A DNA stretch of 63,112 nucleotides from an uncultured Actinomycetes bacterium. Lineage in GTDB: Bacteria; Actinomycetota; Actinomycetes; Nanopelagicales; Nanopelagicaceae. Positions 1-63,112 of this stretch are shown here, piece after piece. The stretch lies in assembly GCA_903852815.1 (NCBI GenBank), contig CAINRW010000024.1:1-63112 (forward strand). Reading direction: 5' to 3'. The position numbers were made by a program, and so were the translations under genes. Below the pieces are notes generated by a model that was given only the letters and a program-made list of their open reading frames with translations, had not been told where the DNA came from and ran no database searches. Every line of letters starts with the position of its first letter. Positions within the stretch are counted from its first letter, which is position 1.

Positions 1-1
1 A

Positions 2-2734
2 TTTACGAATGCAAATGTCCAAGTACATGGTTGGTCAATCACAAGCCCTGATTACATCAACGGTTTGAGTTCACAACTTTCTGCGAGCCCAGGTTGGAAC
101 AAGGTAATTCCAAATGTAACTGTTTCTGGTTACACACAAACTCTAGGAACTTCTTCTGGAAATTACTTGCTACTAGATCGCGCTATCGATTGGATCTCTG
201 TTGGATCAGCAGTTTCAATTGGCGGTAATGCTCTAGTGGATACCAACGGCGACGTGATTACGGTTACCGGCGTTTATGGTGAATCTGTTTCACTTTCTGC
301 CACACCAACTGTGATTCCGGGTGTATTCCCAACGACAGCGTCATTTACTCCAAACGGCACCTTCTCTGGTGGAAACATTATGTTTGGTGGAGCCGGCGAT
401 GACATTCTTTATAGCCAAGGCGGCGATAACGTTATTGATGGTGAGGCATACGTTCATACATGCATCGTGGTAACAAATGCTGATGGCTCAGCTTTTGAAA
501 CTGGTGCGGATCAGGATTGCGGAACCGGCCGAGGTTATTCATCGCTGCACTTGCTTAATGATTATGCAGGCCAGGGAATAATCAATTCAGGAAACATGAA
601 TATCGTTCGTGAAATTAAGTCTCCTGCCACACCATGCGGTTACACATGTAACACCTTGGTTTACAGCGGACTACAGAATCAGTACACAATCACTCCAATG
701 GTTAACCCAATGGGTGAAATTCAGTACTTACAAATCACAAAGCCAGACGGTGTCGATATCGTCCGTAATGTAAAGACAATTCAATTTGGAAATCCAACGA
801 TTAATTTCTTGGATCCATTTGCAGCAATGTGGAATGGATTGTGTACTGGCGGAGTAGCTTGTATAACTCTTTCAAGTAACTATCCACCTATTTCATCCAC
901 ATGTCTTTCAGTGTGTCCAGCACCAAATGTCAACTCATTCGCACCACCAACAGTTGCATCAGTTGCACCTGCAGGTGGCGGAGCCGGAACACTGGTAACA
1001 ATTACTGGAACTAACTTCCGCACAGTTGGTGGGGGAACAACAGTTACATTCAATGGCGTACAGGCAACGGATGTGACGGTCTTGGATACGATGACATTGA
1101 CATGCCGAACACCAGTAAACGTAACAACAGGTCCAATCGTCGTTACAACACTTGGTGGAAGCGCTACGTCTCCAACATCATTCACGGTAGTTCCAGCTCC
1201 AACAATCACTAAGTTGAGCGTAGTTACAGGTACGTCAGGAACAGCCGTGACAGTCACTGGAACTAACTTGACCTACTTGGTAAGCGTTGATATCAACGGC
1301 GCACCTGCACTAGTTCGTACTAAGACAGCTACAACTATTGGTATAACTGTTCCAAATAACGCATCAACTGGTGCAGTTCACGTAATCACAACTAGCGGTA
1401 CTGCTACAAGTGCGAACTTCACAGTTAAGCCAACAATTACAACTCTGACACCTGCAACTGGTGCCCGTGGAAGTTCAGTGACAATTACTGGAACAAACTT
1501 CACCGGAACAACTGCAGTGACAGTGGGCGGAATTGCTGTTGTGAGTGGAAACATTCGCGTGGTTTCACCAACATCGCTCATGATCACTGTGCCAAACACG
1601 GCCATCACTGGACGTGTCGTTGTAACAAACGCGGGTGGAATAGCAACCTCGGCTGCGAACTACACAGTCGTGATTCCACCAGCATTTAACGGTGCGAACC
1701 CATTCTGCGTATCTTCAGCTGCAACTGCGCCGGTTCCATGTACTACTAGTGGTCCAGCAGGATCTGTTGTTACTGCGTACGGAACAACTCTTACCGGTTC
1801 TTCACTAGTCAAGATTGGCAATGTTGTAGCACCAATTGCAGCAGTCACCGGTTCTACAGCAGTTCGTTTCACGATTCCGACTGGTGCTCCTCTTGGCGCA
1901 CAACGAATTGCGATTACGACTCCTGGTGGAACAATCACCTCTGCTACGAGCTTCACGGTTACAAACCCAGCTCCAACAATTAGCACATTTACTGCTAACA
2001 CTGGCGGCGGATTTACTACAGTGAAAATCAACGGAACAAACTTCACTGGTGTAACAGCCGTGAAGTTCGGTGGATCAGCGGGAACAGCAGCTTCATACAA
2101 GGTAATTAACTCGACCTTGATTATTGCTGATGCACCTGCTGGCTTAGCAACAGCTTCACATGCAATCTATGTCGCAGCTGCCGGTGGTTCTGTAACCTCA
2201 GGTTCAACTTTTGCGAAGACCGCTGGAACCGCAGCTGCACCAACAATCGCATCCATCTCTCCATCACTTGGTAGCGTAGGAAGCACGGTAACCATCACGG
2301 TTCCCGGTACTTCATACCTAGCCAGCTTGGTTGCAGTGAAGTTCGGTGCAGTAACCGCCCCATTCACAATCACCTCAGCAACATCAATTCTGACTGCAGT
2401 GCCTGCAGGTGCCACAACAAATAACATCACACTGGTTTACCCAGGATCTGTTGTTTCTAATGGCGCCTCATTTACGGTGAGTGGAGCTACAGCTGCACCA
2501 ACGTTGACTACTTTCTCTCCAAATCAAGCATCAATTGGAGCGACAATAACTGCCTCAGGAACAAATCTTGCAGGAACTACGGGTGTCTCTTTCAAGGGAA
2601 TACCAGTTTCATACAAGGTTAACTCTGCGACATCAATTTCCTTCGTTGTTCCAGTTGGAGCAACTACTGGAACACTTACAGTTGTTACAACCGGAGGTTC
2701 TACAACCTCTACATCAACTGTTTCGATTCTGTAG
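2..2734 (+). CDS. Secreted IPT/TIG-repeat protein with an RTX-like GGAGDDILYSQGGDNVIDG motif; 5' partial
   Basis: Frame 2 is open from the window edge (FTNANVQVHGWSITSPDYING...). Repeated 'P.I....P..G..G..VTITGTNF.G.T.V.FGG' units are typical of IPT/TIG domains. Confidence 0.85.
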   Translation, partial: FTNANVQVHGWSITSPDYINGLSSQLSASPGWNKVIPNVTVSGYTQTLGTSSGNYLLLDRAIDWISVGSAVSIGGNALVDTNGDVITVTGVYGESVSLSATPTVIPGVFPTTASFTPNGTFSGGNIMFGGAGDDILYSQGGDNVIDGEAYVHTCIVVTNADGSAFETGADQDCGTGRGYSSLHLLNDYAGQGIINSGNMNIVREIKSPATPCGYTCNTLVYSGLQNQYTITPMVNPMGEIQYLQITKPDGVDIVRNVKTIQFGNPTINFLDPFAAMWNGLCTGGVACITLSSNYPPISSTCLSVCPAPNVNSFAPPTVASVAPAGGGAGTLVTITGTNFRTVGGGTTVTFNGVQATDVTVLDTMTLTCRTPVNVTTGPIVVTTLGGSATSPTSFTVVPAPTITKLSVVTGTSGTAVTVTGTNLTYLVSVDINGAPALVRTKTATTIGITVPNNASTGAVHVITTSGTATSANFTVKPTITTLTPATGARGSSVTITGTNFTGTTAVTVGGIAVVSGNIRVVSPTSLMITVPNTAITGRVVVTNAGGIATSAANYTVVIPPAFNGANPFCVSSAATAPVPCTTSGPAGSVVTAYGTTLTGSSLVKIGNVVAPIAAVTGSTAVRFTIPTGAPLGAQRIAITTPGGTITSATSFTVTNPAPTISTFTANTGGGFTTVKINGTNFTGVTAVKFGGSAGTAASYKVINSTLIIADAPAGLATASHAIYVAAAGGSVTSGSTFAKTAGTAAAPTIASISPSLGSVGSTVTITVPGTSYLASLVAVKFGAVTAPFTITSATSILTAVPAGATTNNITLVYPGSVVSNGASFTVSGATAAPTLTTFSPNQASIGATITASGTNLAGTTGVSFKGIPVSYKVNSATSISFVVPVGATTGTLTVVTTGGSTTSTSTVSIL

Positions 2735-2753
2735 AGTCGATACTTAATTCACG

Positions 2754-3926
2754 ATGACTGCAATTGCGAGCATCTGGAGTTCTCTTACCCACGGTAAGAA
2801 AATTTCCAGGGCCGCAATTGCAGTCATATTAATTTCCGGGCTTTTTGCAACATCCAACGCCGTAGCAGCTCCGACTCCTACTCCCTCACCAAAGTTAACT
2901 CTTTCAGTAAAGATTCCTAAAGGCGCTATTGGGCCTTCATATGGAATCGTCTTCAACCCTTCTGCAAAGAAAGTTGTAGACATTTGGGAAGATTACCAAT
3001 GCCCAAAGTGCGCTGTTTTTGAGTCAATAAATCGAGGCAACATCGCTCAACTTATTAAGACTAAAGGCGTTCGAGTCGTTTTTCACCCACTCTCATTCAT
3101 TGGAATTGAGTCAGAACGCGCAGCAATGGTTGCTGCTTGTGCATCTGATCAAGGCAAGTTCTTGCAAGCCAACGAACTACTATTTAAGTCTCAAGCAACA
3201 AAAGAAAACAGCGGTCGTTGGACATATGTTTATTTGCTCAAAAAGATGGCCACTATTGGCCTTAAGAGCACAGCTTTTAAGAACTGTGTAAGCAGTGAGA
3301 AATATTCATCTTGGAAGTCTACGGCTCAACAATCTGTTGTGAATACATCTGTAGTTGCTACTCCAACTGTTGTTGTTAACGGTATTCAGTTAAACCGAAG
3401 TACCGATTACTCAGACCCTGCAGCTTTTATGAAGGCAATTTCAAATCCAGCAAGTATTGCAACTGCAACACCAACACCTTCTCCCACCCAATTCGAATTA
3501 ACTTTTAGCATCAGTAAAGAAATGGGAGTTGAACCAACAATTGGCAAGCCAACTGGGGCCGCTCCGAAGACTTTAGTGTTGGGTGATTTAGTTGCTGGCA
3601 ATGGGGATACAGTAAAAGCTGGTGACACCGTGACTGTGCAATATGTCTTAATGGATTGGGCCACCGGCAAAGTCTTGGAATCTTCTTGGAAGAGCACTCC
3701 AGCAACGTTTGCACTCTCATCTGTTATTTCAGCATGGCAGCGCGGTATTCCAGGAATGAAAGTTGGAGGGCGGCGCTTGCTGATCGCTCCACCAGATTGG
3801 GCATATGGCGCAAATGGAAATGGAAAAGTTGGCGCTAATGCCAATCTAGTTTTTGTAGTTGATCTACTCGCGATTCCTTCACGTGTGATTCCATCTGCAA
3901 CACCATCGCCAACATCATCAAAATAA
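2754..3926 (+). CDS. Secreted DsbA-like thioredoxin-fold domain (CPKC) fused to an FKBP-type peptidyl-prolyl isomerase domain
   Basis: Signal-like N-terminus; VVDIWEDYQCPKCAVFE...VVATPTVVVNG is DsbA-like; GDTVTVQYVLMDWATGKVLESSW...GIPGMKVGGRRLLIAPPDWAYG is FKBP-like. Confidence 0.85.
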   Translation: MTAIASIWSSLTHGKKISRAAIAVILISGLFATSNAVAAPTPTPSPKLTLSVKIPKGAIGPSYGIVFNPSAKKVVDIWEDYQCPKCAVFESINRGNIAQLIKTKGVRVVFHPLSFIGIESERAAMVAACASDQGKFLQANELLFKSQATKENSGRWTYVYLLKKMATIGLKSTAFKNCVSSEKYSSWKSTAQQSVVNTSVVATPTVVVNGIQLNRSTDYSDPAAFMKAISNPASIATATPTPSPTQFELTFSISKEMGVEPTIGKPTGAAPKTLVLGDLVAGNGDTVKAGDTVTVQYVLMDWATGKVLESSWKSTPATFALSSVISAWQRGIPGMKVGGRRLLIAPPDWAYGANGNGKVGANANLVFVVDLLAIPSRVIPSATPSPTSSK

Positions 3927-3954
3927 TATAATTAAATTTAATAAGAAACTAACG

Positions 3955-4028
3955 TGGCTTGGGCCGGGATCGAACCGGCGACCTAACGATTTTCAGTCGT
4001 TCGCTCGTACCAACTGAGCTACCAAGCC
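3955..4028 (-). tRNA. tRNA-Phe (GAA)
   Basis: Reverse strand GGCTTGGTAGCTCAGTTGG...ACTGAAAATC...GGTTCGATCCCGGCCCAAGCCA; acceptor, anticodon loop and T arm are intact. Confidence 0.95.
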
Positions 4029-4079
4029 AAACAAGGTTTCAATCTCGGCCACCATAAGCGTACGAAACCAAAACCTTTG

Positions 4080-4153
4080 CGACCCGGACGGGACTTGAAC
4101 CCGCGACCTCCGCCGTGACAGGGCGGCGCGCTAACCAACTGCGCTACCGGGCC
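4080..4153 (-). tRNA. tRNA-Asp (GTC)
   Basis: Reverse strand GGCCCGGTAGCGCAGTTGGTTAGCGCGCCGCCCTGTCACGGCGG...GGTTCAAGTCCCGTCCGGGTCG. Confidence 0.95.
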
Positions 4154-4242
4154 TTGAAAAAATATTGTTTTAATATCTCTGTCACATAAGTGGCTCTTAT
4201 GTCACCTTCAAAGCCGTTACTACTTGTCTAACTTGTCGTGCG

Positions 4243-4315
4243 TGCCCCCAACGGGATTCGAACCCGTGTTACCGCCGTGAAAGGGCGATGTCCTAGGCCC
4301 CTAGACGATGGGGAC
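4243..4315 (-). tRNA. tRNA-Glu (TTC)
   Basis: Reverse strand GTCCCCATCGTCTAGGGGCCTAGGACATCGCCCTTTCACGGCGG...GGTTCGAATCCCGTTGGGGGCA. Confidence 0.95.
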
Positions 4316-4404
4316 GTTTGAGGCTTGGCAATCTTACCCGTTAATCAATAGGAGACCAAACCCGATTATTGAGGGCACTCGCCTCGAATTAAGCCCGCAT
4401 ATAC

Positions 4405-4438
4405 AAAAGCAGGGCTACCCATTTCGGAATAGCCCTGC
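4405..4438 (-). terminator. Rho-independent terminator of the SIMPL-domain gene
   Basis: On the minus strand, GCAGGGCTA...TAGCCCTGC stem followed by TTTTG, just downstream of the stop at 4462. Confidence 0.7.
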
Positions 4439-4461
4439 CTTGGTTTTAACTCTTTATTTGA

Positions 4462-5181
4462 TTACAACGCCCAATGAATGGTGACTGAAACAGTAACTTT
4501 TTGTTCACCGAGGTCAACTTGAGTTGCCATTCCATCAGCCTTGGCTGCAGATGCATAAACTGGGTAATAAGTAGGAGTTGAGCTCTCTTCGAAGAAGATG
4601 ATCTTTCCTAGTTTGATTCCAAGTAGAGATGCATAAGTCTTTGCCTTTGCCTTTGCAGTTTTAACTGCTGCTGCGCGTGCGCTCACTGTTGCCTTTGTAT
4701 CATCTAATACAAATGGGCTCACACCATTGATTTGAACATTATCTCCGCCTGCTTCAACAATTGCATCAACAACATCGCCTGCAGTTGCAGTTGCGCGAAC
4801 CACGATATTAAAGCTTTGTGAAGCACGGTAGCCAGAAATTACTGGATTCGAATTCGCTGGATATGTGTATTCAGGATAAACAGTGATTGACTGAGTTGAG
4901 AAATCCTTCTTAGAAATCTTATTAGCAACCAATACTGCGCGGACTGCTGCTGAAGAAGTACTTGCACTGGCAAGGGCCTCTTTGCTTGTCGCACCAACAA
5001 CGGAAACATTGGCATTAATACGAACTGCATCAGGCACAACACTGGTTGAACCAGTAGCGCTGATCGTGATGTAGTGAGTGGCGGTCTCTGCGGCAGAGGC
5101 TGGTACTGCAAGGCCTGCGCCGGCAAAGAGTGAGAGTGCAATTGCACTAATTACGAAGGTACGAGAGTTTTTTAGTTTCAT
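4462..5181 (-). CDS. SIMPL domain-containing (DUF541) secreted protein
   Basis: Signal peptide; ITISATGSTSVVPDAVRINANVSVVGATSKEAL...QSITVYPEYTYP...ISGYRASQSFNI is typical of the SIMPL family. Confidence 0.85.
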   Translation of the reverse strand: MKLKNSRTFVISAIALSLFAGAGLAVPASAAETATHYITISATGSTSVVPDAVRINANVSVVGATSKEALASASTSSAAVRAVLVANKISKKDFSTQSITVYPEYTYPANSNPVISGYRASQSFNIVVRATATAGDVVDAIVEAGGDNVQINGVSPFVLDDTKATVSARAAAVKTAKAKAKTYASLLGIKLGKIIFFEESSTPTYYPVYASAAKADGMATQVDLGEQKVTVSVTIHWAL

Positions 5182-5249
5182 GCGTCAATTATTGCCTATT
5201 GGATGAAAAAGTTGTTAATGGAACCTGTGAAAAGTGAGAGAATTGGCCA

Positions 5250-6260
5250 GTGACCCCATCGCAATTTGTATCGCAATGCACTGCATCTGCAATGAGTGAT
5301 GCTGCAAAGCTTTTGCATGATGGCGGGCTTGTGGCCTTTCCCACTGAAACGGTTTATGGATTAGGGGCCGATGCCTGCAACGACCAAGCCGTAGCCAAAA
5401 TTTATGAGGTTAAAGGCCGCCCATCTGACCATCCATTAATAGTTCACGTATCTTCGATGAATCACTTAGGACAATGGGCTAGCGAAATTCCGGATTTCGC
5501 AATTAAGTTGGCACGCGATTTTTGGCCTGGTCCAATGACATTGATTCTCAAGAGATCAGAGTTTGCTAAAGATTTCATTACTGGTGGCCAAGACACTGTG
5601 GGCGTTCGAGTACCTAATCATGTCGTTGCCTTGGCCCTTTTAGAGGCGGCAGAACAGATAGGAATAAAAGGTATAGCAGCTCCAAGTGCAAACCGATTTG
5701 GTCATGTGTCTCCAACGAGTGCGGCCGCGGTTCAAGCAGAGCTAGGCGCCTTTATGAATGAAACAGATTTAGTACTAGATGGCGGCTCATGTGCAGTCGG
5801 TGTTGAATCCACAATTATTGATTGCACGGGCGATATCCCACGAGTTTTAAGACCTGGTGCAATAACTGATGAGATGATCGTTGAAAGCACGGGGCTTAAA
5901 ATTTTCCGTAATGACAGATTTATTGATGGCGGCGAAGGTTTTGTTTTTGTACAACCCAAAGAAGAGATTCGAGTCAGTGGCTCTTTAGAGAATCACTATT
6001 CGCCAGATGCAACAGTAATTCTTGATCAACAACCGACAGTAGGACAGGGTTTTATTGCGCTCGCAAGTATTGCCACCCCAGAGGGCGTAATTCGCTTGGC
6101 CGCCCCCACTACCAATGAGGAATTCGCGCAGCATTTATATACGGCTTTGCGTGAGGGTGATAATCAAGGATTGCAGCAGATTGTTGTGGTTCAGCCAGAG
6201 GGTTCGGGCATTGCAGTAGCAGTCAGGGATCGACTATCCCGTGCAGCAAACGGGCGATAA
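5250..6260 (+). CDS. L-threonylcarbamoyladenylate synthase (Sua5/YrdC)
   Basis: GGLVAFPTETVYGLGADA...KGRPSDHPLIVHV...WPGPMTLIL...VGVRVPNH...APSANRFGHVSPT; C-terminal Sua5-type extension; GTG start. Confidence 0.93.
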   Translation: MTPSQFVSQCTASAMSDAAKLLHDGGLVAFPTETVYGLGADACNDQAVAKIYEVKGRPSDHPLIVHVSSMNHLGQWASEIPDFAIKLARDFWPGPMTLILKRSEFAKDFITGGQDTVGVRVPNHVVALALLEAAEQIGIKGIAAPSANRFGHVSPTSAAAVQAELGAFMNETDLVLDGGSCAVGVESTIIDCTGDIPRVLRPGAITDEMIVESTGLKIFRNDRFIDGGEGFVFVQPKEEIRVSGSLENHYSPDATVILDQQPTVGQGFIALASIATPEGVIRLAAPTTNEEFAQHLYTALREGDNQGLQQIVVVQPEGSGIAVAVRDRLSRAANGR

Positions 6261-6340
6261 CCAGGTTTAGCGCACTCCACTTTCTCCGATACGATTGCCC
6301 CTCGCACTTGCTGAGAAATTCTTGGATGCAAGTGAAAGTG

Positions 6341-6413
6341 GGGCCTATAGCTCAGTCGGTAGAGCAACGGACTTTTAATCCGTGGGTCGACGGTTCGAGC
6401 CCGTCTGGGCCCA
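6341..6413 (+). tRNA. tRNA-Lys (TTT)
   Basis: GGGCCTATAGCTCAGTCGGTAGAGCAACGGACTTTTAATCCGTGGGTCGACGGTTCGAGCCCGTCTGGGCCCA. Confidence 0.95.
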
Positions 6414-6524
6414 CTTTTTGAAAAACTCACAGAAAATCCCAAGAGGCTAGCGTCAATACTTCGGCTGGAATCTTCCTGGCTATCTGCGATAATTAATTTC
6501 TAACCCCCAGTTTCAAGGAGATCC

Positions 6525-8669
6525 ATGAGAATCAGTTTTAAGTCAATTGCTGTCCTTACATTGTCTGCCATTTTTGCAGCCACTCTGGGATTTTTGCCGA
6601 TTGCCCAAGCAGAAGAATCTCATGGATCAAATAACATCCGCGAAAATCACTACAGCGCTGATGATCCTGAGCATCTGAGTGCACCAAACAAAATTGTTGC
6701 AATGTCCACCAAGCCTGCCGCAGTAGCCCCTGCAGTAATTGCAGGAAATATTAATTACGTGTACGGAACTCCAGTCATGATCGATCCAACTGTTTATGTA
6801 ATTTGGTATGGAACGTGGACAAACCCTTGTGCTGCAACTGGCGATAATTCAACGCCCGCGATTGTTAATGATTTTCTTAAAGGTGTTGGAGTAACGCCAT
6901 GGTATGGAATCAACACGCGTTATTACCAACAGGCAAATTCAACTGCCCCAAAAACTTATGTAACTAGCACAGTCAACTGGGGCGGATGCACATATGACAA
7001 TGCGTCTTTAGGTACTTCAATCGATGGTGCAACAGGAACACAATCCGGTGACATCGTTAATGCAGCTCTGACAAACAACACATTGCCACGCGATCCAAAT
7101 GGTCTCTACTTTGTGTTTACAAGCAGCAATATAAATGCAACAGGCTTCTTAACTTCTTGGTGCGGATATCACTCTTACCTAAATCCTTCATACAACGTCA
7201 CTCATAACATTAAGTATTCATTTGTTGGTGATCCATCATCATCTCTTGCAAGTTGCAACGGCCAAACAACTCCTGGAGTTTCTCCTAATTCAAACCCACC
7301 AGCCGATGCAATGACTAGCGTAATTGCGCACGAATTAGTTGAAGCCGTTTCAGATCCAATGCTAAACACTTGGTTTGATGCAGGCGGAAATGAAAATGCA
7401 GACAAGTGTTCATGGACTTTCGGAACACAATCAACTGCTACCAATGGTGCTAAGTACAACATGGTGGCATCAGGGCGTCAGTATTTGATTCAACAAAACT
7501 GGATTCCAGATGCTCCACAGGGATGCGGTATGAGTTACACAGCACCGGCATTAACTGCAACAACTGCTACGGCTACTGTGACCCTGACTCAAGGAACAGC
7601 AGTGCCGGGTACGGTTATTCCTGTTACTGCAATTGGTGGAACTTCGCCGTACACCTATGCAATATCACCGACTTTGCCAGCAGGCCTGACTTTCAATACA
7701 ACTACAGGTCGTATCACCGGCACAGCAACAGTTTCACAGACAACAACAGTGCAAACTGTCACAGTTACTGATTCTTTAAGTGCAACTAGTAGTTCAAGTT
7801 TTAATTTAATTGTTAAGCCACCTGCTCCTATTGCAACCAAAGCAGTAGCTACCGTTGCATTGTTGACTGGTCGCGCAATTACTCCTGTTACTCCAATTAC
7901 GGCAAGTGCTGGAACTGCGCCATACACTTTCGCAATTTCTCCAGCGCTTCCTACCGGATTGTCATTTAATACAACTACAGGACAAATAACTGGCACTCCA
8001 ACTGCAAATCTCACAAGTCGCTTACAGACAGTGACAATTACAGATGCAAATGCGGCTAAAGCGACATCAACATTTACGTTGGCGATTACAACTCCTGCTG
8101 CTTTGAGTAGAACAGTTGCCGTTGCGACGAAGAAGTTAATGATTAATAAAGTTGCGGCCGCATTCACACCTGTAACTTCTGCGGGTGGCTACCCTGCAAA
8201 GGTATTCACGGTTAACCCAGCACTTCCGACAGGTTTGATTCTTAATTCTGCAACTGGAGCAATCACTGGAACGCCTACGGCATCACAAGCTCCAACCTCA
8301 CATACCATTACGGTTACAGATGCAGCAGGCACAGCCGTGTCAGGTGCGTTCACATTAGAAGTTAGCCCAGCACTTGTTGCAATAGCTGCAATTCCGGCAA
8401 CTACGATTGTGCACAGGAGCCCAGCAGTTGCAATCACAGCATTTACTCCAGTAACTGCGAGCGGATCAACTTTCACGGCTTATCGATATGCAATCACTCC
8501 AGCGTTGCCAACCGGATTAACTTTCAGCACAACAACTGGTGCGATTTCTGGTCGTACACCTACCGTTGCAAGCGCACTCAAGACCTACACAGTCACAGTT
8601 ACTGATGCCGCACCTACTACGGTCGGAGCATCATCAGTGAAGGTAACTTTCACGCTAACAATTAGCTAG
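6525..8669 (+). CDS. Secreted protein: EXORDIUM/phosphate-induced-1-like domain followed by putative-Ig (He_PIG-like) repeats
   Basis: VYVIWYGTW...GFLTSWCGYH...KYSFVGDP...DAMTSVIAHELVEAVSDPMLNTWFDAGG resembles plant Phi-1/EXO proteins; repeats of 'TPYTYAISPTLPAGLTFNTTTGRITGTATVSQTTTVQTVTVTDS'. Confidence 0.8.
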   Translation: MRISFKSIAVLTLSAIFAATLGFLPIAQAEESHGSNNIRENHYSADDPEHLSAPNKIVAMSTKPAAVAPAVIAGNINYVYGTPVMIDPTVYVIWYGTWTNPCAATGDNSTPAIVNDFLKGVGVTPWYGINTRYYQQANSTAPKTYVTSTVNWGGCTYDNASLGTSIDGATGTQSGDIVNAALTNNTLPRDPNGLYFVFTSSNINATGFLTSWCGYHSYLNPSYNVTHNIKYSFVGDPSSSLASCNGQTTPGVSPNSNPPADAMTSVIAHELVEAVSDPMLNTWFDAGGNENADKCSWTFGTQSTATNGAKYNMVASGRQYLIQQNWIPDAPQGCGMSYTAPALTATTATATVTLTQGTAVPGTVIPVTAIGGTSPYTYAISPTLPAGLTFNTTTGRITGTATVSQTTTVQTVTVTDSLSATSSSSFNLIVKPPAPIATKAVATVALLTGRAITPVTPITASAGTAPYTFAISPALPTGLSFNTTTGQITGTPTANLTSRLQTVTITDANAAKATSTFTLAITTPAALSRTVAVATKKLMINKVAAAFTPVTSAGGYPAKVFTVNPALPTGLILNSATGAITGTPTASQAPTSHTITVTDAAGTAVSGAFTLEVSPALVAIAAIPATTIVHRSPAVAITAFTPVTASGSTFTAYRYAITPALPTGLTFSTTTGAISGRTPTVASALKTYTVTVTDAAPTTVGASSVKVTFTLTIS

Positions 8670-8674
8670 TTGAA

Positions 8675-9100
8675 ATGAGTAAACAACTGCGCGCTCGCAC
8701 TTTGGGTGTTCTCTCGGTCTTACTCATTTCGCTGCTAGCGCCTATGCACAGCGCACAGGCGGCCGGCAAAATTTCACTTGCCGATGCTGACAACAAGCGA
8801 AATATTTCGATAAAGCTAAATACAAGCATCACAATTGCTTTGGCATCGACATATTGGCTAGATGCTAAGACAACCAATCTGAAAGTGGTTAAGGCCAAAA
8901 ACGTAGTGCCAATTCCTTTTGGTCCCACCGCTCCCGAAGGCTGTCAGCATCCGGGCACCGGGTGTGGAACGTCGATGTGGGTCTTTAAAGCCTCTAAAAA
9001 AGGCAAAGCCAGTTTCACCGTGACCCGTGATTCATGCGGAGAGGCCATGCGCTGCACGCCTGATCAAGCTACTTACAAACTTCGCTTCACCGTTAAGTAA
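8675..9100 (+). CDS. Small secreted protein, weakly resembling chagasin-type peptidase inhibitors
   Basis: Signal peptide ending in AQA; GTGCGTSMWVFKASKKGKASFTVTRDS vaguely matches the chagasin core. Function uncertain. Confidence 0.5.
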   Translation: MSKQLRARTLGVLSVLLISLLAPMHSAQAAGKISLADADNKRNISIKLNTSITIALASTYWLDAKTTNLKVVKAKNVVPIPFGPTAPEGCQHPGTGCGTSMWVFKASKKGKASFTVTRDSCGEAMRCTPDQATYKLRFTVK

Positions 9101-9130
9101 TAGCGCAACGCCAACGTGGCTTTGGCAATA

Positions 9131-9232
9131 TGTCCGTATTGTCCGTACTCCGCTACATGGGGGTATCTCTAGCGTAGAAGTAAATAGAGGGACGCTTCTA
9201 AGAACGTAGTAATCCATAAGGACGCTTCTACG
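9131..9232 (+). promoter_or_regulatory. Conserved upstream region of sigma cassette 1: TGTCCGT direct repeat plus AGCGTAGAAG and CTTCTACG arms
   Basis: TGTCCGT at 9131 and 9140; AGCGTAGAAG 9171-9180; GGACGCTTCTA at 9190 and 9220. Same layout upstream of cassette 2. Confidence 0.6.
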
Positions 9233-9248
9233 ATCAAGATTGGTCCAA

Positions 9249-10589
9249 GTGACTAACAAGAGCACGGCTCCACAAGGTTGGACCGTCGGCGACCTAGGCA
9301 GTTTTTATGCCGAGCACCGGTCAGAGCTCCACGCCCATGCCTCTCGCGTATTGAAAGACTCAATCAAGGCTCAAGAAATCACTCAAGATGCCTTAATCAA
9401 ATTCATGATGGCTGCTCCAGAGCTTGAATCTGCCGAACATGCGCTCTCTTATCTTCATCGCACTATTGAAAACCTTTGCATCGATTTCTTCCGCGCCGAA
9501 GGCCGTCGCCCTAATCTTGTTGTTCTAGATGATGCAACTGCAGAAATAGAAGCACATTGGCAAGACAGCGGAGATCACTCTGCGGCAATGTCAGCAGCTG
9601 AAGATGCAGCGATTATTCGCCAGGCACTTGCTTTGCTTTCTCCTGCAGAGCGCGCAGCTCTTGTTATGTGGGAAATCGAAGGTCGCTCTACAAGTGAGAT
9701 CGCGACAGAACTTGGCATTAAAGAAAGTGCAGTGCGCCATACCGTTTCACGTGCTCGTGTATCACTTCGTAAAGTTCTTGCAACGCTTGTTATTAATGAA
9801 GAGACCGGTCTTACTGCCCTCGATGCATTATCAACGACATACAAAAAAGCTGCAGAGCTTGCACAGAAATCATCTAAAGCTGCCCTCTCATTGCTTCTTA
9901 TCGTTACTGCTTTCTTTGGTTTTAACTCTATAAAAGGAACGCCTATCGCGATCGTCGAAACAACTACCGCGCCAACAGCTATTTCACAACCAACAGATCC
10001 ATCTGCTTCGGCTTCTCCTTCCATCACTGCTTCACAGAGTGCTGCAGCGGCAGCTGCTGAAAAGAAGGCGCAGATCGATGCACTTAACGTTAAAGCCGCA
10101 CCTATCTCTTTCTATGGTCTAGATAAAGCCGGTATTCCAACTGCTTTCACCGTGACTGATGAATCAAATGTTGCAGGAATTGGCCGAGTTACTAAGGGTG
10201 TTACATCTCTTGGAAATATCGGAATCATCATCAACAACCAGTTCATCACCGGCTCTGTTGGTCCAAACGTTCTTATCGATCAAGTCATCACAATTGATGG
10301 AACAGGTACTCACTACTCAGCAAACAGTGTCTCAGTCGGTTTTGTTAGCAACTGGAACGCTATTGAAGTAAACAGCATCGACACGATCATCGAGCGATTA
10401 GGTAATGGCACGTATTTGCTAAGCGCAACTTTCAACATCGGCTATCTCACTCCAACTGACTTTGCTTACCCAGTTGGAAATCGTGGAAGCGATCTAGCCG
10501 ATGCACCGAAAACAATCACAACGAAAATTTTAATGAATGCAGGAAAGACACAGGTACTTGCGCAAGCTGTTCAGGTGATTAACAAATAA
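9249..10589 (+). CDS. ECF-type RNA polymerase sigma factor with C-terminal TM helix and extracytoplasmic domain (cassette 1)
   Basis: Sigma region 2 (ASRVLKDSIKAQEITQDALIKFMMAA...SYLHRTIENLCIDFFRAEGRRP) and region 4 (ALALLSPAERAALVMWEIEGRSTSEIATELGIKESAVRHTVSRARVSLRK), TM SLLLIVTAFFGF, then ~230 aa of Ser/Thr/Ala linker and novel domain. GTG start at 9249 by alignment with copy 2; the track ORF starts at 9240. Confidence 0.88.
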   Translation: MTNKSTAPQGWTVGDLGSFYAEHRSELHAHASRVLKDSIKAQEITQDALIKFMMAAPELESAEHALSYLHRTIENLCIDFFRAEGRRPNLVVLDDATAEIEAHWQDSGDHSAAMSAAEDAAIIRQALALLSPAERAALVMWEIEGRSTSEIATELGIKESAVRHTVSRARVSLRKVLATLVINEETGLTALDALSTTYKKAAELAQKSSKAALSLLLIVTAFFGFNSIKGTPIAIVETTTAPTAISQPTDPSASASPSITASQSAAAAAAEKKAQIDALNVKAAPISFYGLDKAGIPTAFTVTDESNVAGIGRVTKGVTSLGNIGIIINNQFITGSVGPNVLIDQVITIDGTGTHYSANSVSVGFVSNWNAIEVNSIDTIIERLGNGTYLLSATFNIGYLTPTDFAYPVGNRGSDLADAPKTITTKILMNAGKTQVLAQAVQVINK

Positions 10590-10597
10590 AAAAATTT

Positions 10598-10729
10598 CCT
10601 CATCGCAACCGGATAGTCGATGGGGAATTTGGTGAATCAGCACGTGCGATTCATCGAACCGAGTTAGTGATTTTCTCGCCAAGTACGAGCTCATCACAAA
10701 ACTCAAGCCGACTCTCGGATCGTCCGAGA
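10598..10729 (+). promoter_or_regulatory. Structured intergenic leader between sigma gene and surface gene (cassette 1), four hairpins
   Basis: Stems: CCTCATCG/CGATGGGG; TGAATC-A-GCACGTGC-GATTCA; GTGAT..CTCG/CGAG..ATCAC; TCTCGGA-TCG-TCCGAGA. Confidence 0.6.
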
Positions 10730-10752
10730 ATCGACTAATCGAAAGGAAACAA

Positions 10753-12441
10753 ATGTCTACAAAGACAACTTTCAAGCGCATCGCGCTTGTAACTGTTGCA
10801 GCGTTGGGTCTCAGCCTTGTTGCTGTAGCTCCATCACAAGCAGTTGTGGTTGACCTAACTTGTACTGTTGCAGGAAATATCGCAACATCTACAACATGCA
10901 GCCAAAACTCAGGTGCAAACAATTACGTAGTTCTAACAGCTGGTTCAGCTGACATCTACATCACAATCGCTGGTGGATCAATCGTTGGTGGAGGATCATC
11001 AAAGGTAGTTACACATGACACTTCAGTAGCAATCGCTACACCAATAGTTGGAACAATTACTGTTACAGGTTATACATTTGCACTTGGTGCTCAGTCAGCA
11101 ACAGCAACAGATACTGTCGTAATCACAGTGACTGATGCAGTAGCTACGGCTCTTACTGCAGCTCGTATCGCTGGTACTTACTACGATCACTCAACTGCAT
11201 TTATCAAGTCAAGTTCACTTGGCTCAGAAGCAACTGTTGATTCAACAGGAATTACATCTATTAAAGATGCTTCTGCAACTCCTGTAGCTCGTGTAACTGT
11301 TAAGCAATATTCATCAACTGATGCTACTTACTTCATGACACCACTCAGCGCAAAGCTAGTGACTGTTGCTGTTGTTGGTGGAGCAGGTTATGTTTCAACA
11401 GCAAGCAACGGAACACTTTCTGGTCCATCAGCAAGCGTTACTGCAGATGAAAGTTCAGACTTCTATGTTTATCCAAATGGCAATGCAGGCGTTGCGTCAG
11501 TAACAGTTACTGTTAATGGTGTCCTACTTGCTACAAAGTCAGTTACTTTCTACGGAACTGCTACAGCACTCACAGCTGCAGTAGCAACAACTGTTCTTAA
11601 AATCGGATCAAACGCAGCAGCAGTAGTAGTTACTGCAAAAGACTCACTAGGTAACATTGTGCCAAACACACCTGTTTATCTAGTTTCAGATACAGCAGCT
11701 TCTATTGCAACAGGTACATCACTTGGTACAACAGATTCAACTGGAACACTTACAGCGGCCATTTCAGGTGTTGCTGCAGGATTAGCTTCACTTACATTTG
11801 CTAACGGAACAGATACAGCCGCAGTCGGTTATGTTGTTTCTGGTGCAACAGCAGTTCGCGTAAGTGCTGCCACATCTTCAACTGCAACTGGTGTAGTTCT
11901 TGCATTCGACAAGGACTCATACCTTCCAGGTGAAGTTGCAACTGTTACAGCAACTGTTACAGATGCATCTGGTGCTGTTCCAAGTGGAATTGGTTATGTT
12001 GTATTAACAGCAGGTATCACTTCATCTCTAGTAATGACTTCAGGTTCCCTAACTCTTGGAGCAATTACAACAACAATCACACCAACAGGTAATGCTGGAG
12101 CACAATCATTCACAGTCAACATGCCTTTATCAGCAGGTACAGTGACTCTTAGTGCTACTGGAGTTACTGGTGTAACTGTTACAAATGCAACAGCAGTAGT
12201 TGCTAATGATTCAACTGCAGCAGATGCAGCAGCAGAGGCAACTGATGCAGCTAACGCAGCAACTGATGCAGCTAACGCAGCAGCTGAAGCAGCAGATGCA
12301 GCAACAGCTGCAGCACAAGATGCAGCAGATGCAGTAGCTGCTCTTTCAGCACAGGTTGCGACTCTGATTGCTGGCCTAAAGGCTCAGCTAACAGCTCTAA
12401 CAAACCTAGTAATCAAGATCCAGAAGAAGGTAAAGGCATAA
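10753..12441 (+). CDS. Large secreted surface protein with Ig-like segments and Ala-rich heptad-repeat C-terminus (cassette 1)
   Basis: Signal peptide MSTKTTFKRIALVTVAALGLSLVAVAPSQA; Big-1-like 'VTAKDSLGNIVPNTPVYLVSDTA'; tail TDAANAATDAANAAAEAADAATAAAQDAADAVAALSAQVATLIAGLKAQLTALTNLVIKIQKKVKA. Confidence 0.85.
   Translation: MSTKTTFKRIALVTVAALGLSLVAVAPSQAVVVDLTCTVAGNIATSTTCSQNSGANNYVVLTAGSADIYITIAGGSIVGGGSSKVVTHDTSVAIATPIVGTITVTGYTFALGAQSATATDTVVITVTDAVATALTAARIAGTYYDHSTAFIKSSSLGSEATVDSTGITSIKDASATPVARVTVKQYSSTDATYFMTPLSAKLVTVAVVGGAGYVSTASNGTLSGPSASVTADESSDFYVYPNGNAGVASVTVTVNGVLLATKSVTFYGTATALTAAVATTVLKIGSNAAAVVVTAKDSLGNIVPNTPVYLVSDTAASIATGTSLGTTDSTGTLTAAISGVAAGLASLTFANGTDTAAVGYVVSGATAVRVSAATSSTATGVVLAFDKDSYLPGEVATVTATVTDASGAVPSGIGYVVLTAGITSSLVMTSGSLTLGAITTTITPTGNAGAQSFTVNMPLSAGTVTLSATGVTGVTVTNATAVVANDSTAADAAAEATDAANAATDAANAAAEAADAATAAAQDAADAVAALSAQVATLIAGLKAQLTALTNLVIKIQKKVKA
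12241..12348 (+). repeat. Degenerate 21-bp (heptad codon) tandem repeats in surface gene 1
   Basis: actgatgcagctaacgcagca is perfectly repeated at 12241-12261 and 12262-12282, followed by degenerate units. Confidence 0.75.
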
Positions 12442-12475
12442 TCGCCCCCCCTTTGATCTGAATAAGATCTAGAAC

Positions 12476-12516
12476 CAAAGCCCGGTTCCTCTTCGGAGGG
12501 GCCGGGTTTTGGCTTT
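12476..12516 (+). terminator. Rho-independent terminator of surface gene 1
   Basis: aaagCCCGGttCCTCttcgGAGGggCCGGGttttggcttt; TTCG tetraloop and T-run. Confidence 0.88.
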
Positions 12517-12550
12517 CTGGGGGCTTGAATCACGCTCGCTAATCATAAAA

Positions 12551-12622
12551 TGTCCGTTTTGTCCGTTCTCCACCACAAATTGACCAGTCCAGCGTAGAAG
12601 CAGATTGAAGGACGCTTTTACG
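12551..12622 (+). promoter_or_regulatory. Conserved upstream region and leader hairpin of sigma cassette 2
   Basis: TGTCCGT at 12551 and 12560; CGTAGAAGC (12593-12601) pairs with GCTTTTACG (12614-12622), just before GGAGA and GTG. Confidence 0.6.
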
Positions 12623-12637
12623 AATGGAGAAATTCAA

Positions 12638-13975
12638 GTGGCTAAAAAGAGCACGGCACCACATGTGTGGACCGTTGGCGATCTTGGCAGTTTTTATGCC
12701 GAGCATCGTTCAGAGCTCCATGCCCATGCCTCCCGTGTTTTGAAGAATTCAGCTAAAGCTGAAGAAATCACTCAAGATGCCTTAATCAAATTTATGATGG
12801 CTGCTCCAGAGCTTGAATCTGCTGAGCACGCACTTGCATATCTACACCGCACTATTGAAAACCTTTGCATCGATTTCTTCCGTGCCGAAGGCCGTCGCCC
12901 CAACCTTGTTGTTCTAGATGATGCAACTGCAGAGGTTGAAGCACAGTGGCAAGACAATGGCGACTATTCAGCAACGATGTCAGCTGCTGAAGATGCAGCG
13001 ATTATTCGCCAGGCACTTGCATTGCTTTCTCCAGCAGAGCGCGCAGCGCTTGTTATGTGGGAAATCGAAGGTCGCTCCACAAGTGAGATCGCGACAGAAC
13101 TTGGCATTAAAGAATCTAATGTTCGATACACAGTCTCACGTGCCCGCGCATCACTTCGTAAAGTTCTTGCAACGCTTGTTATTAATGAAGAGACTGGTCT
13201 TACTGCTCTCGATGCATTATCAACGACATACAAGAAAGCTGCAGAGCTTGCACAAAAATCATCTAAAGCTGCGCTCTCACTTCTTCTTATCGTTACTGCG
13301 TTCTTCGGTTTTAACTCACTTAAGGGAACACCTTCTACAATCGTCGATGCAACTTCATCAACGACAAACTCTGCAGAAGCTACTCCTTCACAATCTGCAT
13401 CACCTTCTATCTCTGCCTCACAGAGCGCTGCTGCGGCAGCTGCTGCAAAGAAGGCGCAGATTGATGCACTTAACGTTAAAGCTGCACCTATCTCTTTCTA
13501 CGGTCTAGATAAAGCCGGAATACCAACTGCTTTCACTGTAACTGATGAAACAAATGTTGCAGGTATCGGCCGTGTTACTAAGGGTGTTACATCCCTTGGA
13601 AATATTGGAATCATCATCAACAACCAATTCATCACCGGCTCTGTTGGTCCAAACGTTCTCATCGATCAAGTCATCACAATTGATGGAACAGGTACTCACT
13701 ATTCAGCGAATACCGTCAGTGTTGGTTTTGCCGAGAGCTGGAACGGCGTTGAAATAAACAGCATCGATTCATCGATTGAGCGCCTAGGAAATGGCACTCA
13801 TCTCATCACAGCAACTTTTGATATCGGTTATCTCAAGCCAACTGATTTTTCATTCCCAGTTGGAAACCGCGGAAGCGATCTTGCCGATGCACCAAAAACA
13901 ATTACTACGAAAATTTTAATGAATGCAGGAAAGACACAGGTGCTTGCGCAAGCAGTTCAGGTGACTAACAAATAA
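12638..13975 (+). CDS. ECF-type RNA polymerase sigma factor with C-terminal TM helix and extracytoplasmic domain (cassette 2)
   Basis: Close paralogue of 9249..10589 over its full length; GTG start with GGAGA upstream. The track ORF starts further upstream at 12605. Confidence 0.9.
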   Translation: MAKKSTAPHVWTVGDLGSFYAEHRSELHAHASRVLKNSAKAEEITQDALIKFMMAAPELESAEHALAYLHRTIENLCIDFFRAEGRRPNLVVLDDATAEVEAQWQDNGDYSATMSAAEDAAIIRQALALLSPAERAALVMWEIEGRSTSEIATELGIKESNVRYTVSRARASLRKVLATLVINEETGLTALDALSTTYKKAAELAQKSSKAALSLLLIVTAFFGFNSLKGTPSTIVDATSSTTNSAEATPSQSASPSISASQSAAAAAAAKKAQIDALNVKAAPISFYGLDKAGIPTAFTVTDETNVAGIGRVTKGVTSLGNIGIIINNQFITGSVGPNVLIDQVITIDGTGTHYSANTVSVGFAESWNGVEINSIDSSIERLGNGTHLITATFDIGYLKPTDFSFPVGNRGSDLADAPKTITTKILMNAGKTQVLAQAVQVTNK

Positions 13976-13983
13976 ATAGCTTT

Positions 13984-14115
13984 CCCTATCGCGTCCGGAT
14001 ACACGATGGGGAATTTGGTGAATCAGCACGTGCGATTCATCGAATCGAGTGAGAAGCGCTTTCGCGAAACGCGAAGGAGTTTTAAAACTCAAGCCGACTC
14101 TCGGATCGTCCGAGA
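13984..14115 (+). promoter_or_regulatory. Structured intergenic leader between sigma gene and surface gene (cassette 2), four hairpins
   Basis: CCCTATCG/CGATGGGG; TGAATCAGCACGTGCGATTCA (14019-14039); CTTTCGCG-AAA-CGCGAAGG (14059-14077); TCTCGGA-TCG-TCCGAGA (14099-14115). Confidence 0.6.
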
Positions 14116-14138
14116 ATCGACTAATCGAAAGGAAACAA

Positions 14139-15827
14139 ATGTCTACAAAGACAACTTTCAAGCGCATCGCGCTTGTAACTGTTGCAGCGTTGGGACTCAG
14201 CCTTGTTGCTGTTGCTCCATCACAAGCAGCATATAACGCACTTGCATGTACTGTTGCAGGTTCAGGCGCTGGTTCATCATCAGTTGCTTGCAGCCAGAAC
14301 TCAGGTGTAAACAACTACGTAGTTCTATCTGCTAACAACTCAAAAGATCTATACATCACAATTGCTGGTGGATCAATGGTTGGCGGAGGATCAGTAAAGG
14401 TAGTTACAGCAGGCGGTTCAGTTGCAATTGCAACACCAACAGTTGGAACAATCACAGTAACTGGTTACACATTTACTGCTGGTGCTCAGGCAACAACAGC
14501 TACAGATACTGTAGTAATCACAGTAACTGATGCAGCTGCTGTAGCTCTTGCTGCAGCTCGCGCAGCTGGTACTTACTTTGAGCGCTCAACAGCATTCATC
14601 GGTGCAGGTTCATCACCTGTTTCTTCAGATACAGCTAATTTAGTTGCTCCAAAGGCAGCTTCATCAACTCCTGTTGCTAACATCGAAGTTATTCAGTACT
14701 CAACAGCTACTGGCGTTTCTCCAGCAGTTATGATGCAGAACGCAAGTGCAAAGCTAGTAACAGTTTCTGTTGCTGGTGGAGCAGGTTACGTTTCAACAGC
14801 TAGCAACGGAACTCTTGCTGGACCATCTGCAAGTGCAACTGGTGCTGCAGATTCTGATTTCTACATCTACTCAAACGGTAATGCAGGAGTAGCTTCAATC
14901 ACAGTATCTGTTAACGGATCAGTAGTTGCTACAAAGTCAGTAACTTTCTACGGAACAGTTGCTTCACTAACTGTTGCGCCAGCACAGTCACTATTTTGGA
15001 ACGGCTACTCAACTCCTAATGCAACTGTGATCACTGCAAAGGATTCATTGGGTAACGTAGTTCCTAACGTTGACATCTACACTGTTTCAGATGCAACAAC
15101 AGTAATTGCTGATAAGAATTATGTTGGATACACAGATTCAAAGGGTGTTCTCAGTGCAACCATCGCCAGCCTTGCAGTTGGTACAGCATCATTAGCTTTT
15201 GCTAATGGAACTGATTCAACAGCGGCTGGTTATGTAGCTACATCAGCAACAGCAGTTCGCGTAAGCGATGGTTCTGGTGATATCTCTGTCGTAGTTTCAT
15301 TCGACAAGGACACATACCTTCCAGGTGAAGTTGCAACAGTTACATACACTGTTTCAAACGCAGCTGGTCCAGTTCCAGCATGGAGCTCTGCTTCTGGTTA
15401 TGTGAATGACACAACATCATCACTAGCTCTTACAACGAATAACCTACCTTCTTATTATTTGAATATTAAGGGTGATAAGGGTCAGGCTTCATACAAGGTC
15501 AACATGCCTCTATCAGCAGGTACAGTTGAACTTTCAACTACTCCTTACTCAGACTCAGTCAAGGTAACTAATGCATCAGCAACAGTTGCTCTAGATACAA
15601 CTGCAGCAGATGCAGCAGCAGAGGCAACAGATGCAGCTAACGCAGCAACTGATGCAGCTAACGCAGCAGCAGAAGCAGCAGATGCAGCAACAGCTGCAGC
15701 ACAAGATGCAGCAGATGCAGTAGCTGCTCTTTCAGCACAGGTTGCAGATCTAATCGCTGGCCTAAAGGCACAGCTAACAGCTCTAACAAACCTAGTAATC
15801 AAGATCCAGAAGAAGGTAAAGGCATAA
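14139..15827 (+). CDS. Large secreted surface protein with Ala-rich heptad-repeat C-terminus (cassette 2)
   Basis: Signal peptide MSTKTTFKRIALVTVAALGLSLVAVAPSQA and ~90 aa C-terminus nearly identical to cassette 1; ATG at 14139 preceded by GAAAGGAAAC. The track ORF starts upstream at 14049. Confidence 0.88.
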   Translation: MSTKTTFKRIALVTVAALGLSLVAVAPSQAAYNALACTVAGSGAGSSSVACSQNSGVNNYVVLSANNSKDLYITIAGGSMVGGGSVKVVTAGGSVAIATPTVGTITVTGYTFTAGAQATTATDTVVITVTDAAAVALAAARAAGTYFERSTAFIGAGSSPVSSDTANLVAPKAASSTPVANIEVIQYSTATGVSPAVMMQNASAKLVTVSVAGGAGYVSTASNGTLAGPSASATGAADSDFYIYSNGNAGVASITVSVNGSVVATKSVTFYGTVASLTVAPAQSLFWNGYSTPNATVITAKDSLGNVVPNVDIYTVSDATTVIADKNYVGYTDSKGVLSATIASLAVGTASLAFANGTDSTAAGYVATSATAVRVSDGSGDISVVVSFDKDTYLPGEVATVTYTVSNAAGPVPAWSSASGYVNDTTSSLALTTNNLPSYYLNIKGDKGQASYKVNMPLSAGTVELSTTPYSDSVKVTNASATVALDTTAADAAAEATDAANAATDAANAAAEAADAATAAAQDAADAVAALSAQVADLIAGLKAQLTALTNLVIKIQKKVKA

Positions 15828-15860
15828 TCTGCCCCCTTTGATCTGAATAAGATCTAGAAC

Positions 15861-15900
15861 CAAAGCCCGGTTCCTCTTCGGAGGGGCCGGGTTTTGGCTT
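15861..15900 (+). terminator. Rho-independent terminator of surface gene 2
   Basis: Same sequence as cassette 1: aaagcccggttcctcttcggaggggccgggttttggctt. Confidence 0.88.
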
Positions 15901-15974
15901 TTCTGGAAGGCTTTCTCGACTGGCACGCAGACAAGGTTCAGGCAGTTCTCAGGAAAAAGGTATCTAATATCCAC

Positions 15975-17327
15975 ATGACTACTCCAACACGCATCTATAA
16001 GCACTCAGGCGCTGGTACAGACTGGGCCGCGCTGGTTCTGGGCCTTGGGTTGGGCTTCACAATAGCTTTGGAGTTAACAACGGTACGCAAAAGTGACTTC
16101 ATATCTGTCTATGCCTCGATAGCTACTTTTTCTCGAATTTCTGCATTAGTAGGAACGTATCTGGCAATCGTAGGAATCTTTTTAGTAGCTCGAATCCCCT
16201 GGGTTGAAAAAGGTGTTGGTCATGATCGATTGGTTACCTGGCACCGCAATTTAGGTCCATGGTCTTTGTATGCAATTGGTGCACATGTTGCTTTTATTAT
16301 TTTATCTTTCGCAGGTCAAGATTCAATTCCTCTGTATAAAGAATTATGGCGAATGCTCAATACTTTCGACTGGATGTGGTTTGCTTTAGCAGGATTTATT
16401 CTGATGGTTTTAGCTGGAGTTACTTCATATAAAAAAGCACGGGCAAAGATGAGTTATGAAACGTGGTGGATTATTCACGTTTACACATACTTGGCAGTTG
16501 CTGCATCCTTTATGCACCAAGTTATTAATGGTCAGATGTTTATTGGTCACCCATTAAACCGTGCTTATTGGACCGCGTTATATATTTTCATGGCATTCTC
16601 AATTATTTATTGGCGCTTTGGTGTTCCACTGGTGCGATCTCTAAAGATTAATTTGCGAGTCGAGAAAGTTGTAGTTGAAGGCCCAGGAGTAATTTCAGTA
16701 ATCATGAAGGGCCGTAATCTGCACACATTAGGTGCACAAGGTGGTCAATTCTTCGGTTGGCGTTTTCTTACTCGCGGCCATTTCTTGATGTCACATCCTT
16801 ATTCACTTTCGGCAGCACCGACTGAACATTTGATGCGAATTACAGTCAAGGACTTAGGTGATCACTCACGTTCATTAGCATTTATTAAGCCTGGTACCCG
16901 TGTATTTGTTGAAGGTCCATACGGTGCCTTTACTGCAGGGCGAAGTACACGACCACATGTTGTTTTAGTTGGTGGCGGGGTTGGAATCACTCCGATTCGC
17001 GCAATCATGGAAGAACTAAGTGGCGGCGTGCAGATGGATGTTATTTTCCGAGCATCAAAAGAAGAAGATTTAGTTTTGAAAAAAGAACTTGATTACATGG
17101 CATTTAATAGCGGTGGGTCTATCCGTATTCATTACTTAGTGGGATCACGCAAGAAGCACCCAATGGATGTTTATGCAATGCGCCGACTAGTCCCACAGTT
17201 TGCAGATTCAGACGTTTACATCTGTGGACCAGAGCCATTGGTAAGTGCAGTTCGTGAAGCTTTTGAAAAGGCTGGTGGATCAAAGAATCGCTTCCATGAC
17301 GAGGCATTTGCTTTCCACCGCGAATAA
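15975..17327 (+). CDS. Ferric reductase-like transmembrane protein with FAD/NAD(P)-binding oxidoreductase domain
   Basis: Multiple TM segments with His residues (WHRNLGPWSLYAIGAHVAF, WWIIHVYTYLAVAASFMHQ), then HPYSLSAAP, FVEGPYGAF, VLVGGGVGITPIRAIM, VYICGPEPLV. ATG at 15975. Confidence 0.9.
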   Translation: MTTPTRIYKHSGAGTDWAALVLGLGLGFTIALELTTVRKSDFISVYASIATFSRISALVGTYLAIVGIFLVARIPWVEKGVGHDRLVTWHRNLGPWSLYAIGAHVAFIILSFAGQDSIPLYKELWRMLNTFDWMWFALAGFILMVLAGVTSYKKARAKMSYETWWIIHVYTYLAVAASFMHQVINGQMFIGHPLNRAYWTALYIFMAFSIIYWRFGVPLVRSLKINLRVEKVVVEGPGVISVIMKGRNLHTLGAQGGQFFGWRFLTRGHFLMSHPYSLSAAPTEHLMRITVKDLGDHSRSLAFIKPGTRVFVEGPYGAFTAGRSTRPHVVLVGGGVGITPIRAIMEELSGGVQMDVIFRASKEEDLVLKKELDYMAFNSGGSIRIHYLVGSRKKHPMDVYAMRRLVPQFADSDVYICGPEPLVSAVREAFEKAGGSKNRFHDEAFAFHRE

Positions 17328-17392
17328 AACACGCAGGTGTATATGCGATTGCCTTAAGAATTTTCTCAGGGAGATGGCGTTTAGTAGGCATT

Positions 17393-17423
17393 AAGACAAG
17401 CAAGATTGGTAAGACAAGCAAGA
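17393..17423 (+). repeat. 13-bp direct repeat AAGACAAGCAAGA, 18-bp period, upstream of the FMN-binding gene
   Basis: Perfect copies at 17393-17405 and 17411-17423. Confidence 0.6.
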
Positions 17424-17451
17424 CGGATGTGACAAACGAGAGGTAGCGAAG

Positions 17452-18108
17452 ATGAAAAGAGCACTGTTAATAGCAGGCGGCACTTTAGGTGGACTCGGCG
17501 CAGTAATGGCAATTACACCGCCACAATTATCTTCAACTAACTCATTAGGCCTTATAGGAGCAGGTGCAATCGGGGCACCTGCCGTGACTGATACTTCAAC
17601 GGCTTCTGCTACACCTACTGCGTCGTCAACCAAAGCTGCAACCACAAAACCAGTAGCGACCAAGAAGGCAACACCAGCTGCAACGAAGAAGGCAACACCA
17701 GTGGCAAGTAAGAGTGCAACCGCGCAAGCTACTGCAACAGCCAGTGCCAGTGCATCGGCAACGCCGGCTGCGACTCCAACAAAAACAGCAACGCCTGTCG
17801 CAACTAAAACAACAGCACCTGTCGTTACGAAATCTACAAGTGGAACATTTGCTGGTCCAGCAATTTTCGTGAACTACGGAACAGTTCAAGTTCAAATTAC
17901 TGTAAATAATGGAAAGATCACTGATGCAAAGGCGCTTCAAGCACCTAACGGTCGCAGTCAGCGTTGGACAGATATGGCAGTTCCAACTTTGCGTCAGCAA
18001 ACATTGAGTGCACAATCAGCAAATATCCAAGGTGCATCAGGTGCTTCATACACTTCTTATGGTTGGTATAAATCTTTACAGGGGGCTCTCGCTAAAGCTG
18101 GTCTCTAA
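17452..18108 (+). CDS. FMN-binding domain-containing secreted protein
   Basis: Signal/TM N-terminus, Thr/Ala/Lys-rich linker, then VQVQITVNNGKITDAKALQAPNGRSQRWTDMAVPTLRQQTLSAQSANIQGASGASYTSYGWYKSLQGAL, the RnfG/NqrC-type FMN-binding domain. Confidence 0.88.
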   Translation: MKRALLIAGGTLGGLGAVMAITPPQLSSTNSLGLIGAGAIGAPAVTDTSTASATPTASSTKAATTKPVATKKATPAATKKATPVASKSATAQATATASASASATPAATPTKTATPVATKTTAPVVTKSTSGTFAGPAIFVNYGTVQVQITVNNGKITDAKALQAPNGRSQRWTDMAVPTLRQQTLSAQSANIQGASGASYTSYGWYKSLQGALAKAGL

Positions 18109-18129
18109 AGTATTAGATAGGCTCTAGCA

Positions 18130-18900
18130 ATGAACCACGTACGCAGACAGTTTCCTGTTTGGGGAACCATCATTGACGTGGATTGTTCTTCTCAAGTAAT
18201 TGATTCAAACCAGTTAAACAACGCAGTACAAGACATCCGAGATTTTTGTGTAACAGCTGATGAGGATTTTTCAACCTACATTGATTCGTCTTGGGTCACT
18301 CGATTACGCCGAGGAAAAGTAGAGATTCACGATTGTCCCAAAAACATTCAAGCGGTTTGGAACCTTTGCGAACAGGCAAAATACTTAAGTGACGACGCTT
18401 TCGATCCTTGGGCCGTGGAGGGTGGTTTCGATCCTTCTGGATTAGTAAAAGGTTGGGCAGCAGATATTTGCGCCGACATGTTGGTCTCTGCTGGCGCGCA
18501 GCATGTACAAATTAATGCCGCCGGTGATTTAGCATTGCGCGGCGGATATTTTGATTCTGCAGATGGCGTGATTAAGCCTTGGAAAATCGGGGTCGTTAAT
18601 CCAGATAACAAGCAAGAAATATTACAAACTTTTGAAATTACTGATGGCGCGATTGCAACATCAGGGACATACGAACGCGGTGCGCACATCACCGACCCAT
18701 ATACGGGCATGATTGCCATCGGTGCAAAATCTGCAACTGTTGTTGGGCCAGATGGGTGGCTGTGTGATGCTTTGGCAACAGGATTAATGGTTGCTGGTCA
18801 GGATGCAGCAAAGTGGTTTGGCCAGGAAGAGTTAGCCGACTATAAAGTTTGGGTGATTGATCGACATGAAAATAATGCATGGAGTATTGGTGACGAGTGA
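18130..18900 (+). CDS. FAD:protein FMN transferase (ApbE family)
   Basis: GGFDPSGLVKGWAADICADML...INAAGDLALRG...ITDGAIATSGTYERGAHITDPYTG...SATVVGPDGWLCDALATGLMV. Confidence 0.92.
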   Translation: MNHVRRQFPVWGTIIDVDCSSQVIDSNQLNNAVQDIRDFCVTADEDFSTYIDSSWVTRLRRGKVEIHDCPKNIQAVWNLCEQAKYLSDDAFDPWAVEGGFDPSGLVKGWAADICADMLVSAGAQHVQINAAGDLALRGGYFDSADGVIKPWKIGVVNPDNKQEILQTFEITDGAIATSGTYERGAHITDPYTGMIAIGAKSATVVGPDGWLCDALATGLMVAGQDAAKWFGQEELADYKVWVIDRHENNAWSIGDE

Positions 18901-21557
18901 CAAATAAAAAATTGAAAGTGAATCGACGTCTTGCCTATGCATTTACCGCGCTCTTTGCTTTTATTTCGATAGGTCTCACACCTGCGTACGCACTTGATGA
19001 ACGAACTATCGATGTTGTTTCAGTTACTTGGAAAGGTGCAGCAGCTCTTCCGACCACGGTTAGCGATATTGCTACAGCAATCAATACAAATGTAAATGCA
19101 CGATGGAAGTCTTATACAACTTTAGTTGGAGCACCAACTGATCGAACAATTTCTTTTATCTCCGGAAATGTCATAACCGAACCCATAACCGTAGCGGCAC
19201 AGATGCCTTGTTCTGGAACTGGTGCAAGTGTTTTTATGGGTGATGTTCGCGTTGAGGCATACAAGCGATTGGGTATCTCCGATTCGAGTAAGCGATATTT
19301 AGTTATCGCAGTTCCTCGATCTGGTTGTGCGTGGTCAGGTCGCGCACCGTTGGGAGAAGCAACTTCTACTAGTGGCACGATAGTTTTACATGAACCTGAC
19401 ACGGACGCGGCATTTGTAATTGCTCACGAACTTGGTCACACATTTGGTTTAGGCCATACAAATTTTCTCAGCTGTACGTCAGGTGCAAAAGATGGCCCAT
19501 GGGGCGATGACTGCAGTGCAGTCGAATATGGTGGAGTAGTTGACGTCATGGGCAACCAAGATACAAACTCAACATTTAATACGTATCACCAATGGCGCAT
19601 GGGTTATCTTGATGATTCCCAAGTTAAACAAGTGTGGCAAAGTGAAACGCTAACTTTATCTCCCAGTGATTTTGCAACTGGTTTAAAGGCAATCTATCTG
19701 CGAGATGGAAACTCGGCATACTGGATTGAATATCGCAGATCTAATCCATTAGTTTCATATCGAGAAGGTCTTGTTGTTTTTCGATTAGACCCACCCCCAA
19801 TAACAAACGTTGTGTCCCCAAATCCTGAAGATGCGTTAGCAAATGAATTTAGTGATGCTTTAGGTACCGATGTGTGGATGCTCAATATGGATAACTATCG
19901 TTACTCATTTTCACGTGGTTCGGGTTCAATGACTACCAAGAATGCTGCAACATATTCAGGAAAAACTTCAATCAGCGCAACAACTTCACCTACAGGTGCT
20001 GTCGTAACAATTACGCGAACACCAGATGCCACACCGCCACCAACACCAGAGCTTCTAAATATCAACGAGTGGCGCTATCCAAGCATCGAAATTGTGAATC
20101 CCGAGCAAGATGCAGACACAGTCATTACGGGCTATGAAGGCTCGTTCGATGGAGTCATCAAAACCCTTGAAGGATCAGCGCCTGAAAATTGGTATCCAAC
20201 TGTGCTCAATCCTTTTACGGTTCCAAAAGTTTTACATGTTCGCGATTTACCTGAAGGCAGCTATACATTTGCGCTTCGAGCAATAGATTTAGCAGGAAAT
20301 AAAAGCGAATGGTCAAAGCCAGTAAAAGTTGTCATCGATCGTGGACATCCAACCGTTACACCAGATTTCTCGCTCTCTTCAATTAATGCAAACCAAGTAA
20401 CTCTGGCATGGAACGGAGCGAAAGATTCGGGCAGCGGCCTGTGTCAGACAAATTTAGTAAATCAAGAGGGTCTAGTGTTTCAAAGTAGTAGTGAAAATAC
20501 TTCACCTCATTTTATAAATACTGTCGGAAATACTTTGAATACTTTTGCTCAGGTATTTGATTGCACCGGCAATGGAGTTACGGGCGAACTTTCTTTGGTC
20601 GATAAAATCATCCCGGCTAATACTCTGACTAAAACAGGCAAGTGGATTGCGGCAGCTTCTTCTTATGGAGCGGGTGCAATCAAGTGCACAGGAAAATGCA
20701 CCGCAAGCTTTATTACTAAGGGAAAATTTGATGTCCTTGTCGGCGCAGGGGCGAGCACAATTAAATCGGGAAAGAAAACGTTGGCAACAGTTCCCCTTTC
20801 TAAGTCAACGAAAATTCGAATTGGTGCGGCAATAGATTTAGGCAGTTCAAATAAGACTGTGCAGATTTCAGGCTCAAATTTCGTTGTTGTAGGCGTTCAT
20901 ACGGTTAGTGCCGCCTTTAATAATCAGAAAGATCTGGACCGCATTCCTGCTCCAAATGATTCATCACTCAATGATGATGCCCAGCTCATTCTTTCTAAAT
21001 ATGGCTTTAATCCCGGCGACTTTAGCCAAGAGTGGAGCGTTCTTCCGATGGGTGGAGGAACGACAACTAACGATGCGACTCTGGATCTATGTAACGCAGA
21101 GTATCCATCTGAAAAAAATAGAGTAGAACGCCGTCAAGTAGTGGTAACCAGAACGGGTTCCCCATATTCATTTCTCTCTTCAGAAGTCGTGCGGTACTCA
21201 TCAGAAACTGCTGCTGCCGGAGCTTTGAAAGAGTTACTTTCAACAATTGAAACTTGTAAAACTGAAGGTGGATATAAGGACAGTACTGGCGCATTGGTCC
21301 CCTACACGTTTACCGAGATTACGAATATTCCAAATGGAGTCGCACCGTATGATTCTCGATTATTTGTTCGAGCCACAATTAATTTTGGAAGTCGAGTAAG
21401 CCAATTACTTGGTTTTTATCAATACGACGGTGCGCTTTATACAGGTCTATATGTAATGCGGGATTCTGATGTTGCATATACCGATGCCGAAGTTTCGACA
21501 TGGATGCAGGTCGCTGTAACTATGGCAACTCGCCTTAAGAAACAATCACTGTTTTAG
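18897..21557 (+). CDS. Secreted zinc metalloprotease (gametolysin/M11-like metzincin)
   Basis: FVIAHELGHTFGLGHTN (HExxHxxGxxH) followed by VVDVMGNQ Met-turn; signal peptide; GTG start overlapping the ApbE stop. Confidence 0.82.
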   Translation: MTNKKLKVNRRLAYAFTALFAFISIGLTPAYALDERTIDVVSVTWKGAAALPTTVSDIATAINTNVNARWKSYTTLVGAPTDRTISFISGNVITEPITVAAQMPCSGTGASVFMGDVRVEAYKRLGISDSSKRYLVIAVPRSGCAWSGRAPLGEATSTSGTIVLHEPDTDAAFVIAHELGHTFGLGHTNFLSCTSGAKDGPWGDDCSAVEYGGVVDVMGNQDTNSTFNTYHQWRMGYLDDSQVKQVWQSETLTLSPSDFATGLKAIYLRDGNSAYWIEYRRSNPLVSYREGLVVFRLDPPPITNVVSPNPEDALANEFSDALGTDVWMLNMDNYRYSFSRGSGSMTTKNAATYSGKTSISATTSPTGAVVTITRTPDATPPPTPELLNINEWRYPSIEIVNPEQDADTVITGYEGSFDGVIKTLEGSAPENWYPTVLNPFTVPKVLHVRDLPEGSYTFALRAIDLAGNKSEWSKPVKVVIDRGHPTVTPDFSLSSINANQVTLAWNGAKDSGSGLCQTNLVNQEGLVFQSSSENTSPHFINTVGNTLNTFAQVFDCTGNGVTGELSLVDKIIPANTLTKTGKWIAAASSYGAGAIKCTGKCTASFITKGKFDVLVGAGASTIKSGKKTLATVPLSKSTKIRIGAAIDLGSSNKTVQISGSNFVVVGVHTVSAAFNNQKDLDRIPAPNDSSLNDDAQLILSKYGFNPGDFSQEWSVLPMGGGTTTNDATLDLCNAEYPSEKNRVERRQVVVTRTGSPYSFLSSEVVRYSSETAAAGALKELLSTIETCKTEGGYKDSTGALVPYTFTEITNIPNGVAPYDSRLFVRATINFGSRVSQLLGFYQYDGALYTGLYVMRDSDVAYTDAEVSTWMQVAVTMATRLKKQSLF

Positions 21558-21623
21558 TTCTCTAGAATTTAGTTTCTTGTAACTCCGCGAAAACCGCGAA
21601 GTTTGATTCTCATGAAATTCCAA

Positions 21624-21776
21624 TTAGATCTCGCGACGAGTGAATGTGATTTTGTCCTTCTCTGGAACTTCAAGGGAAGCCAAAGTATCTATAACGAAAT
21701 TAACTGGCAAATCTGGATTGTCGATGCAGGCTCTTCCAACTTTCGCCCAGAACCCAAATCTGACTGGCATGCTCAT
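21624..21776 (-). CDS. Possible 50-aa protein MSMPVRFGFWAKVGRACIDNPDLPVNFVIDTLASLEVPEKDKITFTRREI
   Basis: Uninterrupted minus-strand reading in an otherwise unexplained ~280-bp gap; natural-looking amino acid composition; no strong SD. Absent from the ORF track. Confidence 0.35.
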   Translation of the reverse strand: MSMPVRFGFWAKVGRACIDNPDLPVNFVIDTLASLEVPEKDKITFTRREI

Positions 21777-21840
21777 AAGAGTAATTTACTACATTTGTAG
21801 CAAAGCCATACCCACTTACATTGTGGAGAAGTGGTTGGAC

Positions 21841-22767
21841 CTAAGAAATCGTTGTGAGCAGATCTACTTCCTCATTAGTCAGATCAACAACCTGAATAAT
21901 TTCATTTAGTTGAGCAACCGTACGTGCCGATGCGATTGGGGCACTGACTGTTGGTTGTGCACGTAACCACGCCAAAGCAATTGCAGATAACGATGCATTG
22001 TGCGCTTTCGCAATTCCATCCATCGCTGCCAGGATTGCAAAATTCTTATCCGTTGCATGCTCTAGCGCACCTTGTGCACGCAAGGAGTCCACATCGGTTA
22101 CCCCTGGGCGATATTTTCCAGAGAGAAATCCGCGAGCGATTCCATAGAAAGGAATATTTGAAAGACCAAGTTCGGCAACGGCTTGTGACATCTCGCCCTC
22201 ATACTCAGTGCGATTAACTAAGTTATATAAATCCTGAACTGCAACGTAGGCAGGCAGATTATTGTCTTCGCTAAATTTAATAGATTCACGGAGACGGGCT
22301 GGCGTAAAATTTGAAGCCGCGATGTAGCGAACTTTGCCTTGCGCAATTAACTGTGCATAAGCACCTAAAGTTTCTTCTAGTGATACGTTCAAGTCATCTT
22401 CATGGCTGTAATACAAATCGATGTAATCGCTTTGTAGACGATCAAGTGATTCTTCACATGCCGCAAAAATATTCTTAGCTGATAATCCGGGGCGACGATC
22501 CATTTTAGAAACTTTCGTCGCAATCACCATGGACTCACGGTTACCTCGTGATGCCATCCAAGAACCGATGATGGTTTCAGATTCACCACCAACATGGCCA
22601 TCTACCCACTGGTTATACATATCGGCGGTATCTATGAAATTGCCACCTTGATCAAAATAGGCGTTCATTACCGCGTGGGACTGCGCTTCATCAGCGTTGC
22701 TTCCAAAAATATTGCTACCGAGACATAATGGGTGAACGACAAGGTCAGTTTCTGGAATGGTGATCAT
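21841..22767 (-). CDS. Aldo/keto reductase
   Basis: LGSNIFG...FDQGGNFIDTADMYNQW...DYIDLYYSHEDD...VRYIAASNFTPARL. ATG at 22767; the track start at 22773 is TTG. Confidence 0.92.
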   Translation of the reverse strand: MITIPETDLVVHPLCLGSNIFGSNADEAQSHAVMNAYFDQGGNFIDTADMYNQWVDGHVGGESETIIGSWMASRGNRESMVIATKVSKMDRRPGLSAKNIFAACEESLDRLQSDYIDLYYSHEDDLNVSLEETLGAYAQLIAQGKVRYIAASNFTPARLRESIKFSEDNNLPAYVAVQDLYNLVNRTEYEGEMSQAVAELGLSNIPFYGIARGFLSGKYRPGVTDVDSLRAQGALEHATDKNFAILAAMDGIAKAHNASLSAIALAWLRAQPTVSAPIASARTVAQLNEIIQVVDLTNEEVDLLTTIS

Positions 22768-22794
22768 GCGCAAATATTAAGGCACAATTACGCC

Positions 22795-23286
22795 ATGGTT
22801 GAAACGACAGGTGGATTTACAAGTGCGGGTTTGGCGCTAGAAGCCAAAACGTTAGAGCTGCCATCACTGTCGCACAAAGAAGCAATTGAAATCGGTGAGA
22901 TTGCCTTGGATTTGGGTTTCGATCGCAATGTTGCAATTGCCGTTGAAGTTCGTTTGAAAGATTGGACAGTTTTTCATGCATCGCTGCCCGGAACGTCAGC
23001 AGATAATGATGCATGGATTGCACGTAAAGCCCGCGTTGTTTTGGCAACTGGAAACTCAACAATGTTTGAAAGAGTTTTAGCCGAAGAGCAGGGAATAGAT
23101 TGGTATGCAACACATGGGTTACCAGAAGAAACGCATGCGATACATGGCGGCGGATTACCGCTCAATGTTGCCGGTTTCGGTTGCATGGGCGTCTTACTTA
23201 TAAGTGGGTTGCCCCAAGTACAAGATCACTTATTAGGAGTAGAAGTTTTAACCGAATTCCTTGCGCGCAAAGGAGAACTGCCATGA
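22795..23286 (+). CDS. UPF0303/heme-degrading-domain (HbpS/GlcG-like) protein
   Basis: LGFDRNVAIAVEVRLKDWTVFHASLPGTSADNDAWIARKARVV...HGGGLPLNVAGFGCMGVLLISGLPQVQDHLL. ATG at 22795. Confidence 0.8.
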   Translation: MVETTGGFTSAGLALEAKTLELPSLSHKEAIEIGEIALDLGFDRNVAIAVEVRLKDWTVFHASLPGTSADNDAWIARKARVVLATGNSTMFERVLAEEQGIDWYATHGLPEETHAIHGGGLPLNVAGFGCMGVLLISGLPQVQDHLLGVEVLTEFLARKGELP

Positions 23287-24185
23287 GTATCTGGGTTTGC
23301 GGAGAAGTTTTGATTGATATTTTGCCAACCGGCCCGGTTGTGGGCGGCGGTCCAGCCAATACAGCCAAGGCTTTAGCACGTTTAGGTTACGACGTAGATT
23401 TTATTGATGGAATCTCAAGTGATGAATTTGGTGCGAGTGCAAGAAAAGAATTACTGCGCGACGGAGTGGGTTTAGAACTATCACTTGCCAGCGAGAAGCC
23501 AACGTGCACCGCAACCGTTACTTTGGATTCCAAGGGGAGTGCGAGTTACGAATTCTTAATAGATGGCACAGCAACTTTTGATTTTAACGCTTCTTGGTTG
23601 CCAGATCCCGAACGATTAAAACCTTCAGTTCTGCACATTGGAACTTTAGTAACAATTATCGAACCAGGAGCAAGCGTTCTATTTGATTGGACAGTAAACG
23701 TTGGAGAATTTGCGCCAATAGTTTTTGATCCAAACATTCGCCCATCAGTTATGGGTGATCGCGAAAAATACGCAGCCGCAGTAGAAAAATGGGTTGGGAT
23801 TTCAGCTGTAGTTAAAGTAAGTGACGATGATATTAATTGGCTGTATCCAAGCGAATCTCTGGACGCAGTAGCCAATCGTTGGATTGCTAACGGCGTACGT
23901 TGTGTAGTTGTTACACGAGGTGCACACGGGCTTATTGGCTTTACTGAAAACGGTATGGAAGAAGTTGATGGAGCCAAAGTTGTAGTTGTTGACACTGTCG
24001 GTGCTGGAGATACTGTTGGTGCAATCGTTGTTGAAGGAATAATCAAGCATTCAGTTCAAGGATTACAGGGACATGTCTTAAACGAGGTTTTACACAAAGC
24101 AGCGATTGCTGCAGGAATTACTTGTTCACGTGCAGGCGCTCAGCCTCCACGCACGCACGAATTACTAGAAGCGATGGAAAAATAA
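23283..24185 (+). CDS. PfkB-family carbohydrate kinase (fructokinase-like)
   Basis: WVCGEVLIDILPTGPVVGGGPANTAKALARLGYDVDFI...VVVDTVGAGDTVGAIVVEG. ATG at 23283. Confidence 0.9.
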   Translation: MSIWVCGEVLIDILPTGPVVGGGPANTAKALARLGYDVDFIDGISSDEFGASARKELLRDGVGLELSLASEKPTCTATVTLDSKGSASYEFLIDGTATFDFNASWLPDPERLKPSVLHIGTLVTIIEPGASVLFDWTVNVGEFAPIVFDPNIRPSVMGDREKYAAAVEKWVGISAVVKVSDDDINWLYPSESLDAVANRWIANGVRCVVVTRGAHGLIGFTENGMEEVDGAKVVVVDTVGAGDTVGAIVVEGIIKHSVQGLQGHVLNEVLHKAAIAAGITCSRAGAQPPRTHELLEAMEK

Positions 24186-24952
24186 TGCAATTTATTGATG
24201 ATGCTGAATTTCAAATTGCAATAGACGATGACAATGGTGCTCGCATTACTTCACTGAAGTGGCGAGATAATGAGTTCGCAGTTCCATTTCGTGGTCAAGT
24301 ACATACATCTGGTTGGTATGCCATGGCACCATGGGCAGGTCGTATCAATGAAGGCCTCATTAAAGATTCCGCAGGTCAAGAGTTTCAACTACCAGCAACT
24401 ATTGATCCGCCACATGCATTGCATGGTTTTGGTCTAATTTCATCGTGGCAAGAAATCGGTCCTGGCAGATCACTTCTGCATTTGCCAGCTCCTTATAACG
24501 GTGCAACTGTCGAGCAATCCATCGAAGTGCTTGATGATGCAATTCGTTGGTCGCTCGAATACGAACCAAACGGTTGCGAATTACCAGCTTGGATGGGTTT
24601 TCATCCATGGTTTGCCCGAGACCTTGATCGTGGAGGCAGTGCCGAAGTTGAATTTTCTGCGACAGAGATGTTGATTCGAGGAAGTGATGGAATTCCAACA
24701 GGCAAGCGAAGTGCGCCGACTCATCAACCTTGGGACGATGCATTTACTGGAATTAAAGGAACACCTGCGGTTGTTTGGGAGGATTTTGCCCGCATTTCAA
24801 TTGAATGCGATGCACCGTGGTGGGTTGTGTTCACTGAAGATCCAGAAGGTGTTTGTATTGAGCCACAAACCGCGCCGCCAGATGCACAAAATTTAGGAAT
24901 TAGTGGGGAGAACTACATTGAAGCTCTCTTTGTTTTCGAATCTCTTGAATAA
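24185..24952 (+). CDS. Aldose 1-epimerase family protein
   Basis: GWYAMAPWAGRINEG...HALHGFGLISSW...GFHPWFARDL...CIEPQTAPPDA. ATG at 24185. Confidence 0.88.
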   Translation: MQFIDDAEFQIAIDDDNGARITSLKWRDNEFAVPFRGQVHTSGWYAMAPWAGRINEGLIKDSAGQEFQLPATIDPPHALHGFGLISSWQEIGPGRSLLHLPAPYNGATVEQSIEVLDDAIRWSLEYEPNGCELPAWMGFHPWFARDLDRGGSAEVEFSATEMLIRGSDGIPTGKRSAPTHQPWDDAFTGIKGTPAVVWEDFARISIECDAPWWVVFTEDPEGVCIEPQTAPPDAQNLGISGENYIEALFVFESLE

Positions 24953-24961
24953 GATTGCATA

Positions 24962-26311
24962 ATGATAAATCGCACACGCCTTTCTGAACTTCGAAAAAAA
25001 GAAGACGCACGCTTTCTTGAACTACATCCAACTTCAGGTGAGCTATTTAAAGCAGGACAAGCCCATATGCCTGGCGGAGTTCCAATGTCTTGGATGGCTA
25101 AATGGCCTGGTGCGTATCCAGTATTTGTGAAAGAGGCAAAAGGTGCGCGATTTACAGATGTTGATGGAAATACGTACATAGATTTTTGCCTTGGTGATAC
25201 AGGTTCTATGACGGGTCATTCACCTGACGCAACGGTTGCAGCAATTCGCGAGCAAGTTGGCAAGGGAATTACAGCAATGTTGCCAACGGCAGATGCGGCA
25301 ATTGTTTCTAGCGAACTTGCACGTCGCTTCGGTTTACCTTTGTGGCAATTTACTGTTTCAGCAACTGATGCCAATCGACATGTTATTAGATATAGCAGAT
25401 TAATAACTGGTCGTGCAAAAATTATCGTAATCGATCGTTGCTACCACGGTTCTGTTGATGAAACCTTTGCAACTTTGGATTCGGCGGGAAATACAGTGGC
25501 CCGTGAAGGAAATATCGGAGCGCCAGTTGCCTTGGATCAAACAACTCGCGTTGTTGAATTTAACGATATTGCAGGAATGGAAAAGGCATTAGCACATGGA
25601 GATGTCGCTGCAATTTTGATGGAACCAGCAATGACCAACGTTGGAATTGTTTTGCCTCAAGCAGGTTATTTAGAAGCTGTTCAAGAGTTAGCTAAGAAGT
25701 ACGGAACTATTTTAATTATTGATGAGACTCACACAATTTCTGTAGGCCCTGGTGGAATGACTGCGGATCGTGGTTTGAAACCAGATTTCCTAACAATTGG
25801 AAAAGCGATTGCTGGCGGAATTCCAACTGGAACTTTTGGTATGACTCATAAAATTGCAGACGACATCAAACGTATGGTCGAGTTAGAAATTATTGATACT
25901 GGCGGCATTGGTGGAACTCTGGCCGGAAATGCTCTTTCCCTCGCATCAATGCGCGCGACTTTGACGCAAGTCCTTACCCAAGAAAATTTCGATCGAATGA
26001 TTGACTTGGGTACACGTTGGTCTGATGGAGTGGATGCAGCGATTACTGAATTTGATTTGCCGTGGACGTGTAATCGACTTGGCGCACGCGGTGAATATAT
26101 GTTTGGTAAAACTGCCCCAATAACTGGCGCAGATGCAAACAATGCTGGGGATTTTGAACTTGAACAGTACATACATTTGCGCATGCTCAACGATGGATTT
26201 CTAATCACGCCATTCCACAATATGGCGCTTATGTGCCCAGATACAACTGCATCCGATGTAGATGCACATACTCATGCCTTCAGGGTTATGTGCGCCGAAC
26301 TCGTCCAGTGA
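24962..26311 (+). CDS. Class III aminotransferase (glutamate-1-semialdehyde aminotransferase-like)
   Basis: FTDVDGNTYIDFCLGDTGSMTGHSP...IIDETHTISVGPGGMT...FLTIGKAIAGGIPTGTFG. Confidence 0.88.
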   Translation: MINRTRLSELRKKEDARFLELHPTSGELFKAGQAHMPGGVPMSWMAKWPGAYPVFVKEAKGARFTDVDGNTYIDFCLGDTGSMTGHSPDATVAAIREQVGKGITAMLPTADAAIVSSELARRFGLPLWQFTVSATDANRHVIRYSRLITGRAKIIVIDRCYHGSVDETFATLDSAGNTVAREGNIGAPVALDQTTRVVEFNDIAGMEKALAHGDVAAILMEPAMTNVGIVLPQAGYLEAVQELAKKYGTILIIDETHTISVGPGGMTADRGLKPDFLTIGKAIAGGIPTGTFGMTHKIADDIKRMVELEIIDTGGIGGTLAGNALSLASMRATLTQVLTQENFDRMIDLGTRWSDGVDAAITEFDLPWTCNRLGARGEYMFGKTAPITGADANNAGDFELEQYIHLRMLNDGFLITPFHNMALMCPDTTASDVDAHTHAFRVMCAELVQ

Positions 26312-26323
26312 TAATCTGCGGGA

Positions 26324-27526
26324 ATGACTTATGACGTTGAGAAAATTCGGGCACATTTTCCCGCACTAAATACTGGCTTGGCATATTTTGACGGACCTGG
26401 TGGCAGTCAAGTGCCCGATGTTGTTGGTGCGGCAATTGCCGAAGCAATCACTAAACCAATATCAAATCGAAACGTCAATACTGAGTCGGAAAAAAATGCC
26501 GAAGAATATGTTTTAGGTTTTCGTCAGGCAGTCGGAGATTTGATTGATGTAGATCCACGTGGTGTTGTTTATGGCCGTTCCTGGACCCAGCTTTCTTATG
26601 ACTTTTCGCGCACCTTAGCGAAGAGTTGGAAACCTGGTGATGAAATCGTCGTGAGTCGACTCGATCATGATTCAAATATTCGCCCGTGGATTCAAGCCGC
26701 TGAAGCGGTTGGTGCAACAGTGCGATGGGCAGAATTTGATGTGAATACCTCAGAACTAACTGTTGCTGCCGTTGAAGCAGTTCTAACTAGCAACACAAAA
26801 TTAGTTGCAGTAACGGGAGCCGGAAATACAATAGGGACGCGTCCGGATTTGAAAGCCATTGGGGACGCAGTCCATAAAGTCGGCGCACTGTTTTATGTTG
26901 ATGGCGTTCATTTAACTCCGCACGCAGCAATAAGCGCTAGAGAGATTGGCGCAGATTTCTACGGTTTTTCATTTTATAAATTGATGGGGCCTCACTGCGC
27001 AGCGTTGGCGGCTTCACCCGCACTCCTTGAAACACTTAATAATGACAAGTTATTACCAGCAACAAATAATGTTCCAGAACGCTTTGAATTTGGAACTTTG
27101 CCATATGAATTAATGGCTGGATGCATTGCCGCTGTTGATTTTATTGCTGACATGGCACCAGGTAGTGGTACTACTCGTCGTGAAAGAATTGTAAATTCAA
27201 TGAACGCTCTAGAAAAATATGAAGATGATTTATTGGAATACCTAGAGCGCGAAATTAAGAGCCTGCCTGGAGTTACGACATATGGACATGCGCAACATCG
27301 CACACCAACAATTTATTTCTCTTTTGCCAACAAAGACAGTGTTGAAATTTATAAAGCAATGGCGTTAAAGAAAGTTACCTTGCCTGCATCTAATTTCTAT
27401 GCCTTAGAGGTTTCCAGAAAACTCGGTCTTGGTGATGCTGGAGCACTTCGGGCTGGGCTTGCGCCATATTCGACCAAAGAAGATGTGGATCGCTTGATTT
27501 CAGGCCTAAAAGAGTTAATCGCGTAA
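26324..27526 (+). CDS. Cysteine desulfurase-like / class V aminotransferase fold protein
   Basis: AYFDGPGGSQVP...FYGFSFYKLMGPHCAAL...ALRAGLAPYSTKEDVDRLI; lacks the canonical C-terminal desulfurase Cys motif. Confidence 0.85.
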   Translation: MTYDVEKIRAHFPALNTGLAYFDGPGGSQVPDVVGAAIAEAITKPISNRNVNTESEKNAEEYVLGFRQAVGDLIDVDPRGVVYGRSWTQLSYDFSRTLAKSWKPGDEIVVSRLDHDSNIRPWIQAAEAVGATVRWAEFDVNTSELTVAAVEAVLTSNTKLVAVTGAGNTIGTRPDLKAIGDAVHKVGALFYVDGVHLTPHAAISAREIGADFYGFSFYKLMGPHCAALAASPALLETLNNDKLLPATNNVPERFEFGTLPYELMAGCIAAVDFIADMAPGSGTTRRERIVNSMNALEKYEDDLLEYLEREIKSLPGVTTYGHAQHRTPTIYFSFANKDSVEIYKAMALKKVTLPASNFYALEVSRKLGLGDAGALRAGLAPYSTKEDVDRLISGLKELIA

Positions 27527-27628
27527 GTTTTGACAAGTAATTCACATGAAAGCTTGAGTCACCGCACAATCCAAGGCTCTATTTTTCACTTAGCAAATTA
27601 ATGAAGTAATCGATTGAAAGGGAGCCAC

Positions 27629-27994
27629 ATGAACACAATTAAGCGAAGTATCGCAGCCATTACTGCTGCGGGTTTGATTACTCTGGCAGGAGCGACATCG
27701 GCAAGCGCAGCTGAAAACGTAGTTCCTAGCGTTAAGAAAGTCGCGCTGACGGCAGAGCAACGTGCCAGTTTCGATGCAGCAAAAATCGCTTTTCATAACG
27801 CTCGAGCAGCTCGTCAAAGTGCGATTGCAACTTCGGTTACAACTATCGCTTCCGCACGGGCAGTTCGTGACGCAGCTATAGCAAGTGCAACCACACCAGA
27901 GGCAAAGAAAGCTGCACGCGCAGCCTTTAAAGCTGCAGTTGCCACTATCAAAGCAAGCATTCCTGCTAAACCGGTTAAACCTGTTCGACCTTAA
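27629..27994 (+). CDS. Small Ala-rich secreted protein
   Basis: MNTIKRSIAAITAAGLITLAGATSASA signal peptide, then Ala/Lys-rich helix-forming sequence; GGGAGCC upstream of ATG 27629. Confidence 0.65.
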   Translation: MNTIKRSIAAITAAGLITLAGATSASAAENVVPSVKKVALTAEQRASFDAAKIAFHNARAARQSAIATSVTTIASARAVRDAAIASATTPEAKKAARAAFKAAVATIKASIPAKPVKPVRP

Positions 27995-28012
27995 AAAGTG
28001 GGAAGAAAAAAA

Positions 28013-28038
28013 GGAGCCAGTTCCCCTGGCTCCTTTTT
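28013..28038 (+). terminator. Rho-independent terminator
   Basis: GGAGCCAG-ttccc-CTGGCTCC-ttttt. Confidence 0.88.
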
Positions 28039-28045
28039 CTTTGTC

Positions 28046-28522
28046 TTAATTAAAACCAAGCGATTGATAAAGTTTTAAACCTTTTTCATTATCTGCATCC
28101 ACATAAAGCATTGCATGCTTGAGATTCTTTGAAACAAAATAATTGATTGCCTCAACCGATAACGCGCGAGCTATTCCACGACCATGGTGCAGGGGATGTG
28201 TTCCCACAACATATAACTCACCAACAGGATCTTGATTAACCAAATCTTGATGAATTTTTGTCCAGACGAAACCTTGCATAACTCCATTTTGGGTTGCTAA
28301 GAAAAAACCTTCAGAATCAAACCATGGTTCAGAGATTCGATTTTCTAGATCAGCCATTGCCCAATTTCCTTGATCGGGATGGTTTGCGAAAATCAGATTA
28401 TTTAAATCGAGCCATGCCTGCCTATGTGTTTCGGGATTGAATAATTCAATCGCATAGTCATGATGTGCTTGAGGAAGTGAATCCCTATTTAAATCGCGAT
28501 GAAGCTCGAGAATATGACGCAT
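28046..28522 (-). CDS. GNAT acetyltransferase resembling the C-terminal half of mycothiol synthase MshD
   Basis: GELYVVGTHPLHHGRGIARALSVEAI...AMLYVDADNEKGLKLYQSLGF; directly downstream of glnR as in other Actinobacteria. Confidence 0.75.
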   Translation of the reverse strand: MRHILELHRDLNRDSLPQAHHDYAIELFNPETHRQAWLDLNNLIFANHPDQGNWAMADLENRISEPWFDSEGFFLATQNGVMQGFVWTKIHQDLVNQDPVGELYVVGTHPLHHGRGIARALSVEAINYFVSKNLKHAMLYVDADNEKGLKLYQSLGFN

Positions 28523-28525
28523 GAT

Positions 28526-29206
28526 TTATGCATCGACAGTGAAGCGATATCCCACATTTCGAACGGTTCCAATAATCGCCTCAAACTCGGGACCTAATTT
28601 AGAACGTAAGCGTCGGATATGAACATCAACTGTACGAGTACCTCCGAAATAGTCGTACCCCCAAATTTCTTGCAAGAGTTGGGCGCGAGTGAATACACGT
28701 CCTGGGTGTTGTGCTAAATATTTTAAAAGTTCGAACTCTTTAAAAGTTAAATCGAGAACTTCACCTTTTAAGCGAGCTGTGTAAGTTGATTCATCTATAG
28801 CAACATCACCACTTCTTATTTCACCGCTATGAGGATCACTTTCAAGGGCAGCAGCAGCTTGCTTTCCTAAAACAATTCGGATGCGTGCATCAACTTCTGC
28901 AGGACCGGCAGTATCAAGCATTACATCGCTAATTCCCCAGTCAGCGTTAAATGCTGACAAACCACCTTCTGTAGTGATTGCAATGATTGGGCAACCAATT
29001 CCAGTAGTTGTAATTAATTTTGTTAATGATTTTGCTGCAGGTAAATCTCGTCGTGCATCAATGAGTAAAACATCAACATCAGGTGCATCAACCAAAACCG
29101 AAGCTTCCGCAGGCAAGATGCGAACAAGATGCTGTAGCAAACCAAGTGCAGGTAAAACTTCCGCGCTGGCACCAAGAGTGTTCGTGAGTAGCAGAACCTT
29201 GGCCAT
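28526..29206 (-). CDS. glnR: Atypical OmpR-family response regulator, GlnR-like
   Basis: [61 protein letters not shown]...[23 protein letters not shown] plus winged helix ([50 protein letters not shown]). Confidence 0.9.
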
Positions 29207-29631
29207 TGGTACAGACTACCCTCGTGAAATCAATGCTTCCAGTCGTCATCGTGCTCGCAATCTCGAGTGCATATGGCCTTTGGTACAAGCGGTCCAGAGG
29301 TGTCATAAGGGCTAAGAACAAGGCCGAACTGCTTACTCCAGAGATGATTGGTAGCGCGCTTGGCACACGAGCCACACTGGTGCAATTCTCGTCGGCTTTC
29401 TGCACTCCGTGCCGTGCCACTCGCTCAATTCTTCAAAATATTGTGGAAAGCCATTCCGATGTTGTCCATGTAGATATTGATGCTGAGGATCACTTGGAGC
29501 TAGTTCGTACATTAAATATTTTGAGTACCCCAACAACTCTATTTCTTAATTCAAGTGGACAAGAAATTGGAAGGGCAGTTGGCGCACCAAAACGTGAACA
29601 AGTGATTAACGCACTTGCCGCAATTAGATAG
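29206..29631 (+). CDS. Thioredoxin-family protein (CTPC)
   Basis: TM N-terminus; [19 protein letters not shown]...[25 protein letters not shown]. Confidence 0.88.
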
Positions 29632-29687
29632 TTTGTGCGAATTCTTCGCAACTCGCATTTTGATTTTTCATTCTTTATTCTTCATCA

Positions 29688-30137
29688 ATGCAAACATTAG
29701 AAATAAATAAAGAAACTAGAAATGTAATTGATGCACGCGGACCACGCTTTAGTGCAGTAATAACTACGTTAGTTCTAGCAGCCGCACTGGCTACCAACAA
29801 CCTCTGGGTAATTGTTATGCAAGCAATTATTTTTGCAATTGGCGCCTTTCGTGGTCCACAGTTCACACCGTATGCGGCGATCTTCCGCGTTGTAATTAAG
29901 CCACGACTTAAGAGTGCCGCTGTGACAGAAGATGTTCGCCCTCCCCAGTTCGCACAAAGCGTGGGATTACTTTTTGCCTTAACTGCTATTACCGGGCTGG
30001 TTATAGGAATCAACGCACTTTTCTTAATTGCAGTTTCATTTGCTTTAGCTGCTGCATTTCTAAACGCTGCATTCAATTTCTGCCTAGGTTGTGAGATCTA
30101 CTTACTGATTCTGCGAGTACGATTAGCACATGGCTGA
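29688..30137 (+). CDS. DUF4395 membrane protein
   Basis: IDARGPRFSAVITTLVLAAAL...FRGPQFTPYAAIFR...AAAFLNAAFNFCLGCEIYLL. Confidence 0.85.
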   Translation: MQTLEINKETRNVIDARGPRFSAVITTLVLAAALATNNLWVIVMQAIIFAIGAFRGPQFTPYAAIFRVVIKPRLKSAAVTEDVRPPQFAQSVGLLFALTAITGLVIGINALFLIAVSFALAAAFLNAAFNFCLGCEIYLLILRVRLAHG

Positions 30138-30534
30138 TAAGCATGAATTGCGAGACAAAGGGCTTCGGTTAACACCTCAGCGTGAATTAGTTTTAGCGGC
30201 AGTACGAGAACTAGGGCATTCAACTCCAGAAGAAGTTGCCGAAAAAGTTCGTCTGACACATCCGGGAATTAATCTCTCGACGGTTTATCGAAACCTTGAA
30301 ACTCTAGAAAACGTTGGGCTCGTACAGCACACACATTTAGGTCACGGCGGCGCGACGTATCATGCAGCAGAAGAGCTCACCCATTTGCATTTAGTCTGCG
30401 GAAAATGTGAAGCCGTAGGGGATGCACCTCTTGATGTTGCCGCGAATTTTGTTAACGCACTCTCTGACGAATATGGTTTCAAAACCGATGTCAGTCACTT
30501 CGCGATTTATGGAACTTGTTCTAACTGTCAATGA
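30130..30534 (+). CDS. Fur-family transcriptional regulator (Zur/FurB-like)
   Basis: RLTPQRELVLAAVRELGHSTPEEVAEKVR...INLSTVYRNLETLENVGLV...HLVCGKCEAVGDA...YGTCSNC. Confidence 0.9.
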   Translation: MADKHELRDKGLRLTPQRELVLAAVRELGHSTPEEVAEKVRLTHPGINLSTVYRNLETLENVGLVQHTHLGHGGATYHAAEELTHLHLVCGKCEAVGDAPLDVAANFVNALSDEYGFKTDVSHFAIYGTCSNCQ

Positions 30535-31430
30535 GTGCAGTACTTGTTGAAGATGGTCCTGATAAGGGTGCCATCTGGCATTTTGGTGAACCAGTAAAAG
30601 AACAGCGCGCACTTGAAGCTGGAACCGCTTGGGCCGACTTATCGCACTTATCGGTTGTGATTGTCAGCGGAGAAGATCGTTTGAAGTGGTTACATGATTT
30701 AACTACTCAATTCTTAAACAACCTTGAAGTTGGAGTTTGGAAATCTGCATTGATCCTTGATCCTCAAGGTCATGTGGAGTACCAATTCAATTTAGTTGAT
30801 GATGGTTCGCAGGTCTACATATCTCTAGATAAGGCCTACGCAGAAAACTTAATCACTTATTTAACTAAGATGAAATTTATGTTGAATGTAGATGTCCGTG
30901 ATGCAAGTTATGAGTTTGTTGTTTTGCGAGCTCCAGGAAAAACCACTGATATTGGCGGCCCATTTGCTTTAGTCCCACGTGCTGAACTTAGCGAGATGGC
31001 CAAAAATTTCAATGAAGTTGCAACACAGGTAGGAACGTGGGCCCTTGATGCAGAGCGAGTTGCTGCGGGCCGACCTCGAATTGGTTTTGAAACTGATCAC
31101 AAAACTATCCCAAATGAAATTGCGCTATTAAACACTGCAGTACATATGAATAAGGGTTGCTATCGCGGTCAAGAAACTGTGGCCAAGATTTTCAATCTAG
31201 GTAACCCACCTCGTCGATTAGTGATGTTGCATCTTGATGGCAGCGATGTAGGCTTTCCTGCAACAGGAACAGCGATTGAAAATAATGGAACAGTGGTAGG
31301 GTTCATTGGAACCGTCGCTCGCCACCATGAACTTGGAACTATTGCATTGGCAATTGTTAAACGAAATACACCAATCGAGGCAACGCTTTCAGTTGATGGA
31401 ATTCCAGCAGCACAGCAGGTGATTGTTTAA
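30531..31430 (+). CDS. Folate-binding protein YgfZ/GcvT-like
   Basis: VIVSGEDRLKWLHDLTTQFL...ALLNTAVHMNKGCYRGQETVAKIFNLGNPPRRLVML. Confidence 0.9.
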   Translation: MSAVLVEDGPDKGAIWHFGEPVKEQRALEAGTAWADLSHLSVVIVSGEDRLKWLHDLTTQFLNNLEVGVWKSALILDPQGHVEYQFNLVDDGSQVYISLDKAYAENLITYLTKMKFMLNVDVRDASYEFVVLRAPGKTTDIGGPFALVPRAELSEMAKNFNEVATQVGTWALDAERVAAGRPRIGFETDHKTIPNEIALLNTAVHMNKGCYRGQETVAKIFNLGNPPRRLVMLHLDGSDVGFPATGTAIENNGTVVGFIGTVARHHELGTIALAIVKRNTPIEATLSVDGIPAAQQVIV

Positions 31431-31447
31431 CCGCTACGATTTAGCCT

Positions 31448-31576
31448 ATGGAGCTATTTACTTCAATCATTCTTGGCTTGTCAGCCACTGGTTTAGGTAT
31501 TGCGCTCATTTTTTATGCTTTCCGCGGACGTCAGTCACAGGCTCGTCGTTCGCCTCGATTTAGAGGGCGTCCATAA
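31448..31576 (+). CDS. Small single-TM protein, 42 aa (MELFTSIILGLSATGLGIALIFYAFRGRQSQARRSPRFRGRP)
   Basis: Not in the ORF track; complete ATG-TAA frame filling the gap and ending directly before the ATG at 31577; TM plus basic tail. Confidence 0.7.
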   Translation: MELFTSIILGLSATGLGIALIFYAFRGRQSQARRSPRFRGRP

Positions 31577-32074
31577 ATGGTTTTCACTATCCCAGAAGGT
31601 TTACATCCTGACCTCAATCCACTTGCGTGGTTAGTAGGAACTTGGCGCGGTAAAGGACGTGGAGATTATCCTGGCATTGAAAGTTTTGAATTTAATCATG
31701 AAGTTGTTTTTAATCATGACGGCCGCGATTTTCTGAATTATTTTTCCCGTTCTTGGATTTTAAATGCCGATGGTGAAATAGTTAAACCCGGACCATCAGA
31801 AGTTGGATTTTGGCGCGTTAAACCAAACAATATTCTTGAAGTATTGATTTCGCACAGTACTGGAATTACTGAAGGTTGGGTCGGTCATTTCGATGGACCA
31901 AAAATGCAACTAGTTATGGATCAACCGTATTCATCGCCAACTGCAAAAATAGTTACTGAAGGTGTGCGTTTATATGGCCTTGTCGAAGGTGAATTATTTT
32001 TTGCATATGACATGGCAACACCAGAAAAAGAATTGCAAGCACATATCTGGTCAACGATGCCGCGATCCGAATAA
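31577..32074 (+). CDS. FABP-like/nitrobindin family heme-binding protein (UPF0678)
   Basis: HPDLNPLAWLVGTWRGKGRGDYPGIESFEFNHEVVFNHDGRDFLNYFSRSW...EVGFWRVKPNNILEVLISHSTGITEGWVG. Confidence 0.9.
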   Translation: MVFTIPEGLHPDLNPLAWLVGTWRGKGRGDYPGIESFEFNHEVVFNHDGRDFLNYFSRSWILNADGEIVKPGPSEVGFWRVKPNNILEVLISHSTGITEGWVGHFDGPKMQLVMDQPYSSPTAKIVTEGVRLYGLVEGELFFAYDMATPEKELQAHIWSTMPRSE

Positions 32075-32988
32075 TGATTTCCGGCGAAGTTTTAGCTGAA
32101 GTAACTCGTGGTGGCGAAGTTGAATCCGTTCATGCTGGGCATGTAGTTGCATTAAATTCCGACGGATCTATTCTTTTTCAAAAAGGTAATCCAACTTTGC
32201 CGATGTACTCTCGCTCTTCCTTAAAATCGGTTCAAGCATCAGCGATGGTGCGTGAAGGTCTTGATCTCGAGCCTCGTCTCTTGGCATTGGTTTGCGCTTC
32301 ACATGCCGGTACGCAAAAACATCAAAATGGAGTTCAATCTATTTTGGCAAAGGCTGGGTTGGATGAGCATTCTCTTCAATGCGTAATGGATCGTCCATTA
32401 GATGAAGAACTCAGGAGAACTTCCCAACCAACACGTTTAGCCATGAACTGCAGTGGAAAACATGCGGGGATGCTTGTTACGTGCCACATTAATGGTTGGC
32501 CAACAGAGTCATATTTGAATCCCGAACATCCACTTCAACAGCTGATTGCACAAGAAATTGAAATGTTAAGCGGGGAAACTATCTCGCATACAACAGTTGA
32601 TGGATGTGGTGCTCCACTTTTTATGTTTTCTTTGCTGGGATTAGCCAGGGCAATTCGCACACTCACAATTTCAAGTGATTCCGTGCACCAACTAGTTGTA
32701 CAAGCTTGTCGGGATTTTCCTGAGATGGTTTCAGGCGAAGGCCGTTTAGCGACGCGAATGATGCAAAATATCGATGGGTTATTTATGAAAGATGGAGCAG
32801 AAGCGGTAAATGTGGCCTCACTCCACGATGGTCGCACTTTTGCTATAAAAATCAGCGATGGAAATGCCCGCGCAATTCCAACTGTTACTGCGGCGACTTT
32901 GAAACTTTTCGGGGTCGAGCCCCATGAAGTTGACGAAAATATTTTGGGTGGCGGTAAACCCGTAGGCACCATTCGCGCAACCTTCTAA
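32074..32988 (+). CDS. Asparaginase (type II-like, AnsA-unrelated family)
   Basis: EVTRGGEVESVHAGHVVALNSDGSILFQKGNPTLPMYSRSSLKSVQA...NCSGKHAGMLVTC...TVDGCGAPLF. Confidence 0.88.
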   Translation: MISGEVLAEVTRGGEVESVHAGHVVALNSDGSILFQKGNPTLPMYSRSSLKSVQASAMVREGLDLEPRLLALVCASHAGTQKHQNGVQSILAKAGLDEHSLQCVMDRPLDEELRRTSQPTRLAMNCSGKHAGMLVTCHINGWPTESYLNPEHPLQQLIAQEIEMLSGETISHTTVDGCGAPLFMFSLLGLARAIRTLTISSDSVHQLVVQACRDFPEMVSGEGRLATRMMQNIDGLFMKDGAEAVNVASLHDGRTFAIKISDGNARAIPTVTAATLKLFGVEPHEVDENILGGGKPVGTIRATF

Positions 32989-33007
32989 TAGCCCGTACCC
33001 TTAATTC

Positions 33008-34264
33008 ATGAACGGCCGCATTGCCACCTTGATGGTGCATACATCCCCATTAGATCAGCCAGGAATTGGTGATGCCGGCGGAATGAATATTTATGTTGTG
33101 GAATCTGCACAACGAATGGCGGCAATGGGTGTCGAAGTTGATATTTTTACTCGGCGAACAAATGCTGATCAACCCGAAATCGTGGATATTTCACCGGGAG
33201 TTCGAGTTCGACATTTTGATTGTGGTCACGGAGCGCTAACTAAAGAGCAACTCCCAATTCATATCGCAGGACTCTCTAAAGAGTTTTTACGAATTGCTAA
33301 AAATGAAAATTACGATGTCATTCATTCGCATTATTGGATCTCAGGAAAAGTTGCCATGAATGCTGCAAAAGAATTAGGAATTCCGCTGGTGCACACAATG
33401 CACACAATGGCACGAGTGAAGAATTTAAATCTTGCCGAAGGTGAAGTTCCGGAACCAATGATTCGCGTACAAGGTGAAACTCAAGTTGTCGCCGCCGCAC
33501 AAGCTCTAATTGCAAATACAGATGCCGAAGCAGCAAGTTTAGTTTCCCTTTATGACGCCTGTCCCGACACCGCGCACGTAGTAACACCAGGTGTTGATCT
33601 TTATACATTTACGCCTGGAGCTGGACGAAAGTCAGCACGTGAATTCATCGGAGTTAAAGAAGATGCACTTGTGATTAGTTTTGTGGGACGGATTCAACCG
33701 CACAAAGGCCCTGAGGTGCTCATTCGTGCAACTTCGGAGTTAGTAAAACACTCACCTCTACTTCGGCCCAAACTAGTTGTAAATATTATTGGTGGAGCAT
33801 CTGGAGCCAATACTGAAGAAGTTGAACGTTTAAAAGAGTTAACAACATGGCTTGGAATCGATGATGTTGTTAGTTTTACTCCGCCGGTAACACGTGCAGA
33901 TTTGCCACAGTGGTACCGCGCTGCTGATTTAGTGTGCGTTCCAAGTTATTCAGAGAGTTTCGGTTTAGTCGCACTTGAGGCTCAAGCATGTGCAACACCA
34001 GTGGTTGCTACTGCAGTTGGAGGCTTACGAACTGCGGTTGCTGATGGAATTTCAGGCGTATTAGTTGATGGGCATGATGCAAAAGCTTGGTCATCTGTAA
34101 TTGCTCGTTTGCTTATGGAGCCACAACGTCGTGTACTTCTTTCAATGGGCGCAGTAGAACATGCATCTCACTTTGGTTGGGATGCAACTGCACGTGGAAC
34201 TTTAGATATTTACGATCAAGTAATTACTGAAAATAATGCTGCTCGTAAAATTGCTGGTGAGTAG
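33008..34264 (+). CDS. mshA: D-inositol-3-phosphate glycosyltransferase (mycothiol biosynthesis)
   Basis: MVHTSPLDQPGIGDAGGMNIYVVESAQRMAAMGVEVDIFTRRT...HSHYWISGKVA...HTMHTMARVKN...GRIQPHKGPEVLI...SYSESFGLVALEAQACATPVVATAVGGL. Confidence 0.93.
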   Translation: MNGRIATLMVHTSPLDQPGIGDAGGMNIYVVESAQRMAAMGVEVDIFTRRTNADQPEIVDISPGVRVRHFDCGHGALTKEQLPIHIAGLSKEFLRIAKNENYDVIHSHYWISGKVAMNAAKELGIPLVHTMHTMARVKNLNLAEGEVPEPMIRVQGETQVVAAAQALIANTDAEAASLVSLYDACPDTAHVVTPGVDLYTFTPGAGRKSAREFIGVKEDALVISFVGRIQPHKGPEVLIRATSELVKHSPLLRPKLVVNIIGGASGANTEEVERLKELTTWLGIDDVVSFTPPVTRADLPQWYRAADLVCVPSYSESFGLVALEAQACATPVVATAVGGLRTAVADGISGVLVDGHDAKAWSSVIARLLMEPQRRVLLSMGAVEHASHFGWDATARGTLDIYDQVITENNAARKIAGE

Positions 34265-34747
34265 ATGGCAGCCATAGATCCACGAATAATTATTGAAGAG
34301 TTCTTAGATTCACATGATTTAGAGTTTGATAGAAAAGATGAAAATACTTTCTTAATAACTTTGCCCGGTGAAAAGAAATTGCAAACTCATTGTGCACTTG
34401 TGGTTGGAGATCATTCATTGAGCATCAATGCATTCGTCATTAGAAAACCCGATGATAATGAGGCAGCTATTCATGCTTGGTGCATGGCAAAAAATGCCTC
34501 CCTGTATGGAATAGCTTTTGCAATCAATGAAGTGCGGGATATTTTCCTTGTAGGTCGCCTACCTATTTCAGCCGTTACCGACCGTGAAATCGATCGATTA
34601 GTGGGCTCGGTCTTGCAAATCTCTGATGCATCATTTAACCCGTTGCTTGAACTCGGCTTTGCGAATGCAATTCGCCGTGAGTGGGCTTGGCGTATTTCTC
34701 GCGGAGAGTCACTGGCAAATTTAGAGGCTTTCAAACATTTGGTTTAG
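34265..34747 (+). CDS. YbjN domain-containing protein
   Basis: Between mshA and gpmA as in many Actinobacteria; FLITLPGEKKLQTHCALVVGDHSLSINAFVIRKPDDN...WCMAKNASLYGIAFAIN. Confidence 0.85.
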   Translation: MAAIDPRIIIEEFLDSHDLEFDRKDENTFLITLPGEKKLQTHCALVVGDHSLSINAFVIRKPDDNEAAIHAWCMAKNASLYGIAFAINEVRDIFLVGRLPISAVTDREIDRLVGSVLQISDASFNPLLELGFANAIRREWAWRISRGESLANLEAFKHLV

Positions 34748-34756
34748 GATGTCTCC

Positions 34757-35500
34757 ATGAGTAACTTTGAACTAATCCTTTTGCGCCATGGTGAATCTGA
34801 ATGGAACGCCAAAAATCTATTTACTGGCTGGGTGGATGTTCGCCTGTCCGATAAAGGTGAAGCCGAAGCGCGTCGCGGTGGTTCACTCTTGGCCGAGCGA
34901 GGCTTGCTGCCAGATTTAGTTCACACTTCACTTCTTCGCCGCGCGATTCATACCTCGCAATTGGCACTTGATGCGTGCGATCGCCATTGGATTCCAGTTA
35001 AGCGTTCGTGGCGCTTAAACGAGCGTCATTACGGCGCACTTCAAGGCAAAGATAAGGCTCAGACTCTTGCTCAATACGGTGAAGAGCAGTTTCAGTTATG
35101 GCGTCGCTCTTTTGACGTACCGCCACCACCAATCGAAGACAATGATGAGTTTTCTCAGGTACATGATGCACGTTATGCCGATATAACAACGCCTAAGACT
35201 GAATGCCTCAAAGACGTTGTAGAGCGAATGCTGCCTTACTGGCATGAATCGATTGTTCCTGATCTCAAGGCTGGAAAGCGTGTGCTTGTAACTGCACATG
35301 GAAATTCTTTGCGTGCTTTGGTTAAGCATCTTGATGGAATCAGTGATGCAGATATTGCTGGTTTAAATATTCCAACTGGAATTCCTCTGTACTACAAACT
35401 GGATGCAGATTTGATGCCGACGCAAAAAGGTGGCGAGTATTTAGATCCAGAAGCTGCTAAAGAGGCTATTGCAGCCGTTGCTAATCAGGGTAAAAAGTAA
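34757..35500 (+). CDS. gpmA: 2,3-bisphosphoglycerate-dependent phosphoglycerate mutase
   Basis: [37 protein letters not shown]...[15 protein letters not shown]...[22 protein letters not shown]. Confidence 0.95.
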
Positions 35501-35502
35501 AT

Positions 35503-35982
35503 TTACTTTGAAGTGATTCCGGCGTAAGTATCGCGCTGGTCACGGATTAGTGCCTGAACATTTACTTGGCCAGCACGTGCAAAGAACATCGAGATTTCAA
35601 CGCGTTGACCAGCTTTAGCACCAAGGGCATTTACGACTGCCTTTGCATTAGCGCTCGCACCTTCAAAAATAATTGGCTGATTCTGCGCTAAAACATTTTT
35701 TCCAGTTAATTGCGCAAGCTGACCATTAATAGTTAAACCTAATAACGCATCTTCAGTTGGATTTGAATTAACTATTGTTCCAACCAGAACTCCGGCACCA
35801 TCTGCCGTATCTACCAAAAGAATATTTACCAACTTAATATTGTTTTCATTTGACGTGATCGAAGCTTCGACGCCGTCAGTTACTTGATTGACTTGTCGCG
35901 TAGATGCATTTAGACCAGCACCACAAGCAGTTAATGATGCAGATAAAATTAGAACTGAAAATGCAGTAAGTGTGCGACGCAT
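35503..35982 (-). CDS. Putative lipoprotein
   Basis: Lipobox-like LTACGAG after an N-terminal hydrophobic stretch. Confidence 0.7.
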   Translation of the reverse strand: MRRTLTAFSVLILSASLTACGAGLNASTRQVNQVTDGVEASITSNENNIKLVNILLVDTADGAGVLVGTIVNSNPTEDALLGLTINGQLAQLTGKNVLAQNQPIIFEGASANAKAVVNALGAKAGQRVEISMFFARAGQVNVQALIRDQRDTYAGITSK

Positions 35983-36089
35983 AGGCCAAATTATCTCACA
36001 TCAAATAAGTAGTGTTTAACGCTGATTATTCGCAGGTTTTCTGATAGTGAATATGCTGGTAGAATCGTCCCCCTAGCGAAGGGCATCAC

Positions 36090-36572
36090 ATGACATTTAA
36101 GGTCGGCGAAACCGTTGTTTATCCTCATCACGGGGCTGCATTAATCGAAGCTATTGAAACACGCGTGATCAAGGGTGAAGAAAAAACCTACCTAGTGTTA
36201 AAAGTTGCTCAAGGCGATTTAACTGTTCGAGTTCCTGCAGACAATGTAGATCTCGTCGGAGTTCGCGATGTCGTTGATTCTGCTGGATTGGATCGTGTTT
36301 TCAACGTTCTTCGCCAGCCTTACACAGAAGAACCAACTAACTGGTCACGTCGCTACAAAGCCAATCTTGAAAAACTCGCCTCAGGTGATGTTATTAAAGT
36401 TGCTGAAGTTGTTCGCGATTTATATCGTCGCGACTTAGATCGTGGACTTTCAGCTGGTGAAAAGCGCATGCTCGCCAAGGCGAAGCAGATCCTTATCTCA
36501 GAGCTTGCTCTTGCTGAGCGCACTGATGAAGAAAAGGCTGCAGTAATCCTTGACGAGGTTCTCGCTTCGTAA
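36090..36572 (+). CDS. carD: CarD-family transcriptional regulator
   Basis: [37 protein letters not shown]...[20 protein letters not shown]...[17 protein letters not shown]. Confidence 0.95.
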
Positions 36573-36574
36573 CA

Positions 36575-37693
36575 ATGGTCATTAGTGCCATCATCGCTGC
36601 CGCCGGCAGTGGTGAACGTTTTGGCGCTGGCTATCCAAAAGCTCTCATCCAGTTACTGGATCGCACTTTATTAGAGCACGCGATTTCTTCACTTGCGCCA
36701 GTAGCAGACCAAATAATCGTCACAGCTCCAGCAGGGTTTGAAAAAACAGTAAGTGACATTGTAGGCGACGGCGTAATTGTTGTTACAGGTGGCGCAACAC
36801 GTTCTGCCAGTGTGCGAAATGCTTTAGCGGTTGTCACGGGTGATTTCGTCTTAATCCATGATGCGGCAAGGGCATTGGCAAGTACAGAACTTGCTTCACG
36901 AGTTATTTCTGAACTTGAAAACGGTTCAACTGCAGTTGTGCCAGCACTTGCAGTCATCGACACAATAAAAATCATCAATTCGGCGGGCGAAGTTATTTCA
37001 ACTCCAGATCGCGCAAATTTAGTTGCAGTTCAAACCCCACAAGGATTCATCACCTCTGAATTAAGAACTGCCCATGCAAGCGCACTTGAAGCAACCGATG
37101 ATGCAGCTTTAATTGAATCAAATGGTGGAGTAGTTAAAACTATTCCGGGGGAAGAGCGCGCATTTAAAATAACAACTCCTTCAGATTTAAATACTGCGCT
37201 TTCTTATTTAACTTCTGGAAGAGAAATTCGCACAGGTATTGGAACCGATGCTCATGCATTTGGTGTTGGTCGCCCACTGTGGCTGGCAGGTTTATTTTGG
37301 CCCGATCAAGAAGGTGTTGATGGGCATTCAGATGGTGACGTCGCTGCGCATGCAATTTGTGACGCATTATTTGCTGCAACAAAACTTGGTGATTTGGGTA
37401 GTAATTTTGGAACGGACCGCCCTGAATATGCAGGTGCATCTGGAACGCAATTACTACAAGAAGCTTTTTCAATGATTACTAAAGCTGGATTTACAATCTC
37501 AAATGTGAGCGTCCAAATTATTGGTAATCGTCCAAAAATCGGAACTCGTCGCGCTGAAGCAATTGATGCAATTTCACTCGCCCTTGGTGGCGCAGAGGTA
37601 TCGGTCTCAGCAACTACCACCGACGGCATGGGCTTAACGGGTGAGGGCAAAGGCATCGCAGCCATTGCAAGTGCCCTGGTTTATAAGCAGTAG
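36575..37693 (+). CDS. ispDF: Bifunctional IspD/IspF (MEP pathway)
   Basis: Isp[32 protein letters not shown] plus Isp[20 protein letters not shown]...[20 protein letters not shown]...[17 protein letters not shown]. Confidence 0.95.
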
Positions 37694-37702
37694 AATTAGC
37701 AA

Positions 37703-39106
37703 ATGTCCGCACTGAATCTATATGACACTGCAACGCGAGAAGTAGGCGAATTTCAGCCACTTATCCCGGGTGAAGTTTCAATCTATGTGTGTGGCGCAAC
37801 AGTTCAAGCAGCCCCACATATTGGACATGTTCGTAGCGCAGTCAATTTTGATATTTTGCGCCGTTGGTTAATCTGGAGTGGCTACGAGGTAACTTTTATT
37901 CGAAACGTCACCGATATCGATGACAAGATTTTGCAAAAAGCTGTAATTGAGAAAATGCAATGGTGGGCACTCGCCATGAAATACGAGCGAATCTTCAGTG
38001 CAGCATATGCTTCGCTCAATGTTTTGCCACCAACATATGAGCCACGTGCAACTGGGCATGTAACTCAGATGATCGAACTTATGGAAACTTTAATTGCAAA
38101 TGGCGCAGCTTATGCTCCAGGTAATGGTGATGTTTATTTGGAAGTACGCAAACTAAAACGCTATTTAACTTTGTCAGGTCAGAAACTTGATGACTTGCAA
38201 CCAGCAGGTGACGTTGATGCCAATAATTCGAAAAAGCGCGATCCACGCGATTTCGCGCTTTGGAAGGCTGCAAAAATTGGTGAACCTTCATGGCCGACTC
38301 CTTGGGGAGCAGGGCGTCCGGGTTGGCATCTTGAATGTTCAGCAATGGCTCACACATATTTGGGTGAAGCTTTTGATATTCACGCTGGAGGTCTTGACTT
38401 AATTTTCCCTCATCACGAAAATGAAATTGCACAATCTGAAGCTGCAGGTCACAAGTTTGCAAATCGATGGTTGCACAATGCTTGGGTCACACAGTCTGGC
38501 GAAAAAATGAGTAAGTCGCTAGGAAATACTTTGCAGGTTGATGTTATTTTGCAACGTGTCCGCGGAATTGAACTTCGTTGGTACCTTGGAAGCGCGCACT
38601 ACCGTTCTATGTTGGAATATTCCGAAGCGGCCCTTGATGAATCTGCAGTTGCATTTCGCAGAATCGAGCACTTCTTAAATCGTGCAACTGAAATTCTTGG
38701 TACACACCCAGCACCTGTCGTAAACGATGCATTTTGTGCAGCCATGAATGATGATTTAGCTGTTCCAGCTGCACTTGCAGGAATTTCTGAAAATCTTAGA
38801 GTTGGAAATCAAGCAATAACTGATGGTGACAAAGATGCTATTGGTAAGAATGCAAGTGAAATTCGTGGCGCTCTTTCGATACTTGGTTGCGACCCCTTTG
38901 ATCCAAATTACACTTTAGAAAACTCCACAAATCTGAGTGATGCGCTTAATGGCGTTATAACTCTGGCACTCAAGGAGCGCACCGCCGCTAGAGAGCGCAA
39001 AGACTTCGCTGCATCGGATGCAATTCGTGATGGGCTATTGGAATTAGGAATTACAATTGAAGACACAGCACAAGGGCCGCGTTGGTCGATGACGGAAAAG
39101 AGCTAA
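37703..39106 (+). CDS. cysS: Cysteinyl-tRNA synthetase
   Basis: YVCGATVQAAPHIGHVRSAVNFDILRRWL...RNVTDIDDKI...GWHLECSAMAHTYLGEAFDIHAGGLDLIFPHHENEIAQSEA...KMSKSLGN. Confidence 0.95.
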   Translation: MSALNLYDTATREVGEFQPLIPGEVSIYVCGATVQAAPHIGHVRSAVNFDILRRWLIWSGYEVTFIRNVTDIDDKILQKAVIEKMQWWALAMKYERIFSAAYASLNVLPPTYEPRATGHVTQMIELMETLIANGAAYAPGNGDVYLEVRKLKRYLTLSGQKLDDLQPAGDVDANNSKKRDPRDFALWKAAKIGEPSWPTPWGAGRPGWHLECSAMAHTYLGEAFDIHAGGLDLIFPHHENEIAQSEAAGHKFANRWLHNAWVTQSGEKMSKSLGNTLQVDVILQRVRGIELRWYLGSAHYRSMLEYSEAALDESAVAFRRIEHFLNRATEILGTHPAPVVNDAFCAAMNDDLAVPAALAGISENLRVGNQAITDGDKDAIGKNASEIRGALSILGCDPFDPNYTLENSTNLSDALNGVITLALKERTAARERKDFAASDAIRDGLLELGITIEDTAQGPRWSMTEKS

Positions 39107-39108
39107 CG

Positions 39109-40086
39109 ATGGCTGGTAATTCATCTCGCAAAGGCGCAATCCGCCAATCCAAAAAAGGTCCATCAGCAGGTACGGGTGGAAAAAATAAAAAGCGCCTTGA
39201 AGGAAAAGGTCCTACGCCAAAGGCTGAAGATCGTCCGTATCACGCTGCGGCTAAACGTAAAAAAGCTGCAGAGAAAAAAGCAACTCGAAGCACTAGTCCA
39301 CGTGCAACAACCTTGACTCGTTCGGCTCCGTCGCGTGCACCTCGTGGTGAACGTCCACGCGGTGAAATCGTCGCCGGGCGTAACGCAGTTTTAGAAGCTT
39401 TGCGAGAAGCAGTCCCAGCAACTGAATTATTAGTCGCACGAAGTATTGACGTTGATGATCGAGTCGCAGAATCTCTTAAACTTGCATTGCACTTAGGTCT
39501 TCCAATTCGCGAAGCACATCGCGCAGAAGTTGAAGGAATTTCTCCTAATAGCCAAGGAATTATTCTTGCAATTAAACCTTTCCAATATTCATCTTTTGAA
39601 GAAATTATGCAACGTGCAAAGTACCCAGCGTTGATTGTCGCACTCGATGGCGTAACAGATCCACGTAACTTAGGTGCCATTGTTAGAAGTGCGGCCGCTT
39701 TTGGTGCTGCAGGAGTTTTGATGACTGAACGCCGTGCTGCAGCAATGACAGCCTCTGCTTGGAAAGCATCTGCAGGCGCCGCCGCTCGTTTACCAATCGC
39801 ACAAGTAACAAATTTGGCGCGGACAATTGACGCCGCGAAAAAAGAGGGATTATTTGTTGTTGGTCTTGATGGTGAATCAGAAGACACAATCTCGGCCATG
39901 AAAATTGCAACGGAGCCGGTAATGGTTGTTGTTGGTAGCGAAGGAAAAGGTTTAGCTCGCTTAACACGTGAGAAATGCGACCTCGTAATTTCTATTCCAA
40001 TTAGCGCAACAACTGAATCGCTCAATGCAAGCGTGGCGACTTCAATCGCACTCTTCCATATAGATCAGGCACGTCGTAAGGGGTAA
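39109..40086 (+). CDS. rlmB: 23S rRNA (guanosine(2251)-2'-O)-methyltransferase RlmB/TrmH family
   Basis: IVAGRNAVLEALREAVPATELLVA...LDGVTDPRNLGAIVRSAAAFGAAGVLMTERRAA...VVGSEGKGLARLTREKCDLVISIPISATTESLNASVATSIALF. ATG at 39109. Confidence 0.92.
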   Translation: MAGNSSRKGAIRQSKKGPSAGTGGKNKKRLEGKGPTPKAEDRPYHAAAKRKKAAEKKATRSTSPRATTLTRSAPSRAPRGERPRGEIVAGRNAVLEALREAVPATELLVARSIDVDDRVAESLKLALHLGLPIREAHRAEVEGISPNSQGIILAIKPFQYSSFEEIMQRAKYPALIVALDGVTDPRNLGAIVRSAAAFGAAGVLMTERRAAAMTASAWKASAGAAARLPIAQVTNLARTIDAAKKEGLFVVGLDGESEDTISAMKIATEPVMVVVGSEGKGLARLTREKCDLVISIPISATTESLNASVATSIALFHIDQARRKG

Positions 40087-40090
40087 TTCC

Positions 40091-40876
40091 ATGATTTATT
40101 CTCGTTTTATCGCCCTCGGAGATTCATTTACTGAGGGCATGTGTGATGAAAAGAGATACGGAAATTATCGGGGCTGGGCAGACCGCGTGGCAGATGTAAT
40201 GGCAACAGCCCACAGTGATTTTACGTATGCCAACTTAGCCATTCGTGGAAAATTAGTTAGCCAAGTAATTGACGAACAAATTTCTGCAGCTTTAGATCAA
40301 GTAACTGGTCCAGAAACTCTCATCTCATTTCATGCGGGTGCAAACGATGTAATTCGCCCTGGATATAAACCTGAAATCATTTTGCCAATGTACTCCGATG
40401 CAGTTCGTCGATTAGCTGCCTCGGGTGCCACCATCATGGTATTTACTGTGCTCGAAAAAACTGGAAATTCCGGAAAATCTGCCCAAATGTGGCAAGCCAG
40501 ATTTAACGTATTTAATAAAAATATCAGAGCAGTAGCAAATGAAGTTGGTGCAATTGTTGTTGATGCAAACGAAGAAGAATCCTTTAGCGACAAAAGATTC
40601 TTAGCTTTTGATCGACTTCACTTAAATCCCATGGGACATGATCGTGTGGCACAAGCTGTATTAGAAGTAATCGGTTTACCTTTTGATGCCAAGTGGCGCG
40701 AACCGCTGCCTGATGCAAAACCTGAACCAAAGATTTTACGTGCAGCAGTAACAACGATTTGGTTCATTACCTTTGCTTTGCCATGGTTATGGCGACGCGC
40801 TCGCGGTAAATCTTCAGGTGATGGTCGCTCTTGCAAATATCCAATAGCGATTCATTGGCCACTTAATTTAGATTGA
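40091..40876 (+). CDS. SGNH/GDSL hydrolase
   Basis: FIALGDSFTEGM...ANLAIRGKL...SFHAGANDVI...FDRLHLNPMGHDRVA. Confidence 0.9.
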   Translation: MIYSRFIALGDSFTEGMCDEKRYGNYRGWADRVADVMATAHSDFTYANLAIRGKLVSQVIDEQISAALDQVTGPETLISFHAGANDVIRPGYKPEIILPMYSDAVRRLAASGATIMVFTVLEKTGNSGKSAQMWQARFNVFNKNIRAVANEVGAIVVDANEEESFSDKRFLAFDRLHLNPMGHDRVAQAVLEVIGLPFDAKWREPLPDAKPEPKILRAAVTTIWFITFALPWLWRRARGKSSGDGRSCKYPIAIHWPLNLD

Positions 40877-43800
40877 AGTAACGCCCCATTCCCAGGTATG
40901 AACCCCAGGTTTGATTAGATATTTTGGTAAAGTATCTGGACCGCATGAAGATGTACCAACTCCACGATGTGCGCCATCAATATGTACAACCACGGTTCCA
41001 CTTGGTTGAACTTCAACATCATGTGTGGCATCTGCTAAATCAACTGCCCGATTAGGTGTCACGGAAATTTGCAGCGGCTTCTTCATAAAGAATCTAAGAC
41101 CATGTCCTGTTGAATCTGTTAGTTCAAACCATCGAGTAGCGTTGTGTCCACCATTTTCTTGTGGTCGAACATAAGGGACGTACTGTGCGGCGACAGTCGA
41201 TATATATTTATTGATTCGTGCAATTTTGCGATCAGGATACGTTTCATGAGGTCCTGAACCAAACCATGTGAAATTACCGAGAGCTCCATTTAGTTCAAAG
41301 TTAATTCCGATACGTGCGAGATCATCTAATTCTTTTGGAACTACTACCTTTTCAATTACATTAAAACCATCCACCACAGGTGTTATTACTTGAGTATGAA
41401 CGATTGTGAAGCCAGTGCTTGTTTGCCACGTATTCGTAACAGTAACTTCGCTTGGATCCTGTGAAACTTCGCAGTCAATTCGTTCAAGGTCGCGAACCCC
41501 CCAGCGATTCCATTTCGTTGCCATATGACCAATACGATCATTATCCGTAGGGGCGCGCCATAAAGAAAGTTTTGGCGCCATTACTGCCATAGGAAGAACT
41601 ATCTGGCCATATTCATCAATTACATTATTGAACTCATCGGAACTTTCAGCTTCACCGTAGGCAATAATGCGAGAAGGTAGAGGAAGTTGACTCCATCCTG
41701 ATTCAAACATCATGGGCGACCACACTGTGCTTGCAACACGAATGATCGAGAAGTTAATAAAGCGCTCACCAATTGAACTTGAGCGATTTAGGAAATCAGA
41801 GTCAATTCTAAAAGTTGCTTTCTTGCGCGGAGCAACTTTAGGAAGTTTCGCCTTTCCGCTGTCGCTAATCACGCCATCACATGTAATTGACCAATGCACT
41901 TCGTACTCGCTTAAATCTTTAAAGAAATGCTTATTAAAGATTTGGAATACGCCGCTCGAAGCTTTTTCCGAAGTAATTGTTGCTGGTGCGGCAATTACTT
42001 TGAATTCAGACATTGCTGGCTTAGCTGTGCGATCTGGGAAAACCATGCCATCACAGCAGAAATTTCCATCATGCTTTTTCTCGCCGTAATCGCCACCGTA
42101 GGCATTTCGCTGTGAACCATCAGGCAAAGTTTGAACAGGACCGTGATCCCAGAACTCCCAAATGAATCCACCCTGTAAGCCGCGTGTAGATTCAATTACT
42201 TCCCAATATTCGGCCAACGTGCCATTGCTATTTCCCATCGCGTGCGAGTACTCACACATAATGAGTGGACGGTCGGCTTTATTAGAAGTTGCATACTCTT
42301 TAATCGCAGATATTGATGGATACATCGGACAGATCACGTCAGTTAATGAATGGCTTCCCATCCAATTGCCGCGAATACCACCTTCATAATGAAGTGGTCG
42401 GGAAGGATCGAAAGCCCGAACAAAAGCAGCTGCAGCTTCATGATTTGTTCCAGCGCCAGATTCATTTCCGAGTGACCACATAACTGCAGATGGATGATGG
42501 ATATCTCGTTGAACCATTCGGCCAATTCGATCAACGAAGGCAGTCAAATAACGTGTGTCATCGCAAATTGAGGCAATAAATGCGTGAGATTCGATATTTG
42601 CTTCACCGATAACGTAAAAACCTAGTTCATCACATAAATCCAAAAAGGCTGCATCGTTTGGGTAATGCGAAGTTCGTATTGCATTGAAGTTCCAACGCTT
42701 TAATTCGTATAAATCTTCGCGCATATTGTCGCGAGTAAGGGCGCGGCCGGTATAACGATTGAAGTCATGGCGATTGATTCCATAAAATATTACTGGCTTA
42801 CCGTTAACGAGAAAATCTTGACCTTTAATTTCAATTGATCTAAAACCGATTTTTTGCTGCGAAATTTCAACAATATTTCCATCTGGATCAATAAGTTCAA
42901 TGTGAAGGGTATACATATGTGGCGCTTCAGCCGACCAAGCTTTAATGCCTTCAATCTTTGTTTTCAACGCAATCTTGCCGGCAGGCCAAGGCTCATTTTC
43001 TAATATCGCTTTCAAGGCATCGGCAGGCATCTCGCCATCCCAGAATTTGCCATGAAAATACTCATCACTGCGCTTTTTGAGTGCTTCATCTCGCTCGGTC
43101 CATTTTGGAGCAACAAAAGTTTTGAGAGTAGCTGAGAGTTTCGTAGATTCAACATCCGGGAGTTCTTCAATAGAAGTTCGCAATGTGTAATTATGTGTTG
43201 AAAGGTTTTCAACTGAAGCGATGTGTGCACGAATATCTAACGTGCCTGTTGTTCCATCACTTTCAAGACCTGCAGTTGTATAAAACTTTTCGATGAAAAC
43301 TTTATTGGTTACATACAGTTTTACAGAGCGAGTTATTCCACCATGCCACCATTGATCTTGGTCCTCAATAAAAGTTGCATCTGACCATTTAGTTACATCA
43401 ATGCGTAACACATTGCTTCCATGTCGAATAAATTTTGTAATATCAAATTCAGCGGCAAGGCGTGAATCTTTCGTTAAACCAACTTCAACGCCATTGATAA
43501 AAACAAGTGCAACAGATTCATATCCACCAAGTTGTAGAACAACTCTTTTTCCAACCCAACTTTCTGGAAGTTCGAAATCGCGCTCATAGACTCCGTGAGG
43601 GTTTTGTTCTGGAACAAATGGTGGTTGTTCTTCAAAAGGCATTTGAGTATTTGTATAAATCGGTTGATCAAAAAATACTTCGCTCTCGGGTTGCATGGTC
43701 CAAAGCCCAGGAACGGGAATCGATGACCATTTACGACCTAAAGCCTCGCGAGGACTTCGCAACAACTGAAAACGCCAGGTGCCATCAAGGCTAATCTTCT

Positions 43801-43954
43801 CAAAATGCTCGATATTGAGCATGGGGAGTCGATTGACCGAAGTGGTCTCTGGGCTCATCCAGTAGTTGGTAATCATGGTCATTAGTGTGCCATTGCTAGA
43901 AATCTTGCGCCAATCGCCCTTGATTAGCCGCATTGTCGCCAAATGGTTACTCAC
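40868..43954 (-). CDS. lacZ: Beta-galactosidase (GH2, LacZ-like); start uncertain
   Basis: GINRHDFNRYTGRALTRDNMREDLYELKRWNFNAIRTSHYPN...MWSLGNESGAGTNHEAA...LIMCEYSHAMGNSNGTLAEYW...WRAPTDND. Confidence 0.92.
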   Translation of the reverse strand: MSNHLATMRLIKGDWRKISSNGTLMTMITNYWMSPETTSVNRLPMLNIEHFEKISLDGTWRFQLLRSPREALGRKWSSIPVPGLWTMQPESEVFFDQPIYTNTQMPFEEQPPFVPEQNPHGVYERDFELPESWVGKRVVLQLGGYESVALVFINGVEVGLTKDSRLAAEFDITKFIRHGSNVLRIDVTKWSDATFIEDQDQWWHGGITRSVKLYVTNKVFIEKFYTTAGLESDGTTGTLDIRAHIASVENLSTHNYTLRTSIEELPDVESTKLSATLKTFVAPKWTERDEALKKRSDEYFHGKFWDGEMPADALKAILENEPWPAGKIALKTKIEGIKAWSAEAPHMYTLHIELIDPDGNIVEISQQKIGFRSIEIKGQDFLVNGKPVIFYGINRHDFNRYTGRALTRDNMREDLYELKRWNFNAIRTSHYPNDAAFLDLCDELGFYVIGEANIESHAFIASICDDTRYLTAFVDRIGRMVQRDIHHPSAVMWSLGNESGAGTNHEAAAAFVRAFDPSRPLHYEGGIRGNWMGSHSLTDVICPMYPSISAIKEYATSNKADRPLIMCEYSHAMGNSNGTLAEYWEVIESTRGLQGGFIWEFWDHGPVQTLPDGSQRNAYGGDYGEKKHDGNFCCDGMVFPDRTAKPAMSEFKVIAAPATITSEKASSGVFQIFNKHFFKDLSEYEVHWSITCDGVISDSGKAKLPKVAPRKKATFRIDSDFLNRSSSIGERFINFSIIRVASTVWSPMMFESGWSQLPLPSRIIAYGEAESSDEFNNVIDEYGQIVLPMAVMAPKLSLWRAPTDNDRIGHMATKWNRWGVRDLERIDCEVSQDPSEVTVTNTWQTSTGFTIVHTQVITPVVDGFNVIEKVVVPKELDDLARIGINFELNGALGNFTWFGSGPHETYPDRKIARINKYISTVAAQYVPYVRPQENGGHNATRWFELTDSTGHGLRFFMKKPLQISVTPNRAVDLADATHDVEVQPSGTVVVHIDGAHRGVGTSSCGPDTLPKYLIKPGVHTWEWGVTSI

Positions 43955-43984
43955 TGTTCACTCTTTCACGACACAATTAGTCAT

Positions 43985-46042
43985 ATGAAGATTCAAAACA
44001 TTACTGACCGAGAGCTGAGTTGGCTTTCATTCAATCAAAGAGTATTGGAACTCGCCGAGGACCCAACAATTCCTCTCCTTGAGCGTGCAAGGTTTCTAGC
44101 GATTTTTTCTTCAAATCTAGATGAATTCTTCATGGTGAGAGTCGCGACGTTAATGACAAAGTTAGAAAATGCGATTACTGCACCGAATGTCGCGGGAATT
44201 ACTCCAAAACAATTAATGCAGGAAATTTCAACCCGAACAAGCTCTCTTTTAGCACGTCAGTCTAGAATTTTTCGAGATGAAATAAGACCGCAGTTGAAAA
44301 ATGAAGGAATCGAATTTATTCATTGGGATGAACTCACGGAGATTGAGCGCAGTTACGTTACGCGACTTTTTCACGAGCGAATTTTTCCAGTATTAACTCC
44401 GCTTGCAGTAGATCCTTCACACCCTTTTCCGTATATCTCAGGATTATCTTTGAATCTGGCAGTTATTGTTAAAAATCCAAACTCACATGAAGAGTTTTTT
44501 GCCAGAGTAAAAGTTCCAGAAATATTGCCTCGCTTTGTTGCGACAGCTAGAAGTGGTTCCACAAGATTTCTTTCTCTCGAAGAGCTCATCTCCATTCATC
44601 TTCAAGAACTCTTTCCAGGAATGATTATTGAGGATCATTACACTTTTCGTGTTACACGAAATCAAGATTTAGAACTAGATGAAGAAGAATCTGAAGATAT
44701 TTTAATCTCGTTAGAACAGGAATTAGCTCGACGTCGCTTTGGGCCCCCTGTGCGCTTAGAGATTGAAAGTGGCGTTGATGAAGGTTTGGTTAACAAACTT
44801 TCATCAGAATTGGGAATTAACCCTGAAAATATTTTTCAAATTGAATCTCCACTTGATTTAACCTCACTAAACAAAATTGCCGACTTAGAATTCGCACACT
44901 TACGATTTGAGCCATTCAGATCTAAAACTGCTAAAGCGTTATCTGAAGTTGATCCAGAAGATCCAGATTTATTCTTTTCAGCAATTCGACAGGGCGAAAT
45001 TCTTCTCCATCACCCTTATGAGTCGTTTACATCATCAGTAGTTCATTTTCTTCAAAATGCAGCGCAAGATCCCCATGTTTTGGCAATTAAGCAGACGCTA
45101 TATCGGACATCAGGTGATTCTCCGATTGTCGAAGCGCTTATTGAGGCAGCAGAGGCGGGAAAGCAAGTCTTGGCAGTTATCGAGATTCGCGCACGATTTG
45201 ATGAACAAGCAAATGTGCGCTGGGCTAGAAAGTTGGAAGCTTCTGGAGTTCACGTTGTTTATGGATTAATGGGATTAAAGACGCACGCCAAACTCTCGTT
45301 AGTAATCCGTGATGAGCCAAGTGGAATACGCCGCTACTGCCATTTGGGTACTGGTAACTACAACCCGAAGACAGCTCGGATGTATGAAGATTTAGGAATC
45401 CTTAGTTCTGATGCAGTACTCACTGAAGATCTAACTCGACTATTCAATCAGCTTTCAGGATTTGCGCCTCAATCAACTTATTCTCGCTTACTTGTAGCTC
45501 CAGCAACTTTACGTTCTGGACTTATTGAACGCATTGATAGAGAAATTGCTAATCAAAAAGAAGGTAAGGCATCTGGAATTCAATTTAAGTTGAACTCAAT
45601 TCTTGATGAAAGTTTCGTCGCAAAACTTTATGAGGCATCACAAGCAGGTGTGCCAATTCAATTATTAGTTCGGGGAATTTGTGCCGTTCAACCTGGTATT
45701 CCTGGAGTTTCGGAAAATATAGTTGTTAAGTCGGTACTGGGACGCTTCTTAGAACACTCACGCATTTTCCATTTTACAAATGAAGGAAATGATGAATACT
45801 GGATTGGAAGTGCTGATTTAATGGCAAGAAATCTAGATAAGAGAGTTGAAAGTTTGGTACGCATAGACAAGAAAGATCATCAACGCCGACTTCAGGAGAT
45901 TCTAGATCTTGGGTTAAGTGATGAGAGTTCTGGCTGGACCCTAACTGGTGCTGATTGGGAACGAAAAAACAAAAACTCTCGCAGCGAAGCTTTGTTAGAT
46001 GTACATGCTGCCCTCATCCACCAATATTCAATGGAGCGATAG
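43985..46042 (+). CDS. ppk: Polyphosphate kinase 1
   Basis: RELSWLSFNQRVLELAEDPTIPLLERARFLAIFSSNLDEFFMVRV...HHPYESF...IKQTLYRTSGDSPIVEALIEAAEAGKQVLAVIEIRARFDEQANVRWARKLEASGVHVVYGL. ATG at 43985. Confidence 0.95.
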   Translation: MKIQNITDRELSWLSFNQRVLELAEDPTIPLLERARFLAIFSSNLDEFFMVRVATLMTKLENAITAPNVAGITPKQLMQEISTRTSSLLARQSRIFRDEIRPQLKNEGIEFIHWDELTEIERSYVTRLFHERIFPVLTPLAVDPSHPFPYISGLSLNLAVIVKNPNSHEEFFARVKVPEILPRFVATARSGSTRFLSLEELISIHLQELFPGMIIEDHYTFRVTRNQDLELDEEESEDILISLEQELARRRFGPPVRLEIESGVDEGLVNKLSSELGINPENIFQIESPLDLTSLNKIADLEFAHLRFEPFRSKTAKALSEVDPEDPDLFFSAIRQGEILLHHPYESFTSSVVHFLQNAAQDPHVLAIKQTLYRTSGDSPIVEALIEAAEAGKQVLAVIEIRARFDEQANVRWARKLEASGVHVVYGLMGLKTHAKLSLVIRDEPSGIRRYCHLGTGNYNPKTARMYEDLGILSSDAVLTEDLTRLFNQLSGFAPQSTYSRLLVAPATLRSGLIERIDREIANQKEGKASGIQFKLNSILDESFVAKLYEASQAGVPIQLLVRGICAVQPGIPGVSENIVVKSVLGRFLEHSRIFHFTNEGNDEYWIGSADLMARNLDKRVESLVRIDKKDHQRRLQEILDLGLSDESSGWTLTGADWERKNKNSRSEALLDVHAALIHQYSMER

Positions 46043-46044
46043 CA

Positions 46045-46944
46045 ATGGCTGAGACAACCCAAGTAATTTACGCAGCAGGTGCAGTTTTATGGCGCCAAGT
46101 TTCAAAGAAAAAAATTGAGATTGCCGTTATACATCGCCCTCGCTATGACGATTGGTCGTTGCCCAAAGGTAAATTAGATCCCAACGAGAGCATGATTGCG
46201 TGTGCTTATCGTGAAGTAATGGAAGAAACAGGTTACGCGCCTGTTTTTGGGCCTGAGATTGGTGAGGCTACTTACGAAGTGGCTGAAGGAGAGAAATTAG
46301 TTAAGTACTGGGCAGCCGAAGCGGTCGGTGAGCCAGTCGGTACTATCGATCCATCCGAGGTTGATGAACTTCTTTGGCTTGATCCAGCCAGTGCCAGGGA
46401 CAAACTCACACTCGATGATGACAAGCAATTAATTGACTTCTTTTTAGAGTTTGATTCTGGAACTACACCATTGGTTTTATTGCGCCATGCCAAAGCAGTT
46501 AAACGCGAAGATTGGGATGGAGATGATGGTGATCGCCCACTTGCACGGTTAGGACAGCTGCAAGCTAAGCGCTTATTACCGCTTTATCTTCCTTACGCTA
46601 TCGCTGAAATTCATTCATCCGATGCACAGCGCTGCATTGAAACTATTGAATCAATCTCACGTTCTTTTGAAATGAATCCAATTTATTCCGCGGACTTAAG
46701 CGAGTATGGCTTTGAAAAAGATAAAGATGCGCCTTTAGATTATGTCCAAAACTTAATGGATCAAGGCAAGAGCGCAATTGTTTGCAGCCATAATCCAATT
46801 CTTCCTAAGATGCTCAAAAAACTAATTGGAAAGAAGAATTTTAAGCAATTGGACCAAAAGCTAGAACCAGGCGAGGCATGGGTTTTGCATTATCGAGACG
46901 GTGAAATCATTGCAGTTGATTGGCTGGAAGCACCGCAAGTTTAA
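46045..46944 (+). CDS. Nudix hydrolase fused to SixA-like histidine phosphatase (MutT1-like)
   Basis: Nudix box GKLDPNESMIACAYREVMEETG; then VLLRHAKAVKREDWDGDDGDRPLARLGQLQAKRL. ATG at 46045. Confidence 0.92.
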   Translation: MAETTQVIYAAGAVLWRQVSKKKIEIAVIHRPRYDDWSLPKGKLDPNESMIACAYREVMEETGYAPVFGPEIGEATYEVAEGEKLVKYWAAEAVGEPVGTIDPSEVDELLWLDPASARDKLTLDDDKQLIDFFLEFDSGTTPLVLLRHAKAVKREDWDGDDGDRPLARLGQLQAKRLLPLYLPYAIAEIHSSDAQRCIETIESISRSFEMNPIYSADLSEYGFEKDKDAPLDYVQNLMDQGKSAIVCSHNPILPKMLKKLIGKKNFKQLDQKLEPGEAWVLHYRDGEIIAVDWLEAPQV

Positions 46945-47864
46945 TTATTGAGCCAATCTAACCGCCTCAACACAATTCCTTCACGCAGTGCCCAAGGGCA
47001 TATTTCAACTCTGTCTATTTCAAGCGTCGCCATAACTGATTGGGCGACAATCGCTCCCGCAACTATTTGTTGGGCCCGACTCATTGAAACTCCAGGAAGA
47101 TCTGCTCTCGATTTATTACTCATGCTCGCAAGTTTGGAGGTCATAGCTTTTAGATTTCCACGTTCCAAGAATTTTGGATTCTCGTCGAACATGTAACCAG
47201 AAAGTCGTGCCAAAGTTCTAAACGTCTTACTGGTTGCTACGAAATGATTTGCATCGTGTGCTCGTAATATTGTTGGAAGTTCCGAATTAATTTTATTTGC
47301 AACGAATTCTTCTAGAACTTTGATTCCTTTTGTGTTGTAAGGATCTCCACTTAGGAATTCTCGCGTAAGTCGGGCAGCACCAAGTGGTAATGAAATGGTG
47401 GCCTCAGGATTTTCATCTATACCTGACGCAATCTCTAATGAACCGCCACCAATATCTAGTACCAAGAGTTTTCCTGCCGACCAACCTAACCAACGGCGTA
47501 CGGCCAAGAAGGTCATTCGGGCTTCTTCATCTCCAGTTAAAATCTGTAAATCAATGTTATGTCGCTGATTAACTTCTTCAATAATCTGCGAACCATTTTT
47601 AGCCTCACGGATAGCAGAGGTAGCAAAAGCGAGAATTTCATCAGTCTCGTTTTGATGCGCGTGGTTAACAGCCCCACCAATTGCCTGATGGAGTTGGTTA
47701 ATTCCCTCGCTTGAAATCGACCCTGTGGGATCTAGGTACTCTGTCAGGCGCAGCTCAACCTTGAAATTCGTGGCTGGTGCGGGCCGGGCACCGGGATGGG
47801 CATCCATTACTTGCAGGTGGATGGTATTTGAACCCACATCCAGGACGCCTAATCTCACGGGCAT
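46941..47864 (-). CDS. Ppx/GppA family exopolyphosphatase
   Basis: VGVLDVGSNTIHL-like start (RLGVLDVGSNTIHLQVMDA); ATSAIREAKNG; LLVLDIGGGSLEIA. Confidence 0.92.
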   Translation of the reverse strand: MPVRLGVLDVGSNTIHLQVMDAHPGARPAPATNFKVELRLTEYLDPTGSISSEGINQLHQAIGGAVNHAHQNETDEILAFATSAIREAKNGSQIIEEVNQRHNIDLQILTGDEEARMTFLAVRRWLGWSAGKLLVLDIGGGSLEIASGIDENPEATISLPLGAARLTREFLSGDPYNTKGIKVLEEFVANKINSELPTILRAHDANHFVATSKTFRTLARLSGYMFDENPKFLERGNLKAMTSKLASMSNKSRADLPGVSMSRAQQIVAGAIVAQSVMATLEIDRVEICPWALREGIVLRRLDWLNN

Positions 47865-47964
47865 AACCTACCGCTGAGCCTTGCTCATCCGTACGATTTC
47901 AAGTTTTGCCGTTCCACTGCCATAATTGCCGCTGGTCGAAAGACCACTATGTGCTTGCACATAG

Positions 47965-48036
47965 GCCTCTCTAGCTCAGTGGTAGAGCAGCGCACTTGTA
48001 ATGCGCAGGTCGTCAGTTCAATCCTGACGGGGGGCT
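47965..48036 (+). tRNA. tRNA-Thr (TGT)
   Basis: GCCTCTCTAGCTCAGTGGTAGAGCAGCGCACTTGTAATGCGCAGGTCGTCAGTTCAATCCTGACGGGGGGCT. Confidence 0.93.
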
Positions 48037-48062
48037 CGTAGTTTTTTTGGAGGGAGCATTAA

Positions 48063-48575
48063 TTGTCTACCTTTCCTCATGATGAATTTTCCGATGCGCT
48101 CGCAGCTAATGATGAATACATCAAAACTTTTAAGTATTCAGATTTAACTGGCGTTGCTCAAAGAGGTTTAGCAATCGTTACATGCATGGATTCGCGAATT
48201 AATCCACTTTCAGTAATTGGAATGCGATCAGGTGATGCCAAAATTTTGCGCAATGCTGGTGCGCGCGTTACTGAGGATGTTTTACGTACTCTGGTTCTTG
48301 CAACATATTTACTTGGTGTGAAAAGAATTTTAATCATGCCGCACACAAACTGCCGAATGGCACAAGTGGATGAAGCTGAAATTCATAGAGAGATTGATTC
48401 CAAATATGGAATTGATACTTCAGAACTAGAATTCAAAACAGTTGCTGATCAACAACAAGCTTTAATTGAAGATGTTCAAAAGGTACGAAATTATCATTTG
48501 CTTAATTCTGGCGTTTCAGTCGGTGGCGCAATTTACGATGTCGCAACTGGAAAAATTACTCCTATAGATTGTTAG
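48063..48575 (+). CDS. Beta-class carbonic anhydrase-like protein
   Basis: IVTCMDSRINPLSVIGMRSGDAKILRNAGARVTEDVLRTLVLATYLLGVKRILIMPHTNCRM. TTG start; an alternative start is possible. Confidence 0.9.
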   Translation: MSTFPHDEFSDALAANDEYIKTFKYSDLTGVAQRGLAIVTCMDSRINPLSVIGMRSGDAKILRNAGARVTEDVLRTLVLATYLLGVKRILIMPHTNCRMAQVDEAEIHREIDSKYGIDTSELEFKTVADQQQALIEDVQKVRNYHLLNSGVSVGGAIYDVATGKITPIDC

Positions 48576-49332
48576 TGCGACGTATCGGTTGTCGCGTTAC
48601 GGGATAACTTAAATTTTCAAGGAACTGAGTAATAATCGCCAACATCAAATCTGGTTTTTCTTTCACTAAGCCATGAGAAGTACCAGGCAAAATCGCCAAT
48701 TGGCCTAAAGGTATGTTTTCATACAAAGCAATCGTATGTTCATGTTTAATCACATCATCATCGCCAGCCATAACTAAGACTGGGCATTGAATCGAAGAAA
48801 TTTCAGAAAGTGAAATATCTGGTTCAGTTTTCCAAATTTGATTCATTCGCTTGGTTTTTTCAAGCAATGTATGAGGCGCATCTGGTGAAATTAAGTTGTA
48901 TTCAGCTTGATCTTCTTCGCTGACAAAGGCTTCAGTGAAATCACTTAAAGGTGCGCTGTAATGAAAATTCGCCCCGATGGCGACTATGGATTTCACTAAC
49001 TCAGGACGAGCAATAGCCACCATCAAAGCGATAATTCCACCATCGCTGTAACCAATTAAATGTGCGGGTTCCTTCACCACATCTTCTAAATAAGCAATTG
49101 CTTCATGTGCTTGGAATTCAAAATGCAAACTTCCGGCTTGGTCTCCCGTAAAACCATGCCCAGTTCGATCATAGGCAAAAAGGTGAAATTCATCTTCAAG
49201 TGCGGGAACCATGAGGTAATCCCAACTTGATGTTTTGCTTAAGCCGCCGTGGAGAAGAAGTAAAGCTTCACCATCGTTATCCCACTCGTAGTTATAAAGC
49301 TGATGTCCACGCAGGTTTACGTACTCTGGCAT
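48562..49332 (-). CDS. Alpha/beta hydrolase
   Basis: LLLLHGGLSKTSSWDYL...AYDRTGHGFTGD...LIGYSDGGIIALMVAIARPELV...GTSHGL. Confidence 0.9.
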   Translation of the reverse strand: MPEYVNLRGHQLYNYEWDNDGEALLLLHGGLSKTSSWDYLMVPALEDEFHLFAYDRTGHGFTGDQAGSLHFEFQAHEAIAYLEDVVKEPAHLIGYSDGGIIALMVAIARPELVKSIVAIGANFHYSAPLSDFTEAFVSEEDQAEYNLISPDAPHTLLEKTKRMNQIWKTEPDISLSEISSIQCPVLVMAGDDDVIKHEHTIALYENIPLGQLAILPGTSHGLVKEKPDLMLAIITQFLENLSYPVTRQPIRRTNNL

Positions 49333-50567
49333 TAGAGCGTGTCCATGATGTGGCGATTACCGCGATCAAAAGTTAAATAATTCCAAGTCCAATCAGCCAT
49401 GGTGCCAATCTTATTGCGACCGCCAAGCAAATAAAATAAATGAAGAAATAGCCACGCATACCAAGCTGGAATTCCAACTAACCGCAATTTCTTCACTTCT
49501 ACGATTGCTTTGTGACGGCCAATTGTCGCCATTGAACCTTTGTCAATGTATTTAAATGCCACTAAGTCTTGTCCTGCAATTAGTTTCTTAATCTGTCGTG
49601 CAACATGTCTACCTTGTTGCATAGCAACAGGTGCAACCATCGGTAAAAAGCGTCCGTTGGCTCCAACAAAACCTGCGATGTCTCCGATAGCAAAAATATG
49701 AGGATGATGTTTTACCTGCAAAGTTTGATCGACATCGATTCGAGTATTGACTAGAGGAAGATTTAATTTCATGGCAGTTGGTTCGCCCATAACTCCAGCG
49801 GCCCAAATAGTGACTTCAGAAGGAAGTGATTGACCAGCAACGGTTTCAATTTTTCGAGATTTAATCTCTTTTACTGCGGTATTGACTTGAACTTCTACCC
49901 CTAACTTTTCTAAATCTTTGCGTGCTCGATCAGAGAGTTTTGCTGAAAACATCGGCAAAATTCGCGGCCCCGCTTCAATTAAGCGAACCCGAATATGAGC
50001 AGCGGCGTGCGCTTGGTCATTTTTTAATGGCCCTCGGACCAGTTCGGCAAAAGCTCCAGCCATTTCAACCCCGGTTGGCCCACCACCTACTACCGAAATT
50101 GAAAAGATAGTGTCATCTTCAAATCGACAGAGATCTTCAAAGCGCCGCATGACTTGGGCACGGATGGCAATCGCCTCATTAACACTTTTCATTCCTAGCG
50201 CATGTTCATTAACTCCAGGGATTCCAAAATCCGCAGTCGCCGAACCAAGGGCCACTATCAAGTAATCAAAATCAAGGACTTCGCTGCTATCGAGCTTTAC
50301 AGATTTATTTTTGTGGTCGATAAATATGGGCGAAGCCATTCGAAATTTAACGTTTGTCTTTCTTAGGGCACTTCGAATCGGATGGGCAACATGGTCAGCC
50401 GCAAGACCAGCAGTTGAGACTTGATAGAGAAGCGGAAGAAAAGTTTGGAAGTTGTGGCGATCAATTACAGTGACATCAGCAAAGTCAGCCATGGCTTTTG
50501 CTGCAGTAAGTCCACCGAATCCTGCACCAAGAATTACAACTCGAGGTTTCTGAGGTGCGATTTGCAT
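49332..50567 (-). CDS. NAD(P)/FAD-dependent oxidoreductase, type II NADH dehydrogenase-like
   Basis: RVVILGAGFGGLTAAKAM...LPLLYQVSTAGLAADHVAHPIR...SVVGGGPTGVEMAGAFAEL...HIFAIGDIAG. ATG at 50567. Confidence 0.92.
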   Translation of the reverse strand: MQIAPQKPRVVILGAGFGGLTAAKAMADFADVTVIDRHNFQTFLPLLYQVSTAGLAADHVAHPIRSALRKTNVKFRMASPIFIDHKNKSVKLDSSEVLDFDYLIVALGSATADFGIPGVNEHALGMKSVNEAIAIRAQVMRRFEDLCRFEDDTIFSISVVGGGPTGVEMAGAFAELVRGPLKNDQAHAAAHIRVRLIEAGPRILPMFSAKLSDRARKDLEKLGVEVQVNTAVKEIKSRKIETVAGQSLPSEVTIWAAGVMGEPTAMKLNLPLVNTRIDVDQTLQVKHHPHIFAIGDIAGFVGANGRFLPMVAPVAMQQGRHVARQIKKLIAGQDLVAFKYIDKGSMATIGRHKAIVEVKKLRLVGIPAWYAWLFLHLFYLLGGRNKIGTMADWTWNYLTFDRGNRHIMDTL

Positions 50568-50591
50568 GAAAGTAAGTCTAGGCTTGAATGC

Positions 50592-52070
50592 ATGAGCATG
50601 CTCAATCAAAATCGTAAATTTCTCATTACCGGGGCATCTGGATATGTAGGCGGCCGGCTAGTGAGAACGCTAGTTGCCGAAAACTGTGATGTCCGAGTTT
50701 TTGTGCGTGATAGAAATAAAGTCAATGGGCAATCGTGGGCCGACAAAGTTGAGATTGCCGTGGGAAGTGCAAATAATCGGGAAGAAGTTAGCAAGGCGTT
50801 AGTTGGAATCCACACGGCTTATTATTTATTGCACTCAATTAACTTAGGTCCTAAATTTGATGAAATCGAAGCACAGATGGCCTGTCAATTTGCAGAGTGC
50901 GCAGAAGCTGCAGGCGTGAAGCAAATTGTTTATCTCGGTGGCATCGCAAATGATAAAAACATTAGTAAGCATTTAGCATCACGCGTTAGTACTGGTGCAG
51001 AACTAGCGTCAACTTCGGTGCCCGTAATGGAACTTCGCGCCGGAATAATTATTGGTTCCGGATCTGCTTCTTTTGAAATGTTACGTCACTTAACTCATCG
51101 TCTTCCGATTATGACAACACCAAAATGGGTGATGAACAAAACGCACCCCATCGCAATTCGTGACATTTTGTATTATTTGAAAAAAGCTGCATTTCTAGAA
51201 AAACCCATCAACAAAATTTTCGATATCGGTGGTCCAGAAGTGCTTACGTATGCGGACATGATGCAGAAATTTGCAAGCCTTTCCGGTTTAAAAAAACGTT
51301 GGATTATTAAGGTCCCCGTTTTAACTCCTGGACTATCTTCACTCTGGATTGGTTTAGTAACACCAGTGCCAACAGCTCTTGCAAGACCACTTGTTGGTTC
51401 TCTGATTAGCGAGGTAGTTGCAGATCCAGCCAAATCCATCAATGACGTCATCGCCCTTCCACCTGAAGGTTTAACCGATGTTGCAACTGCGATTAATTTG
51501 GCGCTCTCACGGATAACTGAACATCAAGTTGAAACAAGATGGTCGGATGCAACGATTCCAACTGCACCTTGGCAAAAAGCACAAGGTGATCCAGATTGGG
51601 CAGGCGAAGCGGTTTTACGTGATCGGCGTGAGCGAACAACTGATATTCCTGCAGAAAAGATTTGGAAGCAAATCGAAAGTATTGGTGGAGAAAATGGTTG
51701 GTTTGGATCAGATTTTCTGTGGTGGGGCCGAGGAGTAATTGATCGTTTCGTTGGAGGAGTAGGCCTTCGACGCGGTCGTCGGGATCCAGATTTCCTGCGC
51801 GTTGGTGAAAGCCTGGATTTTTGGCGTGTGGAAGTTTTAGAAAGAGGGCACCGTTTAAAGTTGTATGCAGAGATGATTTTGCCCGGTAAAGCATGGTTGG
51901 AATTCATCGTTGAGGAACGCGACGGTAAGACCCATGTAATTCAAGAAGCAACGTTCAACCCACGAGGTTTGGGTGGTCAGTTGTATTGGTATGTGATTTC
52001 TCCATTTCATCTTTTTGTTTTTCCAACTATGTTAAGAAATATAGTGAAAAGAGCGGCTAAAGATGCATGA
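50592..52070 (+). CDS. NmrA/SDR-like NAD(P)-binding domain with DUF2867-like C-terminal domain
   Basis: FLITGASGYVGGRLVRTLVAENCDVRVFVRD...YYLLHSI...GGENGWFGSDFLWWGRGVIDRFVGGVGLRRGRRDPDFLRVGESLDFWRVEVLERGHRLKLYAEMILPGKAWLEF. Confidence 0.88.
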   Translation: MSMLNQNRKFLITGASGYVGGRLVRTLVAENCDVRVFVRDRNKVNGQSWADKVEIAVGSANNREEVSKALVGIHTAYYLLHSINLGPKFDEIEAQMACQFAECAEAAGVKQIVYLGGIANDKNISKHLASRVSTGAELASTSVPVMELRAGIIIGSGSASFEMLRHLTHRLPIMTTPKWVMNKTHPIAIRDILYYLKKAAFLEKPINKIFDIGGPEVLTYADMMQKFASLSGLKKRWIIKVPVLTPGLSSLWIGLVTPVPTALARPLVGSLISEVVADPAKSINDVIALPPEGLTDVATAINLALSRITEHQVETRWSDATIPTAPWQKAQGDPDWAGEAVLRDRRERTTDIPAEKIWKQIESIGGENGWFGSDFLWWGRGVIDRFVGGVGLRRGRRDPDFLRVGESLDFWRVEVLERGHRLKLYAEMILPGKAWLEFIVEERDGKTHVIQEATFNPRGLGGQLYWYVISPFHLFVFPTMLRNIVKRAAKDA

Positions 52071-53409
52071 GTTCACACCTGAGGTTGAGGCCTTAGCTGC
52101 TGAAGTTTTGGCTTACAGTCTGGATCGTTTAAAAAACGATCCACCCCTTGATGGTCCAAGGACTGCTGAAGATTTATTTAGTGAAGTGGGAAATACCATT
52201 ACTGCGCGCGGACTTGGCGGTCATGATGCTTTAGAAGTTTTCACTTCTGTTCTAGCTAAAGCATGTATTTCGACAGACCATCCCCGAAATTTAGCTTTCA
52301 TTCCCTCAGCTCCAAGTGAGTACGCAAACCTTTTTGATTTAGTTGTTGGTGCAAGTGCTTTGTATGGCGGATCTTGGCAAGAAGGTGCAGGTGCGGTTTT
52401 TGCAGAAAATCAAGCACTTCGGTGGATTGCAGATCTAGCTGGACTTCCTGCAGAGGCGGGCGGAGTTTTTGTTCAAGGTGGAACAATTGGAAATCTTTCA
52501 GCGCTAGTAGTTGCACGCGCACAAGGGCGCAAAAATCATCCAGGTGCGACCAGGTGGGTGATTGCTTGCAGCGAGGAAGCGCATTCATCAATTGTGAGTG
52601 CAGCTAATGTTATGGATGTTGATGTTCTGAAAGTTCCAGTTGCTTCAAATGGAAAATTGATGGGGGATGCAGTTGCACATGCAATTGATCATTTGCATGA
52701 CACAACAACGCACAGAGTTTTTGCCGTAGTTGCAACGGCAGGCACCACTAATCTGGGAATCATCGATGACTTACAAGGTATTGGTACCGAGGCGCATAAA
52801 CGCAATATTTGGTTCCATGTTGATGGTGCTTATGGTTTAGCCGCCCTTTGTGCGCCATCGGTTCGCTCGCATTTTGATGGAGTGGAAACTGCGGATTCAT
52901 TAATAGTCGATCCACACAAATGGTTATTTGCTCCATATGATGCGTGTGCACTTATTTATCGCGAGCCAGAGTTAGCACGACAAGTGCATTCCCAACATGC
53001 ATCGTATTTAGATACTTTAAAAGATGGCGCATGGTCTCCATCAGATTATGCAATTCAATTGACTCGCAGAACGCGCGGCTTACCTTTTTGGTTTTCACTT
53101 GCTGCGCACGGTACTGATGCTTATACCGAAGCAATGGAGCACTCGCTCTTAGTTGCACGACAAGCTGCTGAATTAGTAAAGGCAGATCCGAATTTGGAAT
53201 TAATCTGCGAACCAGAACTTTCAATCGTTGCTTTTATCCGCAAAGGTTGGGATTCAAGCGATTATCAGAAGTGGTCTGAAAAATTATTGGCCGATCAAAT
53301 TGGTTTTATCCCACCAAGTTCACATCACGGTCAACCAATTCTGCGTTTTGCCATAGTTAATCCATGGACAAAAATTGCCGACATTGAAATGATTCTTGCC
53401 ACTTTGTAA
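52063..53409 (+). CDS. PLP-dependent group II amino acid decarboxylase-like
   Basis: GVFVQGGTIGNLSALVVARAQ...CSEEAHSSIVSAANVMDVDVLKVPV...VVATAGTTNLGIIDDL...WFHVDGAYGLAAL...SLIVDPHKWLFAPYDACALIYR. Confidence 0.9.
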   Translation: MHEFTPEVEALAAEVLAYSLDRLKNDPPLDGPRTAEDLFSEVGNTITARGLGGHDALEVFTSVLAKACISTDHPRNLAFIPSAPSEYANLFDLVVGASALYGGSWQEGAGAVFAENQALRWIADLAGLPAEAGGVFVQGGTIGNLSALVVARAQGRKNHPGATRWVIACSEEAHSSIVSAANVMDVDVLKVPVASNGKLMGDAVAHAIDHLHDTTTHRVFAVVATAGTTNLGIIDDLQGIGTEAHKRNIWFHVDGAYGLAALCAPSVRSHFDGVETADSLIVDPHKWLFAPYDACALIYREPELARQVHSQHASYLDTLKDGAWSPSDYAIQLTRRTRGLPFWFSLAAHGTDAYTEAMEHSLLVARQAAELVKADPNLELICEPELSIVAFIRKGWDSSDYQKWSEKLLADQIGFIPPSSHHGQPILRFAIVNPWTKIADIEMILATL

Positions 53410-53458
53410 TCGAGAGCAAATCCCACACTTTTCTTTGCCGTCAGATAGTCTTTTGCCT

Positions 53459-53722
53459 ATGTCTGCACAAGAAGAATCCGTGATGTCCACTAGCCTTAGC
53501 GACCTTGAACTTCGCATCCTGGATTTTGAAGGCAGTTGGTGGCGCTATGCAGGGGCCAAAGAGGCGGCAATTAAAGAGCTTTTCGATCTCTCTGCCGCCC
53601 GCTATTACCAACTTCTCAATGATTTGATTGACCGCGACGATGCCCTCGAGGCTTCGCCCATGCTGGTTAAGCGTCTTCGCCGCCTGCGTGAAGCCCGCAT
53701 GAACACCCGCATCGCCCGCTAA
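53459..53722 (+). CDS. DUF3263 domain-containing protein
   Basis: [71 protein letters not shown] at 53459. Confidence 0.9.
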
Positions 53723-53768
53723 ACCCTTCTCGTTTTGCGTCCTTGGAATACCTCCCGTAGATTTGGCG

Positions 53769-53795
53769 TTAGCACTCTCGGGGTGCGAGTGATAA
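53769..53795 (+). promoter_or_regulatory. CIRCE-like HrcA operator upstream of groEL
   Basis: TTAGCACTC-TCGGGGTGC-GAGTGATAA; matches TTAGCACTC-N9-GAGTGCTAA with one mismatch. Confidence 0.92.
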
Positions 53796-53828
53796 AGCCC
53801 CCGCACATGAACGATTAAACGAAAGTGA

Positions 53829-55460
<1,632 letters not shown>

Positions 55461-55489
55461 GTTCGCTTATTTAACCAATAGTTACGCCT

Positions 55490-55527
55490 AACGCCGCTCT
55501 CGATTAACACGGGAGCGGCGTTCTGCT
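55490..55527 (+). terminator. Rho-independent terminator of groEL
   Basis: AACGCCGCTC...GAGCGGCGTT stem followed by a T-rich stretch. Confidence 0.75.
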
Positions 55528-55534
55528 TTACCCT

Positions 55535-56278
55535 ATGCAGATGGCAAAGAAGATATTGGGAAAAAAATCGCCCAAAAACCAGACACCAACCGCATCTGCT
55601 AGCGGGTTTGATGCGAAAAATCTTGCCCACACTGCGATTTTGGATCATGCAGAAAAACGTGACCACGTCGGTTCATTTATTTCAGTTGAATATGATGATG
55701 ACAATCGCGTCGCAACTTATTTATTTGAAGCAAAACTTTCTGGATATAAAGGCTGGCGTTGGTGCGTCACAATCGCAAAAGTTGATGCCGATTCAATTCC
55801 TACTGTTTGTGATTTAGTTGCTCTTCCTGGCCCTGATGCATTGCTTGCACCAGATTGGATTCCGTATCGCGATCGTATTCAACCTGGCGATGTCGGTGTC
55901 GGTGACATCGTTCCAAGTTCACTCGAAGACACCCGCTTAGTTCCAGGACAAGCAGCGTTGCCGCAGGATGAAGATTTAGATACTGCGTTGGCAGTTGAAT
56001 TAGGTTTCGGTCGTGCACGTGTGATGTCTATTGAAGGTCGCGATCAAGCTGCAAAGCGTTGGTATGACGGCGACCGCGGCCCTAAATCCCCATTGGCCCA
56101 ATCTGCCCCCAAGCCTTGTCACTCATGTGGATTCTTTATTCCAATTGCTGGCTCATTACGCGCAACTTTTGGCGTATGCGCCAATGCAATCTCACCCGAG
56201 GATGCCCGTGTGGTCTCAGTTGATCATGGTTGTGGTGCTCACTCCGAAGCGACCTTCAATGAACCGGTGATAAACTAA
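55535..56278 (+). CDS. DUF3027 domain-containing protein
   Basis: HVGSFISVEYDDDNRVATYLFEAKLSGYKGWRWCVTIAKVD...LAPDWIPYRDRIQPGDVGVGDIVPSS...CHSCGFFIPIAGSLRATFGVCANAISPEDARVVSVDHGCGAHSEA. Confidence 0.9.
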   Translation: MQMAKKILGKKSPKNQTPTASASGFDAKNLAHTAILDHAEKRDHVGSFISVEYDDDNRVATYLFEAKLSGYKGWRWCVTIAKVDADSIPTVCDLVALPGPDALLAPDWIPYRDRIQPGDVGVGDIVPSSLEDTRLVPGQAALPQDEDLDTALAVELGFGRARVMSIEGRDQAAKRWYDGDRGPKSPLAQSAPKPCHSCGFFIPIAGSLRATFGVCANAISPEDARVVSVDHGCGAHSEATFNEPVIN

Positions 56279-56340
56279 CGACCTGCCCGCAAACCCCGCG
56301 GCTTGAACGAGTAATCAGAAATTAGCAAGGAGCCCTCCCC

Positions 56341-56724
56341 ATGCCTACAGGACGCGTTAAATGGTTCTCCCTAGAAAAAGGTTTTGGTTTCATTGCAAAT
56401 GATGAAGGTGAAGATGTTTATCTTGCTGCCTCTTCACTTCCAGAAGGTGTTGCAACAGTAAAGCCAGGAACAAAACTTGAATTTAGCATTGCCGATTCTC
56501 GTCGCGGACCTCAAGCTTTATCAGTGCACATTATTGATGCGCCACCATCATTGGCTGAAAACTCTCGTGTCAATGCCGATGATTTAGCGGCAATGATTGA
56601 AGACACAATTAAAATTTTAGATCGCGTTGGAAATGGTCTGCGCTCTGGACGTCATCCATCTGCAACTGAAGCAGAGCGATTAGGTCGCGTACTTCGCGGC
56701 ATTGCATCACAACTAGAAGCGTAA
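56341..56724 (+). CDS. Cold-shock domain protein with actinobacterial C-terminal extension
   Basis: MPTGRVKWFSLEKGFGFIANDEGEDVYLAASSLPEG...GTKLEFSIADSRRGPQALSV. Confidence 0.93.
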   Translation: MPTGRVKWFSLEKGFGFIANDEGEDVYLAASSLPEGVATVKPGTKLEFSIADSRRGPQALSVHIIDAPPSLAENSRVNADDLAAMIEDTIKILDRVGNGLRSGRHPSATEAERLGRVLRGIASQLEA

Positions 56725-56725
56725 A

Positions 56726-56914
56726 TTAAATTCCGCTGCGTTTATTGCGGCGAATTGAATAACGAATTCCAGTTAAGCCAAGAATCGCTCCAACGATGCA
56801 GGTCCAAATCACTTTGCCTTGCGCGCCTACCGCTAAGGCAATTACAAGGGCAACCATCCAGCAGATGACGCCAATTACTACTAGGGTTACAACCGAGCGA
56901 ATATTTGAAGCCAT
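56726..56914 (-). CDS. Small two-TM membrane protein (DUF2530-like)
   Basis: Two hydrophobic helices, VTLVVIGVICWMVALVIALAV and WTCIVGAILGLTGIRY, with a basic tail. Confidence 0.65.
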   Translation of the reverse strand: MASNIRSVVTLVVIGVICWMVALVIALAVGAQGKVIWTCIVGAILGLTGIRYSIRRNKRSGI

Positions 56915-56926
56915 GAGAGAAGCGTA

Positions 56927-58192
56927 ATGGGATTTAAGGTAAAAGAGGATGGTAATTGGCGTTCATTTCGTCACCGTAATTACCGCATACTTTTTCCTGC
57001 CAACACAATTTCAAATATTGGAAGCTGGGCACAACGTGTTGCACAAGATTGGTTAGTTTTAGAACTCACTCATAGCGGAACTTATTTAGGAATTGTTACG
57101 GCGATTCAATTTACGCCAGTGCTGTTTTTTTCACTTCACGGGGGCGCACTTGCCGATCGGTTCAATAAACGAAAATTATTGATGGGAACTAATGCTCTCG
57201 GTGCATTTTCCGCCCTTGCGCTTGGCGCATTAGTTATGTCCCACCATATTGCGCTCTGGCACGTATTTGTTCTAGCCGGCGTACTTGGAATCTCTTCAGC
57301 AATTGATGCACCAGTTCGCCAATCATTTGCTGCCGAAATAGTTGGCCATGATGATTTACCGAACGCAGTAAGTTTGAACTCAGCAAATTTCAATGCCGGA
57401 AGGCTTGTGGGTCCGGGTCTATCAGGTTTGCTCATCGCAGCTTTTGGAACTGGTCCATCCTTTATTGTGAACGGAGTTTCTTATTTATTTGCCATAGGTG
57501 CATTGATGCTGATGAATGAAAAAGAGTTTTTCCAGCATGAGCGCCCAAAGTCAATGACGAATGTGCGCGAAGGTTTGCGTTATGCAATGGCACGACCGGA
57601 TATATATGTTGTGATGTTGATGGTTTTCTTTCTTGGAACTTTCGGCCTAAATTTCCAAATATTCAATGCGCTAATGGCTACCAAAGAATTCGGTAAAGGT
57701 CCTGCTTCATATGGTTTGCTCGGAACTTTTGTTGCAATCGGCTCATTTACTGGTGCCATCGCATCGGCTCGTCTTGAGCGTTTCCGCAAAACTAGATTTG
57801 TAATTTTAGCTGGTGGTTTTTTTGCTTTTGCCTTAATTGTGCTTTCAATAATGCCCAACTACACAACATATGCAATTTTCTTGCCAATCTGTGGAGTAAC
57901 GGCACTAACAACAATGATTACAGCAAATTCAATCGTGCAAGTAAATAGCGATCCAGCCATCAGAGGGCGCGTCATGGGAATCTATTTGCTTATTTTTATG
58001 GGAGGCACACCAGTCGGATCACCGTTAATTGGCATTATGGCTGAAGTGGTGGGTATTCGTTGGACAATTGCTGGGTGTGGAGCGATTGCTTTAATTGCAA
58101 CGATAACAATTTGGTTTATCTATAAAGATCGCGTTGAAGTTCCAGTTGATATTTCAGTTGATACGATATTAAAAACTTCGAATAGCAATTAA
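56927..58192 (+). CDS. MFS transporter
   Basis: SFRHRNYRILFPANTISNIGSWAQRVAQDWLVLELTHSGTYLGIVTAIQFTPVLFFSLHGGALADRFNKRKLL. Confidence 0.92.
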   Translation: MGFKVKEDGNWRSFRHRNYRILFPANTISNIGSWAQRVAQDWLVLELTHSGTYLGIVTAIQFTPVLFFSLHGGALADRFNKRKLLMGTNALGAFSALALGALVMSHHIALWHVFVLAGVLGISSAIDAPVRQSFAAEIVGHDDLPNAVSLNSANFNAGRLVGPGLSGLLIAAFGTGPSFIVNGVSYLFAIGALMLMNEKEFFQHERPKSMTNVREGLRYAMARPDIYVVMLMVFFLGTFGLNFQIFNALMATKEFGKGPASYGLLGTFVAIGSFTGAIASARLERFRKTRFVILAGGFFAFALIVLSIMPNYTTYAIFLPICGVTALTTMITANSIVQVNSDPAIRGRVMGIYLLIFMGGTPVGSPLIGIMAEVVGIRWTIAGCGAIALIATITIWFIYKDRVEVPVDISVDTILKTSNSN

Positions 58193-58249
58193 AACAAGAA
58201 GTCCAATAAGAACGACTAGAGTAACTATGCGCCGGGTTTTATAATTCAT
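58169..58249 (-). CDS. Possible 26-aa membrane microprotein (MNYKTRRIVTLVVLIGLLVLIAIRSF)
   Basis: ATG lies 3 nt after the MFS stop at 58253, with GAGAG spacing (tga gag atg); single TM; not in the ORF track. Confidence 0.5.
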   Translation of the reverse strand: MNYKTRRIVTLVVLIGLLVLIAIRSF

Positions 58250-58252
58250 CTC

Positions 58253-59407
58253 TCAGACTTTCACTGGCTGTGAGGGAGTTAATTTAATAATCAAAAATGC
58301 AATAATTATTAAAACTGGAACCATGATGTAAGCGCGGGAAATTCCAAAATTATCGCCAAGGAAACCTAAAAGAAATGGTGCGCCTGCGATTGCAATGCCA
58401 GCACCTAATGAAGAGCGGCCAACTGCAAGATCTGGACGGTCATCGCTAAAACCAACGAGCCTGATCGCAGAAAGTGCGAACTGCATTGAAATTCCAAGGC
58501 CAACCAACAGTAAGCAAATTAATGAAATTATCATTGTGTGCGAAAGCCAAAACATTGAAAATCCTATGAGTTGGAGCGTCACAAGTAGCAGCAATTGAGT
58601 ATCAAGTTTAAAATTCTTGAGCAACAAACCACCGTACCAGCGGCCAATTCCCATGCCAGTGCCTAAAGCAACGATGGCTACAGTTGAAATTGCTGCACTC
58701 GACCCGACGCGATCTTTCAGTAGTGCTGCCGACCAAAATGAGGTGGCAAACTCTGAAGAAATACATGCAACAAAACCAAACCAAGCCAGCCAAAATGTCG
58801 CTGACATCTTTCCACTTTGTGGACCACTTACATCAGGAACATGTTCCTCTTTACCCTTATCGCGTCCAATTAAAACTAGAACAAGGGCAACAGGAAGTGC
58901 GAGTAATAAACCTAAACGCCAAAAATCTCTAAATTGTGTTGCGATGGTTCCAATTACTGCAGTTCCCGTAACAAATCCAACCGAGGCGATTCCATTTGCT
59001 TGTGGGATTGCAACTTCCGCCGCTTTTCCATAGTGATGCGACATTGAAGTCAGCATTGTGTTAATCACTATTGATGTACCAAAACCAGTAATTAATGTGG
59101 CTGGAAGGGTCAAAGAGACTGGGGGAGAAATGACAAACAAAAGTAGACCGGTTGAGAATATTCCTAAACCAATCCACTGAGATTTTGCTCGTCCATACTT
59201 ATGCGCAAGATGAGGGTTTACATAACCTGCAGCAATTGAAGCGATTCCCATAACTGTTCCATGCAGACCTGCAATAGTTAAAGATGTTCCTTGATCTGCT
59301 CTTAATAGAGATTGTGCAGGACCAAATCCACCCAAATAGAAATTAACGATGGCGGTTTGGGTAGCCGTAATCCAAAAGAATCGATCTCGCTGAAATGATT
59401 TAGGCAT
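58253..59407 (-). CDS. MFS transporter
   Basis: Multiple TM helices, HLAHKYGRAKSQW, and GMGIGRWYGGLLLKNF motifs. Confidence 0.88.
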   Translation of the reverse strand: MPKSFQRDRFFWITATQTAIVNFYLGGFGPAQSLLRADQGTSLTIAGLHGTVMGIASIAAGYVNPHLAHKYGRAKSQWIGLGIFSTGLLLFVISPPVSLTLPATLITGFGTSIVINTMLTSMSHHYGKAAEVAIPQANGIASVGFVTGTAVIGTIATQFRDFWRLGLLLALPVALVLVLIGRDKGKEEHVPDVSGPQSGKMSATFWLAWFGFVACISSEFATSFWSAALLKDRVGSSAAISTVAIVALGTGMGIGRWYGGLLLKNFKLDTQLLLLVTLQLIGFSMFWLSHTMIISLICLLLVGLGISMQFALSAIRLVGFSDDRPDLAVGRSSLGAGIAIAGAPFLLGFLGDNFGISRAYIMVPVLIIIAFLIIKLTPSQPVKV

Positions 59408-59413
59408 TATTTT

Positions 59414-61235
<1,822 letters not shown>

Positions 61236-61324
61236 GAGTGCATCCTCTTGGACCTGTGGTCGCGAACACCCCTTGGTTAGGGGCAGAATTAGCGGCGCAG
61301 AAACCACAATTAAGGGAGCTCAAC

Positions 61325-62440
61325 GTGTCAGATGATTTCAAGCCAGGCCTTGAAGGTGTAATTGCTTTTGAATCTGAAATTGCAGAGCCCGATAAAGAAG
61401 GTAGCGCGCTTCGCTACCGTGGTGTTGATATTGAAGATCTAGTTGGACGCGTTTCATTTGGAAATGTGTGGGGACTTCTTGTTGATGATCAATTCAATCC
61501 AGGTCTTCCAAATGCAGAAAAATTTCCATTACCTGTTCACTCTGGTGATGTGCGCGTAGATGTACAAGCTGCGATTTCAATGTTGGCACCAGCATGGGGA
61601 TTTAAACCACTTTTAGATATTGATGATGCAGAGGCGCGCAGCAATCTCGCGCGTGCATCTGTAATGGTGCTCTCTTATTTAGCCCAAGCAGCACGCGGAC
61701 AAATTGCACCATCTGTTCCAGAAACTGAAATTGATAAAGCACACACAGTTGTCGAGCGAATGATGATTCGTTGGCGCGGTGAGCCAGATCCTGCACATGT
61801 TCGCGCAATTGATGCTTACTTTGTTTCAGCTGCAGAGCATGGAATGAATGCTTCAACATTTACTGCGCGCGTAATTGCATCTACTGGTGCAGATGTTGCT
61901 GCAGCGCTTTCAGGTGCAATTGGTGCAATGTCAGGTCCGCTCCATGGCGGTGCACCTTCACGTGTATTGCACATGATTGAAGAAGTTGAAAAAACTGGCG
62001 ATGCAACTGCATACGTCAAGGGATTGTTAGATCGCAAAGAACGTTTGATGGGATTTGGTCACCGCGTTTACCGCGCAGAAGATCCACGCGCACGTACTCT
62101 GCGTCGCACTGCTAAGGAATTAAACGCACCGCGTTACGCAGTTGCTGAAGCCCTTGAGCAAGCAGCGCTACAAGAACTTCGCGAGCGCCAACCAGATCGT
62201 GTTCTTGAAACAAATGTTGAATTTTGGGCAGCAATCATTTTAGATTTTGCAGAAGTTCCTGCACATCTATTTACTTCTATGTTTACAGCTGCTCGCACTG
62301 CAGGTTGGTCTGCACATATCTTGGAGCAAAAGCGCACTGGTCGATTGATTCGCCCATCTGCTCGCTACATTGGCAAGGGTCCACGCAAACCTGAAGCCGT
62401 AGATGGCTGGGATGGCACTGTCGAACAGCTTCACAAGTAG
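61325..62440 (+). CDS. gltA: Citrate synthase
   Basis: GLEGVIAFESEIAEPDKEGSALRYRGVDIEDLV...LSGAIGAMSGPLHGGAPSRVLHMIEEV...RLMGFGHRVYRAEDPRAR. GTG at 61325. Confidence 0.93.
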   Translation: MSDDFKPGLEGVIAFESEIAEPDKEGSALRYRGVDIEDLVGRVSFGNVWGLLVDDQFNPGLPNAEKFPLPVHSGDVRVDVQAAISMLAPAWGFKPLLDIDDAEARSNLARASVMVLSYLAQAARGQIAPSVPETEIDKAHTVVERMMIRWRGEPDPAHVRAIDAYFVSAAEHGMNASTFTARVIASTGADVAAALSGAIGAMSGPLHGGAPSRVLHMIEEVEKTGDATAYVKGLLDRKERLMGFGHRVYRAEDPRARTLRRTAKELNAPRYAVAEALEQAALQELRERQPDRVLETNVEFWAAIILDFAEVPAHLFTSMFTAARTAGWSAHILEQKRTGRLIRPSARYIGKGPRKPEAVDGWDGTVEQLHK

Positions 62441-62491
62441 GCTCTGCAATAGCCCCTGTAAATGTAAGGCTTTATAACAATCAGATAAAAG

Positions 62492-62508
62492 AGCCTCCAA
62501 AGGGGGCT
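62492..62508 (+). terminator. Possible terminator hairpin downstream of gltA
   Basis: AGCCTCC-AAA-GGGGGCT stem; following T-run is weak and displaced. Confidence 0.35.
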
Positions 62509-62608
62509 AGTTCAGCCTTTTAGATTTGATTACTCGCGCATTCACGTGTGAAATAGCCTCAATAGCGCATGCCCTCGTATGCGTGTTTTCCATCCATGGA
62601 GGATATAA

Positions 62609-63112
62609 ATGAATACAAAGCGTTTCGGATTTGCTGGCGTTTTCGCAGCATTCGCGCTTGCGGTTTCAACACTTGTAGCACCATCAGCAAGTGCGACTTC
62701 ACAGATCGTTGTGTGGGCAGATGAATCTCGCGGGCCAAACCTAACTAAAGTAATTGCAGCAAAAGGTGACTGGGTTCCTGGTTACACAATCAAGGTTGTA
62801 ACTTTCTCAAGCTTTGATGCTTTGAAGGCTGCATTTGATATTGCTACAGATGCATCTGGTCCAGACATCGTTGTTGGTGGAAATGACTGGGTTCCAACTG
62901 GAGCTAAGAGCGGAAAGCTTGCACCACTCGTACTTTCTGCATCAGTTAAGGCACGTTTCAATCCAACACAGTTCCTTGATTTAACATACAAGGGCAAGTT
63001 GTACGGCGTTCCTGTAGACATCAACAACGTTGCAATGATCTACAACACCAAGCTTGTTTCAAGTGCACCAGAAACTTTTGGTGACATGGTTAATTACTAC
63101 ACAGCTAACAAA
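62609..63112 (+). CDS. Sugar ABC transporter substrate-binding protein (MalE-like), 3' partial
   Basis: MNTKRFGFAGVFAAFALAVSTLVAPSASATSQIVVWADESRGPNLTKVIAAK...DIVVGGNDWVPTGAKSGKLAPL...KLYGVPVDINNVAMIYNTKLV; SD GGAGG. Open at window end and absent from the ORF track. Confidence 0.9.
   Translation, partial: MNTKRFGFAGVFAAFALAVSTLVAPSASATSQIVVWADESRGPNLTKVIAAKGDWVPGYTIKVVTFSSFDALKAAFDIATDASGPDIVVGGNDWVPTGAKSGKLAPLVLSASVKARFNPTQFLDLTYKGKLYGVPVDINNVAMIYNTKLVSSAPETFGDMVNYYTANK

Follow-up and report, generated by a model that had tools for sequence, protein, structure and literature searches.

Tandem cassettes in an acI actinobacterium join a membrane-fused ECF sigma factor, a structured leader and a putative surface protein

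The same module occurs twice in tandem in a 63 kb contig (63,112 nt, hereafter the window) of a 1.63 Mb Nanopelagicaceae genome with an estimated completeness of 94.7%. Both copies lie within positions 9131–15897 and run in the order promoter-like element, ECF sigma factor gene, 163-nt leader, gene for a secreted Ig-like protein and terminator (Table 1). We consider it likely, on balance, that each copy is an autoregulated operon in which a self-tethered sigma factor is encoded together with a surface protein whose yield is set by the leader. More tentatively, we suggest that the cassettes represent an undescribed acI system, comprising an envelope-sensing self-tethered ECF sigma factor that acts on its own operon, a new structured leader class that controls the surface protein and is coupled to the ectodomain and, in some lineages, a tyrosine-recombinase inversion that swaps silent surface genes into a single expression site.

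Results

Two diverged copies of one module

Two consecutive copies of the same architecture, too diverged to be an assembly duplicate, had been predicted from the sequence, and whole-length alignment upheld both points. Copy 1 (9218–12520) and copy 2 (12608–15906) aligned by blastn with 78.8% DNA identity across 3,364 columns. Identity was 100% between leader helix P4 and the ATG, 98% in the signal peptide and 94% in the 3'-most 250 nt of the surface gene but 78% in the middle of that gene, and this unevenness rules out an assembly duplicate. The sigma factors share 88% protein identity and the secreted proteins 66%. Both copies end in the same terminator, CCAAAGCCCGGTTCCTCTTCGGAGGGGCCGGGTTTTGG. 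No third copy was found in the genome of the window. Ferric reductase-like, FMN_bind and ApbE genes lie 3' of the cassettes (15894–18900), and some relatives (L050 and L123) have a similar set close to theirs.

Table 1. Coordinates of the cassette features in the window
Feature	Position	Strand	Basis
Promoter-like element, copy 1	9131–9177	+	Type A conservation upstream of sigma
Sigma 1	9249–10589	+	Pfam, hydropathy, alignment, AlphaFold2 (ectodomain)
Sigma 1 TM helix	9879–9935	+	Hydropathy
Sigma 1 beta ectodomain	10092–10586	+	Alignment, AlphaFold2
Leader RNA 1	10590–10752	+	Covariation, folding, covariance-model match (134 bits)
Leader 1 P1	10596–10627	+	Loop UCCGGAUA nearly invariant in relatives
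Leader 1 P2	10628–10658	+	Bulged A, ACGU loop
Leader 1 P3	10661–10704	+	Variable
Leader 1 P4	10706–10735	+	Covariation, folding
Leader 1 Shine-Dalgarno AAAGGA	10742–10747	+	
Surface protein 1, putative (562 aa)	10753–12441	+	Signal peptide, Ig-like domains, C-terminal helix (~12211–12435)
Terminator hairpin, TTCG loop, copy 1	12475–12512	+	Sequence, identical to copy 2
Promoter-like element, copy 2	12551–12597	+	Type A conservation upstream of sigma
Sigma 2, architecture as sigma 1	12638–13975	+	Pfam, blastn, hydropathy
Sigma 2 TM helix	13268–13324	+	Hydropathy
Sigma 2 ectodomain	13478–13972	+	Same architecture as sigma 1
Leader RNA 2	13976–14138	+	Covariation, folding, covariance-model match (139 bits)
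Leader 2 P1	13983–14012	+	
Leader 2 P2	14013–14045	+	
Leader 2 P3	14047–14090	+	
Leader 2 P4	14092–14121	+	
Surface protein 2, putative (562 aa)	14139–15827	+	ORF, blastn
Terminator hairpin, TTCG loop, copy 2	15860–15897	+	Sequence

The sigma factors are fused to a membrane helix

Both sigma factors are ECF (group 4 sigma-70) proteins with canonical regions 2 and 4: each matched Sigma70_r2 and Sigma70_r4_2 in Pfam (E values of 1e-12 to 1e-14), and PF04542, PF08281 and TIGR02937 exceeded their cut-offs in both. Comparison with homologues favors GTG start codons at 9249 (446 aa) and 12638 (445 aa) over the TTG codons listed. In sigma 1, regions 2 and 4 are followed by a conserved juxtamembrane helix, a TM helix, a low-complexity linker and a beta ectodomain. 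Hydropathy gave the hydrophobic helix AALSLLLIVTAFFGFNSI as the sole TM candidate in each protein, and a single TM helix was present in all 42 sigma factors compared. Outside the sigma domains, conservation in the alignment peaks at the linker LSTTYKKAAELAQKSSK and the TM helix, consistent with a functional tether. The comparison thus supports the predicted self-tethered sigma factor with an extracytoplasmic domain, and, as was also predicted, no anti-sigma-like gene was present among the ORFs neighboring either copy. Pfam detected neither a zinc-finger family (up to E = 1) nor a carbohydrate-binding module in the two proteins. Given the lack of a recognizable anti-sigma domain, tethering alone would have to hold the sigma factor off. 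The genome encodes a site-2 protease (M50), which is weak support for proteolytic release because 14 of 14 control genomes also carry one.

The ectodomain was modeled by AlphaFold2 as an all-beta domain of 165 residues (pLDDT 91.9), and fold searches against the PDB and viral models returned no significant matches. We propose that it senses the state of the envelope. It is missing from the sigma factors of three relatives in two genera (L036, L042 and L217), each of which retains the juxtamembrane and TM helices, and is otherwise conserved among relatives, with invariant residues. The three shortened proteins have a different short C terminus in common.

The module is linked to a surface gene across Nanopelagicaceae

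A search of 298 genomes of the order with sigma 1 gave matches in 144 at E ≤ 1e-10; weaker matches (~30% identity, sigma domain only) resemble other ECF sigma factors, and roughly 100 of the 298 genomes carry this one. The sequence downstream of region 4 was found in Nanopelagicaceae only and in none of approximately 225 genomes that represent other families of the class; on this sampling, the module does not extend beyond Nanopelagicaceae (acI). Named records assign the cassette to Nanopelagicaceae, including Candidatus Planktophila. Some public records bearing the titles Bifidobacterium breve, Streptomyces griseus or Dehalococcoidia (L089, L091, L096, L098, L107 and L109) also carry cassettes, and these titles are probably wrong because the cassettes are of the acI type.

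Co-occurrence of the ectodomain with the surface gene, which the original prediction led us to expect, was seen wherever it could be assessed: the surface gene came next after the sigma gene in all 41 of the fetched loci whose sequence extended far enough. One locus (L045) shows a variant start. In a second collection of 69 ectodomain loci, which overlaps the first, the leader lay directly behind the ectodomain in 61, and the other eight were interrupted by contig ends.

The leader is a structured RNA

The spacer between the two genes had been described as rich in hairpins, and folding agreed with this, with stability z scores of -4.3 and -5.2 against shuffles for the two copies. An alignment of 37 leaders gave three helices, in which 26 of 32 pairs showed compensatory, both-sided changes. 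Paired cells reached 97.1%, compared with 33–47% for slid partners, a comparison that is flattered because the structure was derived from the same sequences; shuffles never attained the observed values. Given the distance from the controls and the double changes, the leader almost certainly forms a real RNA structure. Among its loops, UCCGGAUA and ACGU hardly vary. At the gathering score, Rfam gave no leader match for the window or the loci of five relatives, and the leader appears to be a new class absent from that database; hits obtained at relaxed thresholds lay in Ala-rich repeats and coding region and were judged to be chance.

Leaders beside the three ectodomain-less sigma genes lack the P1 hairpin with loop UCCGGAUA and keep the ACGU hairpin, which suggests, from three genomes, that leader and ectodomain are functionally coupled. 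An alternative fold in which the 5' strand of P1 (GUUUCCU in relatives) pairs with AGGAAAC of the Shine-Dalgarno region was also considered, but was absent from minimum-free-energy folds; these sequences are too invariant for covariation to judge.

Promoter-like elements precede the sigma genes

In copy 1, a TGTCC direct repeat (9131–9144) is followed by a -35-like CGCTACA (9151–9157), 15 nt and a -10-like CGTAG (9173–9177); copy 2 has the TGTCC repeat at 12551–12564, CACCACA at 12571–12577 and CGTAG at 12593–12597. Across relatives we distinguished a type A element, AAATGTCCGTTTTGTCC followed by CGCKACA-N15-CGTAG, and a type B element, CAACATTTG-N11-GTGTCTTNACTANTAGAGGG. The elements were recognized by conservation alone, and the -35/-10 assignment is ambiguous because the TGTCC repeat could belong to the promoter. 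Type A was located upstream of the sigma gene in 23 loci and essentially nowhere else in the 600 kb scanned. Over the same 600 kb of loci, full elements of either type occurred at the sigma gene and never before the surface gene, and the few looser matches elsewhere were chance-like. The genome of the window contained two matches, one ahead of each sigma gene, and thus no wider regulon of the element. An exact match in a genome from another family (G301) adjoins type IV pilus genes and was left out of consideration.

Sigma factors fall into two clades, and element type matched clade without exception in 38 typed loci; the genus of the window contains both types. This match is as autoregulation predicts, although the A/B split follows two deep clades and thus represents few independent changes. 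A dyad of the CGTAGAAG...CTTCTACG type (9171–9233 and 12591–12624) overlaps the -10-like site and the start of the sigma message, and is possibly an operator or a 5' hairpin.

There was no vegetative promoter-like site between the sigma and surface genes, and the region of the sigma 3' end and leader contained one sigma-70-like site, compared with 8.7 expected by chance. The surface gene is probably co-transcribed with the sigma gene because it has no promoter-like element of its own, and a terminator lies after each surface gene. The original prediction was that each sigma factor drives its adjacent surface gene and perhaps itself. The autoregulatory part gains from the presence of the element only before the sigma gene; a surface gene that is a separate target is disfavored, and co-transcription is likelier.

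The secreted protein is predicted to have Ig-like domains

The model of surface protein 1 (mean pLDDT 74.6; residues 1–144 unreliable) has Ig-like domains in tandem and a terminal helix of 75 residues. Among many Ig-like folds, the matches included invasin-like proteins and S-layer proteins, with low TM-scores (~0.12–0.23 by query length). Pfam found no known anchor motif, and a surface location of the secreted protein is plausible from these predictions. The secreted proteins of relatives mostly start with MSTKTTFKR and often finish with an Ala-rich helix and KIQKKVKA. Many relatives carry, 3' of the surface gene, a Wzy_C O-antigen ligase-like gene, which suggests that the protein may be glycosylated. 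In two close relatives (L055 and L056), secreted-looking proteins of >2,000 aa are encoded directly downstream of the surface gene.

Some relatives carry a probable inversion switch

Searching genomes with the leader model revealed surface-gene copies with no sigma gene, several with P3, P4 and the ribosome site only. In five loci (L047, L048, L149, L153 and L167, the last from a single-contig genome), two surface genes are convergent, and a Phage_integrase-family recombinase gene lies between or beside each pair. The two genes share a near-identical block that starts no further than 14 bp from a CTCAT-N5-ATGAG dyad; identity from dyad to ATG is 84–100%, and in the 60 bp ahead of the dyad 17–24 of 60 positions match. 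Paired dyads of one locus are inverted and have an identical 5-nt spacer, and spacers differ among several genomes. Inverted sites, identical spacers and a recombinase, as expected of a phase-variable locus, thus occur together in all five, which are probably invertible switches for surface protein expression. One genome per species was compared and inversion is deduced from sequence; a search for past inversion through crosswise identity between genomes found no orthologous pairs that were sufficiently close.

The CTCAT-N5-ATGAG pattern occurred 30 times in 25 of 298 genomes, with no occurrence of the reversed control among the matches listed. Some genomes have the dyad with no second surface gene or recombinase beside it; therefore, it may also serve as RNA. 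Recombinase homologues distant from the surface genes in seven genomes (G130, G067, G174, G132, G111, G221 and G075) were not counted. In L172 (genome G155), two recombinase genes lie between two convergent surface genes, and the contig breaks off close to the 5' end of each surface gene, as inverted repeats would be expected to cause. Extra dyads lie near other small secreted genes in L152 (12905 and 13998) and L171 (3042 and 3431); the two L152 dyads are inverted relative to each other and their spacers match, which raises the possibility that the device acts on other genes. The pattern was also seen on viral contigs.

Switching between the tandem copies had been suggested in the original prediction. 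We rejected a switch within the window because its genome has neither a CTCAT-N5-ATGAG cassette site nor a recombinase homologue.

Discussion

In the model we favor, the ECF sigma factor would be held at the membrane through its own C-terminal helix, which replaces a separate anti-sigma factor. The ectodomain would sense envelope state and an intramembrane protease would cut the conserved juxtamembrane/TM segment, and the freed sigma domain would then transcribe its own operon from the upstream ECF-like promoter to give a bicistronic sigma-surface protein message. By affecting message stability, processing or translation, the leader would set the yield of surface protein, such that little sigma factor and much surface protein are made. 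The near-identical sigma factors and promoters of the two operons probably cross-activate. Our grounds are the architecture, the linkage, the fold of the RNA, where the promoter elements lie and how their type matches the sigma factor; from these we infer co-transcription, autoactivation, proteolytic release, surface location and the role of the leader. The architecture and self-tethered sigma factor that had been predicted stand as well-supported interpretations, and the idea of switching points to relatives rather than to the genome of the window.

Constitutive expression is common among major surface proteins, and some relatives have a second surface gene with no sigma gene ahead of it, so the surface gene might be expressed constitutively from its own vegetative promoter while the sigma factor regulates itself or unrelated genes and their adjacency is inherited synteny. 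We find this unlikely: the adjacency persists across approximately 10 genera with different flanking genes, sigma-70-like sites are scarcer than chance, and most sigma-less copies begin at P3 and lack P1 and P2, as expected for silent cassettes. It is quite improbable that the tether is constitutive rather than part of a sensor, so that the surface gene is transcribed at the membrane near the secretion machinery and the ectodomain is put to another use. The conservation of the ectodomain elsewhere, with its invariant residues, and the altered leader where it is missing, which suggests functional coupling, count against such a role, even though three relatives have lost the domain and kept the TM helix and surface gene, and its fold is unlike any solved structure.

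The leader could also act chiefly in DNA recombination, with its hairpins as recombinase sites rather than regulatory RNA, because surface-gene copies in relatives are homologous from the P3 dyad CTCAT-N5-ATGAG onward and a tyrosine recombinase lies near those loci. This we regard as very improbable. Genomes lacking a recombinase or second copy have compensatory changes in P1 and P2, both helices are missing from the sigma-less copies at switch loci, and P3, the likely site, is variable or absent in many single-copy loci.

Freshwaters across the globe harbor abundant acI bacteria, on which phages are believed to prey heavily (PMC10202952). Little is known of how their outer surface is controlled or varied, and we found nothing in the open-access papers searched that joins Nanopelagicales with S-layers or phase variation. 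The locus supplies a candidate surface protein, a probable dedicated regulator and an apparently new leader RNA, to which some relatives add a candidate DNA switch that could swap the surface protein. Lineages with the cassette include cultured, phage-infected strains (LanE-43, locus L081).

Membrane-fused ECF sigma factors are already known, and the acI form is new by its predicted domain content. Like the actinobacterial ECF52, ECF53 and ECF48 groups, it joins an ECF sigma factor through a TM segment to an extracytoplasmic part and has no separate anti-sigma factor, and autoregulation has been proposed for those groups (PMC5826349, PMC8999054); SCO4117 (ECF52) of Streptomyces coelicolor is thought to autoactivate (PMC5826349). 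Unlike ECF52 and ECF53, it has no zinc-finger domain between sigma and TM segments by Pfam, and unlike ECF52 no carbohydrate-binding module, its ectodomain matching no PDB fold. It differs from all three in its short cytoplasmic linker and in being genetically fixed to a surface protein gene with a structured leader. Pseudomonas putida IutY (ECF243) likewise fuses a sigma factor to a membrane-bound extension and is active once this is removed, proteolytic release having been shown for IutY and proposed for ECF48, ECF52 and ECF53 (PMC8999054). However, IutY is an iron-starvation cell-surface signaling protein fused to an anti-sigma factor, and no such partner or domain is present here. The tandem Ig-like domains resemble those of SbsC, Sap, invasin and FdeC by fold comparison, with low TM-scores, but the acI protein has a long C-terminal helix and no anchor motif found by Pfam. 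In the relatives only, the candidate switch recalls the Vpma and Vsp systems of Mycoplasma (Xer1), which have a recombination site in the 5' untranslated region before the start codon (in Vpma, within 72 nt ahead of each start codon), a conserved signal-peptide region and a tyrosine recombinase in the locus (PMC2268961). The putative acI inversion differs in being deduced from sequence and in the absence of the device from the window, and the acI loci have two or three surface genes, an expression site with a dedicated sigma factor, and extra leader hairpins.

Follow-up and report, generated by a model that had tools for sequence, protein, structure and literature searches.

A membrane-tethered ECF sigma factor, a structured RNA leader and the gene for a large secreted surface protein follow one another in the genomes of freshwater Nanopelagicales, and this trio recurs across this one actinobacterial family. 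The window, that is the whole stretch of DNA analysed here (63,112 nucleotides from an uncultured member of the family), carries two such units as direct tandem copies (Table 1). Each unit, running from a putative promoter through the tethered sigma factor, the leader and the secreted surface protein to a terminator, is probably a self-contained, self-activating surface-coat operon under its own tethered ECF sigma factor. The wider locus is a larger find than the sigma protein itself. The order sigma gene, leader, surface gene was found in all loci with a long enough contig, in several genera of the family. The relatives comprise 18 loci from public genomes, including IMCC26103, IMCC19121, AAA278-O22, AAA044-N04 and Planktophila lacus, and many further loci from other genomes of the same family.

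Table 1. Features of the two tandem units in the window (aa, amino acids; TM, transmembrane).
Feature	Position	Strand	Basis
Putative promoter, unit 1	9131..9157	+	TGTCCGTATTGTCC-N6-CGCTACA; one of two exact genome matches
Membrane-tethered ECF sigma factor, copy 1	9249..10589	+	GTG start, 446 aa, stop at 10589
Sigma region 2, copy 1	9303..9509	+	Pfam PF04542
Sigma region 4, copy 1	9612..9764	+	Pfam PF08281
Near-invariant juxtamembrane stretch and TM helix, copy 1 (GLTALDALSTTYKKAAELAQKSSKAALSLLLIVTAFFGFN)	9807..9926	+	Invariant columns G187 to N226, hydropathy
Ectodomain, copy 1, predicted all-beta, without known family	10074..10586	+	AF2; Pfam; Foldseek
Structured RNA leader, unit 1	10593..10738	+	R1 match 106.9 bits; covariation; fold z -4.9
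Leader hairpin P1, unit 1	10596-10627	+	
Leader hairpin P2, unit 1	10628-10658	+	
Leader hairpin P3, unit 1	10661-10704	+	
Leader hairpin P4, unit 1	10706-10736	+	
Large secreted surface (S-layer-like) protein 1	10753..12441	+	Signal peptide, Ig-like stretch, C-terminal Ala-rich coiled coil
Probable terminator, end of unit 1	12475..12512	+	Hairpin same as at 15860-15897
Putative promoter, unit 2	12551..12577	+	TGTCCGTTTTGTCC-N6-CACCACA; other exact genome match
Membrane-tethered ECF sigma factor, copy 2 (paralogue)	12638..13975	+	ORF, Pfam
Structured RNA leader, unit 2	13979..14124	+	R1 match 111.6 bits; fold z -5.8
P3 palindrome, unit 2	14059-14077	+	CTTTCGC-GAAAC-GCGAAGG
Large secreted surface (S-layer-like) protein 2	14139..15827	+	67% identical to protein 1
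Terminator, end of unit 2	15860..15897	+	17-pair stem and T-rich tail

Domain architecture and divergence of the tethered sigma factor

Pfam places sigma-70 region 2 at residues 19-87 of copy 1 (Sigma70_r2, E 4e-12) and region 4 at residues 122-172 (Sigma70_r4_2, E 3e-13), and the sigma protein matches TIGR02937 above the cut-off in NCBIfam. With regions 2 and 4 (PF04542, PF08281, TIGR02937) and without regions 1 and 3, it has the composition of an ECF sigma factor, as the original prediction had stated. Residues 183-446 of copy 1 gave no Pfam match. About 30-40 residues separate region 4 from a single hydrophobic segment, KSSKAALSLLLIVTAFFGFN, whose best 19-residue Kyte-Doolittle window (1.69) starts at residues 210-211. 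The TM helix spans about residues 210-229 and is followed by a variable Ser/Ala/Thr linker and an ectodomain of ~170 residues (276-446); the single C-terminal TM segment and the Ser/Thr/Ala-rich linker that had been proposed earlier are both present in copy 1. Because Lys is found on the N side of the TM segment, the protein is predicted to be oriented N-in/C-out. The juxtamembrane-TM stretch is the best-conserved part of the protein and is invariant in the sigma types A and B, described below, alike.

Between the two window copies, identity is 91% in the sigma part, 89.5% in the ectodomain and 67% in the linker, with dN/dS values of 0.10, 0.14 and 0.27, respectively, and of 0.06 in the juxtamembrane-TM stretch. 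The values for sigma part and ectodomain indicate that both folded parts are under purifying selection, and the difference between 0.14 and 0.27 that the ectodomain is selected while the linker is loose. Selection on the ectodomain had been suspected before and is supported by this comparison. The accompanying claim that the ectodomain is as conserved as the sigma domain holds between the two window copies and fails across species, where the ectodomain diverges far faster (in most congeners 40-49% identity vs 82-89% for the type A sigma domain). The ectodomain of copy 1 is 66-68% identical to that of type B proteins such as L005, L027 and L028, whose sigma domains are 48-50% identical, and 40-45% identical to that of many type A proteins, whose sigma domains are 82-88% identical. 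Judged from these identities, sigma domain and ectodomain are exchanged independently among relatives.

An AF2 model of the ectodomain, calculated with 22 sequences, is all beta and confident (pLDDT 89.4, pTM 0.85); the model of the full-length protein (pLDDT 62.5) is not good enough to show how the juxtamembrane helix lies relative to the sigma domain. Searches of the ectodomain in Pfam and NCBIfam gave no match, PHROGs returned generic sigma factors only, and Foldseek found no PDB structure below E 0.1 (best E 0.14). The best VIA-align Z, 4.4, was obtained with the mycobacterial LpqH, and the ectodomain was left without a fold assignment because unrelated NTF2-like rows stand just below this value. 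A SnoaL extension as in ECF41 and ECF56 was likewise considered: Pfam gave no match, the TM segment intervenes, and the weak NTF2-like rows (Z about 4) are at noise level. The prediction of an ectodomain without assignable family thus held in Pfam, NCBIfam, Foldseek and VIA-align, and nothing found pointed to a named ECF group that shares this neighbourhood and has a well-studied sensor domain of this kind.

A profile of the ectodomain detected 31 of 394 genomes sampled across the class, all 31 within the Nanopelagicales family. In L033, L095 and L097 sigma domain and TM segment are kept and the ectodomain is replaced by a tail of 83-91 residues, with the surface gene still downstream; in some lineages, therefore, the sigma factor can work without the ectodomain. 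In each of these three loci the leader is degenerate and the surface protein has no Ala-rich stalk. L034, L099 and L103 have a variant ectodomain that can hardly be aligned to the main type, and the paired surface proteins are without a stalk as well. Stalk motifs were found in the surface proteins paired with 17 of 17 canonical ectodomains vs one of eight others, under a class rule that mislabels L084 and L094. A link between ectodomain class and stalk class is suggestive only, being weak and phylogenetically confounded.

Putative promoter motifs, RNA leader and surface genes

Type A sigma genes, which include both window copies, are preceded by TGTCCGTNTTGTCC, six bases and CGCTACA or a sequence close to it. 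In type B the sigma domain shares only about 50% identity with type A, and the genes are preceded by CAACATTT, followed by GTGTCTT. Among 49 distinct upstream regions, the A motif is present at 24 of 26 type A genes and the B motif at 21 of 23 type B genes, with neither motif occurring at the other type; L082, which has a mixed signature, was assigned to type A on the basis of its region 2. The association between motif and sigma type has a Fisher p of 3e-13, a value that overstates independence and is inflated because the sequences are related. Since promoter and sigma domain are adjacent and would be exchanged together anyway, their co-inheritance could partly be linkage. In the 1.63 Mb genome to which the window belongs, TGTCCGTNTTGTCC has two exact matches, one ahead of each window sigma gene, and a scan with the A motif yielded one further match with a single mismatch, compared to two matches for the reversed control pattern. 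The same genome encodes four proteins with sigma-70 region 2, namely the two tethered sigma factors, a housekeeping-like one and one other ECF. The simplest reading would be recognition of its own promoter by each sigma factor, with read-through into the surface gene. From this we infer a self-activating membrane-tethered sigma factor dedicated to one surface gene.

A hairpin-like sequence lies between sigma promoter and start (9160-9240 of the window), as it does 5' of sigma genes in other loci, with GCGTAGAAG...CTTCTACG in type A and GGGCAAGACGTTGCC in type B. The sigma mRNA may have a structured leader of its own.

The gap of about 160 bp between sigma and surface gene forms a chain of hairpins (P1-P4). 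In 21 aligned sequences, from which the R1 leader model was built, 98.3% of the cells in P1, P2 and P4 pair, with double-sided changes at 15 pairs. None of 500 shuffles of this alignment reached this pairing, and sliding the partner by one to three bases reduced it to 33-44%. In 43 family-wide sequences, the alignment of which was fitted to the model, compensatory changes occur at 26 of 37 pairs. The loops are near-constant (UCCGGAUA in P1, AGCACGUGC in P2), and the leader is unchanged with sigma type, A or B. R1 matches are present in 45 of 135 genus genomes and in 77 of 251 family genomes (9 of 17 genera), mostly as one copy per genome, with two in the window genome; outside the family a single marginal match was obtained (E 0.0065).

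In Rfam the leader has no match at gathering or at E < 0.5, the remaining hits being tRNAs or chance matches far below gathering, mostly inside repetitive coiled-coil codons. A match on the opposite strand at 10558-10608 (22 bits vs a gathering value of 64) was discarded as noise. A sigma-70-like promoter was searched for within the leader and not found. On its strong covariation, the leader is a family-wide structured RNA new to Rfam. P3 is missing in several genera (L077, L083-L085, L088) that keep P1, P2 and P4, which is in keeping with P3 having been added to an older P1-P2-P4 leader.

Both surface proteins of the window have 562 residues, a signal peptide and a C-terminal coiled coil that terminates in IKIQKKVKA, and they are the only two genes of this kind in the genome, both at the sigma locus. 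They are termed S-layer-like because of size, secretion and composition, and may form a layer. Their first codons contain two small hairpins, GTCTACAAAGAC and AAGCGCATCGCGCTT (10753-10800 and 14139-14190), which are conserved at the DNA level in many relatives. Just 5' of the sigma unit the window encodes a secreted protein with a Phi_1 (phosphate-induced protein) domain and repeated He_PIG Ig domains (6525-8669); it is likewise present in two close relatives (L018, 5238-7358; L019, 3014-5143). On the 3' side of the surface units (15894-18900) lie genes for a ferric-reductase-like membrane protein, an FMN-binding-type protein and an ApbE-like protein, a set that is located further downstream in L020, L023, L131, L132 and L134. 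In L034 the opposite strand carries another surface gene, which has a leader of the P4 type. The MAG records of L021, L030 and L034 are labelled Bifidobacterium breve or Streptomyces griseus; they carry the freshwater-family locus and look misnamed.

Inverted surface-gene cassettes in relatives

A tyrosine recombinase (PF00589) lies between two surface genes that face each other in four relatives (L090, L129, L128 and L100). One cassette lies behind sigma gene and P1-P2, while the other starts only from P3 (L090, L129, L128); the contig of L100 ends just upstream of P1, and its arrangement is similar. When the two leaders of a locus were compared, identity was found to begin at or inside the P3 palindrome in L090 and L129. 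In L128, which is part of the complete genome G166, leader identity around the site is exactly 17 bp (TCTCATGGTTCATGAGA) and both flanks have diverged. Within each genome the palindromes have one and the same spacer, which varies from genome to genome (GACTT, GACAT, GGTTC). Paired cassettes are 33-55% identical overall (L090, L100), and their ends are most alike. Recombinase and identical inverted sites, the two elements of a tyrosine-recombinase switch, occur together in L090, L128 and L129. The P3 palindromes thus have the appearance of tyrosine-recombinase inversion sites. DNA inversion at the P3 palindrome is a probable means by which these relatives swap the surface gene.

No recombinase motif and no inverted cassette were found in the window, where the P3 palindrome of unit 2 occurs once only, and a search of its genome with an N-terminal piece of the L090 recombinase, run without a positive control, gave no match. 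As the units are direct tandem copies without a recombinase, switching is not claimed for the window. A role of P3 as a general inversion site was narrowed accordingly, several genera having no P3 and the window units no partner site. Separately, draft contigs of the relatives often stop within a few hundred bases past the leader (L079, L081, L093, L102, L106); such ends are expected where several genes have a common 5' end or where populations differ.

Proposed mechanism, alternatives and relation to known systems

In the proposed mechanism the TM helix would hold the sigma domain on the cytoplasmic side, and the beta-rich ectodomain would lie on the outside. There the ectodomain would detect the state of the envelope, most likely that of the surface layer which its operon builds. 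A signal would then free the sigma domain for RNA polymerase, either through a change of conformation or through cleavage within the membrane or close to it, and the freed sigma would transcribe essentially its own operon alone from the dedicated upstream promoter. Transcribed between both genes, the leader would tune the surface-protein part through stability, processing or translation. Where relatives have a tyrosine recombinase, hairpin P3 would also serve as an inversion site, and inversion would place alternative surface genes behind the same promoter, sigma gene and P1-P2 leader. For the release step we favour release or unmasking at the juxtamembrane stretch upon a signal from the ectodomain. 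Looking for site-2 proteases had been suggested at the outset, and one homologue (PF02163) was found in the genome. Release by proteolysis is only plausible, because this homologue is a universal housekeeping enzyme and no site-1 protease was identified. A more far-reaching and tentative version, which we hold as possible, is that the surface layer encoded downstream is itself what the ectodomain monitors, giving one closed loop per cassette, and that P3 inversion in many relatives swaps the coat, for example for phage escape, and leaves the sensor undisturbed.

ECF sigma factors usually have several targets, and the scan for further targets relied on a strict motif. The sigma factor might hence belong to a conventional many-target envelope-stress response in which the adjacent surface gene is one target among others; we consider this very unlikely, since the two exact motif matches in the genome are both at the tethered-sigma locus and the one single-mismatch match compares with two for the reversed control. 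An unlikely reading, too, is that the sigma is constitutively membrane-localised and active without release, so that TM helix and ectodomain merely anchor it, for example to couple surface-gene transcription to the secretion machinery beside it in a transertion-like manner. Pfam reveals no anti-sigma domain in the short spacer between region 4 and TM segment, and the loci without ectodomain (L033, L095, L097) retain sigma and TM 5' of a surface gene; however, the ectodomain is under purifying selection and present in most carriers of the family, and cleavage is what activates IutY, the TM-anchored sigma factor whose biology is known (PMC8999054).

The leader and its hairpin P3 can also be read at the level of DNA. 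The P2 loop holds a palindrome, GCACGTGC, and P3 is a probable recombination site in some species, but it is highly improbable that the leader is conserved as a DNA element (protein-binding palindromes or a promoter) rather than as an RNA structure: pairing is kept by compensatory changes as the sequence varies, many G-U pairs lie on the coding strand, and P1, P2 and P4 persist in genera from which P3 is absent. Homologous recombination between repeats, or assembly artefacts, could produce P3 and inverted cassettes without a site-specific switch. Several of the loci come from draft contigs, some of which stop at the leader, and the cassettes are alike at both their 5' and 3' ends. This explanation is quite unlikely given the complete genome of L128, in which the identical 17-bp palindrome stands between leaders otherwise diverged on both sides, the start of identity within the palindrome in L090 and L129, the recombinase between the cassettes in every case, and a spacer that is identical within and different between genomes.

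C-terminally extended, TM-bearing ECF sigma factors had been mentioned for Actinobacteria, and the literature agrees: ECF48, ECF52 and ECF53 are C-terminally TM-anchored and have a zinc-finger (ZAS) anti-sigma domain, ECF52 has in addition a carbohydrate-binding domain after a Pro-rich region, and SCO4117 is pleiotropic and likely autoregulated, with release by proteolysis having been proposed (PMC8999054, PMC5826349). Like these proteins, the window sigma is fused C-terminally to a TM segment and an extracytoplasmic extension. Membership in the three groups was ruled out since the zinc-finger anti-sigma domain is missing (no Pfam match in copy 1; no Cys or His in residues 173-213), and the ectodomain is different. 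Unlike ECF52, the window sigma has no carbohydrate-binding domain detectable by Pfam in residues 183-446 and a Ser/Ala/Thr-rich linker; unlike the pleiotropic SCO4117, it is linked to a single surface gene and to a structured leader. IutY (ECF243) of Pseudomonas putida, which functions in iron cell-surface signalling and has an anti-sigma fused to it (PMC8999054), likewise combines sigma, TM segment and a signal-receiving exterior part in one polypeptide. A fused anti-sigma or FecR-like extension as in IutY was not found in the window sigma by Pfam or NCBIfam. The SigI-RsgI systems of Clostridium thermocellum divide sigma and anti-sigma between two proteins; there, too, an exterior sensing domain of a membrane protein controls a sigma factor for secreted or surface products, whereas in the window sigma factor and exterior domain are one protein.

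The cassettes of the relatives resemble the sapA cassettes of Campylobacter fetus, in which surface-protein genes are swapped behind one promoter by DNA inversion. Their leader-side inversion site is reminiscent of the phase-variable CwpV of C. difficile, a surface gene controlled by leader inversion (PMC2784873). Three features set the relatives apart from both systems: the site of the probable inversion is one of the hairpins of a conserved RNA leader, the recombinase is encoded within the segment that would invert, and the promoter would be that of a tethered sigma from the same operon. In the open-access papers searched, we found neither the combination of tethered sigma, dedicated promoter, RNA leader and leader-hairpin swap nor any report of surface layers or phase variation in Nanopelagicales.

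To our knowledge, the surface biology of Nanopelagicales is almost unknown. These bacteria (acI) are dominant in many lakes, and phage predation is believed to shape them (PMC10202952). In the streamlined genome of the window, half of the sigma factors would serve one surface gene locus. If the proposed reading is true, this would be a dedicated surface-coat regulator without an anti-sigma factor, accompanied by a structured RNA that is new and family-wide and by a probable system for switching the coat in bacteria that are hard to culture. A bacterial group that ranks among the most abundant in lakes thus seems to have a dedicated system for the control of its surface coat.
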